Shown here: positions 1-64,000 of the stretch, in pieces
Layout of the letters: each line of letters starts with the position of its first letter
Numbering within the stretch: the stretch's first letter is position 1
From: Sinorhizobium fredii NGR234
GTDB taxonomy: Bacteria; Pseudomonadota; Alphaproteobacteria; Rhizobiales; Rhizobiaceae
Direction: 5' to 3'
DNA length: 64,000 bases
NCBI RefSeq assembly: GCF_000018545.1
Contig: NC_012586.1
Location: 2,294,001 to 2,358,000, forward strand
Position numbers and translations under genes: made by a program
Notes under the pieces: model-generated
The model's input: the letters and a program-made list of their open reading frames with translations, nothing else
What the model was told of the DNA's origin: nothing
Databases searched by the model: none

Positions 1-16
1 ACAAGGAGATTGCCGA

Positions 17-349
17 ATGATCACCCGCTACGCGCTGTTCGAGGGAAAGGTGAAGGAGGGCGAGACCGAGGCGTTCAGGGCTGCGGTCCTCGAAAACATC
101 CTGCCGAAATGGAAGGCCTTTCCCGGTGCGCTCGACGTGCGCGTCACCTTCGCCGATGCCCGCGACGAGGGCGCGCCGGAGATCCCGATGATCCTGGCGA
201 TCAACTATCCCGATCTAGACACGGTCAAGAAGGCGCTGGCAAGCCCGGCCCGGGCCGCGGCGAAAGCGGCAACCGAAGCGGTGCTGGCGCGCTTCTTCGA
301 AGGCCGCATCCACCATCACGTCACCCAGGCGAACGAATACCGCCTTTGA
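17..349 (+). CDS. Small EthD/ABM-like dimeric alpha-beta barrel protein, hypothetical
   Basis: This 110-residue soluble protein has no signal peptide or membrane segment. The start is supported by AAGGAGA ten bases upstream. Its size, the opening pattern of a beta strand followed by a helix, and the histidine-rich segment near the C terminus (GRIHHHVTQ) resemble ferredoxin-like dimeric barrels of the EthD/antibiotic-biosynthesis-monooxygenase type, but the match is by feel only. The ribosome-binding site lies at the very edge of the window, so it is probably the last gene of an operon that begins outside. No reaction can be assigned. Confidence 0.6.
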   Translation: MITRYALFEGKVKEGETEAFRAAVLENILPKWKAFPGALDVRVTFADARDEGAPEIPMILAINYPDLDTVKKALASPARAAAKAATEAVLARFFEGRIHHHVTQANEYRL

Positions 350-457
350 ACGACAGTTCGAGCGGCACCGCGCCAGGTGCCGCTCCCGATCCAGGGGAGA
401 ATTGCCCACCCGTCCAGGAGAGGCTTGCATTCCGTCGACAATCCGGGTGTACTTGGA

Positions 458-473
458 TTGGTAACGATAACAT
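458..473. promoter_or_regulatory. Degenerate LacI-type operator overlapping the regulator start
   Basis: TTGGTAACGATAACAT matches 13 of 16 positions of the perfect palindrome ATGTTATCGATAACAT found at 10180-10195, and its right half is identical. It ends 3 bases before the likely ATG of the LacI gene at 476, a position suited to autorepression. Binding is inferred. Confidence 0.5.
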
Positions 474-475
474 GG

Positions 476-1498
476 ATGCCGATGCACAATTATCGCAAGC
501 CCCCGACCATGGCCGACGTGGCGCGGCGAACCGGCGTTTCGCCGATGACCGTTTCGCGCGCCTTCAAGCGTGACAGCTCGGTCAGCCAGGAGACCCGCGA
601 GGCGGTGCTCAGCGCTGCCGAGGAGCTCGGCTACGTCTTCGACAGCACCGCTTCCAATCTCCGCTCGCAGCGCACCGACTTCATCGCGGTGACCATACCG
701 TCGATCAACAACGCCAACTTCGCCGATACGGTGCGGGCGCTTTCCGACCGCGTCTCGGAACGCGGCCTGCAGATCCTGCTCGGTTACACGAATTACGATG
801 TCGCGGAAGAGGAGCGGCTGATCGAGCAGCTTCTGCGGCGCAAGCCCGAAGCGATCGTCGTGACGGGCGGCAAGCACACGCCGCGGGCCCGAAAGCTCTT
901 GTCGAATGCCGGCATCCCGGTCATCGAAACCTGGGACCTGCCCGAGGAGCCGATCGGCCATGTCGTCGGCTTCTCGAACGCGCTCGCGGTGCGCGAGATG
1001 GTGGATCACTTCGTCAGCGTCGGCTACCGCAAGATCGCCTTCATCGGCGGCGACGCCGACCGCGATACGCGCGGTACCGATCGCCGGGCAGGCTTCATCG
1101 CCGCCCTCAAGGATCACGGAATCGATGCGCCGCGCCTGATCGCCGCCGGGCCGCCGCCGATCTCGATGCGCGAGGGGGCGAACGCCATGGGGCAGTTGCT
1201 CGAGCGCTTTCCCGATACGGAAGCGGTGATCTGCGTCTCCGACCTTTCCGCCTTCGGGGCGCTGACCGAATGCCAGCGGCGCGGCATCGCCGTGCCCGAC
1301 AGGATCGCCATCGGCGGCTTCGGTGATTACGAGATCGGCGCGATCTCGGTGCCAAGCCTGACGACGATCAACGCCTTTGCCAGCGAGATCGGCGCGAAGA
1401 CGGCGGAACTGATCCTCGACGTGCTCGATGGCAAGCTCGACCAGCCGGGCCGGGTGACGATCCGGCCCGACCTGATTTTGCGGCAGACCAGCCGGTAG
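476..1498 (+). CDS. LacI-family transcriptional regulator (GntR/gluconate-repressor-like)
   Basis: A 340-residue protein of normal LacI length. Residues about 11-32 hold the DNA-binding helix-turn-helix (MADVARRTGVSPMTVSRAF), followed by the hinge (ASNLRSQRT) and a periplasmic-binding-like effector domain with the usual C-terminal DLILRQT ending. A GTG start at 377 would add a 33-residue tail of no LacI character, so ATG 476 (or 482) is preferred. A degenerate copy of the operator used by the neighbouring transporters lies just before the start. The effector is unknown; it could be the sugar or sugar acid carried by the nearby ABC system. Confidence 0.85.
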   Translation: MPMHNYRKPPTMADVARRTGVSPMTVSRAFKRDSSVSQETREAVLSAAEELGYVFDSTASNLRSQRTDFIAVTIPSINNANFADTVRALSDRVSERGLQILLGYTNYDVAEEERLIEQLLRRKPEAIVVTGGKHTPRARKLLSNAGIPVIETWDLPEEPIGHVVGFSNALAVREMVDHFVSVGYRKIAFIGGDADRDTRGTDRRAGFIAALKDHGIDAPRLIAAGPPPISMREGANAMGQLLERFPDTEAVICVSDLSAFGALTECQRRGIAVPDRIAIGGFGDYEIGAISVPSLTTINAFASEIGAKTAELILDVLDGKLDQPGRVTIRPDLILRQTSR

Positions 1499-1531
1499 GC
1501 TCTGGCGGACTTGAATGCAAAGGCCGTGATT

Positions 1532-1855
1532 TTATGCAATGCCAAGAAGGATCGCCAGAAGGCGGTCGATTTCCTGCATCGTTTCGCGATCAATATGACC
1601 GATGACGCTGCCAATCTTGCTTCGTGGAGTGTTCGTCATGCGGTCGAGCATGACCTGTGATCTTGCGCGCAAGCCGGAATTTTCGCCCGGCTCGATGTTG
1701 ACTCGATAATAGGGCGTCTCGGCAATATCGCTGGTCAGGGGAATGATGAAAAGGCGCTCGATCCTGTCGAAGGCATCGGCTTGCACGATCACCGCAGGAC
1801 GCGGTTTGCCATTGTCGCCCTGAAGCGCGACGGTCACGATATCGCCGCGCCTCAT
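1532..1855 (-). CDS. MazF/PemK-family toxin (mRNA interferase)
   Basis: A 107-residue protein with the MazF/PemK fold signature: N-terminal MRRGDIVTVALQGDNGKPRPAV, a central IPLTSD strand and the later SQVMLDRMTNTPRSKIG segment. MazF toxins are ribosome-independent endoribonucleases that cut mRNA and halt growth. The start overlaps the stop of the upstream antitoxin gene by 4 bases (translational coupling). The gene looks intact. Cleavage specificity cannot be read from sequence. Confidence 0.88.
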   Translation of the reverse strand: MRRGDIVTVALQGDNGKPRPAVIVQADAFDRIERLFIIPLTSDIAETPYYRVNIEPGENSGLRARSQVMLDRMTNTPRSKIGSVIGHIDRETMQEIDRLLAILLGIA

Positions 1856-2064
1856 TCCTCAATATCCCTGAACGCATCTTCGGCGACGGCATCCCAAAAA
1901 TCATCGTTGTCGGTTCGCGGCTTTGCATTCAGGATTTCAGCCTGGCGTGCGGCCTCCTTGGCGAACGCCGGATTGCTGGTGTCCGGCACCCAGATCGTTA
2001 CCGGCTTGAAGCCGGCGGCGCGCATCTTTTCGCGATAGCGCTTTTGGCGGATTGCACTGCTCAT
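1852..2064 (-). CDS. Antitoxin, MazE-like DUF3018 family
   Basis: A 70-residue protein resembling the DUF3018 antitoxins that precede MazF toxins in alphaproteobacteria. The basic N terminus (SSAIRQKRYREKMRAAG) probably binds DNA, and the acidic C terminus (NDDFWDAVAEDAFRDIEE) is typical of the segment that wraps and inhibits the toxin. It is the first gene of a two-gene unit with the toxin. Two matching palindromes directly upstream are candidate sites for autorepression by the antitoxin or the complex. Confidence 0.82.
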   Translation of the reverse strand: MSSAIRQKRYREKMRAAGFKPVTIWVPDTSNPAFAKEAARQAEILNAKPRTDNDDFWDAVAEDAFRDIEE

Positions 2065-2076
2065 CAGGCGGGCCTT

Positions 2077-2115
2077 GCGTTACTGGTAACGCCAATATAG
2101 CGTTACATATAACGC
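2077..2115 (-). promoter_or_regulatory. Tandem toxin-antitoxin operators
   Basis: Two 16-bp inverted repeats precede the antitoxin gene: GCGTTACTGGTAACGC at 2077-2092 and GCGTTACATATAACGC at 2100-2115. Both share GCGTTA half-sites and their centres are 23 bp apart, about two helical turns. This arrangement fits cooperative autorepression by the antitoxin-toxin complex. The sites are seen directly; the function is inferred. Confidence 0.7.
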
Positions 2116-2154
2116 ACGGCAATGGCATTCGAGCCTGCTAGTGCGGCAAAACCG

Positions 2155-2886
2155 TCACTTGACGTCGGATTTGACGAACTGGCGCAGTTCCGGCGTCTCA
2201 GGATTGGCGAAGAGCGCCGCGGACGGCCCCTGCTCCCAGATCTTGCCCTTGTGCATGAAGATCGTCTGGGTGGCGACGCGGCGGGCAAAGCCCATTTCGT
2301 GCGTCACCAGGATCATCGTCATGCCGTCGCGGGCGAGGTTCTCCATCACCGTCAGCACTTCCTCGGTCAGTTCCGGGTCGAGCGCCGAGGTCACCTCATC
2401 GAACAGCATGACCTTCGGCCGCATCGCCAGCGACCGGGCGATCGCGACGCGCTGCTGCTGGCCGCCGGAAAGCTGGTCCGGATAGGAGTCGAACTTTTCC
2501 GACAGTCCGACGAGCTGCAGCACTTCGCGGGCAACCTCCCGGGCCTTGGTCTTCGCCACGTCCTTGACGATCCGCGGCGCCAGCATGATGTTCTCGCCGA
2601 CCGTCAGGTGCGGAAAGAGATTGTAGCTCTGGAAGACGATGCCGACGTCGGTGCGCAGCTTGCGAAGCGCCTTGGCATCTTCCCCCAGGGCGTGGCCGGC
2701 GATCTCGATCTTGCCGGAATTGATCTTTTCGAGCCCGTTCATGCAGCGCAGCAGCGTGCTCTTGCCCGAGCCCGACCGGCCGATCAGTGCAAAGACCTCG
2801 CCGCGTCCGACCGAAAGCGACACGCCCTTGAGGACTTCGAGAGCGCCAAAGCTCTTGTGGACGTTTTCAACGACTACTTCCGGCAT
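2155..2886 (-). CDS. Polar amino-acid ABC transporter, ATP-binding protein
   Basis: A 243-residue ATPase of the GlnQ/HisP type. Walker A (GRSGSGKST), signature LSGGQQQR, Walker B (VMLFDEVTSALD) and switch histidine (VTHEMGFA) are all present. The ATG at 2886 follows GGAGG and begins MPEVVVENV; upstream in-frame codons belong to the overlapping permease gene. It powers uptake through the two permeases encoded upstream and overlaps the second by 20 bases. As last gene of the four-gene operon it is probably controlled from the operator at 5275-5308. Confidence 0.93.
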   Translation of the reverse strand: MPEVVVENVHKSFGALEVLKGVSLSVGRGEVFALIGRSGSGKSTLLRCMNGLEKINSGKIEIAGHALGEDAKALRKLRTDVGIVFQSYNLFPHLTVGENIMLAPRIVKDVAKTKAREVAREVLQLVGLSEKFDSYPDQLSGGQQQRVAIARSLAMRPKVMLFDEVTSALDPELTEEVLTVMENLARDGMTMILVTHEMGFARRVATQTIFMHKGKIWEQGPSAALFANPETPELRQFVKSDVK

Positions 2887-3526
2887 GAAGCCTCCTTTCC
2901 AGCAAGCGCGACAGCTGGGACAATGGGTAACAGACGACGAAATAGAGGGCGGCCACCGCCAGGAAGACGCGGAACGGCTGAAAAGTCGCGTTGTTGATGA
3001 GCTGCCCGGCCCGGGCGAGCTCGACAAAGCCGATGATCGAGGTGATCGAGGTGTTCTTCACCACCTGGACGGCAAAACCGACGGTCGGCGGCAGGCAGAT
3101 GCGCATTGCCTGCGGCAGGATCACGTAGCGATATTGCTGCAGCCGGGTCATGGCGAGCGATTCCGACGCTTCCCACTGCTGCTTCGGCACGGCCTGGATG
3201 CAGCCCCGCCAGATCTCCGCGAGATAACCGGACGCGTAGATCGTCATCGAGGCGCCGGCGGCAATGAGCGGCGGCAGTTCGAAGCCGGCGAGGCTGAGGC
3301 CGTAATAGGAGAGGAACAGGATCATCAGCACCGGGATGCCCTGGATGATCTGGATATAGCTGGCGGCGGCAATCCGGACCGGCTTCAGTTGCGAGGTGCG
3401 GGCGAGCGCGACGGCAAAGCCGAGCAGGCCGCCGCCGATCAGCGCGATCACCGTCAGGAGGATCGTCCATTGCAGCGAAAAAAGCAGAAAGCCGAACTGG
3501 TCGAGGCCGAAGGTCTTGAGCGTCAT
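2867..3526 (-). CDS. Polar amino-acid ABC transporter permease 2
   Basis: A 219-residue HisM/GlnP-type inner-membrane permease with about five membrane segments. The loop EASESLAMTRLQQYRYVILPQAM matches the EAA motif that docks on the ATPase. The start ATG 3526 begins MTLKTFGLDQFGFL and overlaps the stop of permease 1 by 4 bases. Longer in-frame upstream codons run antisense to nothing and through permease 1, so they are not used. It forms a heterodimer with permease 1. Confidence 0.92.
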   Translation of the reverse strand: MTLKTFGLDQFGFLLFSLQWTILLTVIALIGGGLLGFAVALARTSQLKPVRIAAASYIQIIQGIPVLMILFLSYYGLSLAGFELPPLIAAGASMTIYASGYLAEIWRGCIQAVPKQQWEASESLAMTRLQQYRYVILPQAMRICLPPTVGFAVQVVKNTSITSIIGFVELARAGQLINNATFQPFRVFLAVAALYFVVCYPLSQLSRLLERRLHAGSSR

Positions 3527-4227
3527 GCCTGAACCTCCGGAAGCGCCGTCATGGTCCGGCGCGCAACCCGGCGGCCGAATAGCCACATGCCGACGACGGC
3601 GAGCACCGCCCGCAGCGCCAGCGCCAGGACGAGATAGATCAGCGTGACGGCGATATAGATCTCGAAGGACCGGTAGGTCTGCGATTCGATGAAGGCGGCC
3701 GAGGCGGCAAGTTCCTGGGTCGAGATCGCCGAGCAGATGCTGGAGGCGAGCATCATCAGCACGAACTGGCTGCAGAGCGCCGGATAGACCTTGGCGATCG
3801 CCGGCACGATGATGACATGGCGATAGATCTGGAAGCGGGTGAAGCCGAGCGCCTCGCCGGCCTCGATCTGCGACTTGTGGATCGCCTCGATGCCGGCGCG
3901 GATGATCTCCGTCGAATAGGCGGCCAGATTGATCGTCATGCCGATCAGCGCAGCCGTATCGGCGCCGACGCGAAGGCCGAGACCCGGCAGACCGAAATAG
4001 ACGATGAACAGCTGAACCAGGAAGGGCGTGTTGCGGATGATCTCGACATAGGCGTCGACGAGAAAGCGGACCGCGCCGCCCCAGACGGAGCGGACCGAGG
4101 CAAGCAGGATGCCGGCGGCGCAGCCGAGGATGATCGACAACAGCGAAATCCTGATCGTCAGCCAGATGCCGCTCAGGATCTGATCCTGATACTGGGCCAG
4201 CACGCCGAATTGAAACGTGTAGGACAT
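3523..4227 (-). CDS. Polar amino-acid ABC transporter permease 1
   Basis: A 234-residue permease starting MSYTFQFGVLAQYQ. It has the PAAT family feature IIRNTPFLVQLF in an early membrane region and the EAA loop GEALGFTRFQIYRHVIIVPAI. It lies 63 bases after the binding-protein gene and overlaps permease 2 by 4 bases, so the four genes form one leftward operon. The pair forms the transmembrane channel. The substrate is not known; control by a LacI-type regulator is unusual for this class. Confidence 0.92.
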   Translation of the reverse strand: MSYTFQFGVLAQYQDQILSGIWLTIRISLLSIILGCAAGILLASVRSVWGGAVRFLVDAYVEIIRNTPFLVQLFIVYFGLPGLGLRVGADTAALIGMTINLAAYSTEIIRAGIEAIHKSQIEAGEALGFTRFQIYRHVIIVPAIAKVYPALCSQFVLMMLASSICSAISTQELAASAAFIESQTYRSFEIYIAVTLIYLVLALALRAVLAVVGMWLFGRRVARRTMTALPEVQA

Positions 4228-4290
4228 GGGAACTCCGTCGAGGTTGCGCGGGCACGCCGGGCTTTGCCGACGTGCCCCTGTTCAACGCAA

Positions 4291-5094
4291 TCAGAACGTC
4301 GGAAGCGTCGGCATCGGCCGGCCGGTCCACTTCGTCGCGATCTTGTCGAGATCGCCGGAAATTTTCATGAGGTAGATGGCGGTGTTGAGCCACTGGCGGA
4401 TCTCGAAGTCCTCCATCCGCGTCGCCATCGAATTGCCCTGCTGGAAGAAGGTGAAGCCGACCTGCAGGCCGGCATCCGGCCGCTGCTTGATAATCGCCTC
4501 GCCGACCGTCGAGGGCAGCGCGACCGCATCGACCTGGCCGGCGATCAGCGCCTGGGCGCTGGTGGAATCGTCCTCGTAGACGACGATTTCCAGACCGGGA
4601 ACCGCCGCCTTGCGCAGCGCCGTCTCCTGCGACGAGCCGCGGTTGACGGCGACACGCTTGCCTTCGAGATCGGCGAGCTTGGCGAATTTCTGGTCCGGAC
4701 CGGAGATGATGTCCATGTTGAAGGCGCTGTAGGGCTGCGTGAACATCACCGTCTTGGCGCGCTCCCCGGTCGGCGCCAGGGTGGCGACGAGAAAATCGAC
4801 CTTGCCGGTCTGCAGCGCCGGAATGCGGGCCGGCGGCGTCAGCGGCACGAGCTCGCCCGGCAGCGACAGATAGCCGGCGATCAGGTTCGCCACGTCGACG
4901 TCGTAGCCGGTCGGGTTGCCCTGCTCGTCGACCATGCCCATCGGCGGCGCGCCGGTCAGCACGCCGATGCGCACCGTGCCGCGCGAAATGATGTCGTTGA
5001 GCGTTGCGGCCTGCGCCTCGACGGCCGAAGCGAGACCCGCCGCCGCAATTCCAACGGCGGCCACCATGGTGCGCATGAATTTCGAAATCGTCAT
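4291..5094 (-). CDS. Polar amino-acid ABC transporter, periplasmic substrate-binding protein
   Basis: A 267-residue SBP_bac_3-family protein. ATG 5094 follows GGAGGAGAAAC and opens a signal peptide (MTISKFMRTMVAAVGIAA, cleavage after AQA). The mature part begins LNDIISRGTVRIGVLTG, typical of this family, and contains GYDVDVANLIAGYL. It delivers its ligand to the adjacent permeases. First gene of the operon, divergent from the LacI regulator at 5359 with an operator between them. Ligand identity is open. Confidence 0.9.
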   Translation of the reverse strand: MTISKFMRTMVAAVGIAAAGLASAVEAQAATLNDIISRGTVRIGVLTGAPPMGMVDEQGNPTGYDVDVANLIAGYLSLPGELVPLTPPARIPALQTGKVDFLVATLAPTGERAKTVMFTQPYSAFNMDIISGPDQKFAKLADLEGKRVAVNRGSSQETALRKAAVPGLEIVVYEDDSTSAQALIAGQVDAVALPSTVGEAIIKQRPDAGLQVGFTFFQQGNSMATRMEDFEIRQWLNTAIYLMKISGDLDKIATKWTGRPMPTLPTF

Positions 5095-5274
5095 AGTTTC
5101 TCCTCCACTTGGTAGATCGTGATTTCCGGACTTCAGGCCACTCCTCGCGGGCTTAGAAAGGCACCGCCTTCCCTGCCGGGCATGCCGGCGCCTTCCCGCG
5201 GCAGCCGCCAAGCGCCAGCATGCAAGTCGATTTCCTTTTCATTCACCGGCTATTTCTCTTGAAAGAGGCCGAAG

Positions 5275-5308
5275 GTTATCGTTAACTTAGGAGATGTTAT
5301 CGATAACA
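5275..5308. promoter_or_regulatory. Divergent LacI-type operators between amino-acid ABC operon and regulator
   Basis: The perfect 14-bp palindrome TGTTATCGATAACA lies at 5295-5308 and a related half-conserved site GTTATCGTTAAC at 5275-5286, 21 bp centre to centre. They sit between the leftward transporter operon (start 5094) and the rightward LacI gene (start 5359), so one regulator could control both. The same palindrome precedes the sugar ABC operon at 10180. Confidence 0.75.
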
Positions 5309-5358
5309 AATCGACGCGTCAATCGGTCGAGCGGCATTTTGATGAAAAGGAGACGCCG

Positions 5359-6381
5359 GTGAGTTCGCGTGGAAAGGTGATCACCCTCCAGGAGGTGGCC
5401 GACAGGGCCGGCGTCAGCCGCATGACCGTCTCAAAAGTGCTGCGCGGCGCCGGAAACATTTCGGCGGAAACGCGCCAGCGAGTGAAGCAGGCCGCCGACG
5501 AGCTCGGCTATCTGCCGAACAATCTTGCCGGGTCGCTGAGCTCACGCAAAAGCCGGATGGTGGCGGTGATCATCCCGTCGATCAGCGACATCGTGTTTTC
5601 CGAGGTGTTGAGCGGCATCAACGCGACGCTTCGGCCGCGGGGATTTCAGACCTTCATCGGGGAATCGGGCTTCGATCCGGAGACCGAAACGGAGCTCATC
5701 CGCGCCATGCTGTCATTCCGGCCGGCCGGCATCCTGTTGAACGGCGGCATGGCGCGAAGCGCGGATGCGGAAAGTCTGCTGGCGCGGCGAACCTGCCCGG
5801 CGATCCAGCTTTGGGATTGCGACAGGCGCGCCCTGGATTTCAGCGCCGGCCCCTCGCATGAGGAAGCGGGGCACCTGGTTGCGAGGCATTTCCTCGAGCG
5901 CGGGCGGCGGCGGATCGCCTATGTGGGTGCCGAGCTCGACAAGGATCTTTGCGCCCGCCGGCGCCATCTGGCGCTGAAGTCGTCGCTCGCCGCGGCGGGT
6001 ATCGACCTTCTCAGCGTAACCGCCGAAGACAGGCCACGCCAAGCCGTCACCGGACGCTTTCTGACCGAGCAACTGGTGCGGACGCATCCCGGCATCGAGG
6101 CCATCCACTTTCTCAACGACGCGATGGCGCTCGGCGGTCTCTCCTACCTGCACGATGCCGGTTTTCCCGTGCCCGAACGGATCTCCGTGGTCGGTTTCAA
6201 CGGCACGTCGCTCGCCAATGCGGTCAGAACGCGGCTCACCACGATCGACCTGCCGCGAACGGAGATCGGCGAGAAAGCCGCGCAGGCGTTGTTGCAGATG
6301 ATCGCGGAGGAGTCCGTGCCGGACGTCTGGCGGGCGCCGCTCGCGCTGGTGCAGGGCAATACGACCCGGCCGGATAAGTAA
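5359..6381 (+). CDS. LacI-family transcriptional regulator of the flanking ABC operons
   Basis: A 340-residue regulator starting at GTG 5359 (after AAGGAG). The helix-turn-helix is at residues about 9-29 (LQEVADRAGVSRMTVSKVLR), the hinge at NNLAGSLSSRKS, and the effector domain ends with the familiar RTEIGEKAAQALL segment. The gene is divergent from the amino-acid ABC operon and convergent with the sugar ABC operon. Both operons have the TGTTATCGATAACA palindrome upstream, so this protein is the best candidate for their common repressor. The other LacI protein at 476 could share the site. Confidence 0.88.
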   Translation: MSSRGKVITLQEVADRAGVSRMTVSKVLRGAGNISAETRQRVKQAADELGYLPNNLAGSLSSRKSRMVAVIIPSISDIVFSEVLSGINATLRPRGFQTFIGESGFDPETETELIRAMLSFRPAGILLNGGMARSADAESLLARRTCPAIQLWDCDRRALDFSAGPSHEEAGHLVARHFLERGRRRIAYVGAELDKDLCARRRHLALKSSLAAAGIDLLSVTAEDRPRQAVTGRFLTEQLVRTHPGIEAIHFLNDAMALGGLSYLHDAGFPVPERISVVGFNGTSLANAVRTRLTTIDLPRTEIGEKAAQALLQMIAEESVPDVWRAPLALVQGNTTRPDK

Positions 6382-6385
6382 AAAA

Positions 6386-6407
6386 GGGGCACCATTCGCG
6401 GTGCCCC
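6386..6407 (-). terminator. Intrinsic terminator of the sugar ABC operon
   Basis: GGGGCACC-attcgc-GGTGCCCC forms an 8-bp stem with a 6-base loop. On the minus strand it is followed by six T residues, so it terminates the leftward transporter operon just after the stop at 6420. It may also act on the convergent regulator gene. Confidence 0.8.
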
Positions 6408-6419
6408 AGTTCTGGGAGA

Positions 6420-7520
6420 TTACATCTTGCCCCAGAGTTTCTTGTACTGATCGCGATAGCCGTTATCGGGATCGAAGGTGTTCTTCGGGCCGCCGTCGAA
6501 CTCGACATTGTCGGCCGTCACGACATGCAGCGGCGACAGGTAACCCGACCACTTTTCGCCGGCGAAGGCGCGGTTCAGCTCGTCGACGAGCTGCCAGCCC
6601 TGCAGGTTCAGCGGCTCGGCGACCGTCACCTTCTGGAACTGGCCGGCGCGGATGCGCTGATAGGCGGATTCCGAGCCGTCGCCGGCCGCGACGTTGATCG
6701 GCGCATCGGTGCCGCCCTTGCCGGCGGCGGCGAGCGACGGTCCCATGAAGTCGAAATAGAGGTCGTTGATCGCCAGCGAATGGGTCCACTGGTCGCCGTA
6801 TTTCTGCAGCAGCGAGGTGGTCAGCTGCGGCATGCGCTGCGACGTCTCGGCGATCGGCGTGTCGACATATTCGAGCACCTTGCCGCCGAGTGCTTCGATC
6901 TCGGCCTTCATCTTGTCGGCCTTGGCAATCGCGATCGCATAGGTCGAGTCGGTGAAGATCACCACGCCCGGCTTGCCCTTGGCATCGACGAAGGCCCAGT
7001 TGGCCGCCGCCTTCGACACTTCCATCGCGTCGGTGCTGACATTGGCGAAGAGCCCGGTCTTGTCGTCCGGGCCGATCACCGGCCCGGCATGCCAGGCGAC
7101 GAGCGGGATGCCGGCCGCCTTGGCCTGTTCCAGCGCCGGTGCCTGCTCGACGGCGTCGAAGCCGTTGATGATGATGCCGGCCGGCTTCAGCGCCATCGCC
7201 TGGCCGAAAGCCGCCGTGCGGCCGCCGATCGAGCCGGCGCCGTCGATCACCTTCACCTCCCAGCCGATCGCCGCGGCCGCCTCTTCGACGCCGGTGGTGA
7301 CGCCGAGGATGCCGCCGTTCTTCAGGTCACCGGCGAGCACGACGATGGTCTTGCCCTCTCCAGCCTTCGGACCGGCCGTCGGCCCATCCCAGGCGGTCAC
7401 CTTGTTGGCATATTTGGTGACGATCGCCTCGGCATCGGCCATCGGATCGGCAAAGGCGACGTTGGCGCCCATCAGCGCGATTGCCGCCACCGTGCCTGTC
7501 ATGAAAGTCCTGCGTTTCAT
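6420..7520 (-). CDS. Sugar ABC transporter, periplasmic ribose-type binding protein
   Basis: A 366-residue binding protein of the ribose/RbsB-like class. The N terminus MKRRTFMTGTVAAIALMG carries an arginine pair and may be a Tat or Sec signal, with cleavage near AFA. The mature domain shows GKTIVVLAGDLKNGGI and an alternating sensor fold. It is the third gene of the order ATPase, permease, binding protein and ends at an intrinsic terminator. The exact sugar is unknown; the operon is a candidate member of the local LacI regulon. Confidence 0.88.
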   Translation of the reverse strand: MKRRTFMTGTVAAIALMGANVAFADPMADAEAIVTKYANKVTAWDGPTAGPKAGEGKTIVVLAGDLKNGGILGVTTGVEEAAAAIGWEVKVIDGAGSIGGRTAAFGQAMALKPAGIIINGFDAVEQAPALEQAKAAGIPLVAWHAGPVIGPDDKTGLFANVSTDAMEVSKAAANWAFVDAKGKPGVVIFTDSTYAIAIAKADKMKAEIEALGGKVLEYVDTPIAETSQRMPQLTTSLLQKYGDQWTHSLAINDLYFDFMGPSLAAAGKGGTDAPINVAAGDGSESAYQRIRAGQFQKVTVAEPLNLQGWQLVDELNRAFAGEKWSGYLSPLHVVTADNVEFDGGPKNTFDPDNGYRDQYKKLWGKM

Positions 7521-7567
7521 TTACCCTTCCTCCCTTGGGTTCGTTATCTGATGCAGATCTTTGGAAT

Positions 7568-8629
7568 TCACTTCGTTCCAGCCGGCTCCGGGGCCGCAGC
7601 CGGCGGCTTGCGCGTCACCGTCCCTCTCCTACGTTGTGCGTAGCCGGCGATGCCGATCGCGACGAGCAGCGTGACGCCGTTGAATAGCGGTTCGACGAAG
7701 AACGAGCCGCCGATTTGCTGGATGCCGGAGATGCCGACCGCCAGGATGATGACGCCGATCATCGTGCCCCAGACATTGACGCGGCCGGGCTTGATGGTGG
7801 TCGAGCCGAGGAAGGCGCCGACGAGGGCGGGCAGCAGATATTCGAGACCGACGCTCGCCTGGCCGATCCGCAGCTTCGAGGCGAGCAGCACGCCGGCAAG
7901 CGCGGCAAGCGTCCCCGACGAGACGAAGGCGCCGATGACGAAGCGGCGCACCGGAATGCCGTTCAGGGCCGCCGCCTTGGGGTTGGCACCGATCGCGTAG
8001 ACATAGCGGCCGATCGGCAGATATTCGAGGACCAGCCACAGCGCCAGCGCCAGGACGAGGACATAGAAGCCGGTGATCGGCAGGCCGAGCAGCATCGTGC
8101 CGTTCAACGAATAGAAGCCTTCCGGAAGGACGCCGACCACCTGCCGGCCGCCGGTGTGCCAGAGCGCCAGCGCATAGAGGATGGTTCCGGTGCCGAGCGT
8201 GGCGATGAAGGAGTCGATCCGCGCCACCTCGACGAGCAGGCCGTTCAGGAAGCCGGTGAGCGCGCCGAGCAGCAGGACGATCAGCACGGCGATCGGCCAG
8301 GGCACGCCGAACATCGTCTGCAGGCTGATCGCCAGGATATGCCACAGCACGATGCCGTAGCCGACCGTCAGGTCGATGCGTCCGGAGGCCATCGGGATCA
8401 TGGCCGCCAGTGACAGGATGGCGATGATCGCCTTGTCGGAGATGATCGAGCGGACATTGAGGACCGTCGGGAAGGTCTGCGGCAGGAGCAGCGAGAACAG
8501 CACGATCAGCAACAGGGTCAGGACGACGAGGCCGTAGACCGGCAGGAAACGGATGAGCTTCTGCGGCAGGCTGAGGCCGGCAAGCTCGCCGCGGGTTGGT
8601 TCAAGCGCGGTGGATTCGATCGACTGCAT
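7568..8629 (-). CDS. Sugar ABC transporter permease (RbsC-like)
   Basis: A 353-residue hydrophobic protein with about nine membrane segments. ATG 8629 (MQSIESTALEPTRG) follows GGGAGAAG and is 17 bases after the ATPase stop; longer in-frame reading extends antisense-like through the ATPase gene and is rejected. Family marks include IRSIISDKAIIAILSLAAMIPMASGRIDLTVG and GAFLGSTTIKPGRVNVWGT. This class works as a homodimer with a double-domain ATPase, which matches the gene upstream. Confidence 0.92.
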   Translation of the reverse strand: MQSIESTALEPTRGELAGLSLPQKLIRFLPVYGLVVLTLLLIVLFSLLLPQTFPTVLNVRSIISDKAIIAILSLAAMIPMASGRIDLTVGYGIVLWHILAISLQTMFGVPWPIAVLIVLLLGALTGFLNGLLVEVARIDSFIATLGTGTILYALALWHTGGRQVVGVLPEGFYSLNGTMLLGLPITGFYVLVLALALWLVLEYLPIGRYVYAIGANPKAAALNGIPVRRFVIGAFVSSGTLAALAGVLLASKLRIGQASVGLEYLLPALVGAFLGSTTIKPGRVNVWGTMIGVIILAVGISGIQQIGGSFFVEPLFNGVTLLVAIGIAGYAQRRRGTVTRKPPAAAPEPAGTK

Positions 8630-8646
8630 TTTCTTCTCCCGGAAAC

Positions 8647-10143
8647 TCAGGCGGCTTCGGAGGCCGAGGCGGCGGCAATCACCGCCGAGGTCGTCAGTTC
8701 TTCGCCCTTTAGCTCGCGGACGATGCGGCCGCGCGAAAAGACCAGGGCGCGATGGCAGATATGGGCGATTTCCTCGAAATCGGTCGAGACGACGACGACG
8801 GCGAGCCCCGCCTCGAGCGCCCGGGCGATCAGCCGGTAGATGTCGGCCTTGGCGCCGACGTCGACGCCGGCGGTCGGATCCTCGGCGACGAGCAGCTTGC
8901 GGCCGGTCGCCAGCCAGCGGCCGACCACGACCTTCTGCTGGTTGCCGCCGGACAGCGCCTCGATCGGCAGGCTCTGGTCGTTCGGCCTTAAGCCGACGCT
9001 GTCGCCGATTGCCTCGGCGAGCGCCGCCTCCTTCGAGGGGGCGAGGACCGAAAACAGGCCACGGCCCGAGGCCTGCGGATTGAGGAACGTGTTCTCGCGC
9101 AGCGACAGCGACATGGCGACCGACTCCTCCGTGCGGTCGCGAGCGATCAGGCCGACGCCGGAGCGCATCGCCGCCACCGGACTTGAGAGGTCGGGGGACT
9201 CGCCGCCGATCGTGATCGCTCCCGAAAACGGCTGGCAGCCGAACAGGGCCCGGCCGACCAATTCCTGGCCGGCGCCGCGCAGGCCGACGAGGCCGATGAG
9301 TTCGCCCTTGAGCACATCGAACGAAACCGGCCCGACGCCCTGGCAGGCGAGCTGCCTGACGCTGACGACCGCTTCGCCCGGCGTACTCGCCGCCTTGACG
9401 AAGAGCTGATCGGCCTTGCGCCCGACAATCATTTCGATGAGTTCGTCCGGGTTCGTCTCGGCGACCGGCTTCTGGCCGACGAGGCGGCCGTCGCGCAGCA
9501 CCGCAACGCGGTCGGCGATCCGGAAGATCTCGTCGAGCCGATGCGAAACGTAGATCATCGCGACGCCGCGCTCTTTCAGCGGCCGGATGGCGTTGAAGAG
9601 CCGCTCCACCTCGTCCGCCGGCAGGCTTGCCGTCGGCTCGTCGAGCACCAGCACATCCGCCTCGACGGCCAAGGCGCGGGCGATCGCCACCAGCGACTTC
9701 TCCGTACGCGTCAGCGACTGGACGCGGGTCGAGGGATCGAAATCGCAGCCGACGAGACGCAAGGCCTCGCGCGCCCGCTCCTCGGTGCGCCGCCAGTCGA
9801 TCAGCCGGGTCCGCATCGAGAAGCCCTGCGCCAGACCGACATTCTCGGCGACCGTCATCCATTCGATGAGGCCGAGATCCTGATGGATGAAGGCGACCGG
9901 CTGGCGCTTGTTCGGCTTCGGCGGCTGGTTGACATAGGGCTCGCCGCGGAACCGGATCTCGCCGCCGTCCGGCCGGTAGATGCCGGCGAGCGTCTTGATC
10001 AGGGTCGACTTGCCGGCGCCGTTCTCACCGAGAAGTGCCAGGATTTCACCGGCTTCGAGATCGAGTGAAACCTGCGACAGGGCCCGGGTGCCACCGAACT
10101 CCTTGGTGATCGCGCGGAACTCCAAGAGCTTTTGTTGATCCAT
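8647..10143 (-). CDS. Sugar ABC transporter, double ATP-binding protein (RbsA/XylG-like)
   Basis: A 498-residue protein with two ATPase domains, the normal arrangement for ribose-class sugar importers. Domain one has Walker A GENGAGKSTLIK and Walker B VLVLDEPTASL, but its signature region reads SLTRTEKSLV rather than LSGGQ. Domain two has GLRGAGQELV in place of Walker A, LSGGNQQKVVVGRW as signature and VAEDPTAGVDVG as a Walker B variant. Such asymmetry is usual in this family. It is first in the operon, with a perfect operator palindrome 37 bp upstream. Confidence 0.92.
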   Translation of the reverse strand: MDQQKLLEFRAITKEFGGTRALSQVSLDLEAGEILALLGENGAGKSTLIKTLAGIYRPDGGEIRFRGEPYVNQPPKPNKRQPVAFIHQDLGLIEWMTVAENVGLAQGFSMRTRLIDWRRTEERAREALRLVGCDFDPSTRVQSLTRTEKSLVAIARALAVEADVLVLDEPTASLPADEVERLFNAIRPLKERGVAMIYVSHRLDEIFRIADRVAVLRDGRLVGQKPVAETNPDELIEMIVGRKADQLFVKAASTPGEAVVSVRQLACQGVGPVSFDVLKGELIGLVGLRGAGQELVGRALFGCQPFSGAITIGGESPDLSSPVAAMRSGVGLIARDRTEESVAMSLSLRENTFLNPQASGRGLFSVLAPSKEAALAEAIGDSVGLRPNDQSLPIEALSGGNQQKVVVGRWLATGRKLLVAEDPTAGVDVGAKADIYRLIARALEAGLAVVVVSTDFEEIAHICHRALVFSRGRIVRELKGEELTTSAVIAAASASEAA

Positions 10144-10179
10144 GCGCTCCTCCCAAAGCCGCTGGCTGAGGAGGAGCTT

Positions 10180-10195
10180 ATGTTATCGATAACAT
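10180..10195 (-). promoter_or_regulatory. Perfect LacI-type operator upstream of the sugar ABC operon
   Basis: ATGTTATCGATAACAT is a perfect 16-bp palindrome 37 bp upstream of the ATPase start. It shares the core TGTTATCGATAACA with 5295-5308, linking the two transporters into one proposed regulon. Confidence 0.8.
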
Positions 10196-10247
10196 GATGG
10201 TCAAGAGGGAACTTCAACAGGCATCAACCATGGCGCGCAAGCGCAAA

Positions 10248-10275
10248 CCGCCCGCCGAGCGATCTCGGCGGGCGG
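10248..10275. terminator. Strong GC-rich hairpin, probable terminator
   Basis: CCGCCCGCCGAG-cgat-CTCGGCGGGCGG is a perfect 12-bp stem with a 4-base loop. On the minus strand it is followed by TTT, so it could have ended the leftward gene at 12913-13569 before the IS66 insertion separated them. Confidence 0.55.
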
Positions 10276-10307
10276 CTGTACGCATGGCTGCGATTCAGTC
10301 GGAGGCA

Positions 10308-10350
10308 CTACAGCGCCGCGCGCCCCATCGGGGCGCAAAGGCCGCTGTAG
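10308..10350. repeat. Rhizobial mosaic palindrome, left half, interrupted by IS66
   Basis: CTACAGCGCCGCGCG...GCTGTAG is an imperfect palindrome nearly identical to the copy at 20829-20872. Its continuation (CTTTGAGGTGCTGCAT and the stem at 12863-12909) lies on the far side of the insertion sequence, so the IS entered a composite repeat. Confidence 0.75.
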
Positions 10351-10351
10351 C
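10344..10351. repeat. IS66 target-site duplication, left copy
   Basis: GCTGTAGC directly precedes the left terminal repeat and is repeated exactly at 12844-12851. Eight bases is the usual duplication for IS66. Confidence 0.9.
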
Positions 10352-10373
10352 GTAAGCGGCAAGCTGAGGCCAT

Positions 10374-11966
10374 TCAGTCGGCGTAGTTCCACGGCATCAG
10401 CGCGTCGATTTCTGAACTCGGCCATCCGTTGGCAATGCGCTCGAGTGTCTGAGTGAGCCAGGCGAGCGGATCGACGTTGTTCATTTTTGCGGTCTGCAAG
10501 AGTGTCGCGATGGTCGCCCAGCTCCTTCCGCCGCCGTCGCTGCCGGCGAAGAGCGAGTTCTTGCGTGTGATTGCCTGGGGCCTGATTGCTCGCTCGACGA
10601 TGTTGGAGTCGAGCTCGATGCGGCCGTCGGCCAGGAAGCGCTCGAAGATGGCGCGACGCGAGATGGCGTAGCGGATCGCCTCGGCGAGCTTCGATTTGCC
10701 GGAGATCCGCGGCAGGGTCTTCTGCCAGAGAGCGAAGAGCTCGGTGACGATCGCGGCGGAGGTTTGCTGACGCACCGCGACACGGGCGTCAGGGCTTTGC
10801 CCGCGCACGGTCTCCTCGACCTGCCAGAGCTTCGCCATCCGCTCGACCGTCTCCGTTGCGACCTTCGAGCTTTCCGCGACATGCAGCTCATAGAACTTGC
10901 GCCGACTGTGTGACCAGCAGCCAGCCAATGTGACACCGTCATTGCCACGATCGGAGCGGACCAGCTTGTTGTAGGCGGCATAGCCGTCGACTTGCAGGAT
11001 TCCGCGGTAGCCCTTGAGATGCCGGGCGACGCACTCGCCGGCCCGACTGTCCTCAAAGCGGTAGACGACCATCGGCGGACCGCTGCCGCCAAATGGTCGG
11101 TCATCCCTGGCATAGGCCCATAGATAGGCTGTCTTCGTCGATCCGGAGCCGGGAGCGAGCGTCGGCAAGGTGGTCTCGTCGGCGAAGATCCGCTCGCCCT
11201 TCTTGATCTCATCGAAGAGGTAGTCGGCGAGGATCTCCAGCTCGAACCCGAGCTTGCCCATCCATTGCGCCATCAGCTTGCGGTCGAGCTCGACCTTGTC
11301 GCGGGCGTAGATCGCCTCCTGCCGGTAGAGCGGCAGGCCATCGGCATATTTGGAGACGGCGATCTGGGCCAGAAGCGCTTCCGTCGGAATGCCGCCTTCG
11401 ACGATGTGTGCCGGCGCCGGTGCCTGGACGACGCCGTCCTCGTTTTTGAAGGCATACTTCGGCCGGCGGGTAACGATGACGCGGAACTTCGCCGGCACGA
11501 CATCCAGCCGCTCCGACACGTCCTCGCCGATCAGCACCTTCTGCTTGCCGGCATGCTCCGGCAGCTCCTCCGGCTCCATCACCACTTCGACCCGCTCGAG
11601 GTGGGGTGCGAAGCCCTTGCGTGGCCGCGGTGGACGCTTGCCTTCCGGGCGCTCGCGGCCCTTGTTGACCTGTGCCCTGATCGCGGCGATGCCGGTCTCG
11701 ATTTCCTCGAAGACAAAGGCCTGCTGCTCGTCGTCGGTGGAGGGGGAGCCGAGCTTTTCCGATCGCCGGCCGAAGCGGGCCCGATCGAAGGCCTTCAGGA
11801 TCTGCGTCAACCGTTCGATACGCTCATCGGCATCGGCGTTGCGCGCCTTGAGATCTGCGACCTCGCTCTCCAGCGCGTCGGCCCGTGCCGCCTTTTCGGC
11901 CATGGCAAACACCATGGCTTTCAGCGCTTCAACGTCGTCTGGGAGGTCAAGATCGGGCGGCGTCAT
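10374..11966 (-). CDS. tnpC: IS66 transposase TnpC
   Basis: A 530-residue transposase. The N-terminal coiled coil (residues about 15-65, VEALKAMVFAMAEKA onward) precedes a zinc-binding-like region and the DDE-type catalytic core. Visible core blocks include FADETTLPTLAPG, ILQVDGYAAYNKL with AGCWSHSRRKFYEL, and the C-terminal IELDSNIVERAIRP with NSLFAGSDGGGRSW. These hold the acidic residues expected for IS66. The gene is open and full length, and its stop lies 22 bases inside the element end. Confidence 0.95.
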   Translation of the reverse strand: MTPPDLDLPDDVEALKAMVFAMAEKAARADALESEVADLKARNADADERIERLTQILKAFDRARFGRRSEKLGSPSTDDEQQAFVFEEIETGIAAIRAQVNKGRERPEGKRPPRPRKGFAPHLERVEVVMEPEELPEHAGKQKVLIGEDVSERLDVVPAKFRVIVTRRPKYAFKNEDGVVQAPAPAHIVEGGIPTEALLAQIAVSKYADGLPLYRQEAIYARDKVELDRKLMAQWMGKLGFELEILADYLFDEIKKGERIFADETTLPTLAPGSGSTKTAYLWAYARDDRPFGGSGPPMVVYRFEDSRAGECVARHLKGYRGILQVDGYAAYNKLVRSDRGNDGVTLAGCWSHSRRKFYELHVAESSKVATETVERMAKLWQVEETVRGQSPDARVAVRQQTSAAIVTELFALWQKTLPRISGKSKLAEAIRYAISRRAIFERFLADGRIELDSNIVERAIRPQAITRKNSLFAGSDGGGRSWATIATLLQTAKMNNVDPLAWLTQTLERIANGWPSSEIDALMPWNYAD

Positions 11967-12040
11967 CGGTTCGACCAGAGCACATTTTGCTCCGGTTTTC
12001 CTGCCCTTTCAGGCTACTGATTCACTTCGCCGCAGGGCTT

Positions 12041-12385
12041 TTACCCAACAATCTCCGGCGGCTTGACCGGCACGGCTCGAACCCGCTTCCAGTCCATGCC
12101 ATCGACCAGCGCCAGAAGCTGGGCATGGTTGAGCTGAACCCGGTTATGGCCGATCCGCGGCCAGCAGAACTGCGACTTTTCCAGCCGCTTGGCATAAAGG
12201 CAGACCCCGGAGCCGTCCCACCAGACGATCTTCACTCTATCCGCCCGTTTGGCCCGGAAGACGTATAGCGCGCCGTTGAACGGATCACTGCCGGCATCCC
12301 GCACCAGCGACAGCAAGCTGTCCGGGCCCTTGCGGAAGTCGACCGGATGACTGGCCAGGAACACCTTCACGCCGGACGGGATCAT
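12041..12385 (-). CDS. tnpB: IS66 accessory protein TnpB
   Basis: A 114-residue protein of the IS66 Orf2 family, recognised by VDFRKGPDSLLSLV, FRAKRADRVKIVWWDGSG and the tyrosine-containing LYAKRLEK block. It is required with TnpA and TnpC for IS66 transposition, though its biochemical role is unclear. The start overlaps the tnpA stop by 4 bases, so translation is probably coupled. It appears intact. Confidence 0.94.
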   Translation of the reverse strand: MIPSGVKVFLASHPVDFRKGPDSLLSLVRDAGSDPFNGALYVFRAKRADRVKIVWWDGSGVCLYAKRLEKSQFCWPRIGHNRVQLNHAQLLALVDGMDWKRVRAVPVKPPEIVG

Positions 12386-12759
12386 GCCGAACGCACCGCC
12401 CGGATCACCCGCTGCAAGTGCGCCTCGTCGACATCTGCGCCGGCGCGCACGACAATGTCGCCAATGACAACCTCTATCACCGGGGCAGCCGGGCGCGCCG
12501 AGGCGACTTCGCCAGCCGAACGCTGCGAGGCGGCATGGTCCAGAGCGTCACGACGCCAGGCGAACAGCTGCGACGGACGAATGCCTATCCGATGGGCGAT
12601 CGCCGACACGCTCGCGCCCGGCTCCAGCGCCTCGGCCACCACCTGCGATTTGAACTCATCCGACCACCGCCGGCGAAGCTGCCGTGGCGCACCCTCGAGG
12701 CGCTCAGCGACAGCTTCGATCATGTGGAAGGTTCTAGTTCCAGAACTAGGTGCAGACAT
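12382..12759 (-). CDS. tnpA: IS66 accessory protein TnpA
   Basis: A 125-residue protein of the IS66 Orf1 family with a helix-turn-helix like that of IS3 OrfA (RRWSDEFKSQVVAEALEPGA, then VSAIAHRIGIRPSQLFAWRR). It is the first gene of the element and probably contributes DNA binding. About 85 bases separate it from the right terminal repeat, enough for a promoter. It appears intact. Confidence 0.92.
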   Translation of the reverse strand: MSAPSSGTRTFHMIEAVAERLEGAPRQLRRRWSDEFKSQVVAEALEPGASVSAIAHRIGIRPSQLFAWRRDALDHAASQRSAGEVASARPAAPVIEVVIGDIVVRAGADVDEAHLQRVIRAVRSA

Positions 12760-12843
12760 AGAAGCTCACATCGGCTCACAACGTGCGCTATCGATATCCG
12801 ACCGCCAACCCCCTACGCCAGACGGGGTCTCCTTGCCGGTTAC

Positions 12844-12851
12844 GCTGTAGC
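12844..12851. repeat. IS66 target-site duplication, right copy
   Basis: GCTGTAGC, identical to 10344-10351, directly follows the right terminal repeat. Confidence 0.9.
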
Positions 12852-12862
12852 GCTTTGAGGTG

Positions 12863-12909
12863 CTGCATTATTTGCCCTTAATCCGAGGTCGATTTTAGGA
12901 CACATGCAG
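12863..12909. repeat. Rhizobial mosaic palindrome, right half
   Basis: An imperfect stem from CTGCAT to ATGCAG with an inner AATCC/GATTT arm. It is the continuation of the repeat at 10308-10350, displaced by the IS66 insertion, and it ends 3 bases before the stop codon of the next leftward gene, so it lies in that gene's 3' untranslated region. Confidence 0.65.
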
Positions 12910-12912
12910 TCG

Positions 12913-13569
12913 TCACGCTGCGGCCAGATCGTAGAACGCGAGGCTCATCTGGCCGGAGCTCGATTCGATCGGCGATGTGTACCAGCTGAAACTCGGATTG
13001 CTGCTGCTGTTTGCCCGGAACGTCGCACCAAACAGCTGCAACTTCGTATCAAACTTGTAGCCGCCGTCGCCATCGATGCTGGCAACGACCTGCCACCGCC
13101 CCGGGTCACCGGAATCCGTATACTTGTAGGTCACCGAGGCCTGAATCGTTCCGATCAGGAAATCCAGTTCGATCTGGGTCGAGGTGTCGAAAGTGTCGTC
13201 CGGATAATCGAGGATAAAGGTGTCGCTTTCACCGGTGGAAAGCGGCTGCACGATCTTCGATACGTTGCCTCTGGCGGGGTTGTAGTTGTACAGCACGAGC
13301 GGCTGCGAGGAGAAGTTCGAGACTTCGATTTCCAGCGAATCGCCTTTGCCACCGCCTGTGAGCAACCCCGCCAGGCCAACGCCGGCTGTGGCCCAGCCTG
13401 CTGCAGCACCGGCGATCGATCCAATCGCCGATGCGAAATCGGCTCCGATCGCCATGCTTCGAAGCGCCTCATTGTTGTTGGCTTCGAACAGCTGCAGGTC
13501 GGCGACTGCCTGCTGTGCCGCATCTTGCGCCGCGTTCAGATAATTGATTGTTCCATTCCCGTTCGACAT
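12913..13569 (-). CDS. Unrecognised protein with N-terminal helix, glycine-rich hydrophobic hairpin and beta-rich C-terminal domain
   Basis: A 218-residue protein starting at ATG 13569 behind GGAGAGTGA. Residues about 1-40 look helical; residues about 40-75 are a small-residue hydrophobic stretch (IGSIAGAAAGWATAGVGLAG) that could insert into membrane. The rest is strand-rich (SLEIEVSNFSSQPLVLYNYN, then TYKYTDSGDPGRWQVVASID) and recalls sandwich folds of aegerolysin or actinoporin-like pore formers, without a confident match. It has no classical signal peptide. Function unknown. Confidence 0.6.
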   Translation of the reverse strand: MSNGNGTINYLNAAQDAAQQAVADLQLFEANNNEALRSMAIGADFASAIGSIAGAAAGWATAGVGLAGLLTGGGKGDSLEIEVSNFSSQPLVLYNYNPARGNVSKIVQPLSTGESDTFILDYPDDTFDTSTQIELDFLIGTIQASVTYKYTDSGDPGRWQVVASIDGDGGYKFDTKLQLFGATFRANSSSNPSFSWYTSPIESSSGQMSLAFYDLAAA

Positions 13570-13894
13570 TTCACTCTCCATGATGTGAGTTGCGCCAAGG
13601 GTCTGCGACAACGCCCTCTTTGCGGGAGGTCGCAGCGGTTTCTACAATCAGTGCTTGCGATGCTTAGCGCCTCTCGGAGTAGCTCGGCAAATGGAGCTTG
13701 ACGGGGTCGTTAATAGAACCTCGCCGCTTAACTCGTCGTTGTATCAATTCGCGAGGATCCACTTAAAACTGTGTAACTGAAAATAGGGATCGCTGTGGAT
13801 GGCGCGTCGAACGGCGCTCGGTCTTCGCCACGTTTCTCTTCTGAGCCGGCTCGGCCCTATCTGCTCGGCCCTGCCTGAGCGGAACCCACCCGGC
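13570..13894. other. Gene-free stretch upstream of the unrecognised gene
   Basis: These 325 bases must hold the promoter of the leftward gene starting at 13569 and the 3' end region of the BON gene transcript. No GGAAC-type promoter, clear palindrome or small gene is visible. Confidence 0.5.
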
Positions 13895-14470
13895 TCAAAT
13901 GCCGGCCGTCCTCACCCGCAGATTGTTCTGCACATAGGACACCCCCGATACGCCTTCCGAACAATCTTCGGCTCTCCGACGATCCCGTCTGCTCGAAACA
14001 AAGCCTGCCAAGGTGACCTCGCCACCGCTGACCGAGACCTCGATGTCGGATGCGTCGAGCCGAGGGTCCTCGGTCAGTCGCTCGTTGACGTCTTCCTCGA
14101 TACGTGCGTCGGGTCGTTTGTAGCCGCGCGGACCTTTCCCCCTGAAACGGCCGACCTCGTCTGCCCCCTGCCCGCCGCCGGGCCAATCTTCCTGGCCGGA
14201 CCGCCCCCGGAAGGGCGGCACATTCTCGTACGGATCGAAAGAACCGAGATCCTCGATGCGACGCGCCAGGTCTCGATCCGTCAGGCCATGATAGTTGCCT
14301 CGACGATCGGAACGTCGCAGCGCTTCCGCCCGCCAGGCGCACTCTCCACCCTCGTCGCCGCGGCGACGCCAATGCTCCTCGTCCGACCCGCCCTCGCGGA
14401 GCGGACGGCGATCGCTCGGCTTCGCGCCCGTCGCGTGCCGCGTGTCGGGATCCTGCCAGCCGCGTTTCAT
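13895..14470 (-). CDS. BON-domain protein
   Basis: A 191-residue protein starting at ATG 14470 behind GGAGTGGGTG. The first two thirds are polar, low in complexity and very rich in arginine, glycine, aspartate and glutamate. Residues about 120-185 form a BON domain (IEEDVNERLTEDPRLDASD, SVSGGEVTLAGFVSSRRDRR, with the terminal strand VQNNLRVRT). BON domains bind phospholipid or act in periplasmic stress proteins such as OsmY, but no signal peptide is visible here. It lies between the unrecognised gene and a DUF1236 gene in the same direction. Confidence 0.82.
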   Translation of the reverse strand: MKRGWQDPDTRHATGAKPSDRRPLREGGSDEEHWRRRGDEGGECAWRAEALRRSDRRGNYHGLTDRDLARRIEDLGSFDPYENVPPFRGRSGQEDWPGGGQGADEVGRFRGKGPRGYKRPDARIEEDVNERLTEDPRLDASDIEVSVSGGEVTLAGFVSSRRDRRRAEDCSEGVSGVSYVQNNLRVRTAGI

Positions 14471-14543
14471 TCACCCACTCCAATCCTCTATGTGAAGAGA
14501 GGCCCGCCGCGCGACGAGGCGAGCCTGGTTCACGCGAAAACCG

Positions 14544-15248
14544 CTACGCCAGGATGACGACGATCTCCAGCGACGACGGCTCGACGATGACGATCCGGCC
14601 GTCGGCCAGCACGAAGAACAGGTAGCCTTCGTACGCGGGCACGACCTGGACGATCCGCGTCGGCACAGGCTTCAGCTTGACCTTGACCGTTTCGGGAACG
14701 ACGACGCCGACGGAAACATCGATATCGACATCAACCGGTTCGACCTTTTCTTCCTTGATGATCTGGGTGATCTCGGTCTTCTGCTCCGTGGTCACCTCGA
14801 CTTTGGTCGAGCCGGAGGCCTGGTCCTCCTGGGTTTGCTGCTGCTCACCCTGACCGGTCTGCTGCTCGGTCTCGCCCTGGGCAGGTTGCTGCTTTGTGCC
14901 GGACTGCGAGGTATCCCCATCAGTCTTCTGCTGATCGGAGCTCTCCTGGCTTTGCTGTTGTTGTTTCTGCTGGGTGCCGGTTTCGGTTTGCTGCTGCTGA
15001 TCCGGTTGCTGCTGTTCGCCGGACTGGCCCTGCTGCTCACCCTGGCCGGTCGCTTCGCCACCCTGCTGGGCTGCTCCGCCCTGTGCGTCGGGTTGCTTGC
15101 CCTGCTCGGCGCCGCCTTGCGGACATTCCGTGCCCTCCGGACACGCGGTCGTTTGACCCTGCGCCGGTTGCTCCGTCTGCGCCAGCGCCGGCCCGAAGGC
15201 GACGCCCAGGCTCAGAACAAGGGCACTCTTGATAAGGATACCTTTCAT
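14544..15248 (-). CDS. Secreted glutamine-rich DUF1236 protein
   Basis: A 234-residue protein with a clear signal peptide (MKGILIKSALVLSLGVAFG, cleavage after ALA). Residues about 25-140 are an extreme low-complexity segment of Gln, Gly, Glu, Ser and Thr. The C-terminal third (VEPVDVDIDVSVGVVVPETV, then VVPAYEGYLFFVLADGRIVI) matches the DUF1236 pattern common in Rhizobiales, a domain of unknown function. An EcfG-type promoter lies about 40 bp upstream, suggesting general-stress control. Probably periplasmic. Confidence 0.85.
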   Translation of the reverse strand: MKGILIKSALVLSLGVAFGPALAQTEQPAQGQTTACPEGTECPQGGAEQGKQPDAQGGAAQQGGEATGQGEQQGQSGEQQQPDQQQQTETGTQQKQQQQSQESSDQQKTDGDTSQSGTKQQPAQGETEQQTGQGEQQQTQEDQASGSTKVEVTTEQKTEITQIIKEEKVEPVDVDIDVSVGVVVPETVKVKLKPVPTRIVQVVPAYEGYLFFVLADGRIVIVEPSSLEIVVILA

Positions 15249-15566
15249 CGACTGCTCTCCAACCTCTTAGTCCCTTCCGGGAGCCAACCACGAGGCGAAA
15301 GCTTTGTTCCCGAGAGGTTCTTTGCCTGTCCACCTATGCCTTAACCCGTAAGGAGTAGGCCGCATCCTTTCGTTCCCGAACCGTTGCTCCGCTGTTCGTA
15401 CTTATTTCAGCCATTCATTGTGGAGACGGCGATTGGCATCCAAGGCTCGGTTTTGGCCCGTCGAAACGACCTGCCGCACGGCCGAGTTTGAACGCCGCCG
15501 GGGCGTAGGGCTCGCATGCTGACGAGGACCTACACGCCGGCTCCGTTCCGTCGTAAAGAGACAGCC
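15249..15566. other. Gene-free stretch carrying the DUF1236 promoter
   Basis: 318 bases between the DUF1236 start and the stop of the SDR gene. It holds the EcfG-like promoter at 15286-15310. A second GGAAC occurs further upstream on the minus strand without a matching -10. No small gene is supported. Confidence 0.55.
15286..15310 (-). promoter_or_regulatory. EcfG/RpoE2-type promoter for the DUF1236 gene
   Basis: On the minus strand GGAAC (15306-15310) is followed by 16 bases and GGTT (15286-15289). This fits the alphaproteobacterial general-stress sigma-factor consensus GGAAC-N16/17-cGTT and ends about 38 bp before the start codon. Confidence 0.65.
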
Positions 15567-16271
15567 TCACACCGAGCGGGTCAGTCCGCCGTCCACCCGG
15601 ATATTCTGGCCGGTGATGTAGCCGGCGCCCTCCGAGGCGAGGAAGGCGACTGTGGCGGCGATCTCCTCGCTCGTTCCGTAGCGTTTCATCGGCACGCTGT
15701 CGCGGCGGGTTTCGGTCGCCGGCAGGCTGTCGATCCAGCCCGGCAGCACGTTGTTCATGCGGATGTTGTCCTTGGCATAGCTGTCCGAATAGATCTTCGT
15801 ATAGGCGGCGAGCCCGGCGCGGAACACCGCCGAGGTCGGGAACATCTCCGACGGTTCGAAGGCCCAGGCGGTCGAAATGTTGATGATCGACCCCGAGCCC
15901 TGGGCCTGCATGATCGGCGTTACCAGCCGCACGGCGCGGACGACGTTCATCAGATAGGTGTCGAGGCCCTTGTGCCAATCGTCGTCGCTGACCTCGATGA
16001 TCGGGGCGCGCGGTCCATGACCGGCGCTGTTGACGAGCACATCGATCCGCCCCCAGCTGGAAACGGCGAGATCGACGAGCCTCTTCAGGTCCTCGTTCGA
16101 CTGGTTCGAGCCGGTGACGCCGACGCCACCCAGTTCCTTGGCCAGCGCCTCGCCCTTGCCGGAAGAGGAGAGCACCGCAAGCCTGTAGCCATCCGCAGCC
16201 AGCCTGCGCGCCGCCGCCGCCCCCATACCGCTGCCGCCGGCCGTGACGATCGCTACTTTTTCCTTTGCCAT
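15567..16271 (-). CDS. SDR-family protein with substituted catalytic residues
   Basis: A 234-residue Rossmann-fold short-chain dehydrogenase relative. The cofactor site is near canonical (VTAGGSGMGAAAARRLA), and NSAG at residues 81-84 and the C-terminal GQNIRVDGGLTRSV are typical. At the active site the usual Ser-Tyr-Lys positions read Thr134, Ser147 and Arg151 (SAVFRAGLAAYTK), so it probably lacks standard dehydrogenase chemistry or belongs to a subgroup with altered residues. It is divergent from a LysR gene 109 bp away, which probably regulates it. Confidence 0.85.
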   Translation of the reverse strand: MAKEKVAIVTAGGSGMGAAAARRLAADGYRLAVLSSSGKGEALAKELGGVGVTGSNQSNEDLKRLVDLAVSSWGRIDVLVNSAGHGPRAPIIEVSDDDWHKGLDTYLMNVVRAVRLVTPIMQAQGSGSIINISTAWAFEPSEMFPTSAVFRAGLAAYTKIYSDSYAKDNIRMNNVLPGWIDSLPATETRRDSVPMKRYGTSEEIAATVAFLASEGAGYITGQNIRVDGGLTRSV

Positions 16272-16380
16272 GGTCTCATCCTTTCTCGGAATTCAGGTCT
16301 GATTTCCGGCCGAGTTTGACATGCCGCGCTGTCCGGGTCTAAGCAGAAAAACACTCTCGTGCCTGTAGGAAAACTACTGG

Positions 16381-17280
16381 ATGGCTGGCGGACAAGGTCC
16401 CTACACATTTCCCCCTCTGAACGCCCTCAGGATGTTCGAGAGCTCGGCGCGGCATCTGAATTTCCGCATCGCGTCGGAGGAACTGGGCGTCACGCAAGGG
16501 GCCGTCGCCCAGCAGGTTCGAGGGCTGGAGGAATATCTGAACACCCGGCTTTTCGACCGGCGCGCCCGGGGTCTCGAACTGACCGAGGCGGGTCGGCGCT
16601 ATCTGAAACCGCTGCAGCGTGCCCTGTCGCTGATCTCCGACGCCACCCAGGAGCTGAAACCGGCAAAGACCGTCGTGACCATCAGTGTCACTCCGTCCTT
16701 TGCCGCGAAATGGCTGATCCCCCGCCTCGGCAAATTCTCCGATTCGAACGCCGAGACGGAGGTGCAGGTGCTTGCGTCCAACGGGCTGGCTAATTTCCAA
16801 AGCGACGGGGTCGATCTTGCCGTGCGGCAGACGAAACCGCCCTTCGGACCGGGGCTCACCGGCGATCTGCTGTTTCCGATGCGATTCATCGCGGTCTGCA
16901 ACCCGGCTATCGTCGCCGAGACCCCCATCAGAACCGTGGAGGACCTGACACGCCACGTGCTGCTGCACGACGCGCACGGCATGTGGCCGGTGTTCCTGGA
17001 GCGCGCCGGCGTTGCAGCGGACGTCAGGACCCTGAAGTCGCTCCGCTTTTCGCACAGCTCCCTGGCGATCGATGCGGCGATCGCCGGCCAGGGCATCGCG
17101 CTTGCCACCGAGGCACTCGTCGCGGACGACCTCGCCGCCGGACGCCTTTGCCGTCCCCTCGACTTTGCCGTGACCGACGAGCTCGGCTTCTACATCGTCC
17201 GCCCGCGCAGCCCGCGCAAAGCCGAGCATATCCGATCGATGCGGGACTGGCTCCTCGCGCAAAGCCAGGGCAGCCGCTAA
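16381..17280 (+). CDS. LysR-family regulator (GcvA-like)
   Basis: A 299-residue regulator. The helix-turn-helix is at residues about 13-70 (PLNALRMFESSARHLNFRIA, then VTQGAVAQQVRGLE), followed by the periplasmic-binding-like ligand domain (VTISVTPSFAAKWLIPRLGKF), a segment typical of the GcvA subgroup. It is divergently transcribed from the SDR gene, the classical arrangement for a LysR protein and its target. The inducer is unknown. Confidence 0.9.
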   Translation: MAGGQGPYTFPPLNALRMFESSARHLNFRIASEELGVTQGAVAQQVRGLEEYLNTRLFDRRARGLELTEAGRRYLKPLQRALSLISDATQELKPAKTVVTISVTPSFAAKWLIPRLGKFSDSNAETEVQVLASNGLANFQSDGVDLAVRQTKPPFGPGLTGDLLFPMRFIAVCNPAIVAETPIRTVEDLTRHVLLHDAHGMWPVFLERAGVAADVRTLKSLRFSHSSLAIDAAIAGQGIALATEALVADDLAAGRLCRPLDFAVTDELGFYIVRPRSPRKAEHIRSMRDWLLAQSQGSR

Positions 17281-17567
17281 CCCGCCAGGACGAGCCGGGC
17301 GGGGTCAATTCCAGGGCGGCGCGCCCGACATTTGCGCAATCTGGATATTCCAGCGCGATCAGGCTATCGGCGGGGACGCATTATTTACCGAAGCCTAATG
17401 TTTTCAGTGAACCATAGGCCCCGGTTTGATCTCGCGCGCATTGCTGACGGGGATTGGCGGCAGATCGCTTCGGCGCCTGCCGCCGAGCCGGGATCGGGCC
17501 GAAGAATGGTGGGGCCGCAGGTGAACCCTGGCGTCGGCCTGTCGATGCGGTGGTCCTGGGCATTGAG

Positions 17568-19955
17568 ATGAATACGCATTCGGTCGAGAGCCGCTTCATA
17601 CTGATCGTTTCCAGCGCTCTCCTGCTGTTGATCGCGCCACTCTTCGTGCTTTTCTTCTATCTTTCGAACGAACGTGCCTATCGCGACGTCATCGATCACG
17701 GCCAGGTCCTGCTCAAGGCCAATTCGCTGGCCCTCGGCAAGCCGCTGTGGGATTTCGACGAAGAAAGCGTCCGGCAAATCGCCAGTACGATCCTTGCGGA
17801 CCGTTCGGTGGTTTCCGTCCGCGTCTACGAGGTCGCCGGCGGGCTCGATGTCAGGCTGCCGGAACGCTCCCGCGACAAGAACCCGCCCGGTGAGATCCTC
17901 TCCACCCCGGTCCATTATCGCTCGGTCGACGGCACCAAGACGGTCGGCAGTCTGGAGATCGCCCTGCGCCAGCGCGATCTCCTCTCCGATTTCGAGTTCG
18001 ACGACGCCGTCTATATCGGCATCTTTCTGTTTGCGATCGTGATCATCACGGCGGCGGCAATTCTGGGCAACCGGATGATGGTGACGCGGCCGCTGCTTCG
18101 CCTCACGCACGCCATCGAGGCGACGCGGCGGCTCGGGTCGCGCCATATGGTGGACTGGGTATCCGCCGACGAAATGGGAATGCTGGCCGCCAACTTCAAC
18201 GAGATGCAGGGGCGTCTCGCCCAGGAGGAAAACGACCTCAAGCGCGCCCACCAGAAGACGACGCGCATCTACAACCTCACGCCGGCGAAGCTCTACTCCA
18301 TCGACGACGACGATCGCCTGACGGCGGTCAGCGACTATTGGCTGCTCGCCACCGGCTACCACCGCCAGGCGGTTCTCGGCCGCCACTTTGCCAATTTTCT
18401 CGATCCGGCGACGCGTCCCGCCTACCAAAACCGCAAGCGGCAGGCCACCGAGGATGTCGAAGCCGCCACCGTCACGGTGAAGTTCCGCTGCGCCGACGGC
18501 CGCCTGATCGACGTCCTGATCAAGGAAGTGCAGGCGCTGGAAGCGGGTGAAACCCTGTCGCTGGCCGTCATGACCGACGTCACGGAATTGAAGACGGCGG
18601 AAGAGCGCAACCATGTACAGGCGATAACCGATCACCTGACGGGTCTCCTCAACCGCCCCGGCTTCGAAATGGCGCTCGACGGGGCGATTCGGCAGGCCGC
18701 CGCGGACGGCGGAGAGCTCGCCTGCCTGCTCATCGATCTCGACCGCTTCAAGCCGATCAACGACAATCTCGGCCATGCCGCCGGCGATGAAGTGCTGCGC
18801 CAGATCGCCGGCCGCATCCGCGCGCAGGTGCGTGGCGAGGACAGGGTCGCGCGGCTCGGCGGCGACGAATTCGTCGTGCTGATCCCGGCGGCCAAGGCTG
18901 AGAGCGCCGCCCTGCAGATCTCCGCGCGCATCGCCGCCGCCTGCGCAGAGCCGGTCATCGTCGACGGCAGCGCGCTGTCGCTGAGCGCCAGCATCGGCAT
19001 CGCTCTCTATCCCGCGCAAGCCAGAACCGCCGCCGAATTGCTGCAGAAGTCGGACATGGCGATGTATGCCCGCAAGCACAATGGCAAGAACGGCGCGAAG
19101 CTCTTCGACCCGCTGATCGCAAGCCTGGCCCAGGAAAAGCTGAAGATCGAAACCTATATCGAAGAGGGCCTGAGGCAGGACTGGTTCGACGTCCATCTCC
19201 AGCCGATCGTCGATCTCAAACGCGGGCAGGTCGCCGGCTTCGAGGCGCTGATGCGCCTCAATCATCCCGAACACGGCGTCCTGCCGCCGACCGACATCAT
19301 TCGGGTCGCCGAAGAAACCGGTGCGATCCTCAGGATCGGCGAGCGCATCTTCGAGAAGGCAGTGGCCCACCTTGCCCGCCTCTCGTCCGTGCCGGGCCTC
19401 GAAAACGCCTATCTGGCCGTCAACGTCTCGCCGCTGCAATTTTGCCCGAAACTGCCGGCCAGCATCTTTGCCACCTTGATGAAATGGGGGATCACGCCGA
19501 CCCGCATCGTCATCGAGATCACCGAAGCGGTCCTGATGCACCACAGTCCCGACATTCGCGACATCCTCGGCGCGCTGAGCGGCGCCGGGATGAAGATCGC
19601 CCTCGACGATTTCGGCACCGGCTACTCGTCGCTCAGCTACCTCGTCCATTTCCCGGTCAACATCATCAAGATCGATCAGGCCTTTACCCGGTCGCTGACC
19701 GACGAAAGCGAAACGGTCCGCCGGCGGGTCCAAAAACTCATCGCCGGCATCCACATGGTGGCAAAGGAAATGAACTGCCACGTCGTCGCCGAGGGGATCG
19801 AAACCGACGCGCAGTTGCGCGCCCTCCTCTCTCTCAAGGTGGGCCGCGGGCAAGGTTATTTCCTCGGGCGACCCCAGCCCGTCGGCGACATTTTATCCGG
19901 AGTAGAGCGGGATGAGGAAAAGTGCGTGCGGTTTTCCGCCCGCATCCCGCTCTAA
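17568..19955 (+). CDS. Membrane GGDEF-EAL protein with HAMP and PAS domains
   Basis: A 795-residue cyclic-di-GMP enzyme. ATG 17568 precedes TM1 (residues about 9-32); a periplasmic sensor of about 115 residues follows, then TM2 near 150-172, HAMP, PAS (about 235-330), GGDEF and EAL. The cyclase motif RLGGDEF is intact with an RGED inhibitory site five residues before it. The phosphodiesterase has FEALMR and DDFGTGYSS. Both activities are therefore possible. The last 18 or so residues and the stop are encoded by a RIME repeat. A periplasmic binding protein gene follows at 20063. Confidence 0.92.
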   Translation: MNTHSVESRFILIVSSALLLLIAPLFVLFFYLSNERAYRDVIDHGQVLLKANSLALGKPLWDFDEESVRQIASTILADRSVVSVRVYEVAGGLDVRLPERSRDKNPPGEILSTPVHYRSVDGTKTVGSLEIALRQRDLLSDFEFDDAVYIGIFLFAIVIITAAAILGNRMMVTRPLLRLTHAIEATRRLGSRHMVDWVSADEMGMLAANFNEMQGRLAQEENDLKRAHQKTTRIYNLTPAKLYSIDDDDRLTAVSDYWLLATGYHRQAVLGRHFANFLDPATRPAYQNRKRQATEDVEAATVTVKFRCADGRLIDVLIKEVQALEAGETLSLAVMTDVTELKTAEERNHVQAITDHLTGLLNRPGFEMALDGAIRQAAADGGELACLLIDLDRFKPINDNLGHAAGDEVLRQIAGRIRAQVRGEDRVARLGGDEFVVLIPAAKAESAALQISARIAAACAEPVIVDGSALSLSASIGIALYPAQARTAAELLQKSDMAMYARKHNGKNGAKLFDPLIASLAQEKLKIETYIEEGLRQDWFDVHLQPIVDLKRGQVAGFEALMRLNHPEHGVLPPTDIIRVAEETGAILRIGERIFEKAVAHLARLSSVPGLENAYLAVNVSPLQFCPKLPASIFATLMKWGITPTRIVIEITEAVLMHHSPDIRDILGALSGAGMKIALDDFGTGYSSLSYLVHFPVNIIKIDQAFTRSLTDESETVRRRVQKLIAGIHMVAKEMNCHVVAEGIETDAQLRALLSLKVGRGQGYFLGRPQPVGDILSGVERDEEKCVRFSARIPL
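19903..19954. repeat. RIME-type palindrome overlapping the end of the GGDEF-EAL gene
   Basis: TAGAGCGGGATGAGGAAAA...TTTTCCGCCCGCATCCCGCTCTA is a 52-bp interrupted palindrome of the Rhizobium-specific intergenic mosaic element kind. A second copy is at 53622-53667. This copy lies within the reading frame and supplies the C terminus and stop of the upstream gene. Confidence 0.8.
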
Positions 19956-19967
19956 CCCATTAGAATC

Positions 19968-20016
19968 GATCACGGCTCATGATTTTAGGTCGATCCTACC
20001 TAAAATCATCGTGATC
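19968..20016. repeat. Long hairpin adjoining the RIME palindrome
   Basis: ATGATTTTAGGT (19979-19990) pairs perfectly with ACCTAAAATCAT (19998-20009), and an outer GATCACG/CGTGATC arm extends the stem. It is probably a further module of the mosaic element, and could act as a transcript-stabilising or terminating structure between the GGDEF-EAL gene and the binding-protein gene. Confidence 0.65.
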
Positions 20017-20062
20017 TAGAACGCGAGCAGCGGCCATTGCCGGCCGTGCCAAGGACCTGACG

Positions 20063-20785
20063 ATGAAGCAGCTCTTCCTCCTGATAACACTTCTGTTTCC
20101 GCTGGCTGCCCAATCGGCGGACGTGAAATTCGTGACCGAATCCTACCCGCCCTTCAACTTTCGCGAGGGCGAGGACTACAAGGGCGCTTCCGTCGAGCAG
20201 GTCAGGCTTCTCATGCAGGATGCCGACCTCCAATACACGATGGAGATGATGCCCTGGGCCCGGGCGCTTTTCCTGGCCGAAAACCACGAGATGCACTGCG
20301 TCTTCACCACCGTCCACAACAAGGAGCGCCACGCCCGCTTCAAATGGGTGGAACCACTGCTGAGGAGCCGCACGGTGCTGATCCGCAAGGTCGGCTCGGC
20401 CGCCAATCCGCAGACCCTCGACGAGGCGAAGGCCTTCAAGGTCGGCACGCAGCGCGACGATTTCACCCAGACCATCCTCGAGGAAAACGGCTTTCCGCGG
20501 ATCGATCTCGCCACCGACCTGGAACTGACGCTCAAGAAGCTCTTGACCGGCCGCATCGACCTGATGCCGATCTCGGAGAAATACTTCGACAAACTGAAGC
20601 GTGAGGGAACACCCATCGAGTCGACCGTGGTTCTTGCCGAAGACATCTACTCGATCGCCTGCAATCCCTCCGTTCCGGACGAACTGATCGGCCGCATGCA
20701 GAAGGGCCTCGAGAAGGTCATCGCCGATGGAACCCAGGCGCGTCTGTTCGAGAAATACGGCCTGGCGAGCGACGAGCAGCAGTAG
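20063..20785 (+). CDS. Periplasmic amino-acid-type substrate-binding protein (SBP_bac_3), orphan
   Basis: A 240-residue protein with a short signal peptide (MKQLFLLITLLFPLAAQSA) and the SBP_bac_3 opening VKFVTESYPPFNFREGEDYKG. No permease or ATPase gene is nearby, so it is not obviously an importer component. It directly follows the membrane GGDEF-EAL gene, separated by 107 bp of mosaic repeat. Binding proteins can act as ligand receptors for such enzymes, as NspS does for MbaA in Vibrio cholerae; that role is inferred here. Confidence 0.85.
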   Translation: MKQLFLLITLLFPLAAQSADVKFVTESYPPFNFREGEDYKGASVEQVRLLMQDADLQYTMEMMPWARALFLAENHEMHCVFTTVHNKERHARFKWVEPLLRSRTVLIRKVGSAANPQTLDEAKAFKVGTQRDDFTQTILEENGFPRIDLATDLELTLKKLLTGRIDLMPISEKYFDKLKREGTPIESTVVLAEDIYSIACNPSVPDELIGRMQKGLEKVIADGTQARLFEKYGLASDEQQ

Positions 20786-20828
20786 CGGCTGAGCCTGGGC
20801 CGCCGGCAACGCGGCCCTATATGATCCC

Positions 20829-20872
20829 CTACGGCGCCGCGCGTCCTATCAGAGGCGCAAGGGACGCTGTAG
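20829..20872. repeat. Rhizobial mosaic palindrome
   Basis: CTACGGCGCCGCGCGTCC...GGACGCTGTAG, 44 bp, imperfect palindrome nearly matching the IS66-interrupted copy at 10308-10350. It lies between the binding-protein gene and the DUF2905 gene. Confidence 0.75.
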
Positions 20873-20912
20873 CACCAGGGGAGTCGACGCTTTCGCGGGG
20901 CGGCAGGCACAG

Positions 20913-21113
20913 ATGTCGCGTATCCTGATCATCATCGGCCTCATCCTGGTCGCCGTCGGCGTTCTCTGGCCCTGGCTGGCGCGCATCGGCTTCGGCAGGC
21001 TGCCGGGCGATATCATGATCGTGCGCGAGAATTTCACCATCTACATCCCGATCACCAGCGGCGTCATCTTCAGCGTCCTGCTGACGGCGGTCCTCTGGCT
21101 GGTCAGTCGATAG
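20913..21113 (+). CDS. DUF2905 small membrane protein
   Basis: A 66-residue protein with two membrane segments (residues about 4-24 and 45-64) joined by the conserved loop RIGFGRLPGDIMIVRENFTIYIPI, which identifies the DUF2905 family. The function of the family is unknown; it is widespread in bacteria. The gene follows a mosaic repeat and precedes a stress-type membrane protein in the same direction. The start ATG 20913 is chosen because it gives exactly the usual family length. Confidence 0.85.
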   Translation: MSRILIIIGLILVAVGVLWPWLARIGFGRLPGDIMIVRENFTIYIPITSGVIFSVLLTAVLWLVSR

Positions 21114-21142
21114 TGCCTTCGGCACGATCCGCCGTGGCAAAA

Positions 21143-21167
21143 CGGAACGAATCCCACTTCGCCCGGT
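21143..21167 (+). promoter_or_regulatory. EcfG/RpoE2-type promoter for the membrane protein gene
   Basis: GGAAC at 21143-21147, a 16-base spacer and GGTT at 21164-21167 fit the general-stress promoter consensus. The site ends 43 bp before the ATG at 21211. Confidence 0.65.
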
Positions 21168-21210
21168 TATCCGATGGACGTTAAGATCCTGAATCCCATG
21201 GGAGCTTTCG

Positions 21211-22092
21211 ATGAGCGACCCGGGCCATACGAGTCCTGTTGCAATGCCTGCCGAGCCTCCGGTCGCGATTTCGTCCAGCAATCTCTCCTGGGCAGCGGTG
21301 TTGGCTGGCGTAGCCTTGGCACTCGCACTGCAATTTCTGCTCAATCTGCTCGGCGTCGGCATCGGCGCTGCAGCTTTCGACCCCGGCGGCGGCCAACCGG
21401 GGCCTGGCGCCTTTTCGATTGCGAGCGGTATCTGGTTCGCTGTTTCAGGCATCGTCTCGGCCTTTGTCGGCGGCTACCTGGCCGGCCGGCTGTCGGGCCG
21501 CAGGAGCACGACGACGGGGGCATATCACGGGCTGACGTCCTGGGCCGTCACGACGCTCGTCATCGTCTATCTGCTCACGACCTCGGTCGGTGCGCTGACC
21601 GGCGGGGTGCTGAGCGGGCTCTCCTCGGTCGTCGACGGCGCCGGGAGCACCGTCGCGGCCCTGGAAACAACGACGGTCGTGGCAGCGGCAGACGACCCTC
21701 TCGCCGATATCGAGCGCCGGGTCCGCGAGACGATCGGCGGCAATGACCCGGCAGCGATGCGCGATGCAGCCGTGGCGTCGATCCGCGCCCTCGTCATTGC
21801 CGACGAGACGCAGGCGGAGGACGCGCGTAACCGTGCTGCCGACGCACTGGCCCGGGCCCAGCGGATTCCGCCGGATCAGGCGCGCACCCGCGTCGAAGAC
21901 TATGAGCAGACCTACGACACGGCCGTGGACGATGCGCGGCGAAAGACCGCCGATGCGGCGGACATGACCGCAATCGTCGTCTCCAGCGGCGCATTTCTTG
22001 GTTTCTTCTCCTTGCTGCTCGGTGCCGCCGCCGCCTGGCTGGGCGGCTGCTGCGGAACCCTCCGCCTCGATGGGTTGTCGGACATCTCGTAA
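21211..22092 (+). CDS. Multi-pass membrane protein with periplasmic helical insert (rhizobial PhnA-like/YrzE-type)
   Basis: A 293-residue protein. Hydrophobic segments lie at residues about 26-50, 66-92, 108-135 and 250-280, rich in glycine and alanine. Between the third and fourth is a charged, helical region (about 150-245) with repeated Asp, Arg and Ala. It resembles rhizobial membrane proteins often labelled PhnA-like; that label carries no tested function. The EcfG-type promoter upstream suggests a role in stress physiology. ATG 21211 follows GGGAGC. Confidence 0.7.
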   Translation: MSDPGHTSPVAMPAEPPVAISSSNLSWAAVLAGVALALALQFLLNLLGVGIGAAAFDPGGGQPGPGAFSIASGIWFAVSGIVSAFVGGYLAGRLSGRRSTTTGAYHGLTSWAVTTLVIVYLLTTSVGALTGGVLSGLSSVVDGAGSTVAALETTTVVAAADDPLADIERRVRETIGGNDPAAMRDAAVASIRALVIADETQAEDARNRAADALARAQRIPPDQARTRVEDYEQTYDTAVDDARRKTADAADMTAIVVSSGAFLGFFSLLLGAAAAWLGGCCGTLRLDGLSDIS

Positions 22093-22094
22093 TC

Positions 22095-22200
22095 CTAGAG
22101 CATTTTGCGTCAGGTGGAATCACCTGACGTCGCATAAATGCGACAAAAACAAAGAGTTATAGCGGTAGCGCGAACGTATGTGAGCGCATTGCGCTCTAGA
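22095..22200. repeat. Mosaic repeat with nested hairpins
   Basis: A 106-bp unit running from CTAGAGC to GCGCTCTAGA. It contains the perfect hairpin CGTCAGGTG-gaat-CACCTGACG (22108-22129) and GTCGCAT-aa-ATGCGAC next to it. It lies between convergent genes and probably terminates transcription from both sides. The type is common between rhizobial genes. Confidence 0.7.
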
Positions 22201-22211
22201 GCCGCACAACG

Positions 22212-24755
22212 TCAGACGATCGCCCGATCCCAGCCACCGTAATGCTCCTCGCTGCGCGTCCCGCGCGGCAGGCTGAGAGCGATGAGGGCCAGACCAAGCC
22301 CGATATCCGCAATGCTTGCCACCGTTCCGCCGCCGGAGAGAACGAACGGCGACACCGCGACCCATGCGCCGAGCGCCCCATTGAGGAAGCGCACCGGACG
22401 CGCCACCTCGGCCATCGCGGTGACGGCGACCAGGATGAGGAGGCAGCCGACGACATGGTCGCTGTAGTAAAGCGGCGGCGAACTGCCGAAGATCGAGGGC
22501 GTCGCCATCAGGGCCGCGCCGAGAAAAACGCTCGTCACCAGCGTCCACGGAAAATTCACGCCGCTGGTGAGGAATTCCTTGATGAGCTCGGATGCCGGCC
22601 GGTCGAGATCCGGCTCCGGCGACTGGTTCTCCGAAAGAGCAGGACCGCCCATCCAGAACGTTCGCCAGAACGGTTCGCCCGCCTTTGTCGCCCGCCAGAG
22701 ATACTGGAGGGCCGCCAGCACCTCGTCGATCGAATAGGGGATCAGCACGACCGTGACGGCCGCCTGGACGATGCAGAGCGTGCAGAGCGCGCCGATCAGT
22801 GGCGGTTGGATGATGATGAAGGAGACGCTGACCACGCCGAGCGGGATGATCAAGAGGCCGAAGAGCAGCACCATCCACGGCATGGTGCGCCAGCGGCGCC
22901 GATCGCCGATCGCGCCGGCGAGGATGTCGAGTCCATAGGCAAAGGCGCCGAATCCGGCATCGGCGATCGGAAAACCCTTCGAGACCCAGGACGTCACCAC
23001 CGCTTCGCTGCCATTGCCGACGGCAGCCCCGCCTGGGCCGAAGAAGGGATCCCAGAGGCCGTCGATATGCCCCATCTGATAGGCGGCGAGGTAGCGCGAG
23101 ACGAAGAGGCCGACAAAGGCGAGCGCCACGATCGGAATGCGCTGCGTGAAGGCGGAGGGCGAATAGCTCCAGCCAAGCGGCCGGTCGTCGTCCGCCGCCA
23201 GCGCCCGCCTGCTGATGCCGGGCGTTGGCGGGATCATGACGGCGAAGACCGGGATCAGCAGGCCGGCAAGCGTGTCGATCGAGTAGGCGGCAGCACTGGT
23301 CGTCCAGAAGACCAGCGGCGCGAGCATGACCCACACGCCGAGCGCCGCCGTGATCCATTGCGCCCAGGCCCAGCGGCGATACATGCCGAGAAGCGCAAAC
23401 ACCGCGACGAGCAAGCCCGAGACGATCTCGCTGATGCCGAGGCGCGCATTGCGGATGTCGGCCGCGGCGATCTCGTGCCCGAGGGCAGGCGGCGGCGGGA
23501 GGGTGACGGGATCGAAAAGCCCGAGCGTCATCGGTGAGGCGACGAGCCACAGGCCCAGCGCGACATTCACCATCGGCGCCCAGAGCGTGCGCAGCCGCTG
23601 GCGCTCCATGGCGGCCTCGACCTCTTTGTTGCTGCGCTCCAGCGGCGCATCGAGCCGCCTTCTTGCCTGCTCGATCTCCGGTTCGGAAGCTGCCACGGCC
23701 GAGGGTTCGAGCTTGTTCTTCTCGTACCAGTCGGTCGGATCCTCCTTGAGCCGCCGGATCATCTCCGGCACGGTGCGGGAGAGGCTGTGTTTCGGCTCCC
23801 AGCCGATCAGGCTCCGGGCGCGGCTGACATCGATCTCGACATGGTCGTCGGAATTCTCGATCATCCACGGCTTGATGTCGCTCTCCTGGTCGAGCACCTC
23901 CGTCTGCATCCACGACCCGGTCTTGGCGAGCCCCTTGGGCAGGACGAAGGTGCGCCAGTCCTCACCGTGGAGAAGCCGGCCGATCTGCTTCTGCAGTTCC
24001 CCGTAGGAAAGCGTTTCCTCCTCCCCGATCAGCATCACGCTCTCCGCCGGCAATTCGGCGCGGCGGTCGACGGAGCGCACGAAGGCGTCCACCAGATCGT
24101 CCTTGTGCAGATAGGGCTGTCCCGCATCGAGATCGCCGGTGAACAGATAGGCGGTCGGCAGCCGCTCGAAGATGCGGGCGATCTGCTGGGCGATGAAGGT
24201 GGCCCGGCAATCCTCGTCATAGACGCCGGCGAGCCGCAGGATCACCGTGTTGATCCGGCCGTGCTCCTTGGCGATCACCGCTTCGGTTTCCGCCTTCGAC
24301 CGCGGATAGGCCCAGGCCGGTTCGAGCGGCGAGTCCTCGTTGATCCGCACGCCCTTTTGCGGGCTCGGCGCATGCACCAGCAGAGTGCTCGAAAAGATGA
24401 ACTGCTCGGTCTCAAGTCCCTTCAGCGCAGCAAGCAGCCGGCGCGTGCCCTGGACATTGACCGCTTCATATTTCGGATCGTCCTTGCCGGTCGTGTCGTA
24501 GTAGGCGGCGAGATGGATCACCGAGGCGACGCGGCCCCCGCTGCGCTTGCCCACTTCCCCCACCGCCTTTCCGACGCTGTCGTCGGAGGTCAGGTCGATC
24601 TCGATCGTCTCAAGGCGGGCCGACGAGCCTCTCGGGGCAGCCACATCCAGGCCGATGATGCGGTAGCGATCCTTTAGGCCGCGCGCGATCGCCTGTCCGA
24701 GAAAACCACTCGAGCCGGTGATGAGAACGGTCGGTCGATCTGTCGCGTTGGGCAT
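22212..24755 (-). CDS. NAD-dependent epimerase fused to SPW-repeat and VKOR-like membrane domains
   Basis: An 847-residue fusion. Residues 1-340 are an extended-SDR epimerase with VLITGSSGFLGQAIARGL as nucleotide site and catalytic Tyr150 and Lys154. A charged linker (about 340-385) leads to paired membrane segments with the SPW-type motif (NVALGLWLVASPMTLGLFDP). Residues about 540-690 look like a vitamin K epoxide reductase domain with CTLC at 658-661, but no loop cysteines are present. A second SPW-like set closes the protein. ATG 24755 is used because it starts the Rossmann fold. An EcfG-type promoter lies upstream. Confidence 0.85.
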   Translation of the reverse strand: MPNATDRPTVLITGSSGFLGQAIARGLKDRYRIIGLDVAAPRGSSARLETIEIDLTSDDSVGKAVGEVGKRSGGRVASVIHLAAYYDTTGKDDPKYEAVNVQGTRRLLAALKGLETEQFIFSSTLLVHAPSPQKGVRINEDSPLEPAWAYPRSKAETEAVIAKEHGRINTVILRLAGVYDEDCRATFIAQQIARIFERLPTAYLFTGDLDAGQPYLHKDDLVDAFVRSVDRRAELPAESVMLIGEEETLSYGELQKQIGRLLHGEDWRTFVLPKGLAKTGSWMQTEVLDQESDIKPWMIENSDDHVEIDVSRARSLIGWEPKHSLSRTVPEMIRRLKEDPTDWYEKNKLEPSAVAASEPEIEQARRRLDAPLERSNKEVEAAMERQRLRTLWAPMVNVALGLWLVASPMTLGLFDPVTLPPPPALGHEIAAADIRNARLGISEIVSGLLVAVFALLGMYRRWAWAQWITAALGVWVMLAPLVFWTTSAAAYSIDTLAGLLIPVFAVMIPPTPGISRRALAADDDRPLGWSYSPSAFTQRIPIVALAFVGLFVSRYLAAYQMGHIDGLWDPFFGPGGAAVGNGSEAVVTSWVSKGFPIADAGFGAFAYGLDILAGAIGDRRRWRTMPWMVLLFGLLIIPLGVVSVSFIIIQPPLIGALCTLCIVQAAVTVVLIPYSIDEVLAALQYLWRATKAGEPFWRTFWMGGPALSENQSPEPDLDRPASELIKEFLTSGVNFPWTLVTSVFLGAALMATPSIFGSSPPLYYSDHVVGCLLILVAVTAMAEVARPVRFLNGALGAWVAVSPFVLSGGGTVASIADIGLGLALIALSLPRGTRSEEHYGGWDRAIV

Positions 24756-25056
24756 TCCTGAAACCTTCGCGGGAGTTTCGTTGCAAACGTCCCTTCGATG
24801 GGGAAGGTTCCGGTCCCGGTCGTCCGACTGCTCGCGGCGCCGCCACATGCCTGAACCGTTCGAGGGTCGCCTGCGGCGGCGAACCTCTTGACGCTCGGCA
24901 CATTTTGCGAAGCGAAGGCGGCGTCTGCAGCCACAGGTAGCGAGCCCCTGCCCTTCGGGAACAAGAGCCGCTCTCGGCAATTGTTGCAGGTGAGATTTCC
25001 TTTCCTTTCGAGCGAACGCCCCCGCCCCGCCTTCGCTCCGTTACAGGAGTTCAGCA
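24756..25056. other. Divergent promoter region between fusion gene and glycosyltransferase
   Basis: 301 bases between the leftward epimerase-VKOR gene and the rightward glycosyltransferase. It holds the EcfG-like promoter at 24786-24811 for the leftward gene. A GGAAC at 24958-24962 points rightward, but the -10 spacing is poor. No gene is supported. Confidence 0.55.
24786..24811 (-). promoter_or_regulatory. EcfG/RpoE2-type promoter for the epimerase-VKOR gene
   Basis: On the minus strand GGAAC (24807-24811), a 17-base spacer and CGTT (24786-24789) match the consensus exactly. The site ends about 30 bp before the start codon. Confidence 0.72.
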
Positions 25057-26256
25057 ATGCGAATTGCCCAGATCGCCCCGCTCGCAGAACGTGTTCCGCC
25101 AAAGCTTTACGGCGGAACGGAGCGGATTGTTCATTGCCTTACCGAAGAACTCGTCAGGCTCGGCCATGACGTCACGCTCTTTGCGAGCGGCGACTCGCTC
25201 ACCTCCGCCGAGCTGGTGCCCTGCTGCGAAGTCGCCCTCAGGCTCAATCCGGACGTGACCGACTTCCTTCCGCACTACGTCGTCATGCTCGAGGACATCC
25301 GCCGCCGCGCGCAGGAGTTCGACGTCCTGCACTTCCATATCGATATGCTGCATTTTCCCCTGATCAGGGATTTCGCCGACCGAACCGTCACGACCCTGCA
25401 CACACGTCTCGATCTATCGGATCTCCAGCCCTTCTATCGACGGTTCACCGACATTCCCCTCGTCTCCATATCCGACGACCAGCGCCGGCCCGTACCGCCC
25501 GTGAACTGGAGGGGCACCGTCTATCATGGCCTGGACGCAGCGGTATTGCCGTTTACCGAAAAGCCCGCTGGCAACTATCTCGCCTTTCTGGGCAGGATCT
25601 CACCCGAGAAGGGTCCCGAAAGGGCCATCGAGATCGCCACGCGGGCCGGCATGCCGCTGAAGATCGCGGCAAAAGTGGACAAGGCGGATCGCCCCTACTG
25701 GGAAGGTGTGGTCGAGCCGATGGTGGCGAGCCATGCCAATGTCGAATTCATCGGCGAGATCGACGAACGCCAGAAGCCGGAGTTCCTCGGCAACGCCGCG
25801 GCACTTCTCTTCCCGATCAACTGGCCGGAACCTTTCGGTCTGGTGATGATCGAGGCCATGGCCTGCGGCACGCCGGTGCTCGGCTTCCGCTACGGTTCCG
25901 CCCCGGAGGTCATCGAAGACGGCCTATCGGGGATTCTCGTCGATTGGGTGGAGGACGCGGTGACAAGGATGGATGAGGTCCTGAGGCTCGACAGGCGCAG
26001 GGTGCGGGGAGCCTTCAAGCGCCGCTTCCCGGCGGAGCGGATGACGCGCGACTATCTGGAAATCTACCGCAATCTTCCCGGCGTGATGAGCGACACGGGG
26101 AGGGTGCGCGCCGCGGCAGGCGATCGGATCGGCCTCGAGGTTGCCCACCAGCCCCGGCGAAGCGCCGTCGAGAGCGCCTTGCCGCTTGCCGAACCCGGCA
26201 ACAGCCGAGGGGGCCATTCCGGTGGTTCTCGACGGCCCCACGTCCCTTCGAACTGA
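25057..26256 (+). CDS. GT4-family glycosyltransferase
   Basis: A 399-residue GT-B fold enzyme. The N-terminal acceptor half begins MRIAQIAPLAERVPPKLYGGTERIV, and the C-terminal donor half has FLGRISPEKGPERAIEIA and the EX7E region EPFGLVMIEAMACGTPVLGF, typical of family 4 retaining transferases. A proline- and arginine-rich tail of about 50 residues is unlike the family. TACAGGAG precedes the ATG. Donor and acceptor sugars are unknown; it is divergent from the stress-type epimerase fusion, so the two may share an envelope or glycan task. Confidence 0.88.
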   Translation: MRIAQIAPLAERVPPKLYGGTERIVHCLTEELVRLGHDVTLFASGDSLTSAELVPCCEVALRLNPDVTDFLPHYVVMLEDIRRRAQEFDVLHFHIDMLHFPLIRDFADRTVTTLHTRLDLSDLQPFYRRFTDIPLVSISDDQRRPVPPVNWRGTVYHGLDAAVLPFTEKPAGNYLAFLGRISPEKGPERAIEIATRAGMPLKIAAKVDKADRPYWEGVVEPMVASHANVEFIGEIDERQKPEFLGNAAALLFPINWPEPFGLVMIEAMACGTPVLGFRYGSAPEVIEDGLSGILVDWVEDAVTRMDEVLRLDRRRVRGAFKRRFPAERMTRDYLEIYRNLPGVMSDTGRVRAAAGDRIGLEVAHQPRRSAVESALPLAEPGNSRGGHSGGSRRPHVPSN

Positions 26257-26280
26257 GCGGCCCGGCGGCGGGCGGCCCGG

Positions 26281-27102
26281 TCAATAAGACTTCTTAAGGT
26301 GCGAGGATGCGGCCGCCTGTTGGCCGCCCCGCTGCGGCAACGCCCGGTACTCGGCCATCGCCGCGAGCCCGGCGTCGCGCAGCAGCGCCACGTCGTGCGG
26401 GCCGGCAATGACGCGGTAGCCGCGGTCGATCAGTTCGGCGACGGAGGCGCCGGCGTTCGGCACGGTGCCCATGATCTTGCCGGAGGCGAGAATCGCTTTC
26501 TCGGCGCGTTGAACCAGTTCGCGCACCTCCGGATGGCCGGTCTGTTCGAGGCGGCCGATCGAACCAGCCAGATCGTTGACGCCGATGAAGATGATGTCGG
26601 CTCCCTCGGTGGCGGCGATCGCCTCGGCGTTATCGACCGCCGTGAAGGACTCGATCTGCACGGCGATCAGCATGTTCTCGTTGGCCTTGTGGATATAGCC
26701 GGGCTCGAGCCCGAAGGTCGAGGCGCGCACGACGCCCGCCGCATAGCCGCGAATGCCGTCCGGCGGATAGCGGCAGGCCCGGACCGCGGCGAGTGCGGCT
26801 TCCGCCGTATCGACGGAGGGGATCATAACCGACTGCACGCCGGCGTCGAGCACCCGCTTCAGGAAGACGTGGTCGTTCCACGGAACCCGCACCAGCGCCG
26901 GCGAGGGCGTCGTCTCAATGGCGCGCAGCGTGTCGATGATCTCGCTGGTCTCGCCGACGCCGTGCTCATGGTCGACGAGCAGGAAGTCGAAGCCGGCATG
27001 GCCGAGGATTTCCGCATTGGTCGGCGAGCCGCCGCCGACCCAGCATCCGAACGCGACGTGACCGGCGGCAAGGTGAGCCTTCAGGCGGTTTTGTGTGTAC
27101 AT
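26281..27102 (-). CDS. HpcH/HpaI-family aldolase (2-keto-3-deoxy acid type)
   Basis: A 273-residue class II aldolase. Family blocks are FGCWVGGGSPTNAEILGHAG, the metal and substrate segment FLLVDHEHGVG, VQIESFTAVDNAEAIAA with metal ligand Glu, and GVNDLAGSIG with metal ligand Asp. Such enzymes split 2-keto-3-deoxy or 4-hydroxy-2-keto acids into pyruvate and an aldehyde. It follows the TRAP transporter genes in the same direction with 75 bases between, so it probably acts on the imported acid. The precise substrate is not readable. Confidence 0.88.
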   Translation of the reverse strand: MYTQNRLKAHLAAGHVAFGCWVGGGSPTNAEILGHAGFDFLLVDHEHGVGETSEIIDTLRAIETTPSPALVRVPWNDHVFLKRVLDAGVQSVMIPSVDTAEAALAAVRACRYPPDGIRGYAAGVVRASTFGLEPGYIHKANENMLIAVQIESFTAVDNAEAIAATEGADIIFIGVNDLAGSIGRLEQTGHPEVRELVQRAEKAILASGKIMGTVPNAGASVAELIDRGYRVIAGPHDVALLRDAGLAAMAEYRALPQRGGQQAAASSHLKKSY

Positions 27103-27177
27103 GGACAGTCAGCCTCGAATTTGACGGGGGGAACAGGCCGGGAGCGCCTTCACGTTCCCGGCCGGGTGGGGATGGTC

Positions 27178-28191
27178 TCAGTTTGCGGCGCGGACCTTTT
27201 CGATCGTCTCGTTGAGGGCCTTGACGAGTTCCGGGTTGGCCGAAGCGGCGAATTTATCAGCAACCGGCTTGGTCTTCTCGCGGAAGCGGGCGATTTCCTC
27301 GGGCGGCAGCTTGGTGACCGTCATGCCGGAGGCGGCGAGCGCGTCGACCGCCTTCTGGTCGGCATCGCGCGACAGCTGGCGCTGGAAGGCGGCTGCCTCG
27401 CTGGCGGCTGCCTGAAGGAGGTCCTTCTCCTCCTGGTCGAGCTTCTCCCAGAGCGGCTTCGAGAACAGCAACACCATCGGATTATAGGTGTGGCGCGTCA
27501 GCGTGATGTATTTCTGCACCTCGTTGAGCTTGGCCGTCAGGATGCTCGGCGCCGGGTTTTCCTGGCCGTCGACCGTGCCGGTTTCGAGCGCCGTATAGAC
27601 CTCCGGGAACGGCATCGGCACCGCGTTGGCGCCGAGCACCTGGAACATTTCGAGATAGATCGGCGACTGCACGACGCGGATCTTCAGGCCCTCGATGTCG
27701 TCGACCTTCTCGACCGGACGGCGGCTGTTGGTGAGGTTGCGGAAGCCGAGTTCCCAATAGGCGAGCACGACGAGGTTCTTGTCGTCGAGTTCCTTGGCAA
27801 AGGTCTTGCCGACCTCGCCGTCCATCACCGCGTCGGCTTCCTTGGTCGATTCGAACAGGAAGGGCAGGTCGAGGATGGCGAAGTCGGGAGCAAGGCTGGC
27901 CATCAGCCCGGCATTCATCACGGACATCTGCAAGAGACCGCCCTGCAGCGCCGTCACCGACTGCAGGTCGCCGCCGAGCATGCCGGCCGGGAACACCTTG
28001 ACGTCGATCTTGCCGCCGCTCTTTTCCTTGACGATCTCGGCGAACTTGCGCTGGCCGATGACGAGCGGCGAGCCTTCGGCGCCGGCACTGGCGAAGCGGA
28101 TCGTCTGTTCGTGGATCTCGGCGCTTGCCGGGAGCGGCGCGACAGATGCCAGCACCAGGCCGGTTACCATTGCCATCAAAGTCTTACGCAT
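27178..28191 (-). CDS. TRAP transporter periplasmic binding protein (DctP)
   Basis: A 337-residue DctP-family protein starting at ATG 28191 with signal peptide MRKTLMAMVTGLVLASVA (cleavage after ASA). The mature part has IRFASAGAEGSPLVIGQRKF and the family signature LKIRVVQSPIYLEMFQVLGA, whose arginine binds the substrate carboxylate, then FPEVYTALETGTVDGQENP. It captures an organic or sugar acid for the membrane subunits encoded just upstream. The three TRAP genes and the aldolase form one leftward operon under the operators at 30241-30322. Confidence 0.92.
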   Translation of the reverse strand: MRKTLMAMVTGLVLASVAPLPASAEIHEQTIRFASAGAEGSPLVIGQRKFAEIVKEKSGGKIDVKVFPAGMLGGDLQSVTALQGGLLQMSVMNAGLMASLAPDFAILDLPFLFESTKEADAVMDGEVGKTFAKELDDKNLVVLAYWELGFRNLTNSRRPVEKVDDIEGLKIRVVQSPIYLEMFQVLGANAVPMPFPEVYTALETGTVDGQENPAPSILTAKLNEVQKYITLTRHTYNPMVLLFSKPLWEKLDQEEKDLLQAAASEAAAFQRQLSRDADQKAVDALAASGMTVTKLPPEEIARFREKTKPVADKFAASANPELVKALNETIEKVRAAN

Positions 28192-28229
28192 GTCGTTTCC
28201 TCCTTGATACGATGCGGTTCTTCTAAGAT

Positions 28230-29510
28230 TCAGCGTCCCAGCCAGGCGGCTGGCCAGGTGACGAGTTCGGGGAAAGCGATCATCAGCCCCAGCACGACGA
28301 GCTGGGCGACCATGAAGGGCGTGACGCCGCGGATCACCGTTTCCATGTTGAGACGCGAGACGCCGGCGACGACGTTCAGCACCGTGCCGACCGGCGGCGT
28401 GACGAGGCCGATCGAATTGTTGATGATGAACAGCACGCCGAAATAGATCGGGTCGATGCCGGCCGCCTGCACCACCGGCACCAAGACCGGCGCCAGGATC
28501 AGGATGGTCGGCGCCATGTCCATCGCCGTACCGACGATGACGACGAGGATCATGATCGCCAGCATCAGGAGCTTTGGGCTGTCCATGAAGGGCGACAACA
28601 GTTCGATCACCTGCCCAGGCAGGTCGGCGATGGTGATCAGCCAGGCCGAGACGAGCGCGGTCGCGACCAGGAAGATGACGACGCTGGTCACCTTGGCGGA
28701 AGAGACGAAGACGGCGTAGAGCTGCGAAAGGCCGAGCTCGCTGTAGATGCAGGTGGCGACGAAGATCGAATAGACGGCGGCAACGACGGCGGCTTCGGTC
28801 GGCGTGAACAGGCCGAATTTCAGGCCGAAGATGATGATCACCGGCAAGCCCAGCGCCCAGAGGCTTTCGCGCAGTGCCTTCAGCCGCTCCGCGCCGCTCG
28901 CCCGCGGCCTGAGTTCGATCTGCTCCTTGCGCACCATCAGCCACCAGGCAACGGCAAGCCCCATACCGATCATCAGGCCCGGCGCGATGCCGGCCATGAA
29001 GAGCTTGGAGATCGACAGGTTGGCGGTGACGCCGAATAGGATGAAGGCGATCGACGGCGGGATGATCGGGCCAATGACCGAGGCCGAGGCGACGAGGCCG
29101 GCCGAACGCGCCTTGTCATGGCCGGCCTTGACCATCATCGGCACCAGCAGCGCGCCGAGGGCTGCCGCGTCGGCGACGGCCGAACCGGAGAGCGCCGAAA
29201 GGACGCAGGCGGCGATGATCGCGACGTAGCCTAGCCCGCCGCGCACATGACCCACCAGCGTCAGCGCCAGCGCCACGATCCGCTTCGACAGACCGCCGGC
29301 ATTCATCACCTCGCCCGCAAGCATGAAGAAGGGAACGGCGAGCAGCGTGAAGCTGTCGGTGCCGCCGACGAGGTTCTGCGCGAGGATCTGCGGATCGAAC
29401 ATGGCGAGCTGCACCATCAGCGCCACGCCGCAGATCAACAGCGCATAGGCGATGGGCATGCCGATTGCCATGGCGGCGAGCAGGGCGGTGATGAAGACCA
29501 GGATTGTCAT
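28230..29510 (-). CDS. TRAP transporter large membrane subunit (DctM)
   Basis: A 426-residue protein with about twelve membrane segments and the DctM hallmarks VPFFMLAGEVMNAGGLSKRI, SGSAVADAAALGALLVPMM and IGPIIPPSIAFILFG. It forms the sodium-driven transport channel with the small subunit encoded 105 bases upstream and receives ligand from DctP. The length is normal for the family. Confidence 0.94.
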   Translation of the reverse strand: MTILVFITALLAAMAIGMPIAYALLICGVALMVQLAMFDPQILAQNLVGGTDSFTLLAVPFFMLAGEVMNAGGLSKRIVALALTLVGHVRGGLGYVAIIAACVLSALSGSAVADAAALGALLVPMMVKAGHDKARSAGLVASASVIGPIIPPSIAFILFGVTANLSISKLFMAGIAPGLMIGMGLAVAWWLMVRKEQIELRPRASGAERLKALRESLWALGLPVIIIFGLKFGLFTPTEAAVVAAVYSIFVATCIYSELGLSQLYAVFVSSAKVTSVVIFLVATALVSAWLITIADLPGQVIELLSPFMDSPKLLMLAIMILVVIVGTAMDMAPTILILAPVLVPVVQAAGIDPIYFGVLFIINNSIGLVTPPVGTVLNVVAGVSRLNMETVIRGVTPFMVAQLVVLGLMIAFPELVTWPAAWLGR

Positions 29511-29615
29511 CGCGGATCAACCTTTGCCGCTGGGCTCAAGGGAAACTCACCCTCGGATCGCGGCTGCAACTTTGGAAAAGCGCCGATGGCGCATGGAGAC
29601 GGATCGGCAATACCC

Positions 29616-30170
29616 TCAGCGCGGCGGTGGGCTGCCGGGCGGCAATTGGGCGATGTCGAAATCCTCTTCCGACTCCCGGACGCCGATCAGTTCCTCGTCG
29701 CTGATCCGCCCACTCAGCGACCGCAGCAGCGAGATACAGAACCAGGCGGCCGCGAAACCCGTGAAGATCAGCACCGGTACGAAGAACCAGGCCTGGGAAA
29801 TCCCCATGACCGGCGTCGTCATGCCGAGATTGATGCCGAACTGCTGCCAGGTACCGGAGAAGATCAGCCAGGTCGTGTAGAGCATCAGCAGGTTGGAGAA
29901 CACGAAGCAGAAGAGCCGGCCCTTGCGCGACAGGCGCCGGATCAGCGTGTCGACGCCGAGATGCGCCTGTTCGAACAGCGTCACCGCGGCGCCGAGGAAG
30001 ACCACCCAGACGAACAGCAGGCGCGATAGCTCTTCCGACACGGAAATGCCGGTGTTGAAGGCATAGCGCAGCACGACATTGCCGAAGACCAGGACCAGCA
30101 TGGCCGCAAGGCAGGCGGCCAGCAGGAACTCAACTGGGTTCAGCAGGAATTTGCGGATCGCGATCAACAT
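29616..30170 (-). CDS. TRAP transporter small membrane subunit (DctQ)
   Basis: A 184-residue protein with four membrane segments, typical of DctQ (FGNVVLRYAFNTGISVSEEL, FVWVVFLGAAVTLFEQAHLG). The C terminus has an acidic, proline-rich tail. It is the first gene of the leftward operon, and its start (30170) lies about 70 bp from the nearest operator of the divergent LacI gene. Confidence 0.92.
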   Translation of the reverse strand: MLIAIRKFLLNPVEFLLAACLAAMLVLVFGNVVLRYAFNTGISVSEELSRLLFVWVVFLGAAVTLFEQAHLGVDTLIRRLSRKGRLFCFVFSNLLMLYTTWLIFSGTWQQFGINLGMTTPVMGISQAWFFVPVLIFTGFAAAWFCISLLRSLSGRISDEELIGVRESEEDFDIAQLPPGSPPPR

Positions 30171-30240
30171 AGCTCCTCCTCCGACAAAGCCGTCCCGGTG
30201 ATGTGTCTTGACGCATCACCGCCTCCGGAAGCCAATCAGA

Positions 30241-30322
30241 ATGTAAGCGCATACATAGCATTTCCGGACAAGCTGTCAAATGGTATTCGAAGGGTTGGAA
30301 AAATGGATGTATGCGTATACAT
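30241..30322. promoter_or_regulatory. Paired LacI-type operators between TRAP operon and regulator
   Basis: ATGTATGCGTATACAT at 30307-30322 and ATGTAAGCGCATACAT at 30241-30256 are near-palindromes of the same design, centred 66 bp apart (about six helical turns). This spacing suits looping by a tetrameric LacI protein and control of both divergent units. The sequence differs from the TGTTATCGATAACA sites near the window start, so a separate regulator is implied. Confidence 0.8.
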
Positions 30323-30352
30323 ATCTAATCGATTGAGGAGAGACCGATTCTG

Positions 30353-31402
30353 ATGGGACGCGGAGGAAGAGAGAAGAACGGACAGCCGGGAGCCCGCGCC
30401 CTCGACGTGGCGGCGGCGGCCGGCGTTTCGACCGCCACGGTGTCGCGTGCCTTCAATGCACCGGAGAAGGTCGCCCCGGAAGTCCGCGAAAAGGTGCTGA
30501 AGGCGGCGGCCGAGCTCGGCTGGATGCCGCATCCGGCCGGCGCGGCGCTGGCGAGCCGCCGCACCTGGCTTGCCGGGGTCCTCATTCCGACGCTCGACAA
30601 CGACGTCTTCGCGTCGCAGGTCGGCGCCTTGCAGACGCGCTTGTCCGCGGAAGGCGTCACGGTGCTGATCGGCTGTTCGAACTACGACGCCGACCAGGCC
30701 GCCAACCAGGTCCGCACCATGCTGGCACGCGGCGTCGAAGCGCTGGCGGTCGTCGGCGAGTCGCACCGGCCCGGCCTCTTCGAGACGATCGCGGCGCGCG
30801 GCGTCCCCTATGTCGTCACCTATTCGCACCGGCCCGGCTCCTCTCACCCGAGCGTCGGCTTCGACAACGCCGCCGCCTTCCGGCGCATCGCCCGCCACCT
30901 GCTCGATCTCGGCCATCGCGATTTCGGGCTGATCCACCAGCCGTCGATCGACAACGATCGCGTCGTGGCGCGGATTGAGGGCCTGCGCGCAACGCTTGCC
31001 GAAGAAGGCGTGGCCCTCAGGCCGCAACATGTGCGCGAAGGGCCGGCGAGCATCGCCTTCGGCCGCAAGAGCCTGCGCTCGATCATGGATGCCCCGGGGC
31101 CGCGCCCGACGGCGGTCGTCTGCGGCAACGACGCGCTGGCGATCGGCGCGCTCCTCGAGGCGCGGGCGATCGGCATCCGCGTGCCGGAAGAATTGTCGAT
31201 CACCGGTTTCGACGATGTGGCGATGGCGGAACAGACCGATCCGCCGCTGACCACCATGCGCGTCGACAATGCCGAAATCGGACAACGGGCGGCGGACTAT
31301 CTGCTGGCTTGCCTTGCCGGCCGACAGCCGTCACCGCCGCCGCCGCTCGAAAGCCGCCTGATCCTCAGGGCATCGACCGGTGCCGCCCGTTCCGCCGCCT
31401 GA
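30353..31402 (+). CDS. LacI-family regulator of the TRAP/aldolase/hydratase genes
   Basis: A 349-residue LacI protein with a basic N-terminal extension, helix-turn-helix at residues about 17-37 (ALDVAAAAGVSTATVSRAFN), hinge (GAALASRRTW) and effector domain (LIHQPSIDNDRVVARIEGLR, ITGFDDVAMAEQTDPPLTTM). It is divergent from the TRAP operon, with two operators between them, and is followed 19 bases later by the hydratase-like gene. GATTGAGGAG precedes the ATG. Autoregulation is likely because one operator is 30 bp from its start. Confidence 0.9.
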   Translation: MGRGGREKNGQPGARALDVAAAAGVSTATVSRAFNAPEKVAPEVREKVLKAAAELGWMPHPAGAALASRRTWLAGVLIPTLDNDVFASQVGALQTRLSAEGVTVLIGCSNYDADQAANQVRTMLARGVEALAVVGESHRPGLFETIAARGVPYVVTYSHRPGSSHPSVGFDNAAAFRRIARHLLDLGHRDFGLIHQPSIDNDRVVARIEGLRATLAEEGVALRPQHVREGPASIAFGRKSLRSIMDAPGPRPTAVVCGNDALAIGALLEARAIGIRVPEELSITGFDDVAMAEQTDPPLTTMRVDNAEIGQRAADYLLACLAGRQPSPPPPLESRLILRASTGAARSAA

Positions 31403-31421
31403 GCCTTTCCTCGCAACACGG

Positions 31422-32192
31422 ATGATCGCCATGACCGACGCCACACGCCTTTTCGATGCCGCCGATCTCGCCCAACGCTTTGCTGCCGCAAAGGATCGCA
31501 TCGCCGCGGCGGAACTGCCGTTACCCGAGACCATCGCCGAGGCGACCGCCGTGCAGGCCGCATTCGACGCGCCCCAAGACGGGACCGCGGCGGGATACAA
31601 GGTGGCCCGCTCCCCCGAAGGCGTCGGCGTTGCCGGCCGCCTCTCCCCGATCGCGATCACCGCGTCGGATGCGCTGCCTGCCGCCTTTCGCTGGCGCGAG
31701 GGCCTGCGCGTCGAAGCGGAGATCGGCTTCCGTCTCGCGTCGAGCCTGCCGCCGCGTCAGAACGGCTATAGCCGCGGCGAGGTGATCGCCGCCATCGGCG
31801 CCGTCCATCTCGGCGTTGAAATTCTCGACAGCCGCATCGCGGAGGGCGGCAAGGCGCCATTCCTGCTGTTCCTCGCCGACCGCCTCGGCAATGCCGGCTA
31901 TGCACTCGGGCCGGAGCTGCCGCGCGACCTTCTCGACGGTGCCGAGGGTCGGCCGCTCGAAGTGAGCCTCGACGGGACACCGCTCTTTACCGGTGAGGCC
32001 CACCACCCGGCGGCCGACGTGCTCGCCTGGCTCATCGGCTGGGCCAATGAAATAGAGAGGGCGGAAGACACGCTCTCGGCCGGCGATATCGTCACCACCG
32101 GCAGCCTTTGCGGCGCGCTGGGTGTCGCTTCCCCCGGCCGCCTCGAGGTAAGGCTCGGCGGCCGGTGGAACCTGCCGGTCCGGTTCGGATAG
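31422..32192 (+). CDS. 2-keto-4-pentenoate hydratase-like protein (fumarylacetoacetate hydrolase superfamily)
   Basis: A 256-residue protein starting MIAMTDATRLFD (31422; 31431 also possible). Family features are GYKVARSPEGVGVAG, the metal-site acidic residues in RVEAEIGFRLA and HLGVEILDSRI, and the end GDIVTTGSLCGALGVASPGR. These enzymes hydrate or hydrolyse 2-keto acids, for example in aromatic or sugar-acid breakdown. It is co-directional with and close to the LacI gene, so it probably belongs to the pathway fed by the TRAP transporter and aldolase. Confidence 0.85.
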   Translation: MIAMTDATRLFDAADLAQRFAAAKDRIAAAELPLPETIAEATAVQAAFDAPQDGTAAGYKVARSPEGVGVAGRLSPIAITASDALPAAFRWREGLRVEAEIGFRLASSLPPRQNGYSRGEVIAAIGAVHLGVEILDSRIAEGGKAPFLLFLADRLGNAGYALGPELPRDLLDGAEGRPLEVSLDGTPLFTGEAHHPAADVLAWLIGWANEIERAEDTLSAGDIVTTGSLCGALGVASPGRLEVRLGGRWNLPVRFG

Positions 32193-32235
32193 AGTCTAAG
32201 CCGTTCGAAGCGCAGTGCGGGACACTGATGGCGAT

Positions 32236-32266
32236 ACCCCCCTCTGCCTGCAGGGCAGAGGGGGGT
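32236..32266. terminator. Bidirectional hairpin terminator
   Basis: ACCCCCCTCTGCC-tgcag-GGCAGAGGGGGGT, a perfect 13-bp stem with a 5-base loop, lies between the convergent hydratase and chemoreceptor genes. There is no T-run, so it may terminate through its very stable stem or with Rho. Confidence 0.7.
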
Positions 32267-32302
32267 GTCTCACTCTGAGCAGTTCGGCGATCATACCCGT
32301 TC

Positions 32303-34168
32303 TCAAGCGACCATTCGGCGCGCGCCCGCAGCCGGTGCCATTCGCTTCGACGCCAACCCGGCGCCGATGTCGAACTGGCGGACCAGTTGGAACAGCGCCT
32401 CCGCCTCCCTGGCGAGACCGTGGGCGGCGGCGGTCGCTTCCTCGACCATGGCCGCATTCTGCTGGGTCCCCTGATCCATGGTGTTGACGGACGTGCTGAC
32501 CTCCTTCAAGCCCGTTGCCTGCTCCTTCGAGGCTTCGACGATTGCCCCGACATTGCCGTTGACCTGTTGGACCTGCTCGACGATTTCCTGCAGCGCCTTG
32601 CCGGTTTCCCCGACGAGTGCGACGCCGCTCTTGACGTGGTCGTTCGAGGTATTGATCAGTTCCTTGATTTCCTTGGCGGCCTTGGCGGAGCGCTGGGCCA
32701 GTTCCCGCACCTCCTGGGCCACGACGGCGAAGCCCTTGCCGGCTTCGCCGGCCCGCGCCGCTTCGACGCCGGCGTTGAGGGCGAGAAGGTTGGTCTGGAA
32801 CGCGATCTCGTCGATGACGCCGATGATATTGCCGATCTCGACAGCGGAGGCTTCGATCTTGCCCATGGCCTCGACCGCATCGCGTACGACGCGTCCGGAT
32901 CGCTCCGCATTGTCCTTCGTCTTGCGAACGAGTTGCCCGGCCTCCTGAGCGCGATTGCTGGAGTCGGCAACCGTGGTGGTGATCTCTTCGAGAGCGGCGG
33001 CGGTCTCCTCGACTGAGGCGGCCTGCTGTTCCGTGCGCTTGGCGAGGTCGTCGGAGGCCGAGCGTATCTCCTGCGCACCCGCGGCGATGGCGCTGGCATT
33101 TTCGGCGACAGCCTGCATTGCCTCGCGCAGCCGTTCGACTGCGGCATTGAAATCGAGCCGCACCTTGTCGAGCGAGGCAATGAACGGCGTGTCGATCCTT
33201 TGAGTCAGATCGCCGTCGGCCAGGTTCTGCAGGGCGGCGGCGAGCTGATTGACAGCCTGGCCCGTCTGGTCGGCCAAGGCATTGCGTTGCTTCGCATCTT
33301 CTTCGAGCCGCTGGCGCTCCGATATCGCCCTTGTGGCCTCCTGATCCGCCTCGCGCTCCGCCTTGGCGGAGATCGCATCCCGAAGCGCGGCGACCGCACG
33401 GGCCAGCATGCCGATCTCATCGCGGCGCGCTTCGAGGCGACGGTCGCCCGTCAAGTCGCCCTCGGCCATCGCCTTCAGTGAATGCTGAAGCCTGGAAAGC
33501 GGGCCGATGATCGAGCGTGCCGTCAGCGCGGCAGCGACGATCGACAGAAGAGCAGCGACGCCCAGCGCCGTGAATGCCAGCGATTCGAATCCGCTCGCGG
33601 TGCCACGCACTTCGCTGCCGATCGATTTGTTCAGGGCTTCCTGATGGTCGATGAACTTGTTGATGGCGCCGAGCCAGGCCTCGAAGAGCGGGCTGGCCCT
33701 TTCCAGCAGGATGCGGCGTGCACCGTCGCCGTCCCCCTGCTTTTGCAGCTCTATGATGTCGGCAACGAGGGGATTGGTCTTCGCCTGGATCGCAGCGATC
33801 TCGGCGAGAATGGCTCTTTCCGGTTCGCTCGCGCCCGCAGGAGAGGCAATCATCTCGGCCATCCGCTTCTCGTTCTCGGCATAGGTGGCAGCGAGTTTCG
33901 CGATCAGGGCGACCGCCGTATTGAGGTCTTCCTTGGAGGTCACCAGCGTGACGTCGCGGATGGCGATGGCCCGATCATGGACGCTGCCGCGATAGTTGAT
34001 GGCAAAGCGTTGCTTGGCACTGTTGACGTCATTGATGGTGGCGAGGTTGCCGTTGATCTCTTCCACCTCGACGGCGGAATAGACGGTCAAGCCGACCATC
34101 ATGAGAAGCAGGAAGCCGAAGCCTGTGGCCAGGCGCGCGGCGATCCCGAAGCTTTTGAAGTGGCTCAT
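32303..34168 (-). CDS. Methyl-accepting chemotaxis protein
   Basis: A 621-residue transmembrane chemoreceptor. TM1 spans residues about 10-32, a four-helix periplasmic sensor about 35-185, and TM2 about 188-210. A HAMP domain follows, a second HAMP-like stretch lies near 310-360, and the signalling hairpin has the conserved tip EIAFQTNLLALNAGVEAARA. No CheR-docking pentapeptide ends the protein. It presumably reports a periplasmic ligand to CheA/CheW; the ligand is unknown. Confidence 0.92.
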   Translation of the reverse strand: MSHFKSFGIAARLATGFGFLLLMMVGLTVYSAVEVEEINGNLATINDVNSAKQRFAINYRGSVHDRAIAIRDVTLVTSKEDLNTAVALIAKLAATYAENEKRMAEMIASPAGASEPERAILAEIAAIQAKTNPLVADIIELQKQGDGDGARRILLERASPLFEAWLGAINKFIDHQEALNKSIGSEVRGTASGFESLAFTALGVAALLSIVAAALTARSIIGPLSRLQHSLKAMAEGDLTGDRRLEARRDEIGMLARAVAALRDAISAKAEREADQEATRAISERQRLEEDAKQRNALADQTGQAVNQLAAALQNLADGDLTQRIDTPFIASLDKVRLDFNAAVERLREAMQAVAENASAIAAGAQEIRSASDDLAKRTEQQAASVEETAAALEEITTTVADSSNRAQEAGQLVRKTKDNAERSGRVVRDAVEAMGKIEASAVEIGNIIGVIDEIAFQTNLLALNAGVEAARAGEAGKGFAVVAQEVRELAQRSAKAAKEIKELINTSNDHVKSGVALVGETGKALQEIVEQVQQVNGNVGAIVEASKEQATGLKEVSTSVNTMDQGTQQNAAMVEEATAAAHGLAREAEALFQLVRQFDIGAGLASKRMAPAAGARRMVA

Positions 34169-34473
34169 CGATGTTTCCTTCTCTCTCTAGACGCACTGCC
34201 GCTGTTTCGCGGCCTTATTCCGCTTGCATGCCCAATCGACGAATCAAGGGGAGGCGCGCAGGCACATGCCGAGCCCGCGTCGAAACCTTCCTTTGCAGTG
34301 AAAACCAGTGCCCGCAGGGAGGCGACGTGCTCCTCGGGCCCACCCACCCTCATGGCGGATAAAAGAGCGTCACACCGCTCCGAGCTGCCTCATAAAATGG
34401 CAGTTCTTGGTTTCGAAATGGTGAATAATTCCTCTTGCTTTACAAGTAATTTCTAAAATTCATGCCGCGGCCA
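34169..34473. other. Gene-free stretch upstream of the chemoreceptor
   Basis: 305 bases between the chemoreceptor start and the stop of crcB, both leftward. The part at about 34390-34460 is clearly more AT-rich than its surroundings and may hold the chemoreceptor promoter. No palindrome or small gene stands out. Confidence 0.5.
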
Positions 34474-34863
34474 TCATGCCGCTTGGCCTGCCGTCAGCAG
34501 GCGGACCAGCATCAACCCGGCAAGCAAGGCGAGGAGCGAAAAGACCACGGAACACGCGGCGTAAACCGCCGCGGCCATCCACTCGCCGCGCTCATAGAGG
34601 CCGATCGTGTCGAGCGAGAAGGCGGAAAAGGTCGTGAAGCCGCCGAGCACGCCGGTCGCCAGGAACAGGCGCACCTCCTGAGGCAGCTGGCCGCGCAGGG
34701 CGAGATATTCGGCAAGCAGCCCCATCGCGAAGGAGCCGGCGACGTTGATCGCCAGGGTGCCGAAGGGGAAGGCGATACCTAGCAATTGAGCAGCGAACTG
34801 GTTGACGCAGTGGCGCATCGCGCCGCCCATTCCGGCACCGAGAAAGACCAGCAGATAGGCCAT
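34474..34863 (-). CDS. crcB: Fluoride ion channel CrcB/Fluc
   Basis: A 129-residue protein with four membrane segments starting MAYLLVFLGAGMGGAMRHCVN. The Fluc family marks are GTLAINVAGSFAMG and GFLGG-like GVLGGFTTFSAFSLDT, including the conserved phenylalanines and the TTFS turn that shape the pore and central sodium site. Fluc proteins form dual-topology dimers that expel fluoride and give resistance. I looked for a fluoride riboswitch upstream and did not see one. Confidence 0.95.
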   Translation of the reverse strand: MAYLLVFLGAGMGGAMRHCVNQFAAQLLGIAFPFGTLAINVAGSFAMGLLAEYLALRGQLPQEVRLFLATGVLGGFTTFSAFSLDTIGLYERGEWMAAAVYAACSVVFSLLALLAGLMLVRLLTAGQAA

Positions 34864-35513
34864 TATTGTACTTCTTCCCCTGTTGCGGCACGGCGCCCGG
34901 GACAATAGGACGCCACGACGCCGCCGACAATCGTCGCAGGCCGCAATTCGCAGCGCGCGTCGATGGCATTTTCGCCGGCGGGCCAATCCCGTTTCAGAAC
35001 GAAGCACTGGTCTATCCACTTTCTGCACAGGTCTGTCCACATTCCGCCGCGATCTAAGGAGCCTGCTTTGTATTTAAGCGTTTGTTTACTCAAGACGGCT
35101 TGAGTGATGATTGCGATGGTAATCGTCACCGCAACCGCCGGATGGTGTTCGGCACAGTTCAGGGGTGGCGGTGATTGAGGCGCTCGGCGCCATCCGTTCG
35201 CTCCAGCGGGATGAGCCCGTCGGATTTCCAAAAACCGCATGAATACGAGGACAGGCTGGCCGGGCTCGATACGGAGCGCGGACGGGAAGCTGCGTGCTCG
35301 AACGGCGGCCGCCCTCGACGAGTGTGAAGAGTTCTGGGCTCTACGATTTGGGATGGGAGATCGCCTCCCGTCGCCTCGCCGCATTCCCTTCCCGTCCCGA
35401 CGGGGATGAAGGACAGCGGTGCCCGATCATCGCCTCTTCCCGATCGCGGGGAGGGAACCAGGGTCAGGGCGGACGCCCTCAAGCCCATCAATACGCGCAT
35501 ACGGAGTCATTAA
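34864..35513. other. 650-bp gene-free region between crcB and a small-protein operon
   Basis: The region separates divergent units. The part near 35055-35110 is relatively AT-rich (GCTTTGTATTTAAGCG and following) and could hold promoters. Around 35385-35460 there are imperfect GC-rich inverted repeats with mosaic-repeat character. Reading frames here lack ribosome-binding sites and recognisable protein sequence, so none is called. Confidence 0.45.
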
Positions 35514-35693
35514 ATGTCGAATATCGCCGTCTTTCCGCCCAGAACATCTGAAGACCGCGCCCGCGTCGCCGACGTGGCAAACGCCAGGGATCGCATTCTG
35601 ACGATCGCCGTCGAGCTCGACCGCATCCTCGAGGCACTATCGCAGGAGAGCTTGCGCGCGGCCTGCGAACAACGGCCAAGAACCGGTACCTGA
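35514..35693 (+). CDS. Small hypothetical protein (59 residues) leading a c-di-GMP operon
   Basis: ATG 35514 opens a 59-residue frame beginning MSNIAVFPPRTSEDRARVAD and ending in TGT before TGA. The body is amphipathic helical (NARDRILTIAVELDRILEAL). It has no signal peptide or membrane segment. The upstream sequence is a weak match for a ribosome-binding site. It ends 24 bases before the GGDEF-EAL gene, and the next two genes are similarly close, so a three-gene operon is likely. Function unknown; a regulatory partner of the enzyme is possible. Confidence 0.5.
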   Translation: MSNIAVFPPRTSEDRARVADVANARDRILTIAVELDRILEALSQESLRAACEQRPRTGT

Positions 35694-35717
35694 CGAAGGC
35701 GTGGAGGGAGCAACAGA

Positions 35718-37841
35718 GTGCGGGCGGGACGGGCGGACGCGATGATTGGAAAACCGCTGAGCAAGCCTCGGCAATCGGTCGAGCAGTACATTCGGTCGAT
35801 CGGGCGACACTACCTCAATGCCGTCATCGTGATGACGCTGCTGATCACCGCGACCTATCTGACCATGCTGGTCGCTCTTGACCGCCATTCGCTGCAACAG
35901 AAGATCAGCTTCCTGACCAGCAACCAGTTCATCCGCTTCCAGCAGCTCGCCAACCAGACGCGGGCGCTGATGCGGGCTTCGGCCGACCCCAGCTTGCCGG
36001 AATACATCATCATACCGATGCGCGACGATATCCATCGGGCCATCGGCGATATCCGCGCGATCAGCGCAGAATTGCACGCTCTGGATCGGAGCATCGGCGG
36101 CAACCTCCTGGAGCGGCTCAGCCCGCGCGACGAGCTGACGGTGCAATTGCGCCGCGAACTCAATGCCCGGCTGGAGGACTTTCTCGGGCGGGCGACGCGG
36201 ATTGCCGAGGCCAGCGCCGAGGACCGGCGGCAGCGCTACTCCTTCTGGGGCCCGATCGATTTCGCCGTCGCTGCCGACAGCCTGCTGATGCGCCAGTTCG
36301 CCGACCTGATCGGCCACGCGAATGACCGCAGCGATGTCAGCATCGACAACGCCAAGCTGATCAGCACCGGTCTCCTCGCGCTGATCGCCGCCACCGTCAT
36401 TCTTGCCAGCATCTTTCTATTCGGTCCGCTCCTGAAGAAGCTGCGCAACGAGCATCGCCAGACAATGGCTTTCGAGAAACGGCTGACGCTTCTCGCCCAC
36501 ACCGACGCCCTGACCGGTCTCAACAACCGCTCGTCCTTCAACTTCGCGCTCGGCAATCTGTTTGGCGAGCTGGAGCGCAACGGCGCCGGCTTCTCCATGC
36601 TGCTGGTCGACCTCGACCGCTTCAAGAACATCAATGACGGTCTCGGCCATCCGGCCGGCGATGCGGTGCTGCGCCACGTTGCCCGCGCTCTTCAAAGGAC
36701 GTTGCGCGCCAGCGACGTCATCGCCCGGCTCGGTGGCGACGAGTTCGCCGTCCTCCTGCCGGGAATCCGCGATGCCGCGGCGCTCGAATCGATTGCCGAG
36801 CGGGCGATCGAGGCGATCGCCGCCGACATTCCCTTCGACGGACGCAGCTTGCAGGTCTCTGCCAGTATCGGCGGCGCCATCGTGCCCGATCACGCCGCGG
36901 ACGAGGCCGGATTGATGCGCATCGTCGATCTGGCGCTCTATACGGCGAAGAGCGGCCGCGGCACCACCGTCATATTCGACGAAGCGGCGCTGGCCCGACG
37001 GCTCGAAGAGAACCAGCTCTCGCTTGCCCTCGTGCTGGCCGCCGACCGCAACGAATTCGTCGTCCACTACCAGCCGAAGGTCGATCTCACGACCGGCGCG
37101 CATCTGGGCTTCGAAGCGCTGGTGCGTTGGCAACATCCCGATCTCGGCCTGCTACCGCCCGGCCGCTTCCTGCCCTTGATGGAAGGAACGCAACTGATCC
37201 GCGGCATGACCCGCGCCGTCATCTCCGCTGTCGGACGCGATCTCAAGGCCTGGAAGACCGCCGGGTTCGCTCCCGGCCCCGTGTCGATTAACCTCCCCGA
37301 GGTCCTGCTCGTCGGCCAGGAAGGCTACGAGTTTTTCGCCGGCGCGGTTCGGGAGAACGGCCTGGAATGGCGCGATTTCGCGGTGGAGATCACCGAGGAC
37401 GTCTTTCTCAATCGCTCCGCCGACCGGATCCTGGCGACGGTGGCCCGCTTCCACCAGCACGGCGTTTCGATCTCGCTCGACGATTTCGGGACCGGTTTTG
37501 CCTCGCTCGTACACCTGCGCGATTTCCCCTTCGACGAATTGAAGATCGACCGGAGCTTCGTCGACGGCATAGGCAAGGATGCCCGCAGCGAGCAGATCAT
37601 CCGGGCCATGATCCACCTCGCCCAGAGCCTCGGCAAGCGCTGCGTCGCCGAGGGCATCGAGACGGAAGGACAGCGGCGCTTCCTGACGGACGCCGGTTGC
37701 GACGTCGGCCAGGGATACCATTTCGCCAGGCCCGAGCCGGCCGCCCTTGCAGGCAAGCGGCTGCCGCAGCGAGCAGCCGCGATCGACCGGCACGCGGACG
37801 GGGCTTCCGCAGCGTCCCGGCGGCGGCTTGCCCTGCGATAA
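35718..37841 (+). CDS. Membrane GGDEF-EAL protein with large periplasmic domain
   Basis: A 707-residue cyclic-di-GMP enzyme. GTG 35718 follows GGAGGGAG; ATG 35742 is the alternative. TM1 lies at about 33-55, a helical periplasmic domain at about 56-210, and TM2 at about 215-236, leading directly to GGDEF. RLGGDEF is intact with an RASD inhibitory site. The EAL domain shows GFEALVRW, EITEDVF and DDFGTGFASL. It is followed 19 bases later by a solute-binding protein gene, which points to a ligand-controlled pair. Confidence 0.9.
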   Translation: MRAGRADAMIGKPLSKPRQSVEQYIRSIGRHYLNAVIVMTLLITATYLTMLVALDRHSLQQKISFLTSNQFIRFQQLANQTRALMRASADPSLPEYIIIPMRDDIHRAIGDIRAISAELHALDRSIGGNLLERLSPRDELTVQLRRELNARLEDFLGRATRIAEASAEDRRQRYSFWGPIDFAVAADSLLMRQFADLIGHANDRSDVSIDNAKLISTGLLALIAATVILASIFLFGPLLKKLRNEHRQTMAFEKRLTLLAHTDALTGLNNRSSFNFALGNLFGELERNGAGFSMLLVDLDRFKNINDGLGHPAGDAVLRHVARALQRTLRASDVIARLGGDEFAVLLPGIRDAAALESIAERAIEAIAADIPFDGRSLQVSASIGGAIVPDHAADEAGLMRIVDLALYTAKSGRGTTVIFDEAALARRLEENQLSLALVLAADRNEFVVHYQPKVDLTTGAHLGFEALVRWQHPDLGLLPPGRFLPLMEGTQLIRGMTRAVISAVGRDLKAWKTAGFAPGPVSINLPEVLLVGQEGYEFFAGAVRENGLEWRDFAVEITEDVFLNRSADRILATVARFHQHGVSISLDDFGTGFASLVHLRDFPFDELKIDRSFVDGIGKDARSEQIIRAMIHLAQSLGKRCVAEGIETEGQRRFLTDAGCDVGQGYHFARPEPAALAGKRLPQRAAAIDRHADGASAASRRRLALR

Positions 37842-37860
37842 CCGCTTCAAGGAGAACAGG

Positions 37861-39108
37861 ATGACGAGAAAATTCAAGGGAGCCTGCCTGGGGGCGGCCC
37901 TGCTCGCGGCGAGTTCACACCCGCCTTTGGCCGCCGATCACCGCGGCACAGTCGATGTCGTGCATTTCTGGATTTCGCAGAGCGAATCGGCGGCACTTGA
38001 CGTGTTGCGAAAGGCATGGGCCGAGGCCGGCCATGAGTGGATCGACCTGCCGGCGGAAAACAAGGTGGCGGTGCAGAGAATCGTCAGCGATCGGATCGCC
38101 AACGGCTATGCGCCCGCCGTCATGCAATGGAATGCCAACGAAGGCTCCCGCGAGCTGCCGGAAATGGGGATCGTGCTCGATATCGAAGAGGTCGCGACGG
38201 CGGATGACTGGCGCCGCATCCTGCCGGCAACCGTGCTCGATCGCATTACCTACAAGGACAAGGTGTTCTTCGCGCCGACCAGCATCCATGCGGAGAACTG
38301 GCTCTGGACCAGCGAGACGATCTTCCGCGAGCTCGGCCTGAAGGCGCCTGAGACGTGGGACGAGATCTTCGCCGCCGCCGAGCGGATCAAGGCGGCGGGC
38401 CACCTGCCCATCGCGCTGGGAGACGGCGCGTGGGAGATCTCCATCGTCTTCAACGGCATCGTGTTTTCCAAGCTCGGCGCTGACGGCTACGCGCGCATTA
38501 TCCGCGGCGATCCGGCACTGGTCAGAGACCCGCGCATGGCCGAGGCGCTCGACATGCTGCGGCGTCTGTCCCGCTATGCGGAACCGGTTTCAGCCCGCCA
38601 GCGCAAGACCTGGGCCGACGCCACCGCCGCTGTCGGCAGCGGCAAGGCGGGCATGCAGTTCATGGGCGACTGGGCCAAGGGCGAGCTGGTGGCGCGCGGC
38701 TACGCCGTCGGCAAGGATTTCGGCTGCAGCCTGATGCCGGGCACCGAGATCGCCTATTTCATGGTCATCGACGCCTTTGCCTTCCCGCTGACCAACCGCG
38801 AGGACGCCGCCGACGCGCAGCGCGCCTTCGCACGCATGGTGCTCGATCGCGACAATCAGGTCGCCTTCAGCCGTCTCAAGGGCTCGCTGCCGGTCCGCAC
38901 CGACGTCGATCCGAGCGGCCTCGACCGTTGCGGCCGGCTCGGCCTGGAAAAGATCGTCCAGAAAAGCGGCGTCAGCGCCCAGTCGATGGCCATGCCCGCG
39001 CAGATGTCGGAGGGCTGGATCGGCGTGCTGGCGGCGTTCTTCAACGACAATGCCATGTCCATCGAGACCGCCCAGCAGCGCCTCTATGACATCGTCAACC
39101 GCCAATGA
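37861..39108 (+). CDS. Family 1 extracellular sugar-type solute-binding protein, orphan
   Basis: A 415-residue periplasmic protein starting at ATG 37861 (AAGGAGAACAGG upstream) with signal peptide MTRKFKGACLGAALLAASS, cleaved near LAA. It resembles glucose/maltose-type binding proteins (VDVVHFWISQSESAALDVLR, VMQWNANEGSRELPEMG, GKAGMQFMGDWAKGEL). No ABC permease or ATPase gene accompanies it; the only close partner is the GGDEF-EAL gene. It may serve as a ligand receptor for that enzyme or work with a transporter encoded elsewhere. Confidence 0.87.
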   Translation: MTRKFKGACLGAALLAASSHPPLAADHRGTVDVVHFWISQSESAALDVLRKAWAEAGHEWIDLPAENKVAVQRIVSDRIANGYAPAVMQWNANEGSRELPEMGIVLDIEEVATADDWRRILPATVLDRITYKDKVFFAPTSIHAENWLWTSETIFRELGLKAPETWDEIFAAAERIKAAGHLPIALGDGAWEISIVFNGIVFSKLGADGYARIIRGDPALVRDPRMAEALDMLRRLSRYAEPVSARQRKTWADATAAVGSGKAGMQFMGDWAKGELVARGYAVGKDFGCSLMPGTEIAYFMVIDAFAFPLTNREDAADAQRAFARMVLDRDNQVAFSRLKGSLPVRTDVDPSGLDRCGRLGLEKIVQKSGVSAQSMAMPAQMSEGWIGVLAAFFNDNAMSIETAQQRLYDIVNRQ

Positions 39109-39184
39109 GGGAGCGAACATAGCAACTTGTTTCTGCGGCGCCTGAAACTTACCAATAGGGTCGTTGGAGGCGTTGGGAGGCGTC

Positions 39185-40078
39185 ATGCTCACTTTGCGAC
39201 AGATCGAGGTCATCCGCGCGATCATGGTCACCGGCACGATCGCTGGGGCCGCGAAGCTCCTCGGCGTCGCAGCGCCCGGCGTCAGCCGGCTGATGAAGTA
39301 CACCGAAGACAGTCTTCGGGTGCGGCTCTTCAACCGCAGCCATGGGCGATATGTGCCGACGCCGGAGGCGCGGCACATCTTCGGATTGCTCGACACCGTC
39401 TATCGGCAGGTCGAGGATCTGCAGTTCGCCGTGCAGCGCTTGGAGAAGGGCGATGGACTGGAGCTGAGCGTCGGCTCCGTTCCAAGCATCGCCAATGTGA
39501 TGGTGCCGCGCGCAATCGCCAAGCTGCGCCAGCAATATCCGGAGCTCTATGTCGACATCAACATTCTGAAGATCGAGGAAGCGATCGACTATCTTCTCGT
39601 CGGCCGCGGCGAGGTCGTGGCGATCAGCTCTTATCTCGAGCACTCGATCATCCATTTCGAACCGCTCGCCATTGGCCGGCTGCTCTGCATCGTCCCGCAA
39701 AACAGCGAGCTGGCGGCGAAAGATGCGATCGCACCGGCGGACATCGTCCGCCACACCCTGATCGGCATCGACCCGAACGACCCCTATGGGCGGGTGATGA
39801 CCGAGATTTTCCGTCGTCAGAACCTCGCCTATGATATGAAGATCAAGGCGCGCTTCGGCACGACCGTCTGCGCCCTCGTCGCCGCCGATCTCGGCATCGC
39901 CATCATCGACGAGTTCACCGTCGCCGCCGGCAGGGTCCCGGGAATCAAATGCCTCGAAATCGAGGCGGACACGACCTTCCCGACCTACATTGCCTTTCGG
40001 CGCGACGTTCCGCTGTCGATCTTTTCGGAGCGTTTCATCGACACGCTGAGAGCCGAAATGAACCGGGCGAAAAGATAA
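39185..40078 (+). CDS. LysR-family regulator of the quinate/shikimate-type operon
   Basis: A 297-residue LysR protein. ATG 39185 begins MLTLRQIEVIRAIMVTGTIA, the helix-turn-helix, and the ligand domain includes ELSVGSVPSIANVMVPRAIA. An upstream start at 39164 would add seven unlikely residues. It lies immediately upstream of, and in the same direction as, the Liv-type transporter and catabolic genes, so it probably activates them in response to the substrate or an intermediate. Confidence 0.9.
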   Translation: MLTLRQIEVIRAIMVTGTIAGAAKLLGVAAPGVSRLMKYTEDSLRVRLFNRSHGRYVPTPEARHIFGLLDTVYRQVEDLQFAVQRLEKGDGLELSVGSVPSIANVMVPRAIAKLRQQYPELYVDINILKIEEAIDYLLVGRGEVVAISSYLEHSIIHFEPLAIGRLLCIVPQNSELAAKDAIAPADIVRHTLIGIDPNDPYGRVMTEIFRRQNLAYDMKIKARFGTTVCALVAADLGIAIIDEFTVAAGRVPGIKCLEIEADTTFPTYIAFRRDVPLSIFSERFIDTLRAEMNRAKR

Positions 40079-40088
40079 CATGATGTTA
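40076..40088. promoter_or_regulatory. Short palindrome at the end of the LysR gene
   Basis: TAACATGATGTTA is a perfect 13-bp palindrome overlapping the LysR stop codon, 110 bp upstream of the operon's first gene. It could be part of a LysR binding site; the assignment is tentative. Confidence 0.35.
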
Positions 40089-40197
40089 CTGACTCTGCAT
40101 AACTTGGTATTTGCCGTTACGTCAGAGTTGCGACAGTATCACGCAGCTGGGCGGGGGAGGTTCGCCGCCCATGGAAGAACGAAATGAGGAGGAGAAC

Positions 40198-41337
40198 ATG
40201 ACGAAGAGAGCACTTGCGTCGATCGCAATTGCCATGGCCATATCGGCCAGCCTGCCGAACATATCCTGGGCGGATACGATAAAGATCGCCAACGTGATCG
40301 AGCTTTCGGGCGCCGGCGCCACCGTGGGGAGCAACTGGCGCGACGCGCTGAAGCTCGCCTTCGAGGAGATCAACGCTGCCGGCGGCATCCTCGGCGAACA
40401 GGTCGAGGTGACGGATTACGACACGCAGACCGACCCAACGACCTCGCGCGCCATGGTGCAGAAGGCGATCGACGACGGCGCCTATGTGATCATGGGGCCG
40501 ATCTATTCCGGCTCGGTCAAGGTCAACATGATGGTCGCCCAGCAGAACGGCGTGCCGCAGTTGACCGGCGCCGAGGCGCCGTTCATCACCGGCATGGGCA
40601 ACCCCTACATCTTCCGCACCTCCTTCGGCGCGCAGCAGTCGATGCCGAAGCTGGTCAAGTACCTCACCGAAGAAATGAAGGTGAAGTCGGTCGCCGTCGC
40701 CTGGGTCAATGACGACTTCGGCAAGGGCGGACGCGACTCCTTCGTGGCCGAGTTGGAGAAGGCCGGCATCGCCGTCAACGCCGACGTTTCGAGCGAAGTG
40801 GGCCAGGCCGATTTCGCGGCCGACGTCATCAAGCTCAAGTCGAGCAATGCGGATGCGATCTTCGCCTACCTGCATGAAGAGGAAAGCGCCCGGCTTCTGA
40901 AGGAGATCCGCAAGCAGGGCGTCACCCAGCCGATCTTCGGCGAAACGACGCTGATGAACCAGAAGGTCGTCGACCTTGCCGGCGACGCCGTCAACGGCGT
41001 GCGCGGTCACGTCGGCCTGACCGCCAATGCGCCGATCCCCGGCATCGAGGAATTCGCCAGGAAGTTCGAGGCGAAGTACAACTACAAGCCCGATCACAAC
41101 GCCATCAAGGCCTATATGGGCGCCTATGTGGTGAAATACGTCACCACCAAGAACGGCAAGGTCGACCGCCAGTCCTTTGCGGATGCGCTGCATGGCCTGA
41201 CCATCACGCCGGCCGACGAACCCGGCATCCTGATGGAGACCAGCTGGGACGACAAGGGCGAGGTCAACCGCGAAAGCTTCCTCGTCGAGGTCAAGGACGG
41301 CAAGCAGACCGTCGTGACCACACTGCCGAAACTCTAG
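40198..41337 (+). CDS. Liv-type ABC transporter, periplasmic binding protein
   Basis: A 379-residue Peripla_BP_6 family protein with signal peptide MTKRALASIAIAMAISASL (cleaved after SWA); ATG 40198 follows GAGGAGAA. The mature domain opens IKIANVIELSGAGATVGSNW and has KVNMMVAQQNGVPQLTGAEA and VKSVAVAWVNDDFGKGGRD. Members of this class bind branched-chain amino acids but also many aromatic and alicyclic acids. The downstream catabolic genes make quinate, shikimate or dehydroshikimate the likely ligand. Confidence 0.9.
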   Translation: MTKRALASIAIAMAISASLPNISWADTIKIANVIELSGAGATVGSNWRDALKLAFEEINAAGGILGEQVEVTDYDTQTDPTTSRAMVQKAIDDGAYVIMGPIYSGSVKVNMMVAQQNGVPQLTGAEAPFITGMGNPYIFRTSFGAQQSMPKLVKYLTEEMKVKSVAVAWVNDDFGKGGRDSFVAELEKAGIAVNADVSSEVGQADFAADVIKLKSSNADAIFAYLHEEESARLLKEIRKQGVTQPIFGETTLMNQKVVDLAGDAVNGVRGHVGLTANAPIPGIEEFARKFEAKYNYKPDHNAIKAYMGAYVVKYVTTKNGKVDRQSFADALHGLTITPADEPGILMETSWDDKGEVNRESFLVEVKDGKQTVVTTLPKL

Positions 41338-41394
41338 AAACGGGCTGGCTTCCGGCCCATTGGGCCCGAAGCCCCCTACTTTGGGACACCGTCA

Positions 41395-42273
41395 ATGGAT
41401 ACGTTTTTCCAGTTGTTCGTCTCCGGGCTGGCAACGGGGTCGATCTATGCGCTCGCGGCGATCGGCTTCACGCTGCTCTGGCAGGCGTCGCAGACGATCA
41501 ATTTCGCCCAGGGCGAATTCATTATGCTGCCGGCCTTCTTCGTTCTCGCCGGAACACAATTCCTCGGCCTGAGCTTTCCGCTGGCGATGGCGATTGCGCT
41601 CGTTCTCTCCCTGCTGCTGCTCGGGCTCGGCTTCAAGCGCATCATCATCGACCCCTTGCTGCCGCACGGCGTCCTGCCGATCGTCATCGCCACGATCGCC
41701 CTCGGCATTCTGATGAAGGAAGGCGTCAAGCAGTTCTACACGGCCGAGGCGCTGCCGTTCCCGGCGCTGTTCTCCGATCGTACTCTTAATGTTTTCGGCG
41801 CCGCCATCTCGGTGCAGGATATCGCCGTTCTCTTGATCGCGCTCGGAGCGGTGGCGCTGCTGCAGCTCTTCCTGAACGGGACGAAGATCGGCCGCTGCAT
41901 GCAGGCGACCGCGCAGAACCCGAACGTGGCGGAAATCCTCGGCGTTCCGGTTCGCCGGATGATCCTCTATACCTTCCTGATCAATGCCAGCCTCGCCTTT
42001 CTCGCTTCCGTCCTGATCTCGCCGATCTATCTGGCGAAGTTCTCGAACGGCGAAACGCTCGGCCTGATCGCCTTCATCGCGGCGATCGTCGGCGGCTTCA
42101 ACCAGATCCGCGGCGCCCTTGCCGGCGGCCTGCTGATCGGCGTGATTGACAATCTTTCGGCAGCCTACGTTTCCGCGTCGTATCGCTCCGCGGTGCCGCT
42201 GATCCTGCTCATCATCATCATTCTCGTGCGGCCGCAGGGCCTGCTCGGAAAGGCGGAAGGACGCACCGTATGA
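41395..42273 (+). CDS. Liv-type ABC transporter permease (LivH-like)
   Basis: A 292-residue membrane protein with about eight hydrophobic segments and LivH features (GLATGSIYALAAIGFTLLWQ, TINFAQGEFIMLPAF, RCMQATAQNPNVAEILGVPV). It pairs with the LivM-like permease whose start overlaps its stop by 4 bases. Confidence 0.93.
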   Translation: MDTFFQLFVSGLATGSIYALAAIGFTLLWQASQTINFAQGEFIMLPAFFVLAGTQFLGLSFPLAMAIALVLSLLLLGLGFKRIIIDPLLPHGVLPIVIATIALGILMKEGVKQFYTAEALPFPALFSDRTLNVFGAAISVQDIAVLLIALGAVALLQLFLNGTKIGRCMQATAQNPNVAEILGVPVRRMILYTFLINASLAFLASVLISPIYLAKFSNGETLGLIAFIAAIVGGFNQIRGALAGGLLIGVIDNLSAAYVSASYRSAVPLILLIIIILVRPQGLLGKAEGRTV

Positions 42274-43241
42274 GCAAGCAAACTCTCGCTACATTGGTCG
42301 CGGGTCTCGCGATCCTGATCCTGCTCCCCCTCACCCAATCCAACTACGGCGTCTTCGTGCTGTGCTCGTGGCTGGTCTATTCGATTTCCGCCATGGGGCT
42401 CAACCTGACGCTCGGCTATGCCGGCCAGGTGTCGCTCGCCCAAGCCTCCTTCATGGGTATCGGCGCCTATGTGACGGCGCTCATGACCATGGCGGGCGTG
42501 CCGTGGCCAGCGGCGATGATCGCCGCGATGGTGCTCTGCTTCGTCATCGGGTTTCTGCTCGGCTACCCGGCGCTGCGCGTCCAGCATCACTTCCTGGCCT
42601 TCATCACGCTCGCCTTCAATGCACTGGTGGTGCTCGTGCTGCGCAACGAGGAATGGCTGACCGGCGGCACCTACGGCATCGTCGGCATTCCGCGGCCGGA
42701 GGTCCTTGGCTTGCCCACCCAGACGCCGCTCGCGTTCTATTTCTTCGTGCTTGCGCTGTTCGTGCTGATGGCGGTCGCGCTCTATGGCATCATCCGCTCG
42801 CCCTGGGGCCGCACTTTCAAGGCGCTGAGAGAAAACCCGATCCGCGCCAACAGCCTTGGCGTCGACATCCGCAAGACGACGCTTCTCGCCTTCGCGATCG
42901 GCTCCTCCTATGGCGGGCTTGCCGGCAGCCTGCTGGCACAGCTCACCCAGTTCATCGATCCGCATTCTTTCGGCCTGACCATCTCGCTCAAGGTCCTGCT
43001 CATGGTCATCGTCGGCGGTGCAGGCTTCTTCTTCGGTCCGATACTGGGCGCGCTGCTGATCGTTCTCGCGCCGGAATTCCTGCGCTTCACCGAGGGATAC
43101 TACCTGATGATCTATGCCACGCTGGTGATCGTGCTGATGGTCTTCTGCCCGACTGGCCTGCTCGGCCTGGTCGAGCGTGCCCGCGCCGCGCTGAAACTCA
43201 GGCAGAACCCGAATGCAACGACCTGGGAGGCAGGACGATGA
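42270..43241 (+). CDS. Liv-type ABC transporter permease (LivM-like)
   Basis: A 323-residue LivM-class permease with the conserved NLTLGYAGQVSLAQASFMGI, the substrate-path segment LTGGTYGIVGIPRP, and GRTFKALRENPIRANSLGVD as ATPase contact. It overlaps both neighbours by 4 bases, indicating a tightly coupled operon. Confidence 0.93.
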   Translation: MSKQTLATLVAGLAILILLPLTQSNYGVFVLCSWLVYSISAMGLNLTLGYAGQVSLAQASFMGIGAYVTALMTMAGVPWPAAMIAAMVLCFVIGFLLGYPALRVQHHFLAFITLAFNALVVLVLRNEEWLTGGTYGIVGIPRPEVLGLPTQTPLAFYFFVLALFVLMAVALYGIIRSPWGRTFKALRENPIRANSLGVDIRKTTLLAFAIGSSYGGLAGSLLAQLTQFIDPHSFGLTISLKVLLMVIVGGAGFFFGPILGALLIVLAPEFLRFTEGYYLMIYATLVIVLMVFCPTGLLGLVERARAALKLRQNPNATTWEAGR

Positions 43242-43981
43242 CGCCGGTCCTTTCCGTACGAAATGTCAGCAAGTCCTTCGGCGGCTTGAAGGCGGTGGAT
43301 GACGTATCGTTCGACGTCCACCAGGGCGAGATCCTCGGTCTGATCGGCCCGAACGGCAGCGGCAAGTCGACGCTTTTCAATTGCGTCCTCGGGCAACTGC
43401 CGGCCTCGACGGGAACCGTGCTCGTCGACGGCCAGGAGGTCGCCGGTAAACGGCCCTGCGACCTCAACAAGCTCGGGGTCGGTCGCACCTTCCAGATGCT
43501 GCAGGTCTTCCCGGAGATGACCGTGCTCGACAACATCATTCTGGCCGGCCAAGAGCACAAGGGCACGATGCTGTCGCGCCTCTTCGGCAAGGCGGATGCG
43601 GGCCTCACCGAAGAGGCCTTGAGGATGATCGAGTTCTTCCGGCTCGGGCACCAGACGCATGAGAAGGCAGGATCGCTCTCCTACGGGCAGCAGAAGCTGC
43701 TTGACGCCGCCATGGCGTTCATGGCGGGCCCGAAGCTGGTGATGCTCGACGAGCCGGCCGGTGGCGTCAACCTGACGATGCTCGCCGACCTCAAGGAACG
43801 CCTAAAGGCCTTCAATCAGGAACGCGGCGCCACCTTCGTCGTCATCGAGCACAATATGGAATTCGTGATGTCGCTCTGCACGCGCATCATCGTTCTGGCG
43901 AACGGCAGGATCATCGCCGAAGGCGACCCGGAGACGGTGCGCAACGATCCGACCGTCATCGAAGCCTATCTCGGAGGTTGA
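43238..43981 (+). CDS. Liv-type ABC transporter ATP-binding protein (LivG-like)
   Basis: A 247-residue ATPase starting MTPVLSVRNVSKSFGG. It has Walker A GPNGSGKST, signature LSYGQQK, Walker B LVMLDEPAGGVN and the switch histidine in VIEHNMEFV. It works as a heterodimer with the LivF-like ATPase encoded 3 bases downstream. The reading frame extends upstream through the permease gene, but that part is a shadow. Confidence 0.93.
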   Translation: MTPVLSVRNVSKSFGGLKAVDDVSFDVHQGEILGLIGPNGSGKSTLFNCVLGQLPASTGTVLVDGQEVAGKRPCDLNKLGVGRTFQMLQVFPEMTVLDNIILAGQEHKGTMLSRLFGKADAGLTEEALRMIEFFRLGHQTHEKAGSLSYGQQKLLDAAMAFMAGPKLVMLDEPAGGVNLTMLADLKERLKAFNQERGATFVVIEHNMEFVMSLCTRIIVLANGRIIAEGDPETVRNDPTVIEAYLGG

Positions 43982-43984
43982 GCC

Positions 43985-44704
43985 ATGCTGGAACTCAAGC
44001 AGGTCTATGGCGGCTACGGCAAAATGACGATCCTGAACGGCACGTCCTTCAAGATCGACAAGGGCACGATCACCACGGTGATCGGCCCAAACGGGGCGGG
44101 CAAGTCGACTGTCTTCAAGGCCATCTTCGGGCTCCTGAAGATCCGCTCGGGCAATGTGATCCTGAACGGCGAGGACGTCACCTCCCTGCCGCCGGCCAAG
44201 ATGCTCGGCAAGGGCGTCACCTACGTGCCGCAGGGCCGCAATCTCTTCCCGATGCTGTCGGTGCGCCACAATCTCGAGATCGGCGGCATCTCGTCCGGCG
44301 ATCAGGCCAGGATCGCGAAGCGCATCGACGAGGTGATGGAGCAGTTCCCGATCCTCAAGGAGAAGGCGAAGGAACAGGCGATCACGCTTTCGGGCGGCCA
44401 GCAGAAGCAGCTCGAGATCGCCCGCGCACTGCTGCTCGATCCGTCGCTGATCCTCATCGACGAGCCGTCGATCGGGCTTTCGCCGCAGATGATCAGCGAG
44501 ACCTTCCGCACGCTGATCCGGCTGCGCGACCAGGGCGTGACCATCCTGATGGTCGAGCAGAACGCCAAGGCGGCGCTTGCCATGTCCGATTACGGTCTCG
44601 TACTGGAACAGGGCCGCAGCCGGATGTACGACCGGGCCGACAAGCTGCTCGCCGATCCCCGCGTCGGCCAGCTTTTCCTCGGCGCGCATCTTGAGGAGGC
44701 GTGA
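43985..44704 (+). CDS. Liv-type ABC transporter ATP-binding protein (LivF-like)
   Basis: A 239-residue ATPase with the LivF hallmarks: Walker A GPNGAGKST, TYVPQGRNLFPMLSVRHNLE, signature LSGGQQKQLEIARAL, Walker B LILIDEPSIGLSP and VEQNAKAAL. It completes the five-subunit importer, and its stop directly abuts the start of the shikimate dehydrogenase gene. Confidence 0.94.
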   Translation: MLELKQVYGGYGKMTILNGTSFKIDKGTITTVIGPNGAGKSTVFKAIFGLLKIRSGNVILNGEDVTSLPPAKMLGKGVTYVPQGRNLFPMLSVRHNLEIGGISSGDQARIAKRIDEVMEQFPILKEKAKEQAITLSGGQQKQLEIARALLLDPSLILIDEPSIGLSPQMISETFRTLIRLRDQGVTILMVEQNAKAALAMSDYGLVLEQGRSRMYDRADKLLADPRVGQLFLGAHLEEA

Positions 44705-45538
44705 ATGCCGCCCGTCCCGGAGATTACCGGAAAGACCGTCTTCATTCCGCTCATCGGTCACCCGGTCGAGCAGGTGAAGTCGCCGGGGCCGGTGAACGCG
44801 TGGTTTTCCGACAATGACGTCGGGGCCGTCCTCATCCCCGTGGATATCTTCCCCGAGAAGGTGCCGGCCTTCCTCGACGCCATCCGGGGAACGCCTAATT
44901 GCCCCGGCGTATCGGTGACGATGCCGCACAAGCAGGCGGCCTGTGCCGGCGTCGACGAACTGACGGAGCGGGCCCGCAGGGCCGAGGCCGTCAACATCAT
45001 CCGCAGAAATGCGGATGGCACCCTTGTCGGCGACATGGTCGACGGCGACGCCATGGTCGCGGCGCTGGCGAAGAACGGGGTCGGCGTCCGCGGCAAGACG
45101 GTTCTGGTCGTCGGCGCCGGCGGCGCCGGAATGGCGATCATCTATGCACTGGCCGAGGCGGGTGCGGCGACGATCGTCGTCATCGAGCGCGACCGGGCGA
45201 GGTCGGATCGCTTGATCGGACAGTTGCACCGGGACTATCCGCAGCTTCAGGCATACGCCTTTCTGCCCGATGACGCCGATGTCGACATCGCCATCAATGC
45301 CTCGCCGGCCGGCATGGATCCCGCCGATCCCCACCCCTTCCCGTTGGAGCGGCTGACAAAGGCGGAAATCGTCGCCGACGCCGTGACCAAGCCGCCGGTA
45401 ACACCCTGGCTCGAAGAGGCTCGGCGCCGCGGCATCGCCATCCAGACCGGCGCGGAGATGACGCTCGCGCAACTGCCGACGCAGATCGCCTTCTGGGGTC
45501 TCGACAAGGCCGGCGGGCAGGAAGCAAAGCGGCGATGA
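44705..45538 (+). CDS. Shikimate/quinate dehydrogenase (AroE family), catabolic context
   Basis: A 277-residue AroE-fold protein. The N-terminal substrate half shows LIGHPVEQVKSPGPVNAWF and the catalytic lysine in VSVTMPHKQAA; the C-terminal Rossmann half has the nucleotide loop VVGAGGAGMAII. AroE enzymes interconvert shikimate (or quinate) and the 3-dehydro acid using NAD(P). Its place between a Liv-type importer and 3-dehydroshikimate dehydratase indicates a degradative role rather than aromatic biosynthesis. It overlaps the next gene by 4 bases. Confidence 0.88.
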   Translation: MPPVPEITGKTVFIPLIGHPVEQVKSPGPVNAWFSDNDVGAVLIPVDIFPEKVPAFLDAIRGTPNCPGVSVTMPHKQAACAGVDELTERARRAEAVNIIRRNADGTLVGDMVDGDAMVAALAKNGVGVRGKTVLVVGAGGAGMAIIYALAEAGAATIVVIERDRARSDRLIGQLHRDYPQLQAYAFLPDDADVDIAINASPAGMDPADPHPFPLERLTKAEIVADAVTKPPVTPWLEEARRRGIAIQTGAEMTLAQLPTQIAFWGLDKAGGQEAKRR

Positions 45539-47427
45539 AGACCTCGATCGCAACCGTCTCGATCAGCGGCGACTTGCCGGAGAAGCTCGCCGCGATCGCC
45601 GCCGCGGGCTTCGATGGCGTCGAGATCTTCGAAAACGACTTTCTCGCCTTCGACGGCAGCCCCGCGGATGTCGGACGGATGGTGCGCGACCATGGGCTCG
45701 AGATCACGCTCTTCCAACCGTTCCGCGATTTCGAGGGCATGCCGGAGCCGCACCGGACACGCACCTTCGACCGGGCCGAACGCAAGTTCGACGTCATGCA
45801 GGAACTCGGCACCGACCTCGTGCTCGTCTGCTCCAACGTCTCGCCGATCTCGCTCGGCGGCATCGACCGGGCCGCCGCCGATTTCCGCGAACTTGGCGAG
45901 CGCGCCGCCAAACGCGGCTTGCGCGTCGGCTACGAGGCGCTCGCCTGGGGCCGCCACATCAGCGATCACCGCGATGCCTGGGAGATCGTCCGCCGTGCCG
46001 ATCATCCGAATATCGGGCTCATCCTCGACAGCTTCCACACGCTGTCGCGCAAGATCGAGGTGAATTCGATCCGTTCGATCCCGAAGGAGAAGATCTTCAT
46101 CGTGCAGCTGGCCGATGCGCCGATGATCGATATGGATCTCCTCTACTGGAGCCGGCACTTCCGCAACATGCCCGGCGAAGGCGACCTGCCGATCACGGAA
46201 TTCACCCGCGCCATCGCCGAGACCGGTTACGACGGCTACTTCTCGCTGGAAATCTTCAACGACCAGTTCCGCGGCGGTGCCGCCAAGCCGATCGCCACCG
46301 ATGGCCATCGTTCGCTGATCTATCTCAGCGACCAGGTGCGGCGGCATCCGAATGCCGGTTCGCTGACGGTTGCGCCGATGCCGGAGCGCGCTGCGGTCGA
46401 GCGTGTCGGCTTTGTCGAGTTTGCGGCCGACGACGACGATGCCGCCGAATTGACCGCCATCCTGAAGACACTCGGCTTCCGCAAGGCAGCGACGCACCGC
46501 TCGAAGGATGTCGAGCTCTATCAGCAAGGCGACATCCGCATTCTCATTAATACCGACGAAGGCGGATTTGCCGGCTCCTCCTATGCCGTCCACGGCAGCT
46601 CCGCCTATGCAATGGCGCTTGTGGTCGACGACGCCAAGGAAGCGATGGAGCGGGCGCTGGCGCTCGATGCCGAGCCTTTCAGCCAGCCGGTCGCCATAGG
46701 CGAGGTCGAGTTGCCGGCGGTCCGCGGCGTCGGCGGCGGCCTGCTCTATTTGCTCGACGACAAGGGCGATCTCGGCCGCATCTTTGAGATCGACTTTGAA
46801 CCGTTCGAGGATGAAGGCGTCACGGTGGAGAACGCCGGACTGCGGTCGGTCGACCACGTCGCCCAGACGGTCGCCTACGAACAAATGCCGACCTGGCTCC
46901 TGTTCTACACCTCGATCTTCGCGGCCGAGAAGACGCCGATGGTCGACATCATCGATCCTGCCGGGCTGGTGCGCAGCCAAGTCGTCGAGAATGCTTCCGG
47001 GACGCTGCGCCTGACGCTCAACGGTGCCGAAAACCGCCGCACGCTCGCCGGCCACTTCATCGCCGAGACCTTCGGCTCCGGCATCCAGCATCTCGCCTTC
47101 CACACCGACAACATCTTTGCAACCGCGGCCGCACTTCGCCGCAACGGCTTCCGTCCACTGCAGATCTCGCCCAACTACTACGACGACGTGGAGGCGCGCT
47201 TCGGCCTCGAGCCGAAACTGACCGAGCGCCTGAGGGCGGAGAACATTCTCTACGACCGCGACGAGAACGGCGAATATTTCCAGCTCTACAGCCCCACCTA
47301 CGGCGAAGGCTTCTTCTTCGAGATCGTCGAGCGGCGCGGCTATCGCGGCTATGGCGCCGCCAATGCTATCTTCCGCATCGCCGCACTGAAGAAGCATCTC
47401 AGGCCGGAAGGACTGCCGAAACTGTAG
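45535..47427 (+). CDS. quiC: 3-dehydroshikimate dehydratase, two-domain type (TIM barrel plus HPPD-like domain)
   Basis: A 630-residue protein. Residues about 1-265 form a sugar-phosphate isomerase/epimerase-type TIM barrel with metal-site segments VGYEALAWGRHISDH, IGLILDSFHTLSR and GYFSLEIFNDQFRG. Residues about 285-615 resemble 4-hydroxyphenylpyruvate dioxygenase (VDHVAQTVAYEQMPTWLLFY, GIQHLAFHTDNIF, EYFQLYSPTYGEGFFFEIVE). This fusion matches the QuiC type known from Pseudomonas, which dehydrates 3-dehydroshikimate to protocatechuate. The gene is last in the operon and ends at a hairpin. Confidence 0.85.
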   Translation: MKTSIATVSISGDLPEKLAAIAAAGFDGVEIFENDFLAFDGSPADVGRMVRDHGLEITLFQPFRDFEGMPEPHRTRTFDRAERKFDVMQELGTDLVLVCSNVSPISLGGIDRAAADFRELGERAAKRGLRVGYEALAWGRHISDHRDAWEIVRRADHPNIGLILDSFHTLSRKIEVNSIRSIPKEKIFIVQLADAPMIDMDLLYWSRHFRNMPGEGDLPITEFTRAIAETGYDGYFSLEIFNDQFRGGAAKPIATDGHRSLIYLSDQVRRHPNAGSLTVAPMPERAAVERVGFVEFAADDDDAAELTAILKTLGFRKAATHRSKDVELYQQGDIRILINTDEGGFAGSSYAVHGSSAYAMALVVDDAKEAMERALALDAEPFSQPVAIGEVELPAVRGVGGGLLYLLDDKGDLGRIFEIDFEPFEDEGVTVENAGLRSVDHVAQTVAYEQMPTWLLFYTSIFAAEKTPMVDIIDPAGLVRSQVVENASGTLRLTLNGAENRRTLAGHFIAETFGSGIQHLAFHTDNIFATAAALRRNGFRPLQISPNYYDDVEARFGLEPKLTERLRAENILYDRDENGEYFQLYSPTYGEGFFFEIVERRGYRGYGAANAIFRIAALKKHLRPEGLPKL

Positions 47428-47452
47428 CGGCCCCCGGGGAGGGCGTGTTGCT

Positions 47453-47481
47453 ACCCCCTCTGGCCGGCAGCCAGGGGGGGT
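47453..47481. terminator. Hairpin terminator between convergent genes
   Basis: ACCCCCTCTGGC-cggca-GCCAGGGGGGGT forms a 12-bp stem with one mismatch between the ends of the dehydratase gene and mctR. It resembles the hairpin at 32236-32266. Confidence 0.65.
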
Positions 47482-47506
47482 TCAGTGCAGCACCATCGAG
47501 AACGCC

Positions 47507-48157
47507 CTATCCCGCATCGCGGGCGCTGGTCGACAGCAGCCGTTCGCACAGCACCGCCGCCTGGGTGCGGCTGACGACGCCGAGCTTCTTGAGGATCGCC
47601 GAGACATGCACCTTGACGGTCTGCTCGGCGATCTCCATCTCGCCGGCGATCTGCTTGTTGAGCTTGCCCTCGATGATCTTCGTCAGAATGCGCAATTGCT
47701 GCGACGAGAGCGAGGCGAGACGGGCGCTCATCGCCGCATCCGGATCGGCCGTCTCGGCCCCGACGCGCGGCGGCGTCCATATCTCTCCCTCCAGAATGGC
47801 ACCGATCGCCCTCGCCATTTCGGGCAGGTCGAGCGACTTCGGAACATAGCCGGACGCACCAAAGGTGATCGCCTTCTGGATCGTCGCCGCGTCCTGCCTG
47901 GCCGAGACGATCGCCACCGGCAGGGTCGGATAGTGGGAATGCAGCAGGAACAGGCCGGCGAAACCATCCGTGCCGGGCATGGTCAGGTCGAGAAGGACGA
48001 GATCCACCTCCTGCCAATCGCTCGACAGCACCCCCAGCACCTCGTCGACCGAGCGGCAGGCGATCAATTCGAGGTCGGGCAGCACCGTGACCAGAGCGCT
48101 GCGCAAGGCTGCCTGGACCATCGGGTGATCATCCGCGATGACGATGCGCGTGCTCAT
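47507..48157 (-). CDS. mctR: NarL/FixJ-family response regulator MctR
   Basis: A 216-residue regulator. The receiver domain begins MSTRIVIADDHPMVQAALR with the acidic pocket and a phospho-acceptor Asp in LVLLDLTMPG, and the C-terminal LuxR-type helix-turn-helix is LTKIIEGKLNKQIAGEMEIA with VKVHVSAILKKLGV. ATG 48157 follows GGGGAGGAG and overlaps the end of the sensor kinase gene by 29 bases. In Rhizobium leguminosarum mctSR control the monocarboxylate permease gene mctP; the same gene set is present here. Confidence 0.85.
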   Translation of the reverse strand: MSTRIVIADDHPMVQAALRSALVTVLPDLELIACRSVDEVLGVLSSDWQEVDLVLLDLTMPGTDGFAGLFLLHSHYPTLPVAIVSARQDAATIQKAITFGASGYVPKSLDLPEMARAIGAILEGEIWTPPRVGAETADPDAAMSARLASLSSQQLRILTKIIEGKLNKQIAGEMEIAEQTVKVHVSAILKKLGVVSRTQAAVLCERLLSTSARDAG

Positions 48158-51100
48158 GTACCTCCTCCCCATCCCGCTGTAACCCGGCGCCCTTTTGCAG
48201 GCCCACGGCATTCAGATATCGTCTCAAGGCCGCCGGTTTCACCGGCTTCGCCATGATCTCGCAGGCAAGCGCCTTCGCCTTGGCGCCGACCGCCTCGCTG
48301 CGGTCGGCGGTGATCACAAGGCCCCTTACCTCCCGGCCCCAGTGTTTGCGCAGCCTGCCCAGCACCTCGACGCCGGTCGTGCCGTCGAGATGATAGTCGA
48401 CGAGTGCCAGATCTGGCACCTGGCCGCTGCAATTGGCAAGCGCCGTTACGTCGTCGCTCGCGACAATCGGCCGGTGTCCCCAGCGGGAGAGCAAGGCTGA
48501 CAATCCCGCGCGTATCGCCTCGTCATTGTCGACGCAGAGCACAGTGAGTGCCGTGTGGCTCGCCACCGAGGGCGTTGCCGACTTTTCCGAAACGGTGGCC
48601 GCGGCACCCGCCGTTCCGCGCGGCACGGTGACGACGAAGCAGGTTCCCTGCCCCGGGCGGGAGCGCACTTCGAGGGGCAGATCGAGCAAGCGGCAGATGC
48701 GCTCGACGATCGCCAGTCCGAGGCCGCTCCCCTTCTCCCGCTCCTCGCCGGTGTCGAGCCGGCGAAACTCCTCGAAAATCTCCTGCTGGCGCTCCGGGGC
48801 AATGCCGATGCCGGTGTCGCGGACCTCGATGCGCAAGCTGTCTCCGCGCCGCCGGCATCCCAGGAGAACCCTCCCCCTGGGCGTATAGCGTATGGCGTTC
48901 GAGAGCAGATTCTGCAGGACGCGGCGCAGGAGTTGCGGGTCGGTCCGGACCGAGAGCGTCGAGGCAACGACCTTGAGCGTCAGGCCGCGCTGGCGCGCCA
49001 AAGCGGAGAATTCCAGCTCGAGCTGGGCGAGAAGCGAGCCGACCGAAAAATCCACGGGCTGCGCCCTGACCGCGCCGGAATCATAGGACGAAATGTCCAA
49101 CAGCTCGTCGAGCAGCCGCTCCGTCGATGAGAGCGCCGCTGCCGCATTCTTGGCGAGCGCCCGCTCCTCCGTCCGCAGGTCCTTTTCGGCTGAGTCGGGC
49201 TTCAGGCGCAGGCTCTCGTCGAGCGCCGCCAGATAGAGCCGCGCCGCGTTCAGCGGCTGCAGCAGGTCGTGGCTTGCCGCGGCGAGAAAGCGCGTCTTGC
49301 CGATATTGGCGCGCTCCGCTTCGGCCTTGGCCTGCTCCAGCGCCTGCGTGCGCTCCTGGACACGCCGCTCCAGTTCCTCATTGGCGCGGCGCAGCCCCGC
49401 CGCAGCCCGATGCCGCTCGGTCACATCGGTATAGGTGGAGATGTAGCCGCCCGCCGCCATGCGGTCATAGGCGATTTCCAGCACCATGCCGTCCGGCCGC
49501 TTGCGTTCGTAGACATAGGGCCAGGATTGCGTGGCGAGGTCTCGGTTGACGAGCAGTGCCTTGAGGTCCTCGGCGTCGTATTCGCCCCGCTCGCGGTTGA
49601 AGTCGACGAGTTCTGCGAGCGGCAGGCCGACGCGGATCAGGTCCCTCGGCAGGTCGAGCAGGGTCAGGAAGCGGGCGTTCCACGCCTCGATGGCGAGGTT
49701 GGCGTCGAAGACGCAAATGCCCTGCGGCACGCTTTCGAGCGCCCCTTGCAGGAGCTTGCGGTTGAAATGCAGCGCCTGCGATGCCTCGTCGAGCATCCCC
49801 ACGGCCGCCTTGCGCGACAGCGAGCGGCTTTCGAGCGCCGCGGCCATCACCACGCGGGCCGACGCAGCGCCGAGCGCGCCGGCAATGAGGTTCTCGGTGA
49901 AGCGCATCGCTTCCGTGTCGGCAAGCCCGTCATTGCGCGCGCGGCGCTGTTCGACGAAGTCTTCGAAGGCGGAGGCGCTGCGCTCTGCGCCGACGAAACG
50001 CGCCGCGAACGTCTTGAGGTCGTCGAGCCGCGTGACGAGCGGCAAGGAGGCGAGCGGCGGCGGCGCCGGGGTCCCTTCGGCGAAGGCCTCTGCCTGGAGG
50101 CGCTCGAGCGGCGAACGATCGGCCAGCAGGGACACGGCCGCAAAGACCAGGAGATTGGCGCCAAGGCTCCAGAGCGTCGCATGCGAAATCGGATCGAGGC
50201 CGGCAACCCCGAAAAGCGATTGCGGCCTCAGCCAGGCGAGCCCGAAGGGCCCGTTGGCGACCAGGGCGTCGACGGCGGGGACGAGCGGGGCAATCGAGGG
50301 AAGGAGCAGCGTGTAGATCCAGAAGGCGAAGCCGATTGAGATCCCGGCCACTGCCCCCGCCCCCTTGGCGCGCCGCCACAGCAAGCCTCCGAGAAAGGCG
50401 GGGCCGAACTGGGCGATCGCAACGAAGGAAAGGAGCCCGATGACGGTCAGCGGATAGGCTTGGTCGACCAGCCGGTTCATCATATAGGCGAGCAGCAGGA
50501 TGCCTGCGACGGAGACCCGCCGGACCAGCAGCAGCGCCGAAGGCGACGGCCAGATCGCGCCGCTGCGACCGACCAGGCGCGAGCGCAGGAGAAGCGGGAC
50601 GATGACGTCGTTGCAGAGCATCGTGCTCAGCGCCACCGAGGCGACGATCACCATGCCGGTTGCCGCCGAGAAGCCGCCGAGGAAGGCGACCAGCGCCATC
50701 AGGGGCGCATCGGCGGCAAGCGGCAGCGAAATCACGAAGGTGTCTGGGTTCACCGTATCGGCAAAGCGGGCGACGCCGGCCATCGCGATGGGCACCATCA
50801 GGACGCTGAAGACGATGAGATAGGCGGGGTAAAGCCAGGCGGCGGCGCGCGCCTGCGCCAGCGATTGGTTCTCGACCACCGCGACATGGAACATGTGCGG
50901 CAGGCAGAGGAAGGAGATCGCGGCGATGATGGTGTTCGATATCCAGGTGGGGTCGGCAAAGTCCGGCGCCAGCAGGGACTCCATGCGCGGATCCGCTTGC
51001 GTGCGGGCGATGAGGTCGCCAAGGCCGTCGAACATGCCGAAGACGATGAACAGCGCGACGATAACGAAGGCCGACAGCTTGACCAGGCTCTCGAAGGCGA

Positions 51101-51692
51101 TCGCCGCCATCAGCCCGCGGTGATGCTCGCTCGCATGGATGTGCCTGACGCCGAACATGATGGCGAAGAGCGCCATCGAGGCGGCGACGGCCAAGGTGCT
51201 GTCGCCGCGGATCGGCCGGGTGCCTCCGGGGGCGGCGACCGGCGAGGTCAGGATGTCGAAGCTGGTGCCGACCGCCTTCAGCTGCAGCGCAATATAGGGC
51301 AACACGGCAAGCAGCGCCGCCATGGTGACGAGCGCGGCCAGCGCCTGGCTCTTGCCGTAGCGCGCCGCGATGAAGTCGGCGATCGAGGTGATGTTCTGGC
51401 TCTTGGCGACCGTGACGATCCTGGCGATCAGCCGCTGCCCGAAGACAAGGACCAAGGTCGGACCGACATAGATCGACAGGAAATCGAAGCCGCTCAAGGC
51501 TCGCCCGACCGAACCGTAGAAGCTCCAGGAGGTGTTGTAGATGGCAAGCGTCAGCGCATAGCCGAGCGCCGCCAGCCACTCGCTGGGCACCGCCAGGCGA
51601 CGGCCCGTACCATGCCGATCCGTCCACCAGGCGATCAGGAACAGGATGACGACATAGGCTGTAGAAACGGAGAGGACGACCCAACCGGGCAT
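48129..51692 (-). CDS. mctS: Hybrid histidine kinase with sodium:solute symporter domain, MctS
   Basis: A 1,187-residue membrane sensor. Residues about 1-490 resemble an SSS-family transporter with around 13 membrane segments (YNTSWSFYGSVGRALSGFDF, SIADFIAARYGKSQALAALV). A PAS domain lies near 645-760, a coiled coil with H-box ASHDLLQPLNAARLYLAALD near 810-880, an ATPase domain with DTGIGIAPERQQEIFEEF, and a C-terminal receiver with Asp in ALVDYHLDG. The design matches CbrA/CrbS/MctS sensors that couple transport-like sensing to kinase activity. Its target regulator follows directly. Confidence 0.88.
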   Translation of the reverse strand: MPGWVVLSVSTAYVVILFLIAWWTDRHGTGRRLAVPSEWLAALGYALTLAIYNTSWSFYGSVGRALSGFDFLSIYVGPTLVLVFGQRLIARIVTVAKSQNITSIADFIAARYGKSQALAALVTMAALLAVLPYIALQLKAVGTSFDILTSPVAAPGGTRPIRGDSTLAVAASMALFAIMFGVRHIHASEHHRGLMAAIAFESLVKLSAFVIVALFIVFGMFDGLGDLIARTQADPRMESLLAPDFADPTWISNTIIAAISFLCLPHMFHVAVVENQSLAQARAAAWLYPAYLIVFSVLMVPIAMAGVARFADTVNPDTFVISLPLAADAPLMALVAFLGGFSAATGMVIVASVALSTMLCNDVIVPLLLRSRLVGRSGAIWPSPSALLLVRRVSVAGILLLAYMMNRLVDQAYPLTVIGLLSFVAIAQFGPAFLGGLLWRRAKGAGAVAGISIGFAFWIYTLLLPSIAPLVPAVDALVANGPFGLAWLRPQSLFGVAGLDPISHATLWSLGANLLVFAAVSLLADRSPLERLQAEAFAEGTPAPPPLASLPLVTRLDDLKTFAARFVGAERSASAFEDFVEQRRARNDGLADTEAMRFTENLIAGALGAASARVVMAAALESRSLSRKAAVGMLDEASQALHFNRKLLQGALESVPQGICVFDANLAIEAWNARFLTLLDLPRDLIRVGLPLAELVDFNRERGEYDAEDLKALLVNRDLATQSWPYVYERKRPDGMVLEIAYDRMAAGGYISTYTDVTERHRAAAGLRRANEELERRVQERTQALEQAKAEAERANIGKTRFLAAASHDLLQPLNAARLYLAALDESLRLKPDSAEKDLRTEERALAKNAAAALSSTERLLDELLDISSYDSGAVRAQPVDFSVGSLLAQLELEFSALARQRGLTLKVVASTLSVRTDPQLLRRVLQNLLSNAIRYTPRGRVLLGCRRRGDSLRIEVRDTGIGIAPERQQEIFEEFRRLDTGEEREKGSGLGLAIVERICRLLDLPLEVRSRPGQGTCFVVTVPRGTAGAAATVSEKSATPSVASHTALTVLCVDNDEAIRAGLSALLSRWGHRPIVASDDVTALANCSGQVPDLALVDYHLDGTTGVEVLGRLRKHWGREVRGLVITADRSEAVGAKAKALACEIMAKPVKPAALRRYLNAVGLQKGAGLQRDGEEVHEHAHRHRG

Positions 51693-51890
51693 GGCACCTC
51701 GCTGCCCAACTGCGTGATCCGAGCAAGAACACGCAGCAATTCAATCTGCCACAACGCCTTTTGCGGATCCGGTCGGACGCGCGGCGCTTCGCGCGGCACC
51801 GCCTTCGCCGCCGCTATCGGTTCATTGCATATCGCCTGCCGGATGGCAACGCGGGGCGAAAGCCGGCGCCGACGAATGCGAAAAGCAATA

Positions 51891-51915
51891 AGGGGCCGAC
51901 CTCCGGCCGGCCCCT
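51891..51915 (-). terminator. Terminator after mctP
   Basis: AGGGGCCG/CGGCCCCT form an 8-bp stem. On the minus strand it follows the mctP stop (51921) and leads into TTATTGCTTTT, a T-rich tail. mctS therefore probably has its own promoter in the 200 bp that follow. Confidence 0.75.
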
Positions 51916-51920
51916 CAAAC

Positions 51921-53429
51921 TTAGCCGCGCGAGTCGGCTTCGGCGACCGTCAGGTCGTCGTCGGCGCTGTCTTTCGCCGGCACCACGAGGTTGACGACCA
52001 CCGCGACCGTGACATTGAGCGCCAGCGCCAGAAGACCGGTATAGACCGAGACGGTCACTCCGTCGAAGGCCAGCGCATGCAGCGGCTTCAGCCCGTCCGA
52101 CCAGACGAGGGCCGAGCCGCCGATGAAGCCGGCTGCCCAGCCGGCCAGCAGCGCCGGGGCCCGGAACCAGCTGGTGTAGAGACCGAAGACCAGGGCCGGC
52201 AAAGTCTGCAGGATCCACAGGCCGCCGAGCAGTTGCAGGTCCAGCGCGAACTGGGTCGGCAGCAGCAGGATGGCGACAAGCGCCCCCACCTTGACGAGCA
52301 TCGAGGTGATCTTGGCGACCTGCGCCTCGCCGGCGGCGGTGACGTCAGGGTTGACCCAGACCTTCCAGAAGTTGCGGGTAAAGAGGTTCGCCGCGCCGAT
52401 GCTCATGACCGCCGCCGGGACGAGCGCGCCGATGGCGATCGCCGAGAAGGCGAAGCCTGCGAACCAGCCCGGGAACAGCGTCTTGAACAGCGTCGGGACG
52501 ACGTCGTTGTTGCTTTGGAGCTGCAGCCCGGCAGCGTGACCCATGTAGCCGAGCAGCGCGAGCAGGCCGAGGAGCAGCGTATAGGCCGGCAGCAGAACCG
52601 CATTCTTGCGGATCGTGTTTGCGCCCGACGAGGCGAAGATGCCGGTCAGCGTGTGCGGATACATGAAGGCGGCAAGCGCCGAACCGAGCGCCAGCGTCAC
52701 ATAGGGAACGAGCTGCGCCGGATCGAGCAGGATGCCGCCCTTGCCCTTCGCCTCGAAGGCCGCGTCGGCCGCCGAAAAGACGGCGCTGTAGCCGCCGAGC
52801 TTGGAGGGCACGACGATGATTGCCGCGAGCACCACGATATAGATCATGATGTCCTTGACGAAGGCGATGAGCGCCGGCGCCCGGAGGCCGGACGAATAAG
52901 TGTAGAGCGCCAGCACCAGGAAGGCGAGGACGATCGGCATTTCGCCGGTCAGCCCCAGCGCCTTGATCGCCACTTCCATGCCGATGAGCTGGAGGGCGAT
53001 ATAGGGCATCGTCGCGATCACGCCTGTCGAGGCGACCGCAAGCTCGAGAGCGCGCGAGCCGTAGGTGCCGCGCACCACGTCGCCGGCGGTCACGTAGCCG
53101 CGCTCCTTCGCCGCCTTCCAGAGCAGCGGCATAACGGCGAAGACCAGCGGATAGACGATGATCGTGTAGGGCAGCGCGAAGAAGCCGTAGGCGCCGATCG
53201 CATAGACCAGCGCCGGCACGGCGATGACCGTATAGGCGGTGTAGAAGTCGCCGCCGACCAGGAACCAAGTGATCCAGGTGCCGAACTTGCGCCCGCCGAG
53301 ACCCCATTCGTCGAGGTGATCGAGCGATTCCGCCCGGCGCCAGCGCGAGGCGAAGAAGCCCATTGCCGTGACGAGCACGAAGAAAAAGATGAAGACGGCC
53401 AGCGCCGACATGTCGATGTTAGCCGTCAT
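51921..53429 (-). CDS. mctP: Monocarboxylate permease MctP (sodium:solute symporter family)
   Basis: A 502-residue SSS-family symporter with about 13 membrane segments. Family blocks are EWGLGGRKFGTWITWFLVGG, FYTAYTVIAVPALVYAIGAY and GIFASSGANTIRKNAVLLPA. The small upstream DUF3311 gene, the short overlap with it and the downstream mctS and mctR match the Rhizobium leguminosarum system that imports lactate, pyruvate and alanine. Substrates of this copy are inferred from that match. An acidic tail (DSADDDLTVAEADS) ends the protein. Confidence 0.87.
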   Translation of the reverse strand: MTANIDMSALAVFIFFFVLVTAMGFFASRWRRAESLDHLDEWGLGGRKFGTWITWFLVGGDFYTAYTVIAVPALVYAIGAYGFFALPYTIIVYPLVFAVMPLLWKAAKERGYVTAGDVVRGTYGSRALELAVASTGVIATMPYIALQLIGMEVAIKALGLTGEMPIVLAFLVLALYTYSSGLRAPALIAFVKDIMIYIVVLAAIIVVPSKLGGYSAVFSAADAAFEAKGKGGILLDPAQLVPYVTLALGSALAAFMYPHTLTGIFASSGANTIRKNAVLLPAYTLLLGLLALLGYMGHAAGLQLQSNNDVVPTLFKTLFPGWFAGFAFSAIAIGALVPAAVMSIGAANLFTRNFWKVWVNPDVTAAGEAQVAKITSMLVKVGALVAILLLPTQFALDLQLLGGLWILQTLPALVFGLYTSWFRAPALLAGWAAGFIGGSALVWSDGLKPLHALAFDGVTVSVYTGLLALALNVTVAVVVNLVVPAKDSADDDLTVAEADSRG

Positions 53430-53595
53430 GACGCACGCTCCTGTAGACGAAATAGGTGAGGAGCGAGGTCAGCGGCACCCAGGCGAGCTGGTACCAGTAG
53501 AAGAAGGGAAAGCCGAAGAGCTTCGGCTCCTCGAAGTTATAGAAGGGGACCCATAGCAGCCCGATATAGGGCGCCAGCAGCAATAGACGTATCAC
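53419..53595 (-). CDS. DUF3311 small membrane protein preceding MctP
   Basis: A 58-residue protein starting at GTG 53595, directly after CGGGAGGATAAC. It has two membrane segments (residues about 1-17 and 30-52) and the family pattern LLLLAPYIGLLWVPFYNFEE, FPFFYWYQLAWVPL. DUF3311 proteins are regularly encoded just before SSS-type permeases and may be small accessory subunits. It overlaps mctP by 11 bases. A longer ATG frame from 53685 runs through a RIME repeat and is rejected. Confidence 0.85.
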   Translation of the reverse strand: MIRLLLLAPYIGLLWVPFYNFEEPKLFGFPFFYWYQLAWVPLTSLLTYFVYRSVRHDG

Positions 53596-53621
53596 GTTAT
53601 CCTCCCGCGATGTCTGGACTA

Positions 53622-53667
53622 AGCGGGATGAGGAAAACTGTGTGCGGTTTCCCGCCCGCCTCCCGCT
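53622..53667. repeat. RIME-type palindrome, second copy
   Basis: AGCGGGATGAGGAAAACTG...CCCGCCTCCCGCT, about 46 bp, the same element as 19903-19954 with a few changes. It lies upstream of the DUF3311 gene in the interval separating the mct locus from the secretion locus. The rest of 53596-53802 shows no gene. Confidence 0.75.
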
Positions 53668-53802
53668 CGAGCTATCGATGGCCACGTGATCCTCGGCACG
53701 TGTGTCTCTCGAATAGCTCCAAACGCCGCGCCGCGGCCTCCCTACTTTCGCTCCGGCGCCCCCCTACTTTCGCTCATTCCCCGCTCGCGACTGGAGCCGG
53801 CG

Positions 53803-54441
53803 CTACAGCACGATCACCTTGGCGCCGATTTTCACCCGCTCGTAGAGATCGATGACGTCGTCATTGGTCATGCGAAAACAACCCGAGGAGGAGGACCGGC
53901 CGACGCTTTCCGGTTCGTTCGAGCCGTGGATCCGGTAAAGCGTGTCGCCGAGATAGATGGCGCGCGCACCGAGCGGATTGTCGGCGCCGCCGGCCATGTA
54001 GGCCGGAAGTTCCGGCCGCCTGGCGCGCATGTCGGCGGGCGGGCGCCACTCCGGCCAGGCGCGCTTGCGGCTCACCATTTCGGTTCCGTGCCAGCCGTAG
54101 CCTTCTCGCCCGACGCCGACGCTGTAGCGCAGCGCCGTTCCGTGAGGCTGGACGTAATAGAGGGCGTAACGGCGCGTATCGATGATGATCGTTCCGGGCG
54201 CTTCCTGGGTGCGGTATTTCACCACCTGCCTCGGCAGGAACGCCCCCGGCGCATGACGCGGCGGGTAGGCCGGCGCCGACATCAGGAACTCGATATAGCC
54301 GCTGTCGATCCAGACCCGCTTGTTCTTCTTGTCGAGGATCGGCGGCCAAGGCTGGTCCGCGGTCGCCTGCGCGACGGTCGGCGCCAGGAGAAGGAGAAGA
54401 AGCAGCGCCCGCAGGAACTGCATTTTCGACAAATCCGACAT
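53803..54441 (-). CDS. L,D-transpeptidase (YkuD fold) at the end of the T3SS operon
   Basis: A 212-residue exported protein with signal peptide (MQFLRALLLLLLLAPTVAQA after a short lead). The YkuD domain has the substrate-site histidine in LYRIHGSNEPESVG and the nucleophile in SSSSGCFRM; the usual SHGC histidine is replaced by Ser, a variant also seen in other Rhizobiales members as far as I recall. These enzymes form 3-3 crosslinks or attach proteins to peptidoglycan. It starts 28 bases after sctU, so it is probably co-transcribed and could help fit the apparatus through the wall. Confidence 0.85.
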   Translation of the reverse strand: MSDLSKMQFLRALLLLLLLAPTVAQATADQPWPPILDKKNKRVWIDSGYIEFLMSAPAYPPRHAPGAFLPRQVVKYRTQEAPGTIIIDTRRYALYYVQPHGTALRYSVGVGREGYGWHGTEMVSRKRAWPEWRPPADMRARRPELPAYMAGGADNPLGARAIYLGDTLYRIHGSNEPESVGRSSSSGCFRMTNDDVIDLYERVKIGAKVIVL

Positions 54442-54469
54442 GTGAAGTCTCCTCGGACGTTGCGGGCGT

Positions 54470-55507
54470 TCAAATCAGACCGTTGGCGACCAGGGCATTC
54501 GCCACCTCCTGGAAAAGCCGGTCGGGAACCGGCGCCCCGATGGGTGTCTTGCCAAGCTCGGCGGCAAGCTTCGCGTCGGCCATGAAGGGAATTGTCCGGC
54601 TTCTCGCCTGGGCTCGCATCGAGGAGGCCGCCGGGCCGAAAGCTCGACAGACGACGATCGGCACGGGCGTTTCGTCGCGCACATAGCGTATGCCGACCGA
54701 CACCGCCCCCTCCTCACCGATCAGCAGCACGGCGCCCGCAAGACCGGTCTTCGTCGTTCCAAGGAGACGCGCCAGTTTGCGGCGCTCCTGCCTGATGAGC
54801 GGGTCGCCTTCCGTGTCCTTGTGTTCGCGCTTGCTCTCCGACCGGGTCATCCGCATCTCGCGCAGGAACAGCCAGCGCTGCAGGAAGAGATCGACCGCGC
54901 CCATGACGACAAAGGCGGCGATGGCGATGGATGTGATGGTCTTCAGCATGGAGAGCGACGTCGCATGCAGGCAGGCAAAGCCGCAGGTCGGCGACTGGAA
55001 CAGCGATCCGAGCCCGGCATGGAAGACGACGGCAAAGGCAATGGAGAGCGCCGCGATCTTGAACAGCGCCTTGCCGAAATCGACGACGCTCTTCAACGAG
55101 GCGATCCGCTTCAGCCCCGATGCCGGATTGACACGGTTGAAATCCGGCGCGAGCGGCTCGGCCGAAAAGACGAAGCCCTTGGTGATCGCCACATTGGTGG
55201 CGAGAATGGCGACGATCGTGATGCCGAGGATGGGCAGCACCGTCGTCCAAAGCGCATCGGCGGCAATGGTGCTCAGCCGGTACCAGACATCGGCGAAGGG
55301 GCGCTCGTAGATATGCGACGCCTCGTCCAGGAGCCGCTCGATCTTCACCTGCAGGCTCGGCGCGACATAGAAGAGAAACAGGGTGGAGAACAGCACGACG
55401 ATGCCCGAGACCATGTCCGGGCTGTGCATCACCTGGCCTTTCCGGCGCGCGTCCCGGATCTTCTTGTCCGACGCGGGAAGCGACTTCTCCTCGCTTGTTT
55501 CGCTCAC
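54470..55507 (-). CDS. sctU: Type III secretion export-gate protein SctU (RhcU/YscU family) lacking NPTH
   Basis: A 345-residue FlhB/YscU-family protein. The N terminus KKIRDARRKGQVMHSPD is the family start; four membrane segments lie at about 34-50, 85-107, 145-168 and 185-210; the linker SKREHKDTEGDPLIRQERR is conserved. The cytoplasmic domain should contain the self-cleaving NPTH loop, but residues 264-267 read GEEG (LLIGEEGAVSVGIRYVRDET), so autocleavage cannot occur there. The start overlaps the TPR gene stop by 4 bases. It normally controls substrate switching. Confidence 0.93.
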   Translation of the reverse strand: MSETSEEKSLPASDKKIRDARRKGQVMHSPDMVSGIVVLFSTLFLFYVAPSLQVKIERLLDEASHIYERPFADVWYRLSTIAADALWTTVLPILGITIVAILATNVAITKGFVFSAEPLAPDFNRVNPASGLKRIASLKSVVDFGKALFKIAALSIAFAVVFHAGLGSLFQSPTCGFACLHATSLSMLKTITSIAIAAFVVMGAVDLFLQRWLFLREMRMTRSESKREHKDTEGDPLIRQERRKLARLLGTTKTGLAGAVLLIGEEGAVSVGIRYVRDETPVPIVVCRAFGPAASSMRAQARSRTIPFMADAKLAAELGKTPIGAPVPDRLFQEVANALVANGLI

Positions 55508-56358
55508 GTGACGCCGTCATCCCTGGACGACGCCAGAAGACCGATCTCCTGCGCACGCTTGGCAACGTCCGGGATGGCGCGCAGCTTCGCCGCCTTCGCC
55601 AAAATCTGGCCTTTCTGCCGCGCGGACATCTCGGGCACGGCGACGGAGCGCGCCTTTTCCGTTTCGCCGGCCATGGTCAGGACGATCAGGTAATTGACGA
55701 AATGGCGCCGTTCGGCGAGCGGCGAACCCACGACGCCCGTCATATGCGTGACCGCCTGCGTCAGGTTGTTCGAGAGTGCTTCGGCAAGCGCCAGATTTGT
55801 CGTCGTATCCAGGTTGGCGGGCTGCAGCGCCAGCGCCCTCGAAAAGGCACCCTCCGCCGCTCCCCCGTCGCCGCTGAAAACAAGCGCCGTTCCGAGGCGG
55901 TTATACGCCACCACCGAATTCAGCGCCTCGGCGGCCGGCGCCAGGCTTCGTGCAGCCGACTCGGCCTCGCCCTTCTGCAACTGGGCGGTGCCCAGTCCAA
56001 GCAGGGCATCGGGGTCCTTCGGATCGATCTCGAGCGCGGCGCGGAAGGCTTCCTCCGCCGCCTCGGCGTCGCCCGCCTTGAGGCGCGCATTGCCGAGGCG
56101 GACGCGCATCGATGCGTCGTTCGGCGCGTTGACGGCAGCACGCTCGTAGAGCGCCAGGGCCGTCGCGCTTTCGCCCTTCGCCTCGATGCTTTCGGCAACG
56201 CTCAACAGCTTCGTCTGGGCGCTCGCCTGCTTGTCCTTCTCCTTGTCGGCAGGAACCGTGGTGCAGGCGGAAAGCGCCAGAAGCGCAGCCACGGCTGCGA
56301 TCCCCCGCCCCATGCTACGCCGGCGACGGCCGGAACTCAGAATCGACCACGCCTTCAT
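55504..56358 (-). CDS. TadD-like TPR lipoprotein in the T3SS operon
   Basis: A 284-residue protein. A basic N terminus precedes a hydrophobic helix and the lipobox LLALSAC (about residues 26-32). The mature part holds about four to five TPR motifs (ATALALYERAAVNAPNDASM, AAEEAFRAALEIDPKDPDAL, AAEGAFSRALALQPANLDTT). The domain order resembles TadD, the TPR lipoprotein of Tad pili, more than any usual Sct protein. It could act as a pilotin or scaffold for the neighbouring secretin. GGAGGTAG precedes the ATG. Confidence 0.78.
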   Translation of the reverse strand: MKAWSILSSGRRRRSMGRGIAAVAALLALSACTTVPADKEKDKQASAQTKLLSVAESIEAKGESATALALYERAAVNAPNDASMRVRLGNARLKAGDAEAAEEAFRAALEIDPKDPDALLGLGTAQLQKGEAESAARSLAPAAEALNSVVAYNRLGTALVFSGDGGAAEGAFSRALALQPANLDTTTNLALAEALSNNLTQAVTHMTGVVGSPLAERRHFVNYLIVLTMAGETEKARSVAVPEMSARQKGQILAKAAKLRAIPDVAKRAQEIGLLASSRDDGVT

Positions 56359-56756
56359 TCTACCTCCGTCTCATTGGTCGCATTGCGGTGGTTACCTTCA
56401 CCGTAGCGATCGATGTAGGTCTTCGCGGCGCGCGCCACCGGCGCCGCCATCGCCGGCCCCATTTCGCGGCCCTTGAGCAGGTGCCGCTGATCCGCAGCCA
56501 TGAGCTGCAGATTGAGGTTGTTGGCACAGCCGGACGGCAGGTAAAGCGGCTGGTCGGCGGTATCCGGCGTGATGCAGGCATCCGGCACCAGCGTCTGCGT
56601 CTCGGTCGTGTCGTAGCCCTTGCGAACGAGCCCGCCCTTCGCCGGCGGGGCGCCGTGCATCGACAGATAGCTGTAGTTCGGAGAATAGGGCTGCGGATGC
56701 GAACCGCTGCAGCCTGCCGGGATGAGCAGGGCTGCGATCAGCGTGGCGCGGGCCAT
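56355..56756 (-). CDS. CpaD-like secreted protein in the T3SS operon
   Basis: A 133-residue protein starting at ATG 56756 behind GGGAGGGGCG, with a signal or lipoprotein peptide (MARATLIAALLIPAGC). The C-terminal half (LPSGCANNLNLQLMAADQRH, then LLKGREMGPAMAAPVARAA) follows the CpaD pattern of Tad pilus systems, where a Gly-Cys-Ala-x-x-x-Asn-Leu segment precedes a Pro/Arg-x-Leu region and a pairing of Ala and Arg residues. It is shorter than typical CpaD. Position directly after the secretin gene supports an outer-membrane accessory role. The start overlaps no neighbour; an ATG at 56786 is the alternative. Confidence 0.6.
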   Translation of the reverse strand: MARATLIAALLIPAGCSGSHPQPYSPNYSYLSMHGAPPAKGGLVRKGYDTTETQTLVPDACITPDTADQPLYLPSGCANNLNLQLMAADQRHLLKGREMGPAMAAPVARAAKTYIDRYGEGNHRNATNETEVE

Positions 56757-56775
56757 CGCCCCTCCCGAGGAGATA

Positions 56776-58119
56776 TCATTCGACATAGAAGCCGTATCCC
56801 TTGTTGACCGCCGGTTTCGCCTTCTTGCGCGGCGAGGTAATCGCACCGGCGGGGCTGTCCAGCGGCGTCTTCATGTTTCGCTCGGAGGTGGGCGTCACCA
56901 GATACGGGGTGATCAGGATGACGAGTTCCGTCTCGTTGCGCTGGAACCGCTTGGATTTGAACAATTCGCCGAGGATCGGCACGTCGCCGACGACAGGCGT
57001 CTTGTTCAGCGTCTGCGACTCCTGGCGCTGGAACAGGCCGGCGATCGCGAAGGTCTGGCCGCTGCCGACCTCGACGGCCGTGTCCGCCCGGCGGATGCGC
57101 AGCGACGGTACCACCAGCCCGCTGATCGAAACGACACTGTCCTGCGATACGCTGCTGACCTCGGGACGCACTTGGAGGGCAATGCGGTTGTTCGGCAGCA
57201 GCGTCGGCGTGAATTGCAGCGACACGCCGAACTGCTTGTATTCGATGCCGATCTGACCATCGCCGGCCGGCACCGGAACCGGTATCTCGCCGCCGGCCAG
57301 GAAGCTGGCGGTCTGGCCGGTGACGGCGGTGATGTTGGGCTCCGCAAGGATCGTCAGGATGCCGTTCGCCTGCAGCGCGTCGAGCAGCACATTGACGTTC
57401 ACATGGTCGCCGCGCGCACCGATGGCGATCCCGGTGTCGTCCTCGTTGCTGGCCCCGCCGGTCCGGACAATGCCGAAGGAGAAGGAGCCGCTGTTGACGA
57501 AGAGGCTCCAGTCGATGCCGAAGCGCGTCAGCTCGTTGCGGGCGACCTCGGCGAAGCGGACGCGGATATTGACCTGGTTCGACCCGGCAATCGTCGTGTT
57601 GTTGAGCGCCGGCCGATCGGGTGTCGAATAGCTCTGCAGGACACTTTCCATGTCCATCGCCTCGCCGACATTGCGGGTCTGGCCGGTGCCGACATATTGC
57701 CCGCCGAACAGGCTGATATCGACCCGGGTGGTCGGCTGCAGCGCCAGCGCCGACTGCTCCGCGGCCCTCGGATTGCCGCTGACGCGAACCTGCACGGTGC
57801 CGCGCGTCATCTGGTCGGCGCTGAGAGCGATGAGATTGGTGTCGCCGGTCTTCGTCGCGTAGATATAGACGACGCCGGGCGAGACGACGCGCACGTCGGC
57901 GATCGCCGTGTCGGCCAGAAACACCGACTCGACCGGCTCGTCGAAGCGAAGGATCGTGCCTTCCCCGACCGTCAGCTCCAGAACCTGGCCGTTTATCGCG
58001 TCGACCTTCACCTGGGCGCTCGCCGAAGGCAGCGCACAGTGGACCGCAAGCACGGTCAGCAAGATAAGCAGAAAGACTTTCCCCGTCCGGACAGGACGAA
58101 GGCTTCGCAAGACTAGCAT
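56776..58119 (-). CDS. sctC: CpaC/RhcC2-type secretin of the T3SS
   Basis: A 447-residue protein starting at ATG 58119 (GGGAGTGG upstream) with a signal peptide ending near ASA. Residues about 40-115 form the pilus-type N-terminal domain (ILRFDEPVESVFLADTAIAD, VYIYATKTGDTNLIALS), followed by BON-like and secretin domains (VNVNVLLDALQANGILTILA, FLAGGEIPVPVPAG, QDSVVSISGLVVPSLRIRRA, KTPVVGDVPILGELFKS). This layout is that of Tad-pilus CpaC secretins. In the rhizobial T3SS the outer ring is made by RhcC2 with a separate RhcC1, which is encoded here at 62639. Confidence 0.88.
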   Translation of the reverse strand: MLVLRSLRPVRTGKVFLLILLTVLAVHCALPSASAQVKVDAINGQVLELTVGEGTILRFDEPVESVFLADTAIADVRVVSPGVVYIYATKTGDTNLIALSADQMTRGTVQVRVSGNPRAAEQSALALQPTTRVDISLFGGQYVGTGQTRNVGEAMDMESVLQSYSTPDRPALNNTTIAGSNQVNIRVRFAEVARNELTRFGIDWSLFVNSGSFSFGIVRTGGASNEDDTGIAIGARGDHVNVNVLLDALQANGILTILAEPNITAVTGQTASFLAGGEIPVPVPAGDGQIGIEYKQFGVSLQFTPTLLPNNRIALQVRPEVSSVSQDSVVSISGLVVPSLRIRRADTAVEVGSGQTFAIAGLFQRQESQTLNKTPVVGDVPILGELFKSKRFQRNETELVILITPYLVTPTSERNMKTPLDSPAGAITSPRKKAKPAVNKGYGFYVE

Positions 58120-58201
58120 TCCACTCCCTATTCGTTCCCCGCGCCCCGCGCCCCCGCGCAGGCAAGACATGAATTCTTCTCGATCTTCTCCGCCAGCGAC
58201 C

Positions 58202-60346
58202 TCATGGGCGACCGTCGACTGCGAGTTCCGGCACTCCGGAGACCGGAAGCGCGATATAGCCGAGGCATTGGACGCTGAACTCCGCTGCGATCTCCTGGTA
58301 GGACAGAACCGCCATCTGCACGTCGTGGCGCATCAGCAGGTTTCGGATGTGCCGACGAAGATCCATCGAGGTCAGGATCGCGGCGCGCGACTGCGCGCCC
58401 GCCTTCTCCCGCCGCTTCTTGAGCTCCTCGAGGATCGGTGCCGCCAGGCGTTCCGGAACCGCGCCGGCCGGACCGCTATTCTTCTCGACCGCCGCTCTGA
58501 GCTCGTCCTCGAACGGCCGTGTCAGCAGATAGGCCGAAACGATCCGGTTGCTGTCGGCGAGGCGAAAGCAGATCTGCCGCCCGAGGCCCGCCCGTACATG
58601 ATCGGCGAGCGCCTGCAGGTTCTGGATCTGCGCCCCACGTTCGGCGATCGTCTGGAGAATGATACGCATATTGGTGATCGGAACATCTTCCTCGATCAGC
58701 CTGCGCAGCACGTCGGAGAGCCTCTGCGCCGAGACGACGTCCAGAACCTCCTTGGTCAGATCTCCGAATGTCCCCTCCAGCCGGCCGAGAAGCGCCCGCG
58801 TTTCCTGCGCGTCGATGAAGTCCGGCGCATAGCGGCGCAGTACGCGCTCGACGAGCGTCATCACCACGTCCGCCGCCTCGCAATAGCCGACACCGGCAGC
58901 GTCGAGGGCTGCCGCATGCGACCTGTCGATCCAGACGAGCTTCAATCCCATCAGGTCCGGCTGCGTCACATAGGGGATCGACAGGATGTCGAGGTCGACG
59001 GTTTCATCCCAGGCCATCAGATGATCGGGCAGGAGCGCGCCATCGACGACGGGAACGCCCTCGAAATCGATGCGAAACTCGGCCGTCGCGAGCCGCGCGT
59101 CGGTCAGCCGGCCGATCGCCGGAACGCGGATGCCGAGGTCTTCCAGGATCGCCTCGGCGAGGCTTTCGGTCCGTTCGGCGAACAGGGGCGGAGGGAGACG
59201 CTCGCCAAGCCCTTCCCCCATCGTCAGAGTGAGCCTATGCGCCATTCCGAGATCCGAGCCGGCACCCGGCAGATTGCCCGCTATGTGATCGACGACGCGC
59301 CCCCCGGGGGAAACGGGGCGGGCTTCGCGCCGGTTCTGAGCAGAACCCGTAACCTCTTCGGCCGCCTGACGTTTGCGGGCAGCGTAGGCGAGCAGCCCGG
59401 CCAGGCCGGCGAGCGGCCAGAACACGATCAGCGGAAAGCCCGGAACCAACCCGAAGCCGAAAAGGATCGCCGCCGCCAGCGCCAGCGCCCGATCGCTCGC
59501 GCCGAGCTGACCGAGGATTTCGGAGCTGAGGTCCTGCGGGCGCCGACCGGACGGCACGCGCGTCACCACCGCCCCTGCCGCCACCGCCATCATCAGCGCC
59601 GGTATCTGCGAAATCAGCCCGTCGCCGACCGTCAGCAGCGAATAGGTATGCGCCGCCTCCCCGACCGTGAGCCCGCGCTGCAGCGATCCGATCGCCAGCC
59701 CGCCGATGAGGTTGATCGCGATGATGATCAATCCCGCCACCGCGTCGCCCTTGACGAATTTCATCGCCCCGTCCATGGCGCCGTAGAACTGGCTTTCGCG
59801 TTCGAGGTCGTCGCGTTTTCGACGGGCTTCCTGCTGGTCGATGTCGCCGCTGCGCGCCTCGTTGTCGATGCTCATCTGCTTGCCCGGCATCGCGTCGAGC
59901 GCGAAGCGGGCGCCAACCTCGGCGACGCGCTCGGCGCCTTTGGTGATTACGACGAACTGGGCGATGGTGATGATCAGGAAGACGATGAGCCCGACCAGCA
60001 CGTCGCCGCCGACGACGAAGGATCCGAATGCCGCGACGATCTGACCGGCATCCGCCTCAGTCAGGATCAGCCGCGTGGTGGTGATCGCCAATGCAAGCCG
60101 GAAGAGCGTGCCGAGCAGGATGATCGACGGCAGCGAAGAGAATTGCGCCGGGCTCGAAATATAGAGCGCGCCGACAAGAATGAGCAGGCTGTAGAAAAAG
60201 TTGAAGCCGATCAGCATGTCGACGAGAAAAGTCGGCATCGGGATGATCATCATGGTGATCGCCAGCATCACCACGGCCGCGACGACGATGTCCGACCGCC
60301 GGGATGCCGCCCTGGCGAACTGGTTGACCGCGGCGATCACGCTCAT
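58202..60346 (-). CDS. sctV: Type III secretion export-gate protein SctV (RhcV/YscV family)
   Basis: A 714-residue FHIPEP-family protein. ATG 60346 begins MSVIAAVNQFARAASRRSDI and overlaps the upstream gene by 4 bases. The N-terminal half has about seven membrane segments and the conserved block FVVITKGAERVAEVGARFAL, DAMPGKQMSIDNEARSGDID, KFVKGDAVAGLIIIAINLIG. The C-terminal cytoplasmic domain forms the nonameric docking ring for chaperone-substrate complexes. The gene is full length and marks the locus as a true secretion system. Confidence 0.96.
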   Translation of the reverse strand: MSVIAAVNQFARAASRRSDIVVAAVVMLAITMMIIPMPTFLVDMLIGFNFFYSLLILVGALYISSPAQFSSLPSIILLGTLFRLALAITTTRLILTEADAGQIVAAFGSFVVGGDVLVGLIVFLIITIAQFVVITKGAERVAEVGARFALDAMPGKQMSIDNEARSGDIDQQEARRKRDDLERESQFYGAMDGAMKFVKGDAVAGLIIIAINLIGGLAIGSLQRGLTVGEAAHTYSLLTVGDGLISQIPALMMAVAAGAVVTRVPSGRRPQDLSSEILGQLGASDRALALAAAILFGFGLVPGFPLIVFWPLAGLAGLLAYAARKRQAAEEVTGSAQNRREARPVSPGGRVVDHIAGNLPGAGSDLGMAHRLTLTMGEGLGERLPPPLFAERTESLAEAILEDLGIRVPAIGRLTDARLATAEFRIDFEGVPVVDGALLPDHLMAWDETVDLDILSIPYVTQPDLMGLKLVWIDRSHAAALDAAGVGYCEAADVVMTLVERVLRRYAPDFIDAQETRALLGRLEGTFGDLTKEVLDVVSAQRLSDVLRRLIEEDVPITNMRIILQTIAERGAQIQNLQALADHVRAGLGRQICFRLADSNRIVSAYLLTRPFEDELRAAVEKNSGPAGAVPERLAAPILEELKKRREKAGAQSRAAILTSMDLRRHIRNLLMRHDVQMAVLSYQEIAAEFSVQCLGYIALPVSGVPELAVDGRP

Positions 60347-60678
60347 TCCGCCGCCCTCGCCCGAAGGTAGGCCTCGAACGCCTCGCGGGCCCGATCCTTG
60401 TCGCCGCGCAGCCACTCCGCCTTGCTCCTCAGCCGCTGAAGGGCTGGATCGATGGCCTCGGATATGTCCTCGATCCGATCGATGGCGGCGATCGCACGCG
60501 GGCCGGCGCCGGATTCGGCGAATGCTTCGGCCAGCGAATGCAGCACCGGGACATTGTCCGGCGCCATCTTTGCCGCGAGCAGAAGAAACACCAGGCCGCG
60601 CTCGTGATGGCCGGCGCGACAGTAGAGCGAACCGAGCGCATGAAGGAATTCGAGGCTGTCTGCGTGGCGCTCAGTCAA
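60343..60678 (-). CDS. TPR protein, SctY (YscY)-like
   Basis: A 111-residue TPR protein (LEFLHALGSLYCRAGHHERG, LVFLLLAAKMAPDNVPVLHS, AREAFEAYLRARAAE). Its length and place, between a 124-residue protein and SctV with 4-base overlaps on both sides, match yscX-yscY-yscV of Yersinia, where YscY is a 114-residue TPR chaperone that binds YscX and the SctV ring. TPR chaperones of other Sct classes are alternatives. The SctY assignment rests on size, fold and order, not on clear sequence identity. Confidence 0.6.
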   Translation of the reverse strand: MTERHADSLEFLHALGSLYCRAGHHERGLVFLLLAAKMAPDNVPVLHSLAEAFAESGAGPRAIAAIDRIEDISEAIDPALQRLRSKAEWLRGDKDRAREAFEAYLRARAAE

Positions 60679-61049
60679 CTGCTTTGCGCCTGCATGAGCC
60701 GCTGCTGCAGATCGCGTCTGCTTTCGATCTCGTCGTTCAGCATCGATGCGGTGAGGTTGCGGATGTCCTCGTCGAGATCCAATCCGGGCAAGACCTCCCG
60801 GACGATATAGGCCAGGACCTCCTGGGAACGCGACAGGTCGAACAGCGTCGCATTCGAAAGCCTGGCCCGCTCGGCCCCGCCCGCCCGGACATTGCCGGCC
60901 GACGTCCTCTGGCGGGCCTGGCGGATCGATTGCAGGAGCCGCGCGTCGAACTCCTGCGGCTGGCTTCGTCCGGCCGCCTCCGGTCGCAACGACACCGCAC
61001 TCGACTGGCCGCGGCTGCGATTGTCGTGTCGGCGGACTTCGATGCTCAT
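60675..61049 (-). CDS. Small T3SS protein, possible SctX (YscX)-like
   Basis: A 124-residue soluble protein. Residues 1-60 are basic, polar and probably disordered (RRHDNRSRGQSSAVSLRPEA), as in an export signal region. Residues about 65-120 are predicted helical with acidic and leucine-rich faces (LPGLDLDEDIRNLTASMLND, EIESRRDLQQRLMQ). YscX has 122 residues, a flexible N terminus and a helical C terminus that binds YscY. The gene directly precedes the TPR gene and sctV, the same order as in Yersinia. Homology is inferred only. Confidence 0.5.
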   Translation of the reverse strand: MSIEVRRHDNRSRGQSSAVSLRPEAAGRSQPQEFDARLLQSIRQARQRTSAGNVRAGGAERARLSNATLFDLSRSQEVLAYIVREVLPGLDLDEDIRNLTASMLNDEIESRRDLQQRLMQAQSS

Positions 61050-61074
61050 CCTGATGCCCCCTCTCGTCGCGCCT

Positions 61075-61983
61075 CTAGAAGCGGAGGACGAATTCTTCGC
61101 CTTGCCGCGCCGCCGTCAGGCTGCTGTCACGGATATCCTTGATGTACCAGCCGTCCTCGAGTGCCGCCCCCTTGTAGAGACGCGCCCCGTCGGCGCTGAT
61201 CGCATAGGGGGTGTCGCCGAACCAGATGGCCTGAAGGTGGAACTTCGGCGCGCTCTGCGGAGCCGCCTCGCCGACAAGGCTGGTGAGGACATAGCTGGTG
61301 CCGTAGGTGCGGTCGAACCAGGCCTGGACCTCGCTCCACGGCTTGCGGGCCGCGTCGTCGACGGCACCGGAAACGGAAAACCGCGTCCCGTCGGCCTCGA
61401 TCTTCAGGTCCGACAGGCCGGTCTCGCGCAGCCTTGCGGCAAGCGCCGCCGAGACGTCCTGCGGCGAGGGAGCCGAGGAAGCGATCGTTCCGGTCGTCAT
61501 CGCCGTCGCCTCGATACCCACCGTGGAAGGCCGGTGATCGACCTCCGCAACCCCGGCCTGCACGGCCGCTATGGTGAGAAGCGAGAAAGCGGCGACGCCG
61601 CCGAGCATCCAGCTGGCGCGCGAGGACTTTTCCGCCTTTCGGCCGGCTGCTTCCCGCATTGGCCGGGAAAGGTTGAGGCGCGCACCGCCGAGCGTCACGG
61701 TCACCGGGATCCGGACCTGCAGCCCGTGACCGACGGGAACGGTCGTGTCGTCCACCACGAGATCGGCGCCGATCGCCTCGACCATGACCTCGGAGCCGGC
61801 AAACTGCAGGCGCATGTGGTGCGCCGACACGTCGCGGTCGCTGAGCATCAGGTCGCAATCGGCGCCCGAACCGATCAGATAAGCGCCCTTTTCCAGGGGC
61901 AGGGAGACGCCGCTGTGAACGCCCTTCAGGACATCGAGCGTCAGAGGCGTGGCCGAATTCCTCAAGACCAGATTGGATGCCAT
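61075..61983 (-). CDS. sctD: Type III secretion inner-membrane ring protein SctD (FHA domain)
   Basis: A 302-residue protein starting at ATG 61983 (GAGGTGATAG upstream). Residues about 15-105 form an FHA-like cytoplasmic domain (GAYLIGSGADCDLMLSDRDV, SAHHMRLQFAG), residues about 125-148 are the single membrane segment (WMLGGVAAFSLLTIAAVQAG), and the periplasmic part has a BON-like fold (LAARLRETGLSDLKIEADGT). This is the SctD/YscD order. It is shorter than YscD, with fewer periplasmic ring modules. It forms the outer inner-membrane ring with SctJ. Confidence 0.85.
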   Translation of the reverse strand: MASNLVLRNSATPLTLDVLKGVHSGVSLPLEKGAYLIGSGADCDLMLSDRDVSAHHMRLQFAGSEVMVEAIGADLVVDDTTVPVGHGLQVRIPVTVTLGGARLNLSRPMREAAGRKAEKSSRASWMLGGVAAFSLLTIAAVQAGVAEVDHRPSTVGIEATAMTTGTIASSAPSPQDVSAALAARLRETGLSDLKIEADGTRFSVSGAVDDAARKPWSEVQAWFDRTYGTSYVLTSLVGEAAPQSAPKFHLQAIWFGDTPYAISADGARLYKGAALEDGWYIKDIRDSSLTAARQGEEFVLRF

Positions 61984-62074
61984 GGAACTATCACCTCGCT
62001 CGCCGGATAGCCGAGACACCGACGCTGCGCGCAAGGCGCAGCCCGGTCCAAGTCAGGATCTTTACGAATGGGAT

Positions 62075-62099
62075 GAGGGGCGGCCCGTGGCCGCCCCTC
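62075..62099. terminator. Hairpin between the needle-like gene and sctD
   Basis: GAGGGGCGGC-ccgtg-GCCGCCCCTC is a perfect 10-bp stem 9 bases past the stop of the needle-like gene. There is no T-run on the minus strand, so it is more likely an attenuator or RNA stabiliser that gives high levels of the small first gene than a full stop. Confidence 0.6.
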
Positions 62100-62107
62100 G
62101 GGCTTTC

Positions 62108-62269
62108 TTAGCCGTTCGGACGCTGCTTTGCGGCGTCGAGCGCGACCTTCTTTTCGGTCGTGATCTCGGTGATCTTGGCGGACTTGTCGATCGCCTTGTC
62201 GAAGGCGTCCGTCATCTTCTGGATCGAATTGTCCGAGGTTTGCGTACCGCCCACACCGGAAACTGCCAT
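62108..62269 (-). CDS. Small T3SS protein, candidate needle subunit SctF
   Basis: A 53-residue protein starting at ATG 62269 behind AAGGAGAAGAC. It begins MAVSGVGGTQTSDNSIQKMT and is otherwise helical and charged, with the ending KVALDAAKQRPNG that resembles C-terminal segments of small needle proteins. It is first in the leftward operon, has the best ribosome-binding site and is followed by a stable hairpin, features expected of an abundant needle subunit. It is shorter than YscF (87 residues), so a different secreted component remains possible. Confidence 0.55.
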   Translation of the reverse strand: MAVSGVGGTQTSDNSIQKMTDAFDKAIDKSAKITEITTEKKVALDAAKQRPNG

Positions 62270-62638
62270 TGTCTTCTCCTTGATAATTCGGCCGGCTTGC
62301 GAGCGCAGCTCACACCGCCGGCATGCTTTCCTTATCGAGTCGACTACCCTCCATCGGGCGCAGCAATGGTTAAGGTCGAAGTTCTGGAATGACAATTTGC
62401 AAGAGCATCACATAATATTTCTTGCTGTAATATATCGTGATATCAAACGATTTAATCGCCATGAAATCGCTTATCCCTTGTATTATAATATTGGTATATA
62501 GTTTATCTCATAACGTGTTCCAGATTTTGCTTGTTTAGCTATTGGCGTTGCTATCGATTTTACCCAACTGCGAGTTGCGTGTGCCGACCTACTGTTATAG
62601 CTTTCAGCCGCTCGATGCGAACGATCGGAACGTTTGCC
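62270..62638. promoter_or_regulatory. AT-rich divergent promoter region of the T3SS operons
   Basis: 369 bases between the divergent needle-like and rhcC1-like genes. The core from about 62395 to 62560 is strikingly AT-rich for this genome and includes TATTATAATATTGGTATATAG and the inverted repeat ATATC-gt-GATAT at 62432-62443. It is the obvious site for both promoters and for silencing or activating proteins such as MucR/Ros-type factors. No tts-box consensus could be confirmed by eye. Confidence 0.65.
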
Positions 62639-63295
62639 ATGAAAATGGTCATGTTCACCGGGAGACTCTGCGTGTTTGCTATCGCTACATTAGCAGCCAC
62701 AGCTGCGAGTTTCGCGGAAGCACCGCGGTGGTATGACAGCCGATACAGCTATGTCCTGATCAACCAGGATGTTCGCGACGCGTTGAAGGAGTTCGGCCGC
62801 AACCTGTCCCTTCCCGTCGTCCTGTCCGACAGGATTCGCGGCCAGGTGCGCGGCGAAATCCGCGCCGCTACGGCAGGCGACTTCCTCGACAGGCTCACCC
62901 AGGCCAACGGCCTCATCTGGTATTTCGACGGGTCGATCCTGCATATCAATACCAGCGACGAGTTCTCGACCCAGATCATCGATATAGGCAGGGCGAACGG
63001 CCGGTCCGTCATCGACGAGATCGAGCGCCTCGACCTCATGGACGGGCGCTTTTCAGTGCGCGCCACCACCAATGCGCCGGCGCTGCGCGTTTCGGGCCCG
63101 CCGCCCTTCATCGCCATGGTGAAGCAGGTTGCCGCATCCGTTCAGCCGCCGCCGGCGACACAAGTGGACGATCCGCGGGTGCGGATCTTTCGCGGCGGCC
63201 AGCGCGACGAGGTGACGGCGGATCTGGTCGAGACGGATCGCCAGGCGGCCCCCGCCAATCGCAAGAAAACCAAGAGCCCAGCAGGAGAGCAATGA
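62639..63295 (+). CDS. RhcC1/NolW-like N-terminal secretin-domain protein
   Basis: A 218-residue exported protein. ATG 62639 opens a signal peptide (MKMVMFTGRLCVFAIATLAA, cleaved after SFA); ATG 62615 is possible. The mature part has the N0 domain (YVLINQDVRDALKEFGRNLS, GEIRAATAGDFLDRLTQANG, WYFDGSILHIN) and an N1-like domain (RFSVRATTNAPALRVSGPPP). It ends without the membrane-spanning secretin domain. This is the RhcC1/NolW type, which in rhizobia complements the separate RhcC2. The gene order rhcC1, rod protein, sctJ parallels nolW-nolB-nolT. Confidence 0.85.
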   Translation: MKMVMFTGRLCVFAIATLAATAASFAEAPRWYDSRYSYVLINQDVRDALKEFGRNLSLPVVLSDRIRGQVRGEIRAATAGDFLDRLTQANGLIWYFDGSILHINTSDEFSTQIIDIGRANGRSVIDEIERLDLMDGRFSVRATTNAPALRVSGPPPFIAMVKQVAASVQPPPATQVDDPRVRIFRGGQRDEVTADLVETDRQAAPANRKKTKSPAGEQ

Positions 63296-63480
63296 TGGCC
63301 GGTCCCTTAGCCGCGACGACGCAGACGCCCATTCAGACCCAGAACGTCGACCCTTCTCAGGCGCAGTTCGACGAAGCTCTGCAGCAAGCCATTGCTGGCG
63401 GCGGCGGGCAATTGATTGCTCAGGAAATGATGAAGATCGCCCAGGAGGTTCTGAACGAGGCGATGGCCGACGAGGAATAG
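63292..63480 (+). CDS. Small T3SS protein, needle- or NopA-like candidate
   Basis: A 62-residue protein with ATG 63292 (AGGAGAGCA upstream; ATG 63295 also possible) overlapping the rhcC1-like stop by 4 bases. It begins MMAGPLAATTQTPIQTQNVD, and its second half is a long acidic helix (QFDEALQQAIAGGGGQLIAQ, EMMKIAQEVLNEAMADEE). The small size, lack of a signal peptide and position before the rod gene suit a needle or early secreted component. It competes with the gene at 62108 for the SctF role. Confidence 0.55.
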   Translation: MMAGPLAATTQTPIQTQNVDPSQAQFDEALQQAIAGGGGQLIAQEMMKIAQEVLNEAMADEE

Positions 63481-63510
63481 TTCCCCTTCATGCCGACAGG
63501 AGACGCAACC

Positions 63511-63936
63511 ATGACGGTTGTTCCACCAGTTGAGAATGCCTTCGTTACCGCCCCTGCCCCGCAGGATTCCATCCCCATTGCCTCGCAAGGCCTGTTCGAG
63601 CACGCGGCGCTCAACGCCGGGTCGCTGCCGCATGGCGCAAGCCCGGCGGATCTCGGCCGAACGGTCGTCGACAACCTGAAAGGCTTCGTCGAGCGGGCCG
63701 GGAAATTTGCCAATGGCAGCGCGATTCCTGCCGAGCCGGGCCAATCACCGACTTCGTCATCGTTCCTTCCCTTGCCGGGCGGCGACGCCAATGCGGCGCG
63801 GACGCCGGATAGCGATGCCGGACGGCTCGTCGAGACCTTGGGACGGGTCTTCGATCATGCGATCGAAACGCAGATGGTCGTCCGCGGCCCGACGCAGTTC
63901 ACCAGCGCGACGCTCACGCTCGTCAAGGGTCAATGA
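63511..63936 (+). CDS. T3SS inner-rod protein candidate, SctI (NolB/NopB position)
   Basis: A 141-residue protein starting at ATG 63511 behind CAGGAGACGCAACC. The N-terminal two thirds are low in complexity, rich in Pro, Ala, Ser and Gly. The C-terminal 45 residues are helical (AGRLVETLGRVFDHAIETQM) and end in a polar strand (TSATLTLVKGQ), a layout like NolB and other inner-rod proteins, where only the C terminus is conserved. It overlaps the sctJ start by 4 bases, as rod genes typically do. Confidence 0.65.
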   Translation: MTVVPPVENAFVTAPAPQDSIPIASQGLFEHAALNAGSLPHGASPADLGRTVVDNLKGFVERAGKFANGSAIPAEPGQSPTSSSFLPLPGGDANAARTPDSDAGRLVETLGRVFDHAIETQMVVRGPTQFTSATLTLVKGQ

Positions 63937-64000
63937 AGAACTCCTGGCCTCTCCCACGGCTCGTGCGCGGCTTGTGGCTCGCGCTGATCGTCGTGACGCT
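63933..64000 (+). CDS. sctJ: Start of SctJ-type lipoprotein (partial, cut by window end)
   Basis: ATG 63933 overlaps the stop of the rod gene as ATGA. The 22 visible residues (MKNSWPLPRLVRGLWLALIV and onward) form a basic start and a hydrophobic signal helix, as expected for SctJ/RhcJ/NolT, the inner-ring lipoprotein. The lipobox and the ring domains lie beyond the window. Identification rests mainly on gene order after rhcC1 and the rod gene. Confidence 0.6.
   Translation, partial: MKNSWPLPRLVRGLWLALIVVT

Follow-up and report, generated by a model that had tools for sequence, protein, structure and literature searches.

A probable Tad-derived outer-membrane assembly kit, with a putative TadD-type pilotin, in the Rhc-II type III secretion system of Sinorhizobium fredii NGR234

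The window analyzed here is a stretch of 64,000 nt of the genome of Sinorhizobium fredii NGR234, a nitrogen-fixing soil bacterium (NC_012586.1, positions 2,294,001 to 2,358,000). Three minus-strand open reading frames at 55504-58119 are flanked by the sctV and sctU genes of an Rhc-II type III secretion system (T3SS), the order on that strand being sctV, RhcC2, CpaD-like, TPR lipoprotein, sctU. The first (56776..58119) encodes the Tad-type secretin RhcC2; the second (56355..56756), a short CpaD-like lipoprotein of 133 aa; and the third (55504..56358), a TadD-like TPR lipoprotein of 284 aa. Two 4-base overlaps can be read from the sequence: 56355-56358 is common to the CpaD-like and TPR genes, and 55504-55507 to the TPR gene and sctU. 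The original prediction, that three consecutive genes in the sctV-sctU operon resemble CpaC, CpaD, and TadD, is borne out by position and by profile matches.

The upstream neighbor of these genes is sctV itself (58202..60415, minus strand; TIGR01399, 6.5e-217, over its cut-off). Beyond it on the same strand are genes for an SctY-like TPR chaperone (60343..60678; NF052415, 1.1e-15, 58.1 bits, not reaching the cut-off of 70), an SctX-like candidate (60675..61049), and the inner-membrane ring protein SctD, of the Y4yQ/HrpQ type (61075..62034; PF16697, PF21934, and PF23893, with TIGR02500 at 2.2e-23, just under its cut-off). The SctX-like candidate is named by its position before SctY; it had no family match in Pfam/NCBIfam profile scans, and many Rhc-II loci have a homologue at the corresponding position. 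RhcC1 (62531..63295, plus strand) consists of remnant T3SS-type secretin N-domains (PF21304, 2.6e-8; TIGR02516, positions 2-151 of 463, 1.1e-26). On the other side, sctU encodes the export apparatus switch protein (54470..55507, minus strand; PF01312, 1.7e-71; TIGR01404, 7.2e-75, under its cut-off), and 28 bases downstream of it, on the same strand, is a gene for a YkuD L,D-transpeptidase (53803..54441; PF03734, 1.6e-19). Of 80 Rhc-II loci surveyed for position, 28 have such a gene at the equivalent site. The system has the split RhcC1/RhcC2 and a SctD-X-Y-V block adjoining RhcC2, as a member of Rhc-II.

RhcC2 is composed of a pilus N-terminal domain and a secretin domain, without the N0/N1 domains of T3SS secretins; its sole convincing Pfam matches are PF00263 (1.1e-43) and PF13629 (6.9e-17), and the closest solved structure is that of RcpA (8odn, 7.1e-48). 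It is not in a Tad pilus locus, having SctV and SctU as its flanks. The reading frame is open from 58170, with an ATG at 58119 (residue 18), the start chosen in the original prediction. This start is likely but not fixed, because relatives align from differing residues: for the best 19 records (at least 60% identity), the alignment begins at residue 18 in 8 cases, at residue 1 in 6, and at residues 24-36 in 5. The protein ends in GYGFYVE, and a C-terminal motif of the form G-hydrophobic-x(1-4)-end is present in all 74 distinct Rhc-II secretin tails, compared with 14 of 1184 internal linker positions. Most distinct tails of the other two groups end in it too, 8 of 9 for Rhc-I and 58 of 66 for Tad. 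For the Tad system, the last four residues of RcpA are described as required for TadD binding and ring assembly (PMC10499894), and the conserved RhcC2 tail resembles, at the sequence level, this TadD-binding tail.

A comparable set of proteins is already published for Rhc-I: a secretin of Tad origin (Abby & Rocha 2012), a CpaD homologue (mlr8762) and the TPR lipoprotein Y4yS (both Mercante et al. 2015), loss of which is reported to leave less RhcC2 in membranes (PMC4311626). A commentary (Gazi 2015) described a Tad-type pilotin in Rhc-I, and Rhc-II as being without y4yS. The Rhc-I system has the same kit (RhcC2, Y4xK of the CpaD family, and the TadD-like Y4yS) and the same RhcC1/RhcC2 split. 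The NGR234 Y4yS likewise matches TadD specifically (82.9 bits), but it is short, at 182 aa compared to 284 aa in Rhc-II, whereas the Rhc-I CpaD of this strain is full length (Pfam positions 1-200), unlike the Rhc-II copy. The Rhc-I genes are also scattered, with C2-CpaD beside a TtsI-type regulator and V-Y4yS elsewhere, and each Rhc-I kit protein falls elsewhere among Tad relatives than its Rhc-II counterpart. What is new relative to the published accounts consulted is the kit in Rhc-II, the reduction of its CpaD to the C-terminal part, and trees that separate the two kits.

The Tad origin originally proposed for the secretin agrees with two trees, both of which place the Rhc-II secretins as a single group (100/100) within the Tad secretins. 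The first was built from 57 rows, of which 33 were Rhc-II, 7 Rhc-I, 16 Tad, and 1 T2SS. The second comprised 71 rows (19 Rhc-II, 9 Rhc-I, and 43 called Tad); it omitted the T2SS row, 14 of the Rhc-II rows, and several rows that were duplicates or had long branches, and it drew on 34 of the 55 loci labeled as Tad. L142 from S. meliloti pSymA, among the 43 rows called Tad, has no CpaB, CpaE, or CpaF nearby, so this label is wrong or unproved; it falls in the far outer clade, together with three Tad rows that do have such markers. A joint tree used 46 of 61 rows, with long branches and near-duplicates dropped. Rhc-I and Rhc-II came together in 0 of 200 bootstraps for the secretin, the TPR protein, CpaD, and secretin plus CpaD alike, and the Rhc-I secretin was sister to those of Azospirillum and Skermanella Tad systems in 198 of 200. 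Approximately unbiased (AU) tests of Rhc-I and Rhc-II as one group gave p values of 0.016 (joint), 0.047 (secretin), 0.053 (TPR, run without L142; the two groups are likewise apart in a TPR tree that includes it), and 0.235 (CpaD). Since the trees keep the two kits apart, two separate recruitments are suggested.

One possibility is that there was nonetheless a single recruitment of the Tad kit, in a common ancestor of Rhc-I and Rhc-II, followed by divergence, with the separation in the trees due to long branches or model error. One event is the simplest account of the truncated RhcC1 found in both groups (Abby & Rocha 2012). It is not rejected by the single-gene AU tests of TPR and CpaD, several backbone branches have low bootstrap values, the nearest Tad rows of Rhc-II vary (L174 and L200 for the secretin, L169 for secretin plus CpaD), and the group tested was named only after the first tree had been seen. 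The bootstraps, the secretin and joint AU values, and the Azospirillum/Skermanella affinity of the Rhc-I secretin all speak against it; on balance a single event seems quite possible, if short of probable. We hold just as tentatively a fuller reading with two uptakes: that Rhc T3SSs may have taken the complete Tad kit of secretin, CpaD, and TadD twice, from different Tad lineages, that the Rhc-II CpaD was then cut to its secretin-facing part, and that in one clade anchoring to, or passage through, peptidoglycan may have passed to the L,D-transpeptidase encoded after sctU. If two uptakes did occur, the outer ring would be an exchangeable cassette, swapped by T3SSs as a unit together with its own pilotin.

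The TPR lipoprotein has a lipobox (LSAC) with Cys32 as its lipid site. It matches many TPR families in Pfam, but profile-profile comparison (hhalign) aligns it with TadD at 99.8% over 250 columns, and its TadD profile score is 99.8 bits, vs. 52.2 for the genome's best generic TPR protein. In all of seven genomes, a TadD profile built without T3SS rows placed the Rhc-II protein above every non-TadD TPR protein, with scores of 60.8-101.7 bits; the next TPR protein, TadD and Y4yS set aside, reached 40.8-65.2 bits. Identity as a generic TPR protein was rejected on this basis, narrowly in the genome with the smallest margin (G298, 60.8 vs. 52.2 bits), and as judged from these profiles the protein is specifically TadD-like, as the original prediction had it. 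The lipid-site cysteine and Asn188 are the same in all 49 aligned rows, which include 6 of TadD; the position equivalent to R79 of Pseudomonas aeruginosa TadD, which holds the RcpA end, is not fixed from sequence alone. Neither this protein nor the CpaD-like one matched any known T3SS pilotin family in Pfam/NCBIfam up to an E value of 1 (for the TPR protein, among the best 25 of 29 NCBIfam matches).

A gene-neighbor survey showed how consistently these genes travel together. In one scan, the CpaD-like gene directly followed the secretin in all 80 named loci kept, and the TPR gene was beside both in 77, a conserved three-gene arrangement that is not due to chance. Five of 91 loci had no TPR match; in one (L059) the sequence ends at the TPR site, while in the others (L022, L036, L078, and L106) it continues beyond. 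All five keep the secretin tail, whose presence is therefore not strictly tied to that of the neighboring gene.

These loci also bear on a second possibility, that Tad contributed only the secretin and the CpaD-like protein, as a pair, and that the TPR protein is generic, or joined separately, and serves as a chaperone or regulator. It would be in keeping with the loci lacking a TPR match and with the orientation of the TPR gene, inverted in 60 of the 77 loci and on the same strand in 17. In Tad loci, moreover, cpaC and cpaD are adjacent, while tadD was found in 12 of 17 stretches, in some of them 3.5-8 kb away from that pair; the other 5 stretches yielded no tadD. A search of its own genome with the Rhc-II TPR profile separated TadD from other TPR proteins by a small margin (41.1 vs. 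35.3 bits). Set against a pair-only origin are the first rank in all seven genomes, the extent of the TadD match, which includes the region after the repeats, the invariant lipid-site cysteine, and the 77 of 80 linkage, and we regard it as improbable. The whole-module recruitment originally proposed holds insofar as all three parts are of Tad type and linked; uptake as a single block is not supported by the placement of tadD.

For the 133-aa protein, the predicted relationship to CpaD holds over the C-terminal quarter. The window copy matches PF09476 at positions 155-198 of 200 (3.3e-5, 24.2 bits), under the curated cut-off of 31.1 bits, and TIGR02522 at 16.7 bits against a cut-off of 94.45; the similarity is limited to the last 44 of the 200 profile positions, and the N-terminal OmpA-like part is absent. 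Profile-profile comparison with CpaD gave 97.9% (E 3.3e-13) over 55 columns, and a Pseudomonas luteola homologue is above the Pfam cut-off (33.1 and 34.7 bits). The protein has the traits of the CpaD type: a lipid-site cysteine (Cys16, in a lipobox), a gene directly after that of the secretin, and a C-terminal GCxxxxNL...DL block, here conserved as LPxGCANxxNL...DLxxGRxMGPA; C16, C61, G76, and C77 are invariant in the 79 rows of the alignment. An alternative version of 143 aa fits an ATG at 56786, overlapping the secretin stop. In an order-level search, 12 of 297 genomes had matches. The 8 strong ones (E 1.6e-11 or better, including NGR234 itself) all map to T3SS loci. Three of the 4 weak ones were examined: one (G028) is a Tad CpaD, and two (G015 and G102) had no T3SS or Tad match seen at their loci. 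A search of solved structures found nothing beyond mitochondrial L52 (E about 0.5). A short CpaD is not unique to T3SSs, an idea that was not adopted: CpaD proteins of 124-127 aa also follow cpaC in three Tad loci, one from Caballeronia (L124) and two others (Burkholderia L038, and L176); L124, the only one of them put through a profile scan, scores above the Pfam threshold. A third possibility, an unrelated small lipoprotein with a chance look-alike of the CpaD motif, would suit the sub-threshold score and the confinement of similarity to about 45-55 residues, but is rejected as very improbable given the firm profile-profile match, the P. luteola member above the cut-off, the cpaD-like gene position, and these short Tad CpaDs. 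Neither of the outcomes named at the outset as fatal to the prediction, proteins without CpaD or TadD matches or a secretin grouping away from Tad, was found.

On the evidence of protein families, tail conservation, gene order, and phylogeny, we think it likely that the three genes constitute an outer-membrane assembly kit of the Rhc-II T3SS, derived from the Tad system, an adhesive pilus, and including a TadD-type pilotin. RhcC2 would be the outer-membrane channel, probably connected to SctD by the separate T3SS N-domains of RhcC1. By analogy with work on the Tad and Rhc-I systems, the TPR groove of the putative pilotin would bind the last residues of RhcC2, carrying or holding it at the outer membrane and driving ring assembly. 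In Caulobacter crescentus, however, CpaD, described there as CpaC's partner, is essential and the TadD orthologue CpaO dispensable (PMC13170226), so the TPR protein need not be the key pilotin. Of CpaD, the short lipoprotein retains only the C-terminal portion, taken to face the secretin barrel and presumed to touch the ring; it lacks the N-terminal portion, which is reportedly OmpA-like and capable of binding peptidoglycan.

Among the closest known systems is the Tad (Flp) pilus complex of RcpA/CpaC, TadD, and CpaD, with which the NGR234 kit shares the three families, the lipid-site cysteines, the secretin tail, and secretin-CpaD adjacency. It differs in being encoded within a T3SS operon, where its neighbors are sctV and sctU and no gene for a Tad pilus was seen alongside; in the reduction of CpaD to its C-terminal part; and in that RhcC2 is presumably tied to RhcC1/SctD rather than to a pilus alignment complex. 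As a rule, a pilotin is specific to its cognate secretin. A secretin that moved between machines together with its pilotin and a ring-binding lipoprotein would show how an outer-membrane channel can change machines. In the naturally short CpaD, ring binding may be uncoupled from the binding of peptidoglycan, which bears on the role of CpaD in Tad pili as well. The Rhc-II kit is more compact than that of Rhc-I, and may have been taken up separately.

Classical T3SS pilotins and the T4aP proteins PilF/PilW are likewise outer-membrane lipoproteins that aid secretin assembly, and PilF/PilW are TPR proteins; among the other T3SS pilotins known, none was seen to have TPR domains (Gazi 2015), and the binding mode of RcpA and TadD is described as unlike that of PilQ and PilF (PMC10499894). 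The kit also offers a testable answer to the question, raised by Gazi (2015), of how the secretin is delivered in Rhc-II. For the T3SS-2 of Pseudomonas syringae, also of Rhc-II, the available portion of an earlier account (Gazi et al. 2012) shows an opposite-facing TPR ORF in the HrcIIC2 region without a lipoprotein or pilotin label, and does not name a CpaD-like gene; the two P. syringae loci in our set (L100 and L110) carry SctV, C2, CpaD-like, and inverted TPR genes.

Flanked by sctV (58202-60415) and sctU (54470-55507), and like them on the minus strand, the three module genes belong to what we take to be T3SS-2 of pNGR234b, the system that served Gazi et al. (2012) as Rhc-II example. They encode the secretin RhcC2 (56776-58119, in a frame open to 58170) and two lipoproteins, a CpaD-like one of 133 residues (56355-56756) and a TPR protein of 284 residues (55504-56358); the genes of these two and sctU are chained by four-base overlaps. 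A sctY-like gene, a sctX-like candidate, and sctD are upstream of the module; RhcC1, sctJ, sctL, sctN, a sctO-like gene, sctQ, sctR, and sctT are on the opposite strand.

The original prediction, that a whole Tad outer-membrane module and not only a secretin was recruited here, is supported, and was largely anticipated for the sister group Rhc-I. Earlier papers describe for Rhc-I a Tad-type secretin (Abby and Rocha, 2012), a CpaD homologue, mlr8762, and a TPR lipoprotein, Y4yS, whose loss leaves less RhcC2 in membranes (both Mercante et al., 2015, PMC4311626), and Y4xK as a putative lipoprotein (Tampakaki, 2014); a Tad-pilotin reading was given by Gazi (2015), who described y4yS as absent from Rhc-II. 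For Rhc-II, a split secretin and a TPR ORF facing the opposite way are described by Gazi et al. (2012). Neither a CpaD-like gene in Rhc-II nor separate Tad recruitments were found in the openly accessible literature (titles, abstract beginnings, and passages). Added here are the extension to Rhc-II, a reduced CpaD, a TadD-specific test, evidence from the secretin tail, and an argument for recruitment on a second occasion.

The secretin has the Tad architecture (PF13629 and PF00263). Among solved structures it comes closest to RcpA, from the Tad system of P. aeruginosa (8odn, 7.1e-48). Rhc-II secretins form a single group (100/100) nested within Tad secretins in both trees, one of 57 rows and one of 71, as expected from the predicted Tad-like character of this protein. 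The complementary T3SS N-domains are carried by RhcC1, an arrangement described by Abby and Rocha (2012). Tad labels were verified through neighboring genes: CpaB, CpaE, or both are present at 55 of the 60 added loci (two places are represented twice), and the other five are T3SS (TtsI and/or SctU); among 16 older Tad-labeled loci, 15 have CpaB, CpaE, or CpaF. The exception, L142 (S. meliloti B399 pSymA 73243-92466), has a Tad-type secretin followed after 315 bases by a TadD-like TPR ORF (59 bits; together 8932-11210), with no CpaB, CpaE, CpaF, or T3SS markers in the surrounding 19 kb; it is a putative secretin-pilotin pair. A divergent Tad secretin of the NGR234 genome itself (L030, C2:1042001-1060000, at 7673-9500), with CpaB, CpaE, and CpaF nearby, lacks the GF motif in its tail, and is followed by a 110-residue protein that matches a CpaD profile made here (2.3e-13) and no Pfam family. 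On a Halomonas sp. PA16-9 plasmid (L035, 8965-10259) the recorded secretin is two separate ORFs, from a broken gene or a sequencing error.

The TPR lipoprotein resembles TadD, as predicted: it aligns with six Tad-locus TadD proteins over 250 columns at 99.8% in a profile comparison. Since TPR proteins are mutually similar, those of seven genomes were ranked with this TadD profile, which included the NGR234 TadD and no T3SS rows. In NGR234, the Tad-locus TadD (347.6 bits) is followed by the window protein (99.8), Y4yS of T3SS-1 (82.9; identified by 97.8% identity to the annotated TPR neighbor of sctV in another Sinorhizobium), and the next protein (52.2). The T3SS protein is the top match after TadD in all seven genomes, although in two (G304 and G306) TadD was named by score alone and is not adjacent to the CpaD found there; next in rank, with TadD and Y4yS set aside, come TPR proteins at 40.8-65.2 bits. 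The reverse search in NGR234 is weaker than this ranking, with TadD the best non-self match at 41.1 vs. 35.3 bits. A wider Rhc-II profile gives 71-135 bits with 12 Tad-locus TadDs of other bacteria, and only 40-53 with three others (L213, L214, and L222). Neither the lipid-site Cys nor Asn188 varies in any of the 49 rows; by position, Asn188 would be the equivalent of TadD D139, a groove residue that is elsewhere a conserved asparagine, according to Tassinari et al. (2023, PMC10499894).

The same source reports that in P. aeruginosa both TadD binding and ring formation need the last four residues of RcpA. Rhc-II secretins have a variable linker and then a constant end: G-hydrophobic-x(1-4)-end occurs in all 74 distinct tails, vs. 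14/1184 positions within the linker. It is found in 8/9 distinct Rhc-I tails (background 10/144) and 58/66 distinct Tad tails (background 92/1056), and is retained in 5/5 Rhc-II loci without a TPR match.

The CpaD assignment held in part. A profile of 11 relatives matches a profile built from 15 CpaD proteins (97.9%, 55 columns), and a P. luteola relative is above the Pfam cut-off; the window protein itself is below it (24.2 bits against 31.1; 3.3e-5) and matches just positions 155-198 of 200, with 16.7 bits to TIGR02522 on a longer, 163-aa reading of the ORF. Given this combination, it is, judged by sequence, a CpaD C-terminal-part protein and not a CpaD member, whereas Y4xK of the same genome covers CpaD positions 1-200 (64.5 bits). 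Shortening is not unique to T3SS, since CpaD proteins of 124-127 residues follow cpaC in three Tad loci (L124, L038, and L176). In C. crescentus, CpaD is reported to be required and is modeled as a belt surrounding CpaC, with an OmpA-like N-terminal part able to bind peptidoglycan (PMC13170226). On that account, the Rhc-II protein would be expected to retain the belt and to have lost the peptidoglycan anchor; we infer that the part kept is the one contacting the ring.

The predicted gene neighborhood recurs. A single scan of named genomes, queried with the Rhc-II secretin and biased to close relatives, found 222 relatives, of which 80 were kept. In all 80 a CpaD-like gene comes after the secretin in the same orientation, and 77 have a TPR gene nearby (60 inverted, 17 same-strand). 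The inversion resembles Tad loci, where tadD is opposite to cpaC-cpaD in 9 of 12 fetched stretches with tadD (L233, L235, L238, L240, L241, and L243-L246). SctV precedes the secretin within a strict 600-base rule in 75/80, and a SctV match is absent only from L084 in the locus marker search. A simple lipobox pattern is found in 73/80 CpaD-like and 71/77 TPR proteins, the misses including wrong ORF starts and unusual lipoboxes. With 11 more loci (the window among them, and at least three repeating contigs of the 80), matches are 91/91 for CpaD-like and 86/91 for TPR proteins. The loci range over Rhizobiaceae, Phyllobacteriaceae, Labrys, Paracoccaceae, Pseudomonas, and Halomonadaceae. A Klebsiella pneumoniae plasmid typed as conjugative (pAP855; L036, 39-10591) carries a Rhc-II-like T3SS cluster in which the secretin is accompanied by a short CpaD-like gene and has no TPR neighbor.

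Rhc-I and Rhc-II stay apart in the trees. They were joined in 0/200 bootstrap trees for each of secretin, TPR, CpaD, and secretin plus CpaD; AU tests constraining them together gave p of 0.047, 0.053, 0.235, and 0.016, respectively, values that are optimistic because the tested group was named only once the first tree had been inspected. Tad secretins of Azospirillum and Skermanella form the sister group of the Rhc-I secretin (198/200); in the CpaD-only tree Rhc-I stands next to L146, almost without support. The placement of Rhc-II appears less certain: its secretin sister is L174 plus L200 (183/200 bootstraps; 93/71), and L169 in the joint secretin-CpaD tree. The truncated RhcC1 common to both groups favors either a single origin followed by a swap or two events in parallel. 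Judging from these trees, separate recruitments in Rhc-I and Rhc-II seem somewhat the likelier history.

Two further genes of the window, both on the minus strand, recur in Rhc-II loci. An L,D-transpeptidase (YkuD; 53803-54441), 28 bases past sctU, has homologues in 30/80 loci, 28 of them directly after sctU, and is a possible peptidoglycan-side partner of this T3SS. No convincing family was found for a 53-residue protein (62108-62269) encoded upstream of sctD; it or its 56-residue Phyllobacterium counterpart matches 52/80 loci, in 50 within 500 bases before sctD, and it is a candidate needle or NopA-like subunit.
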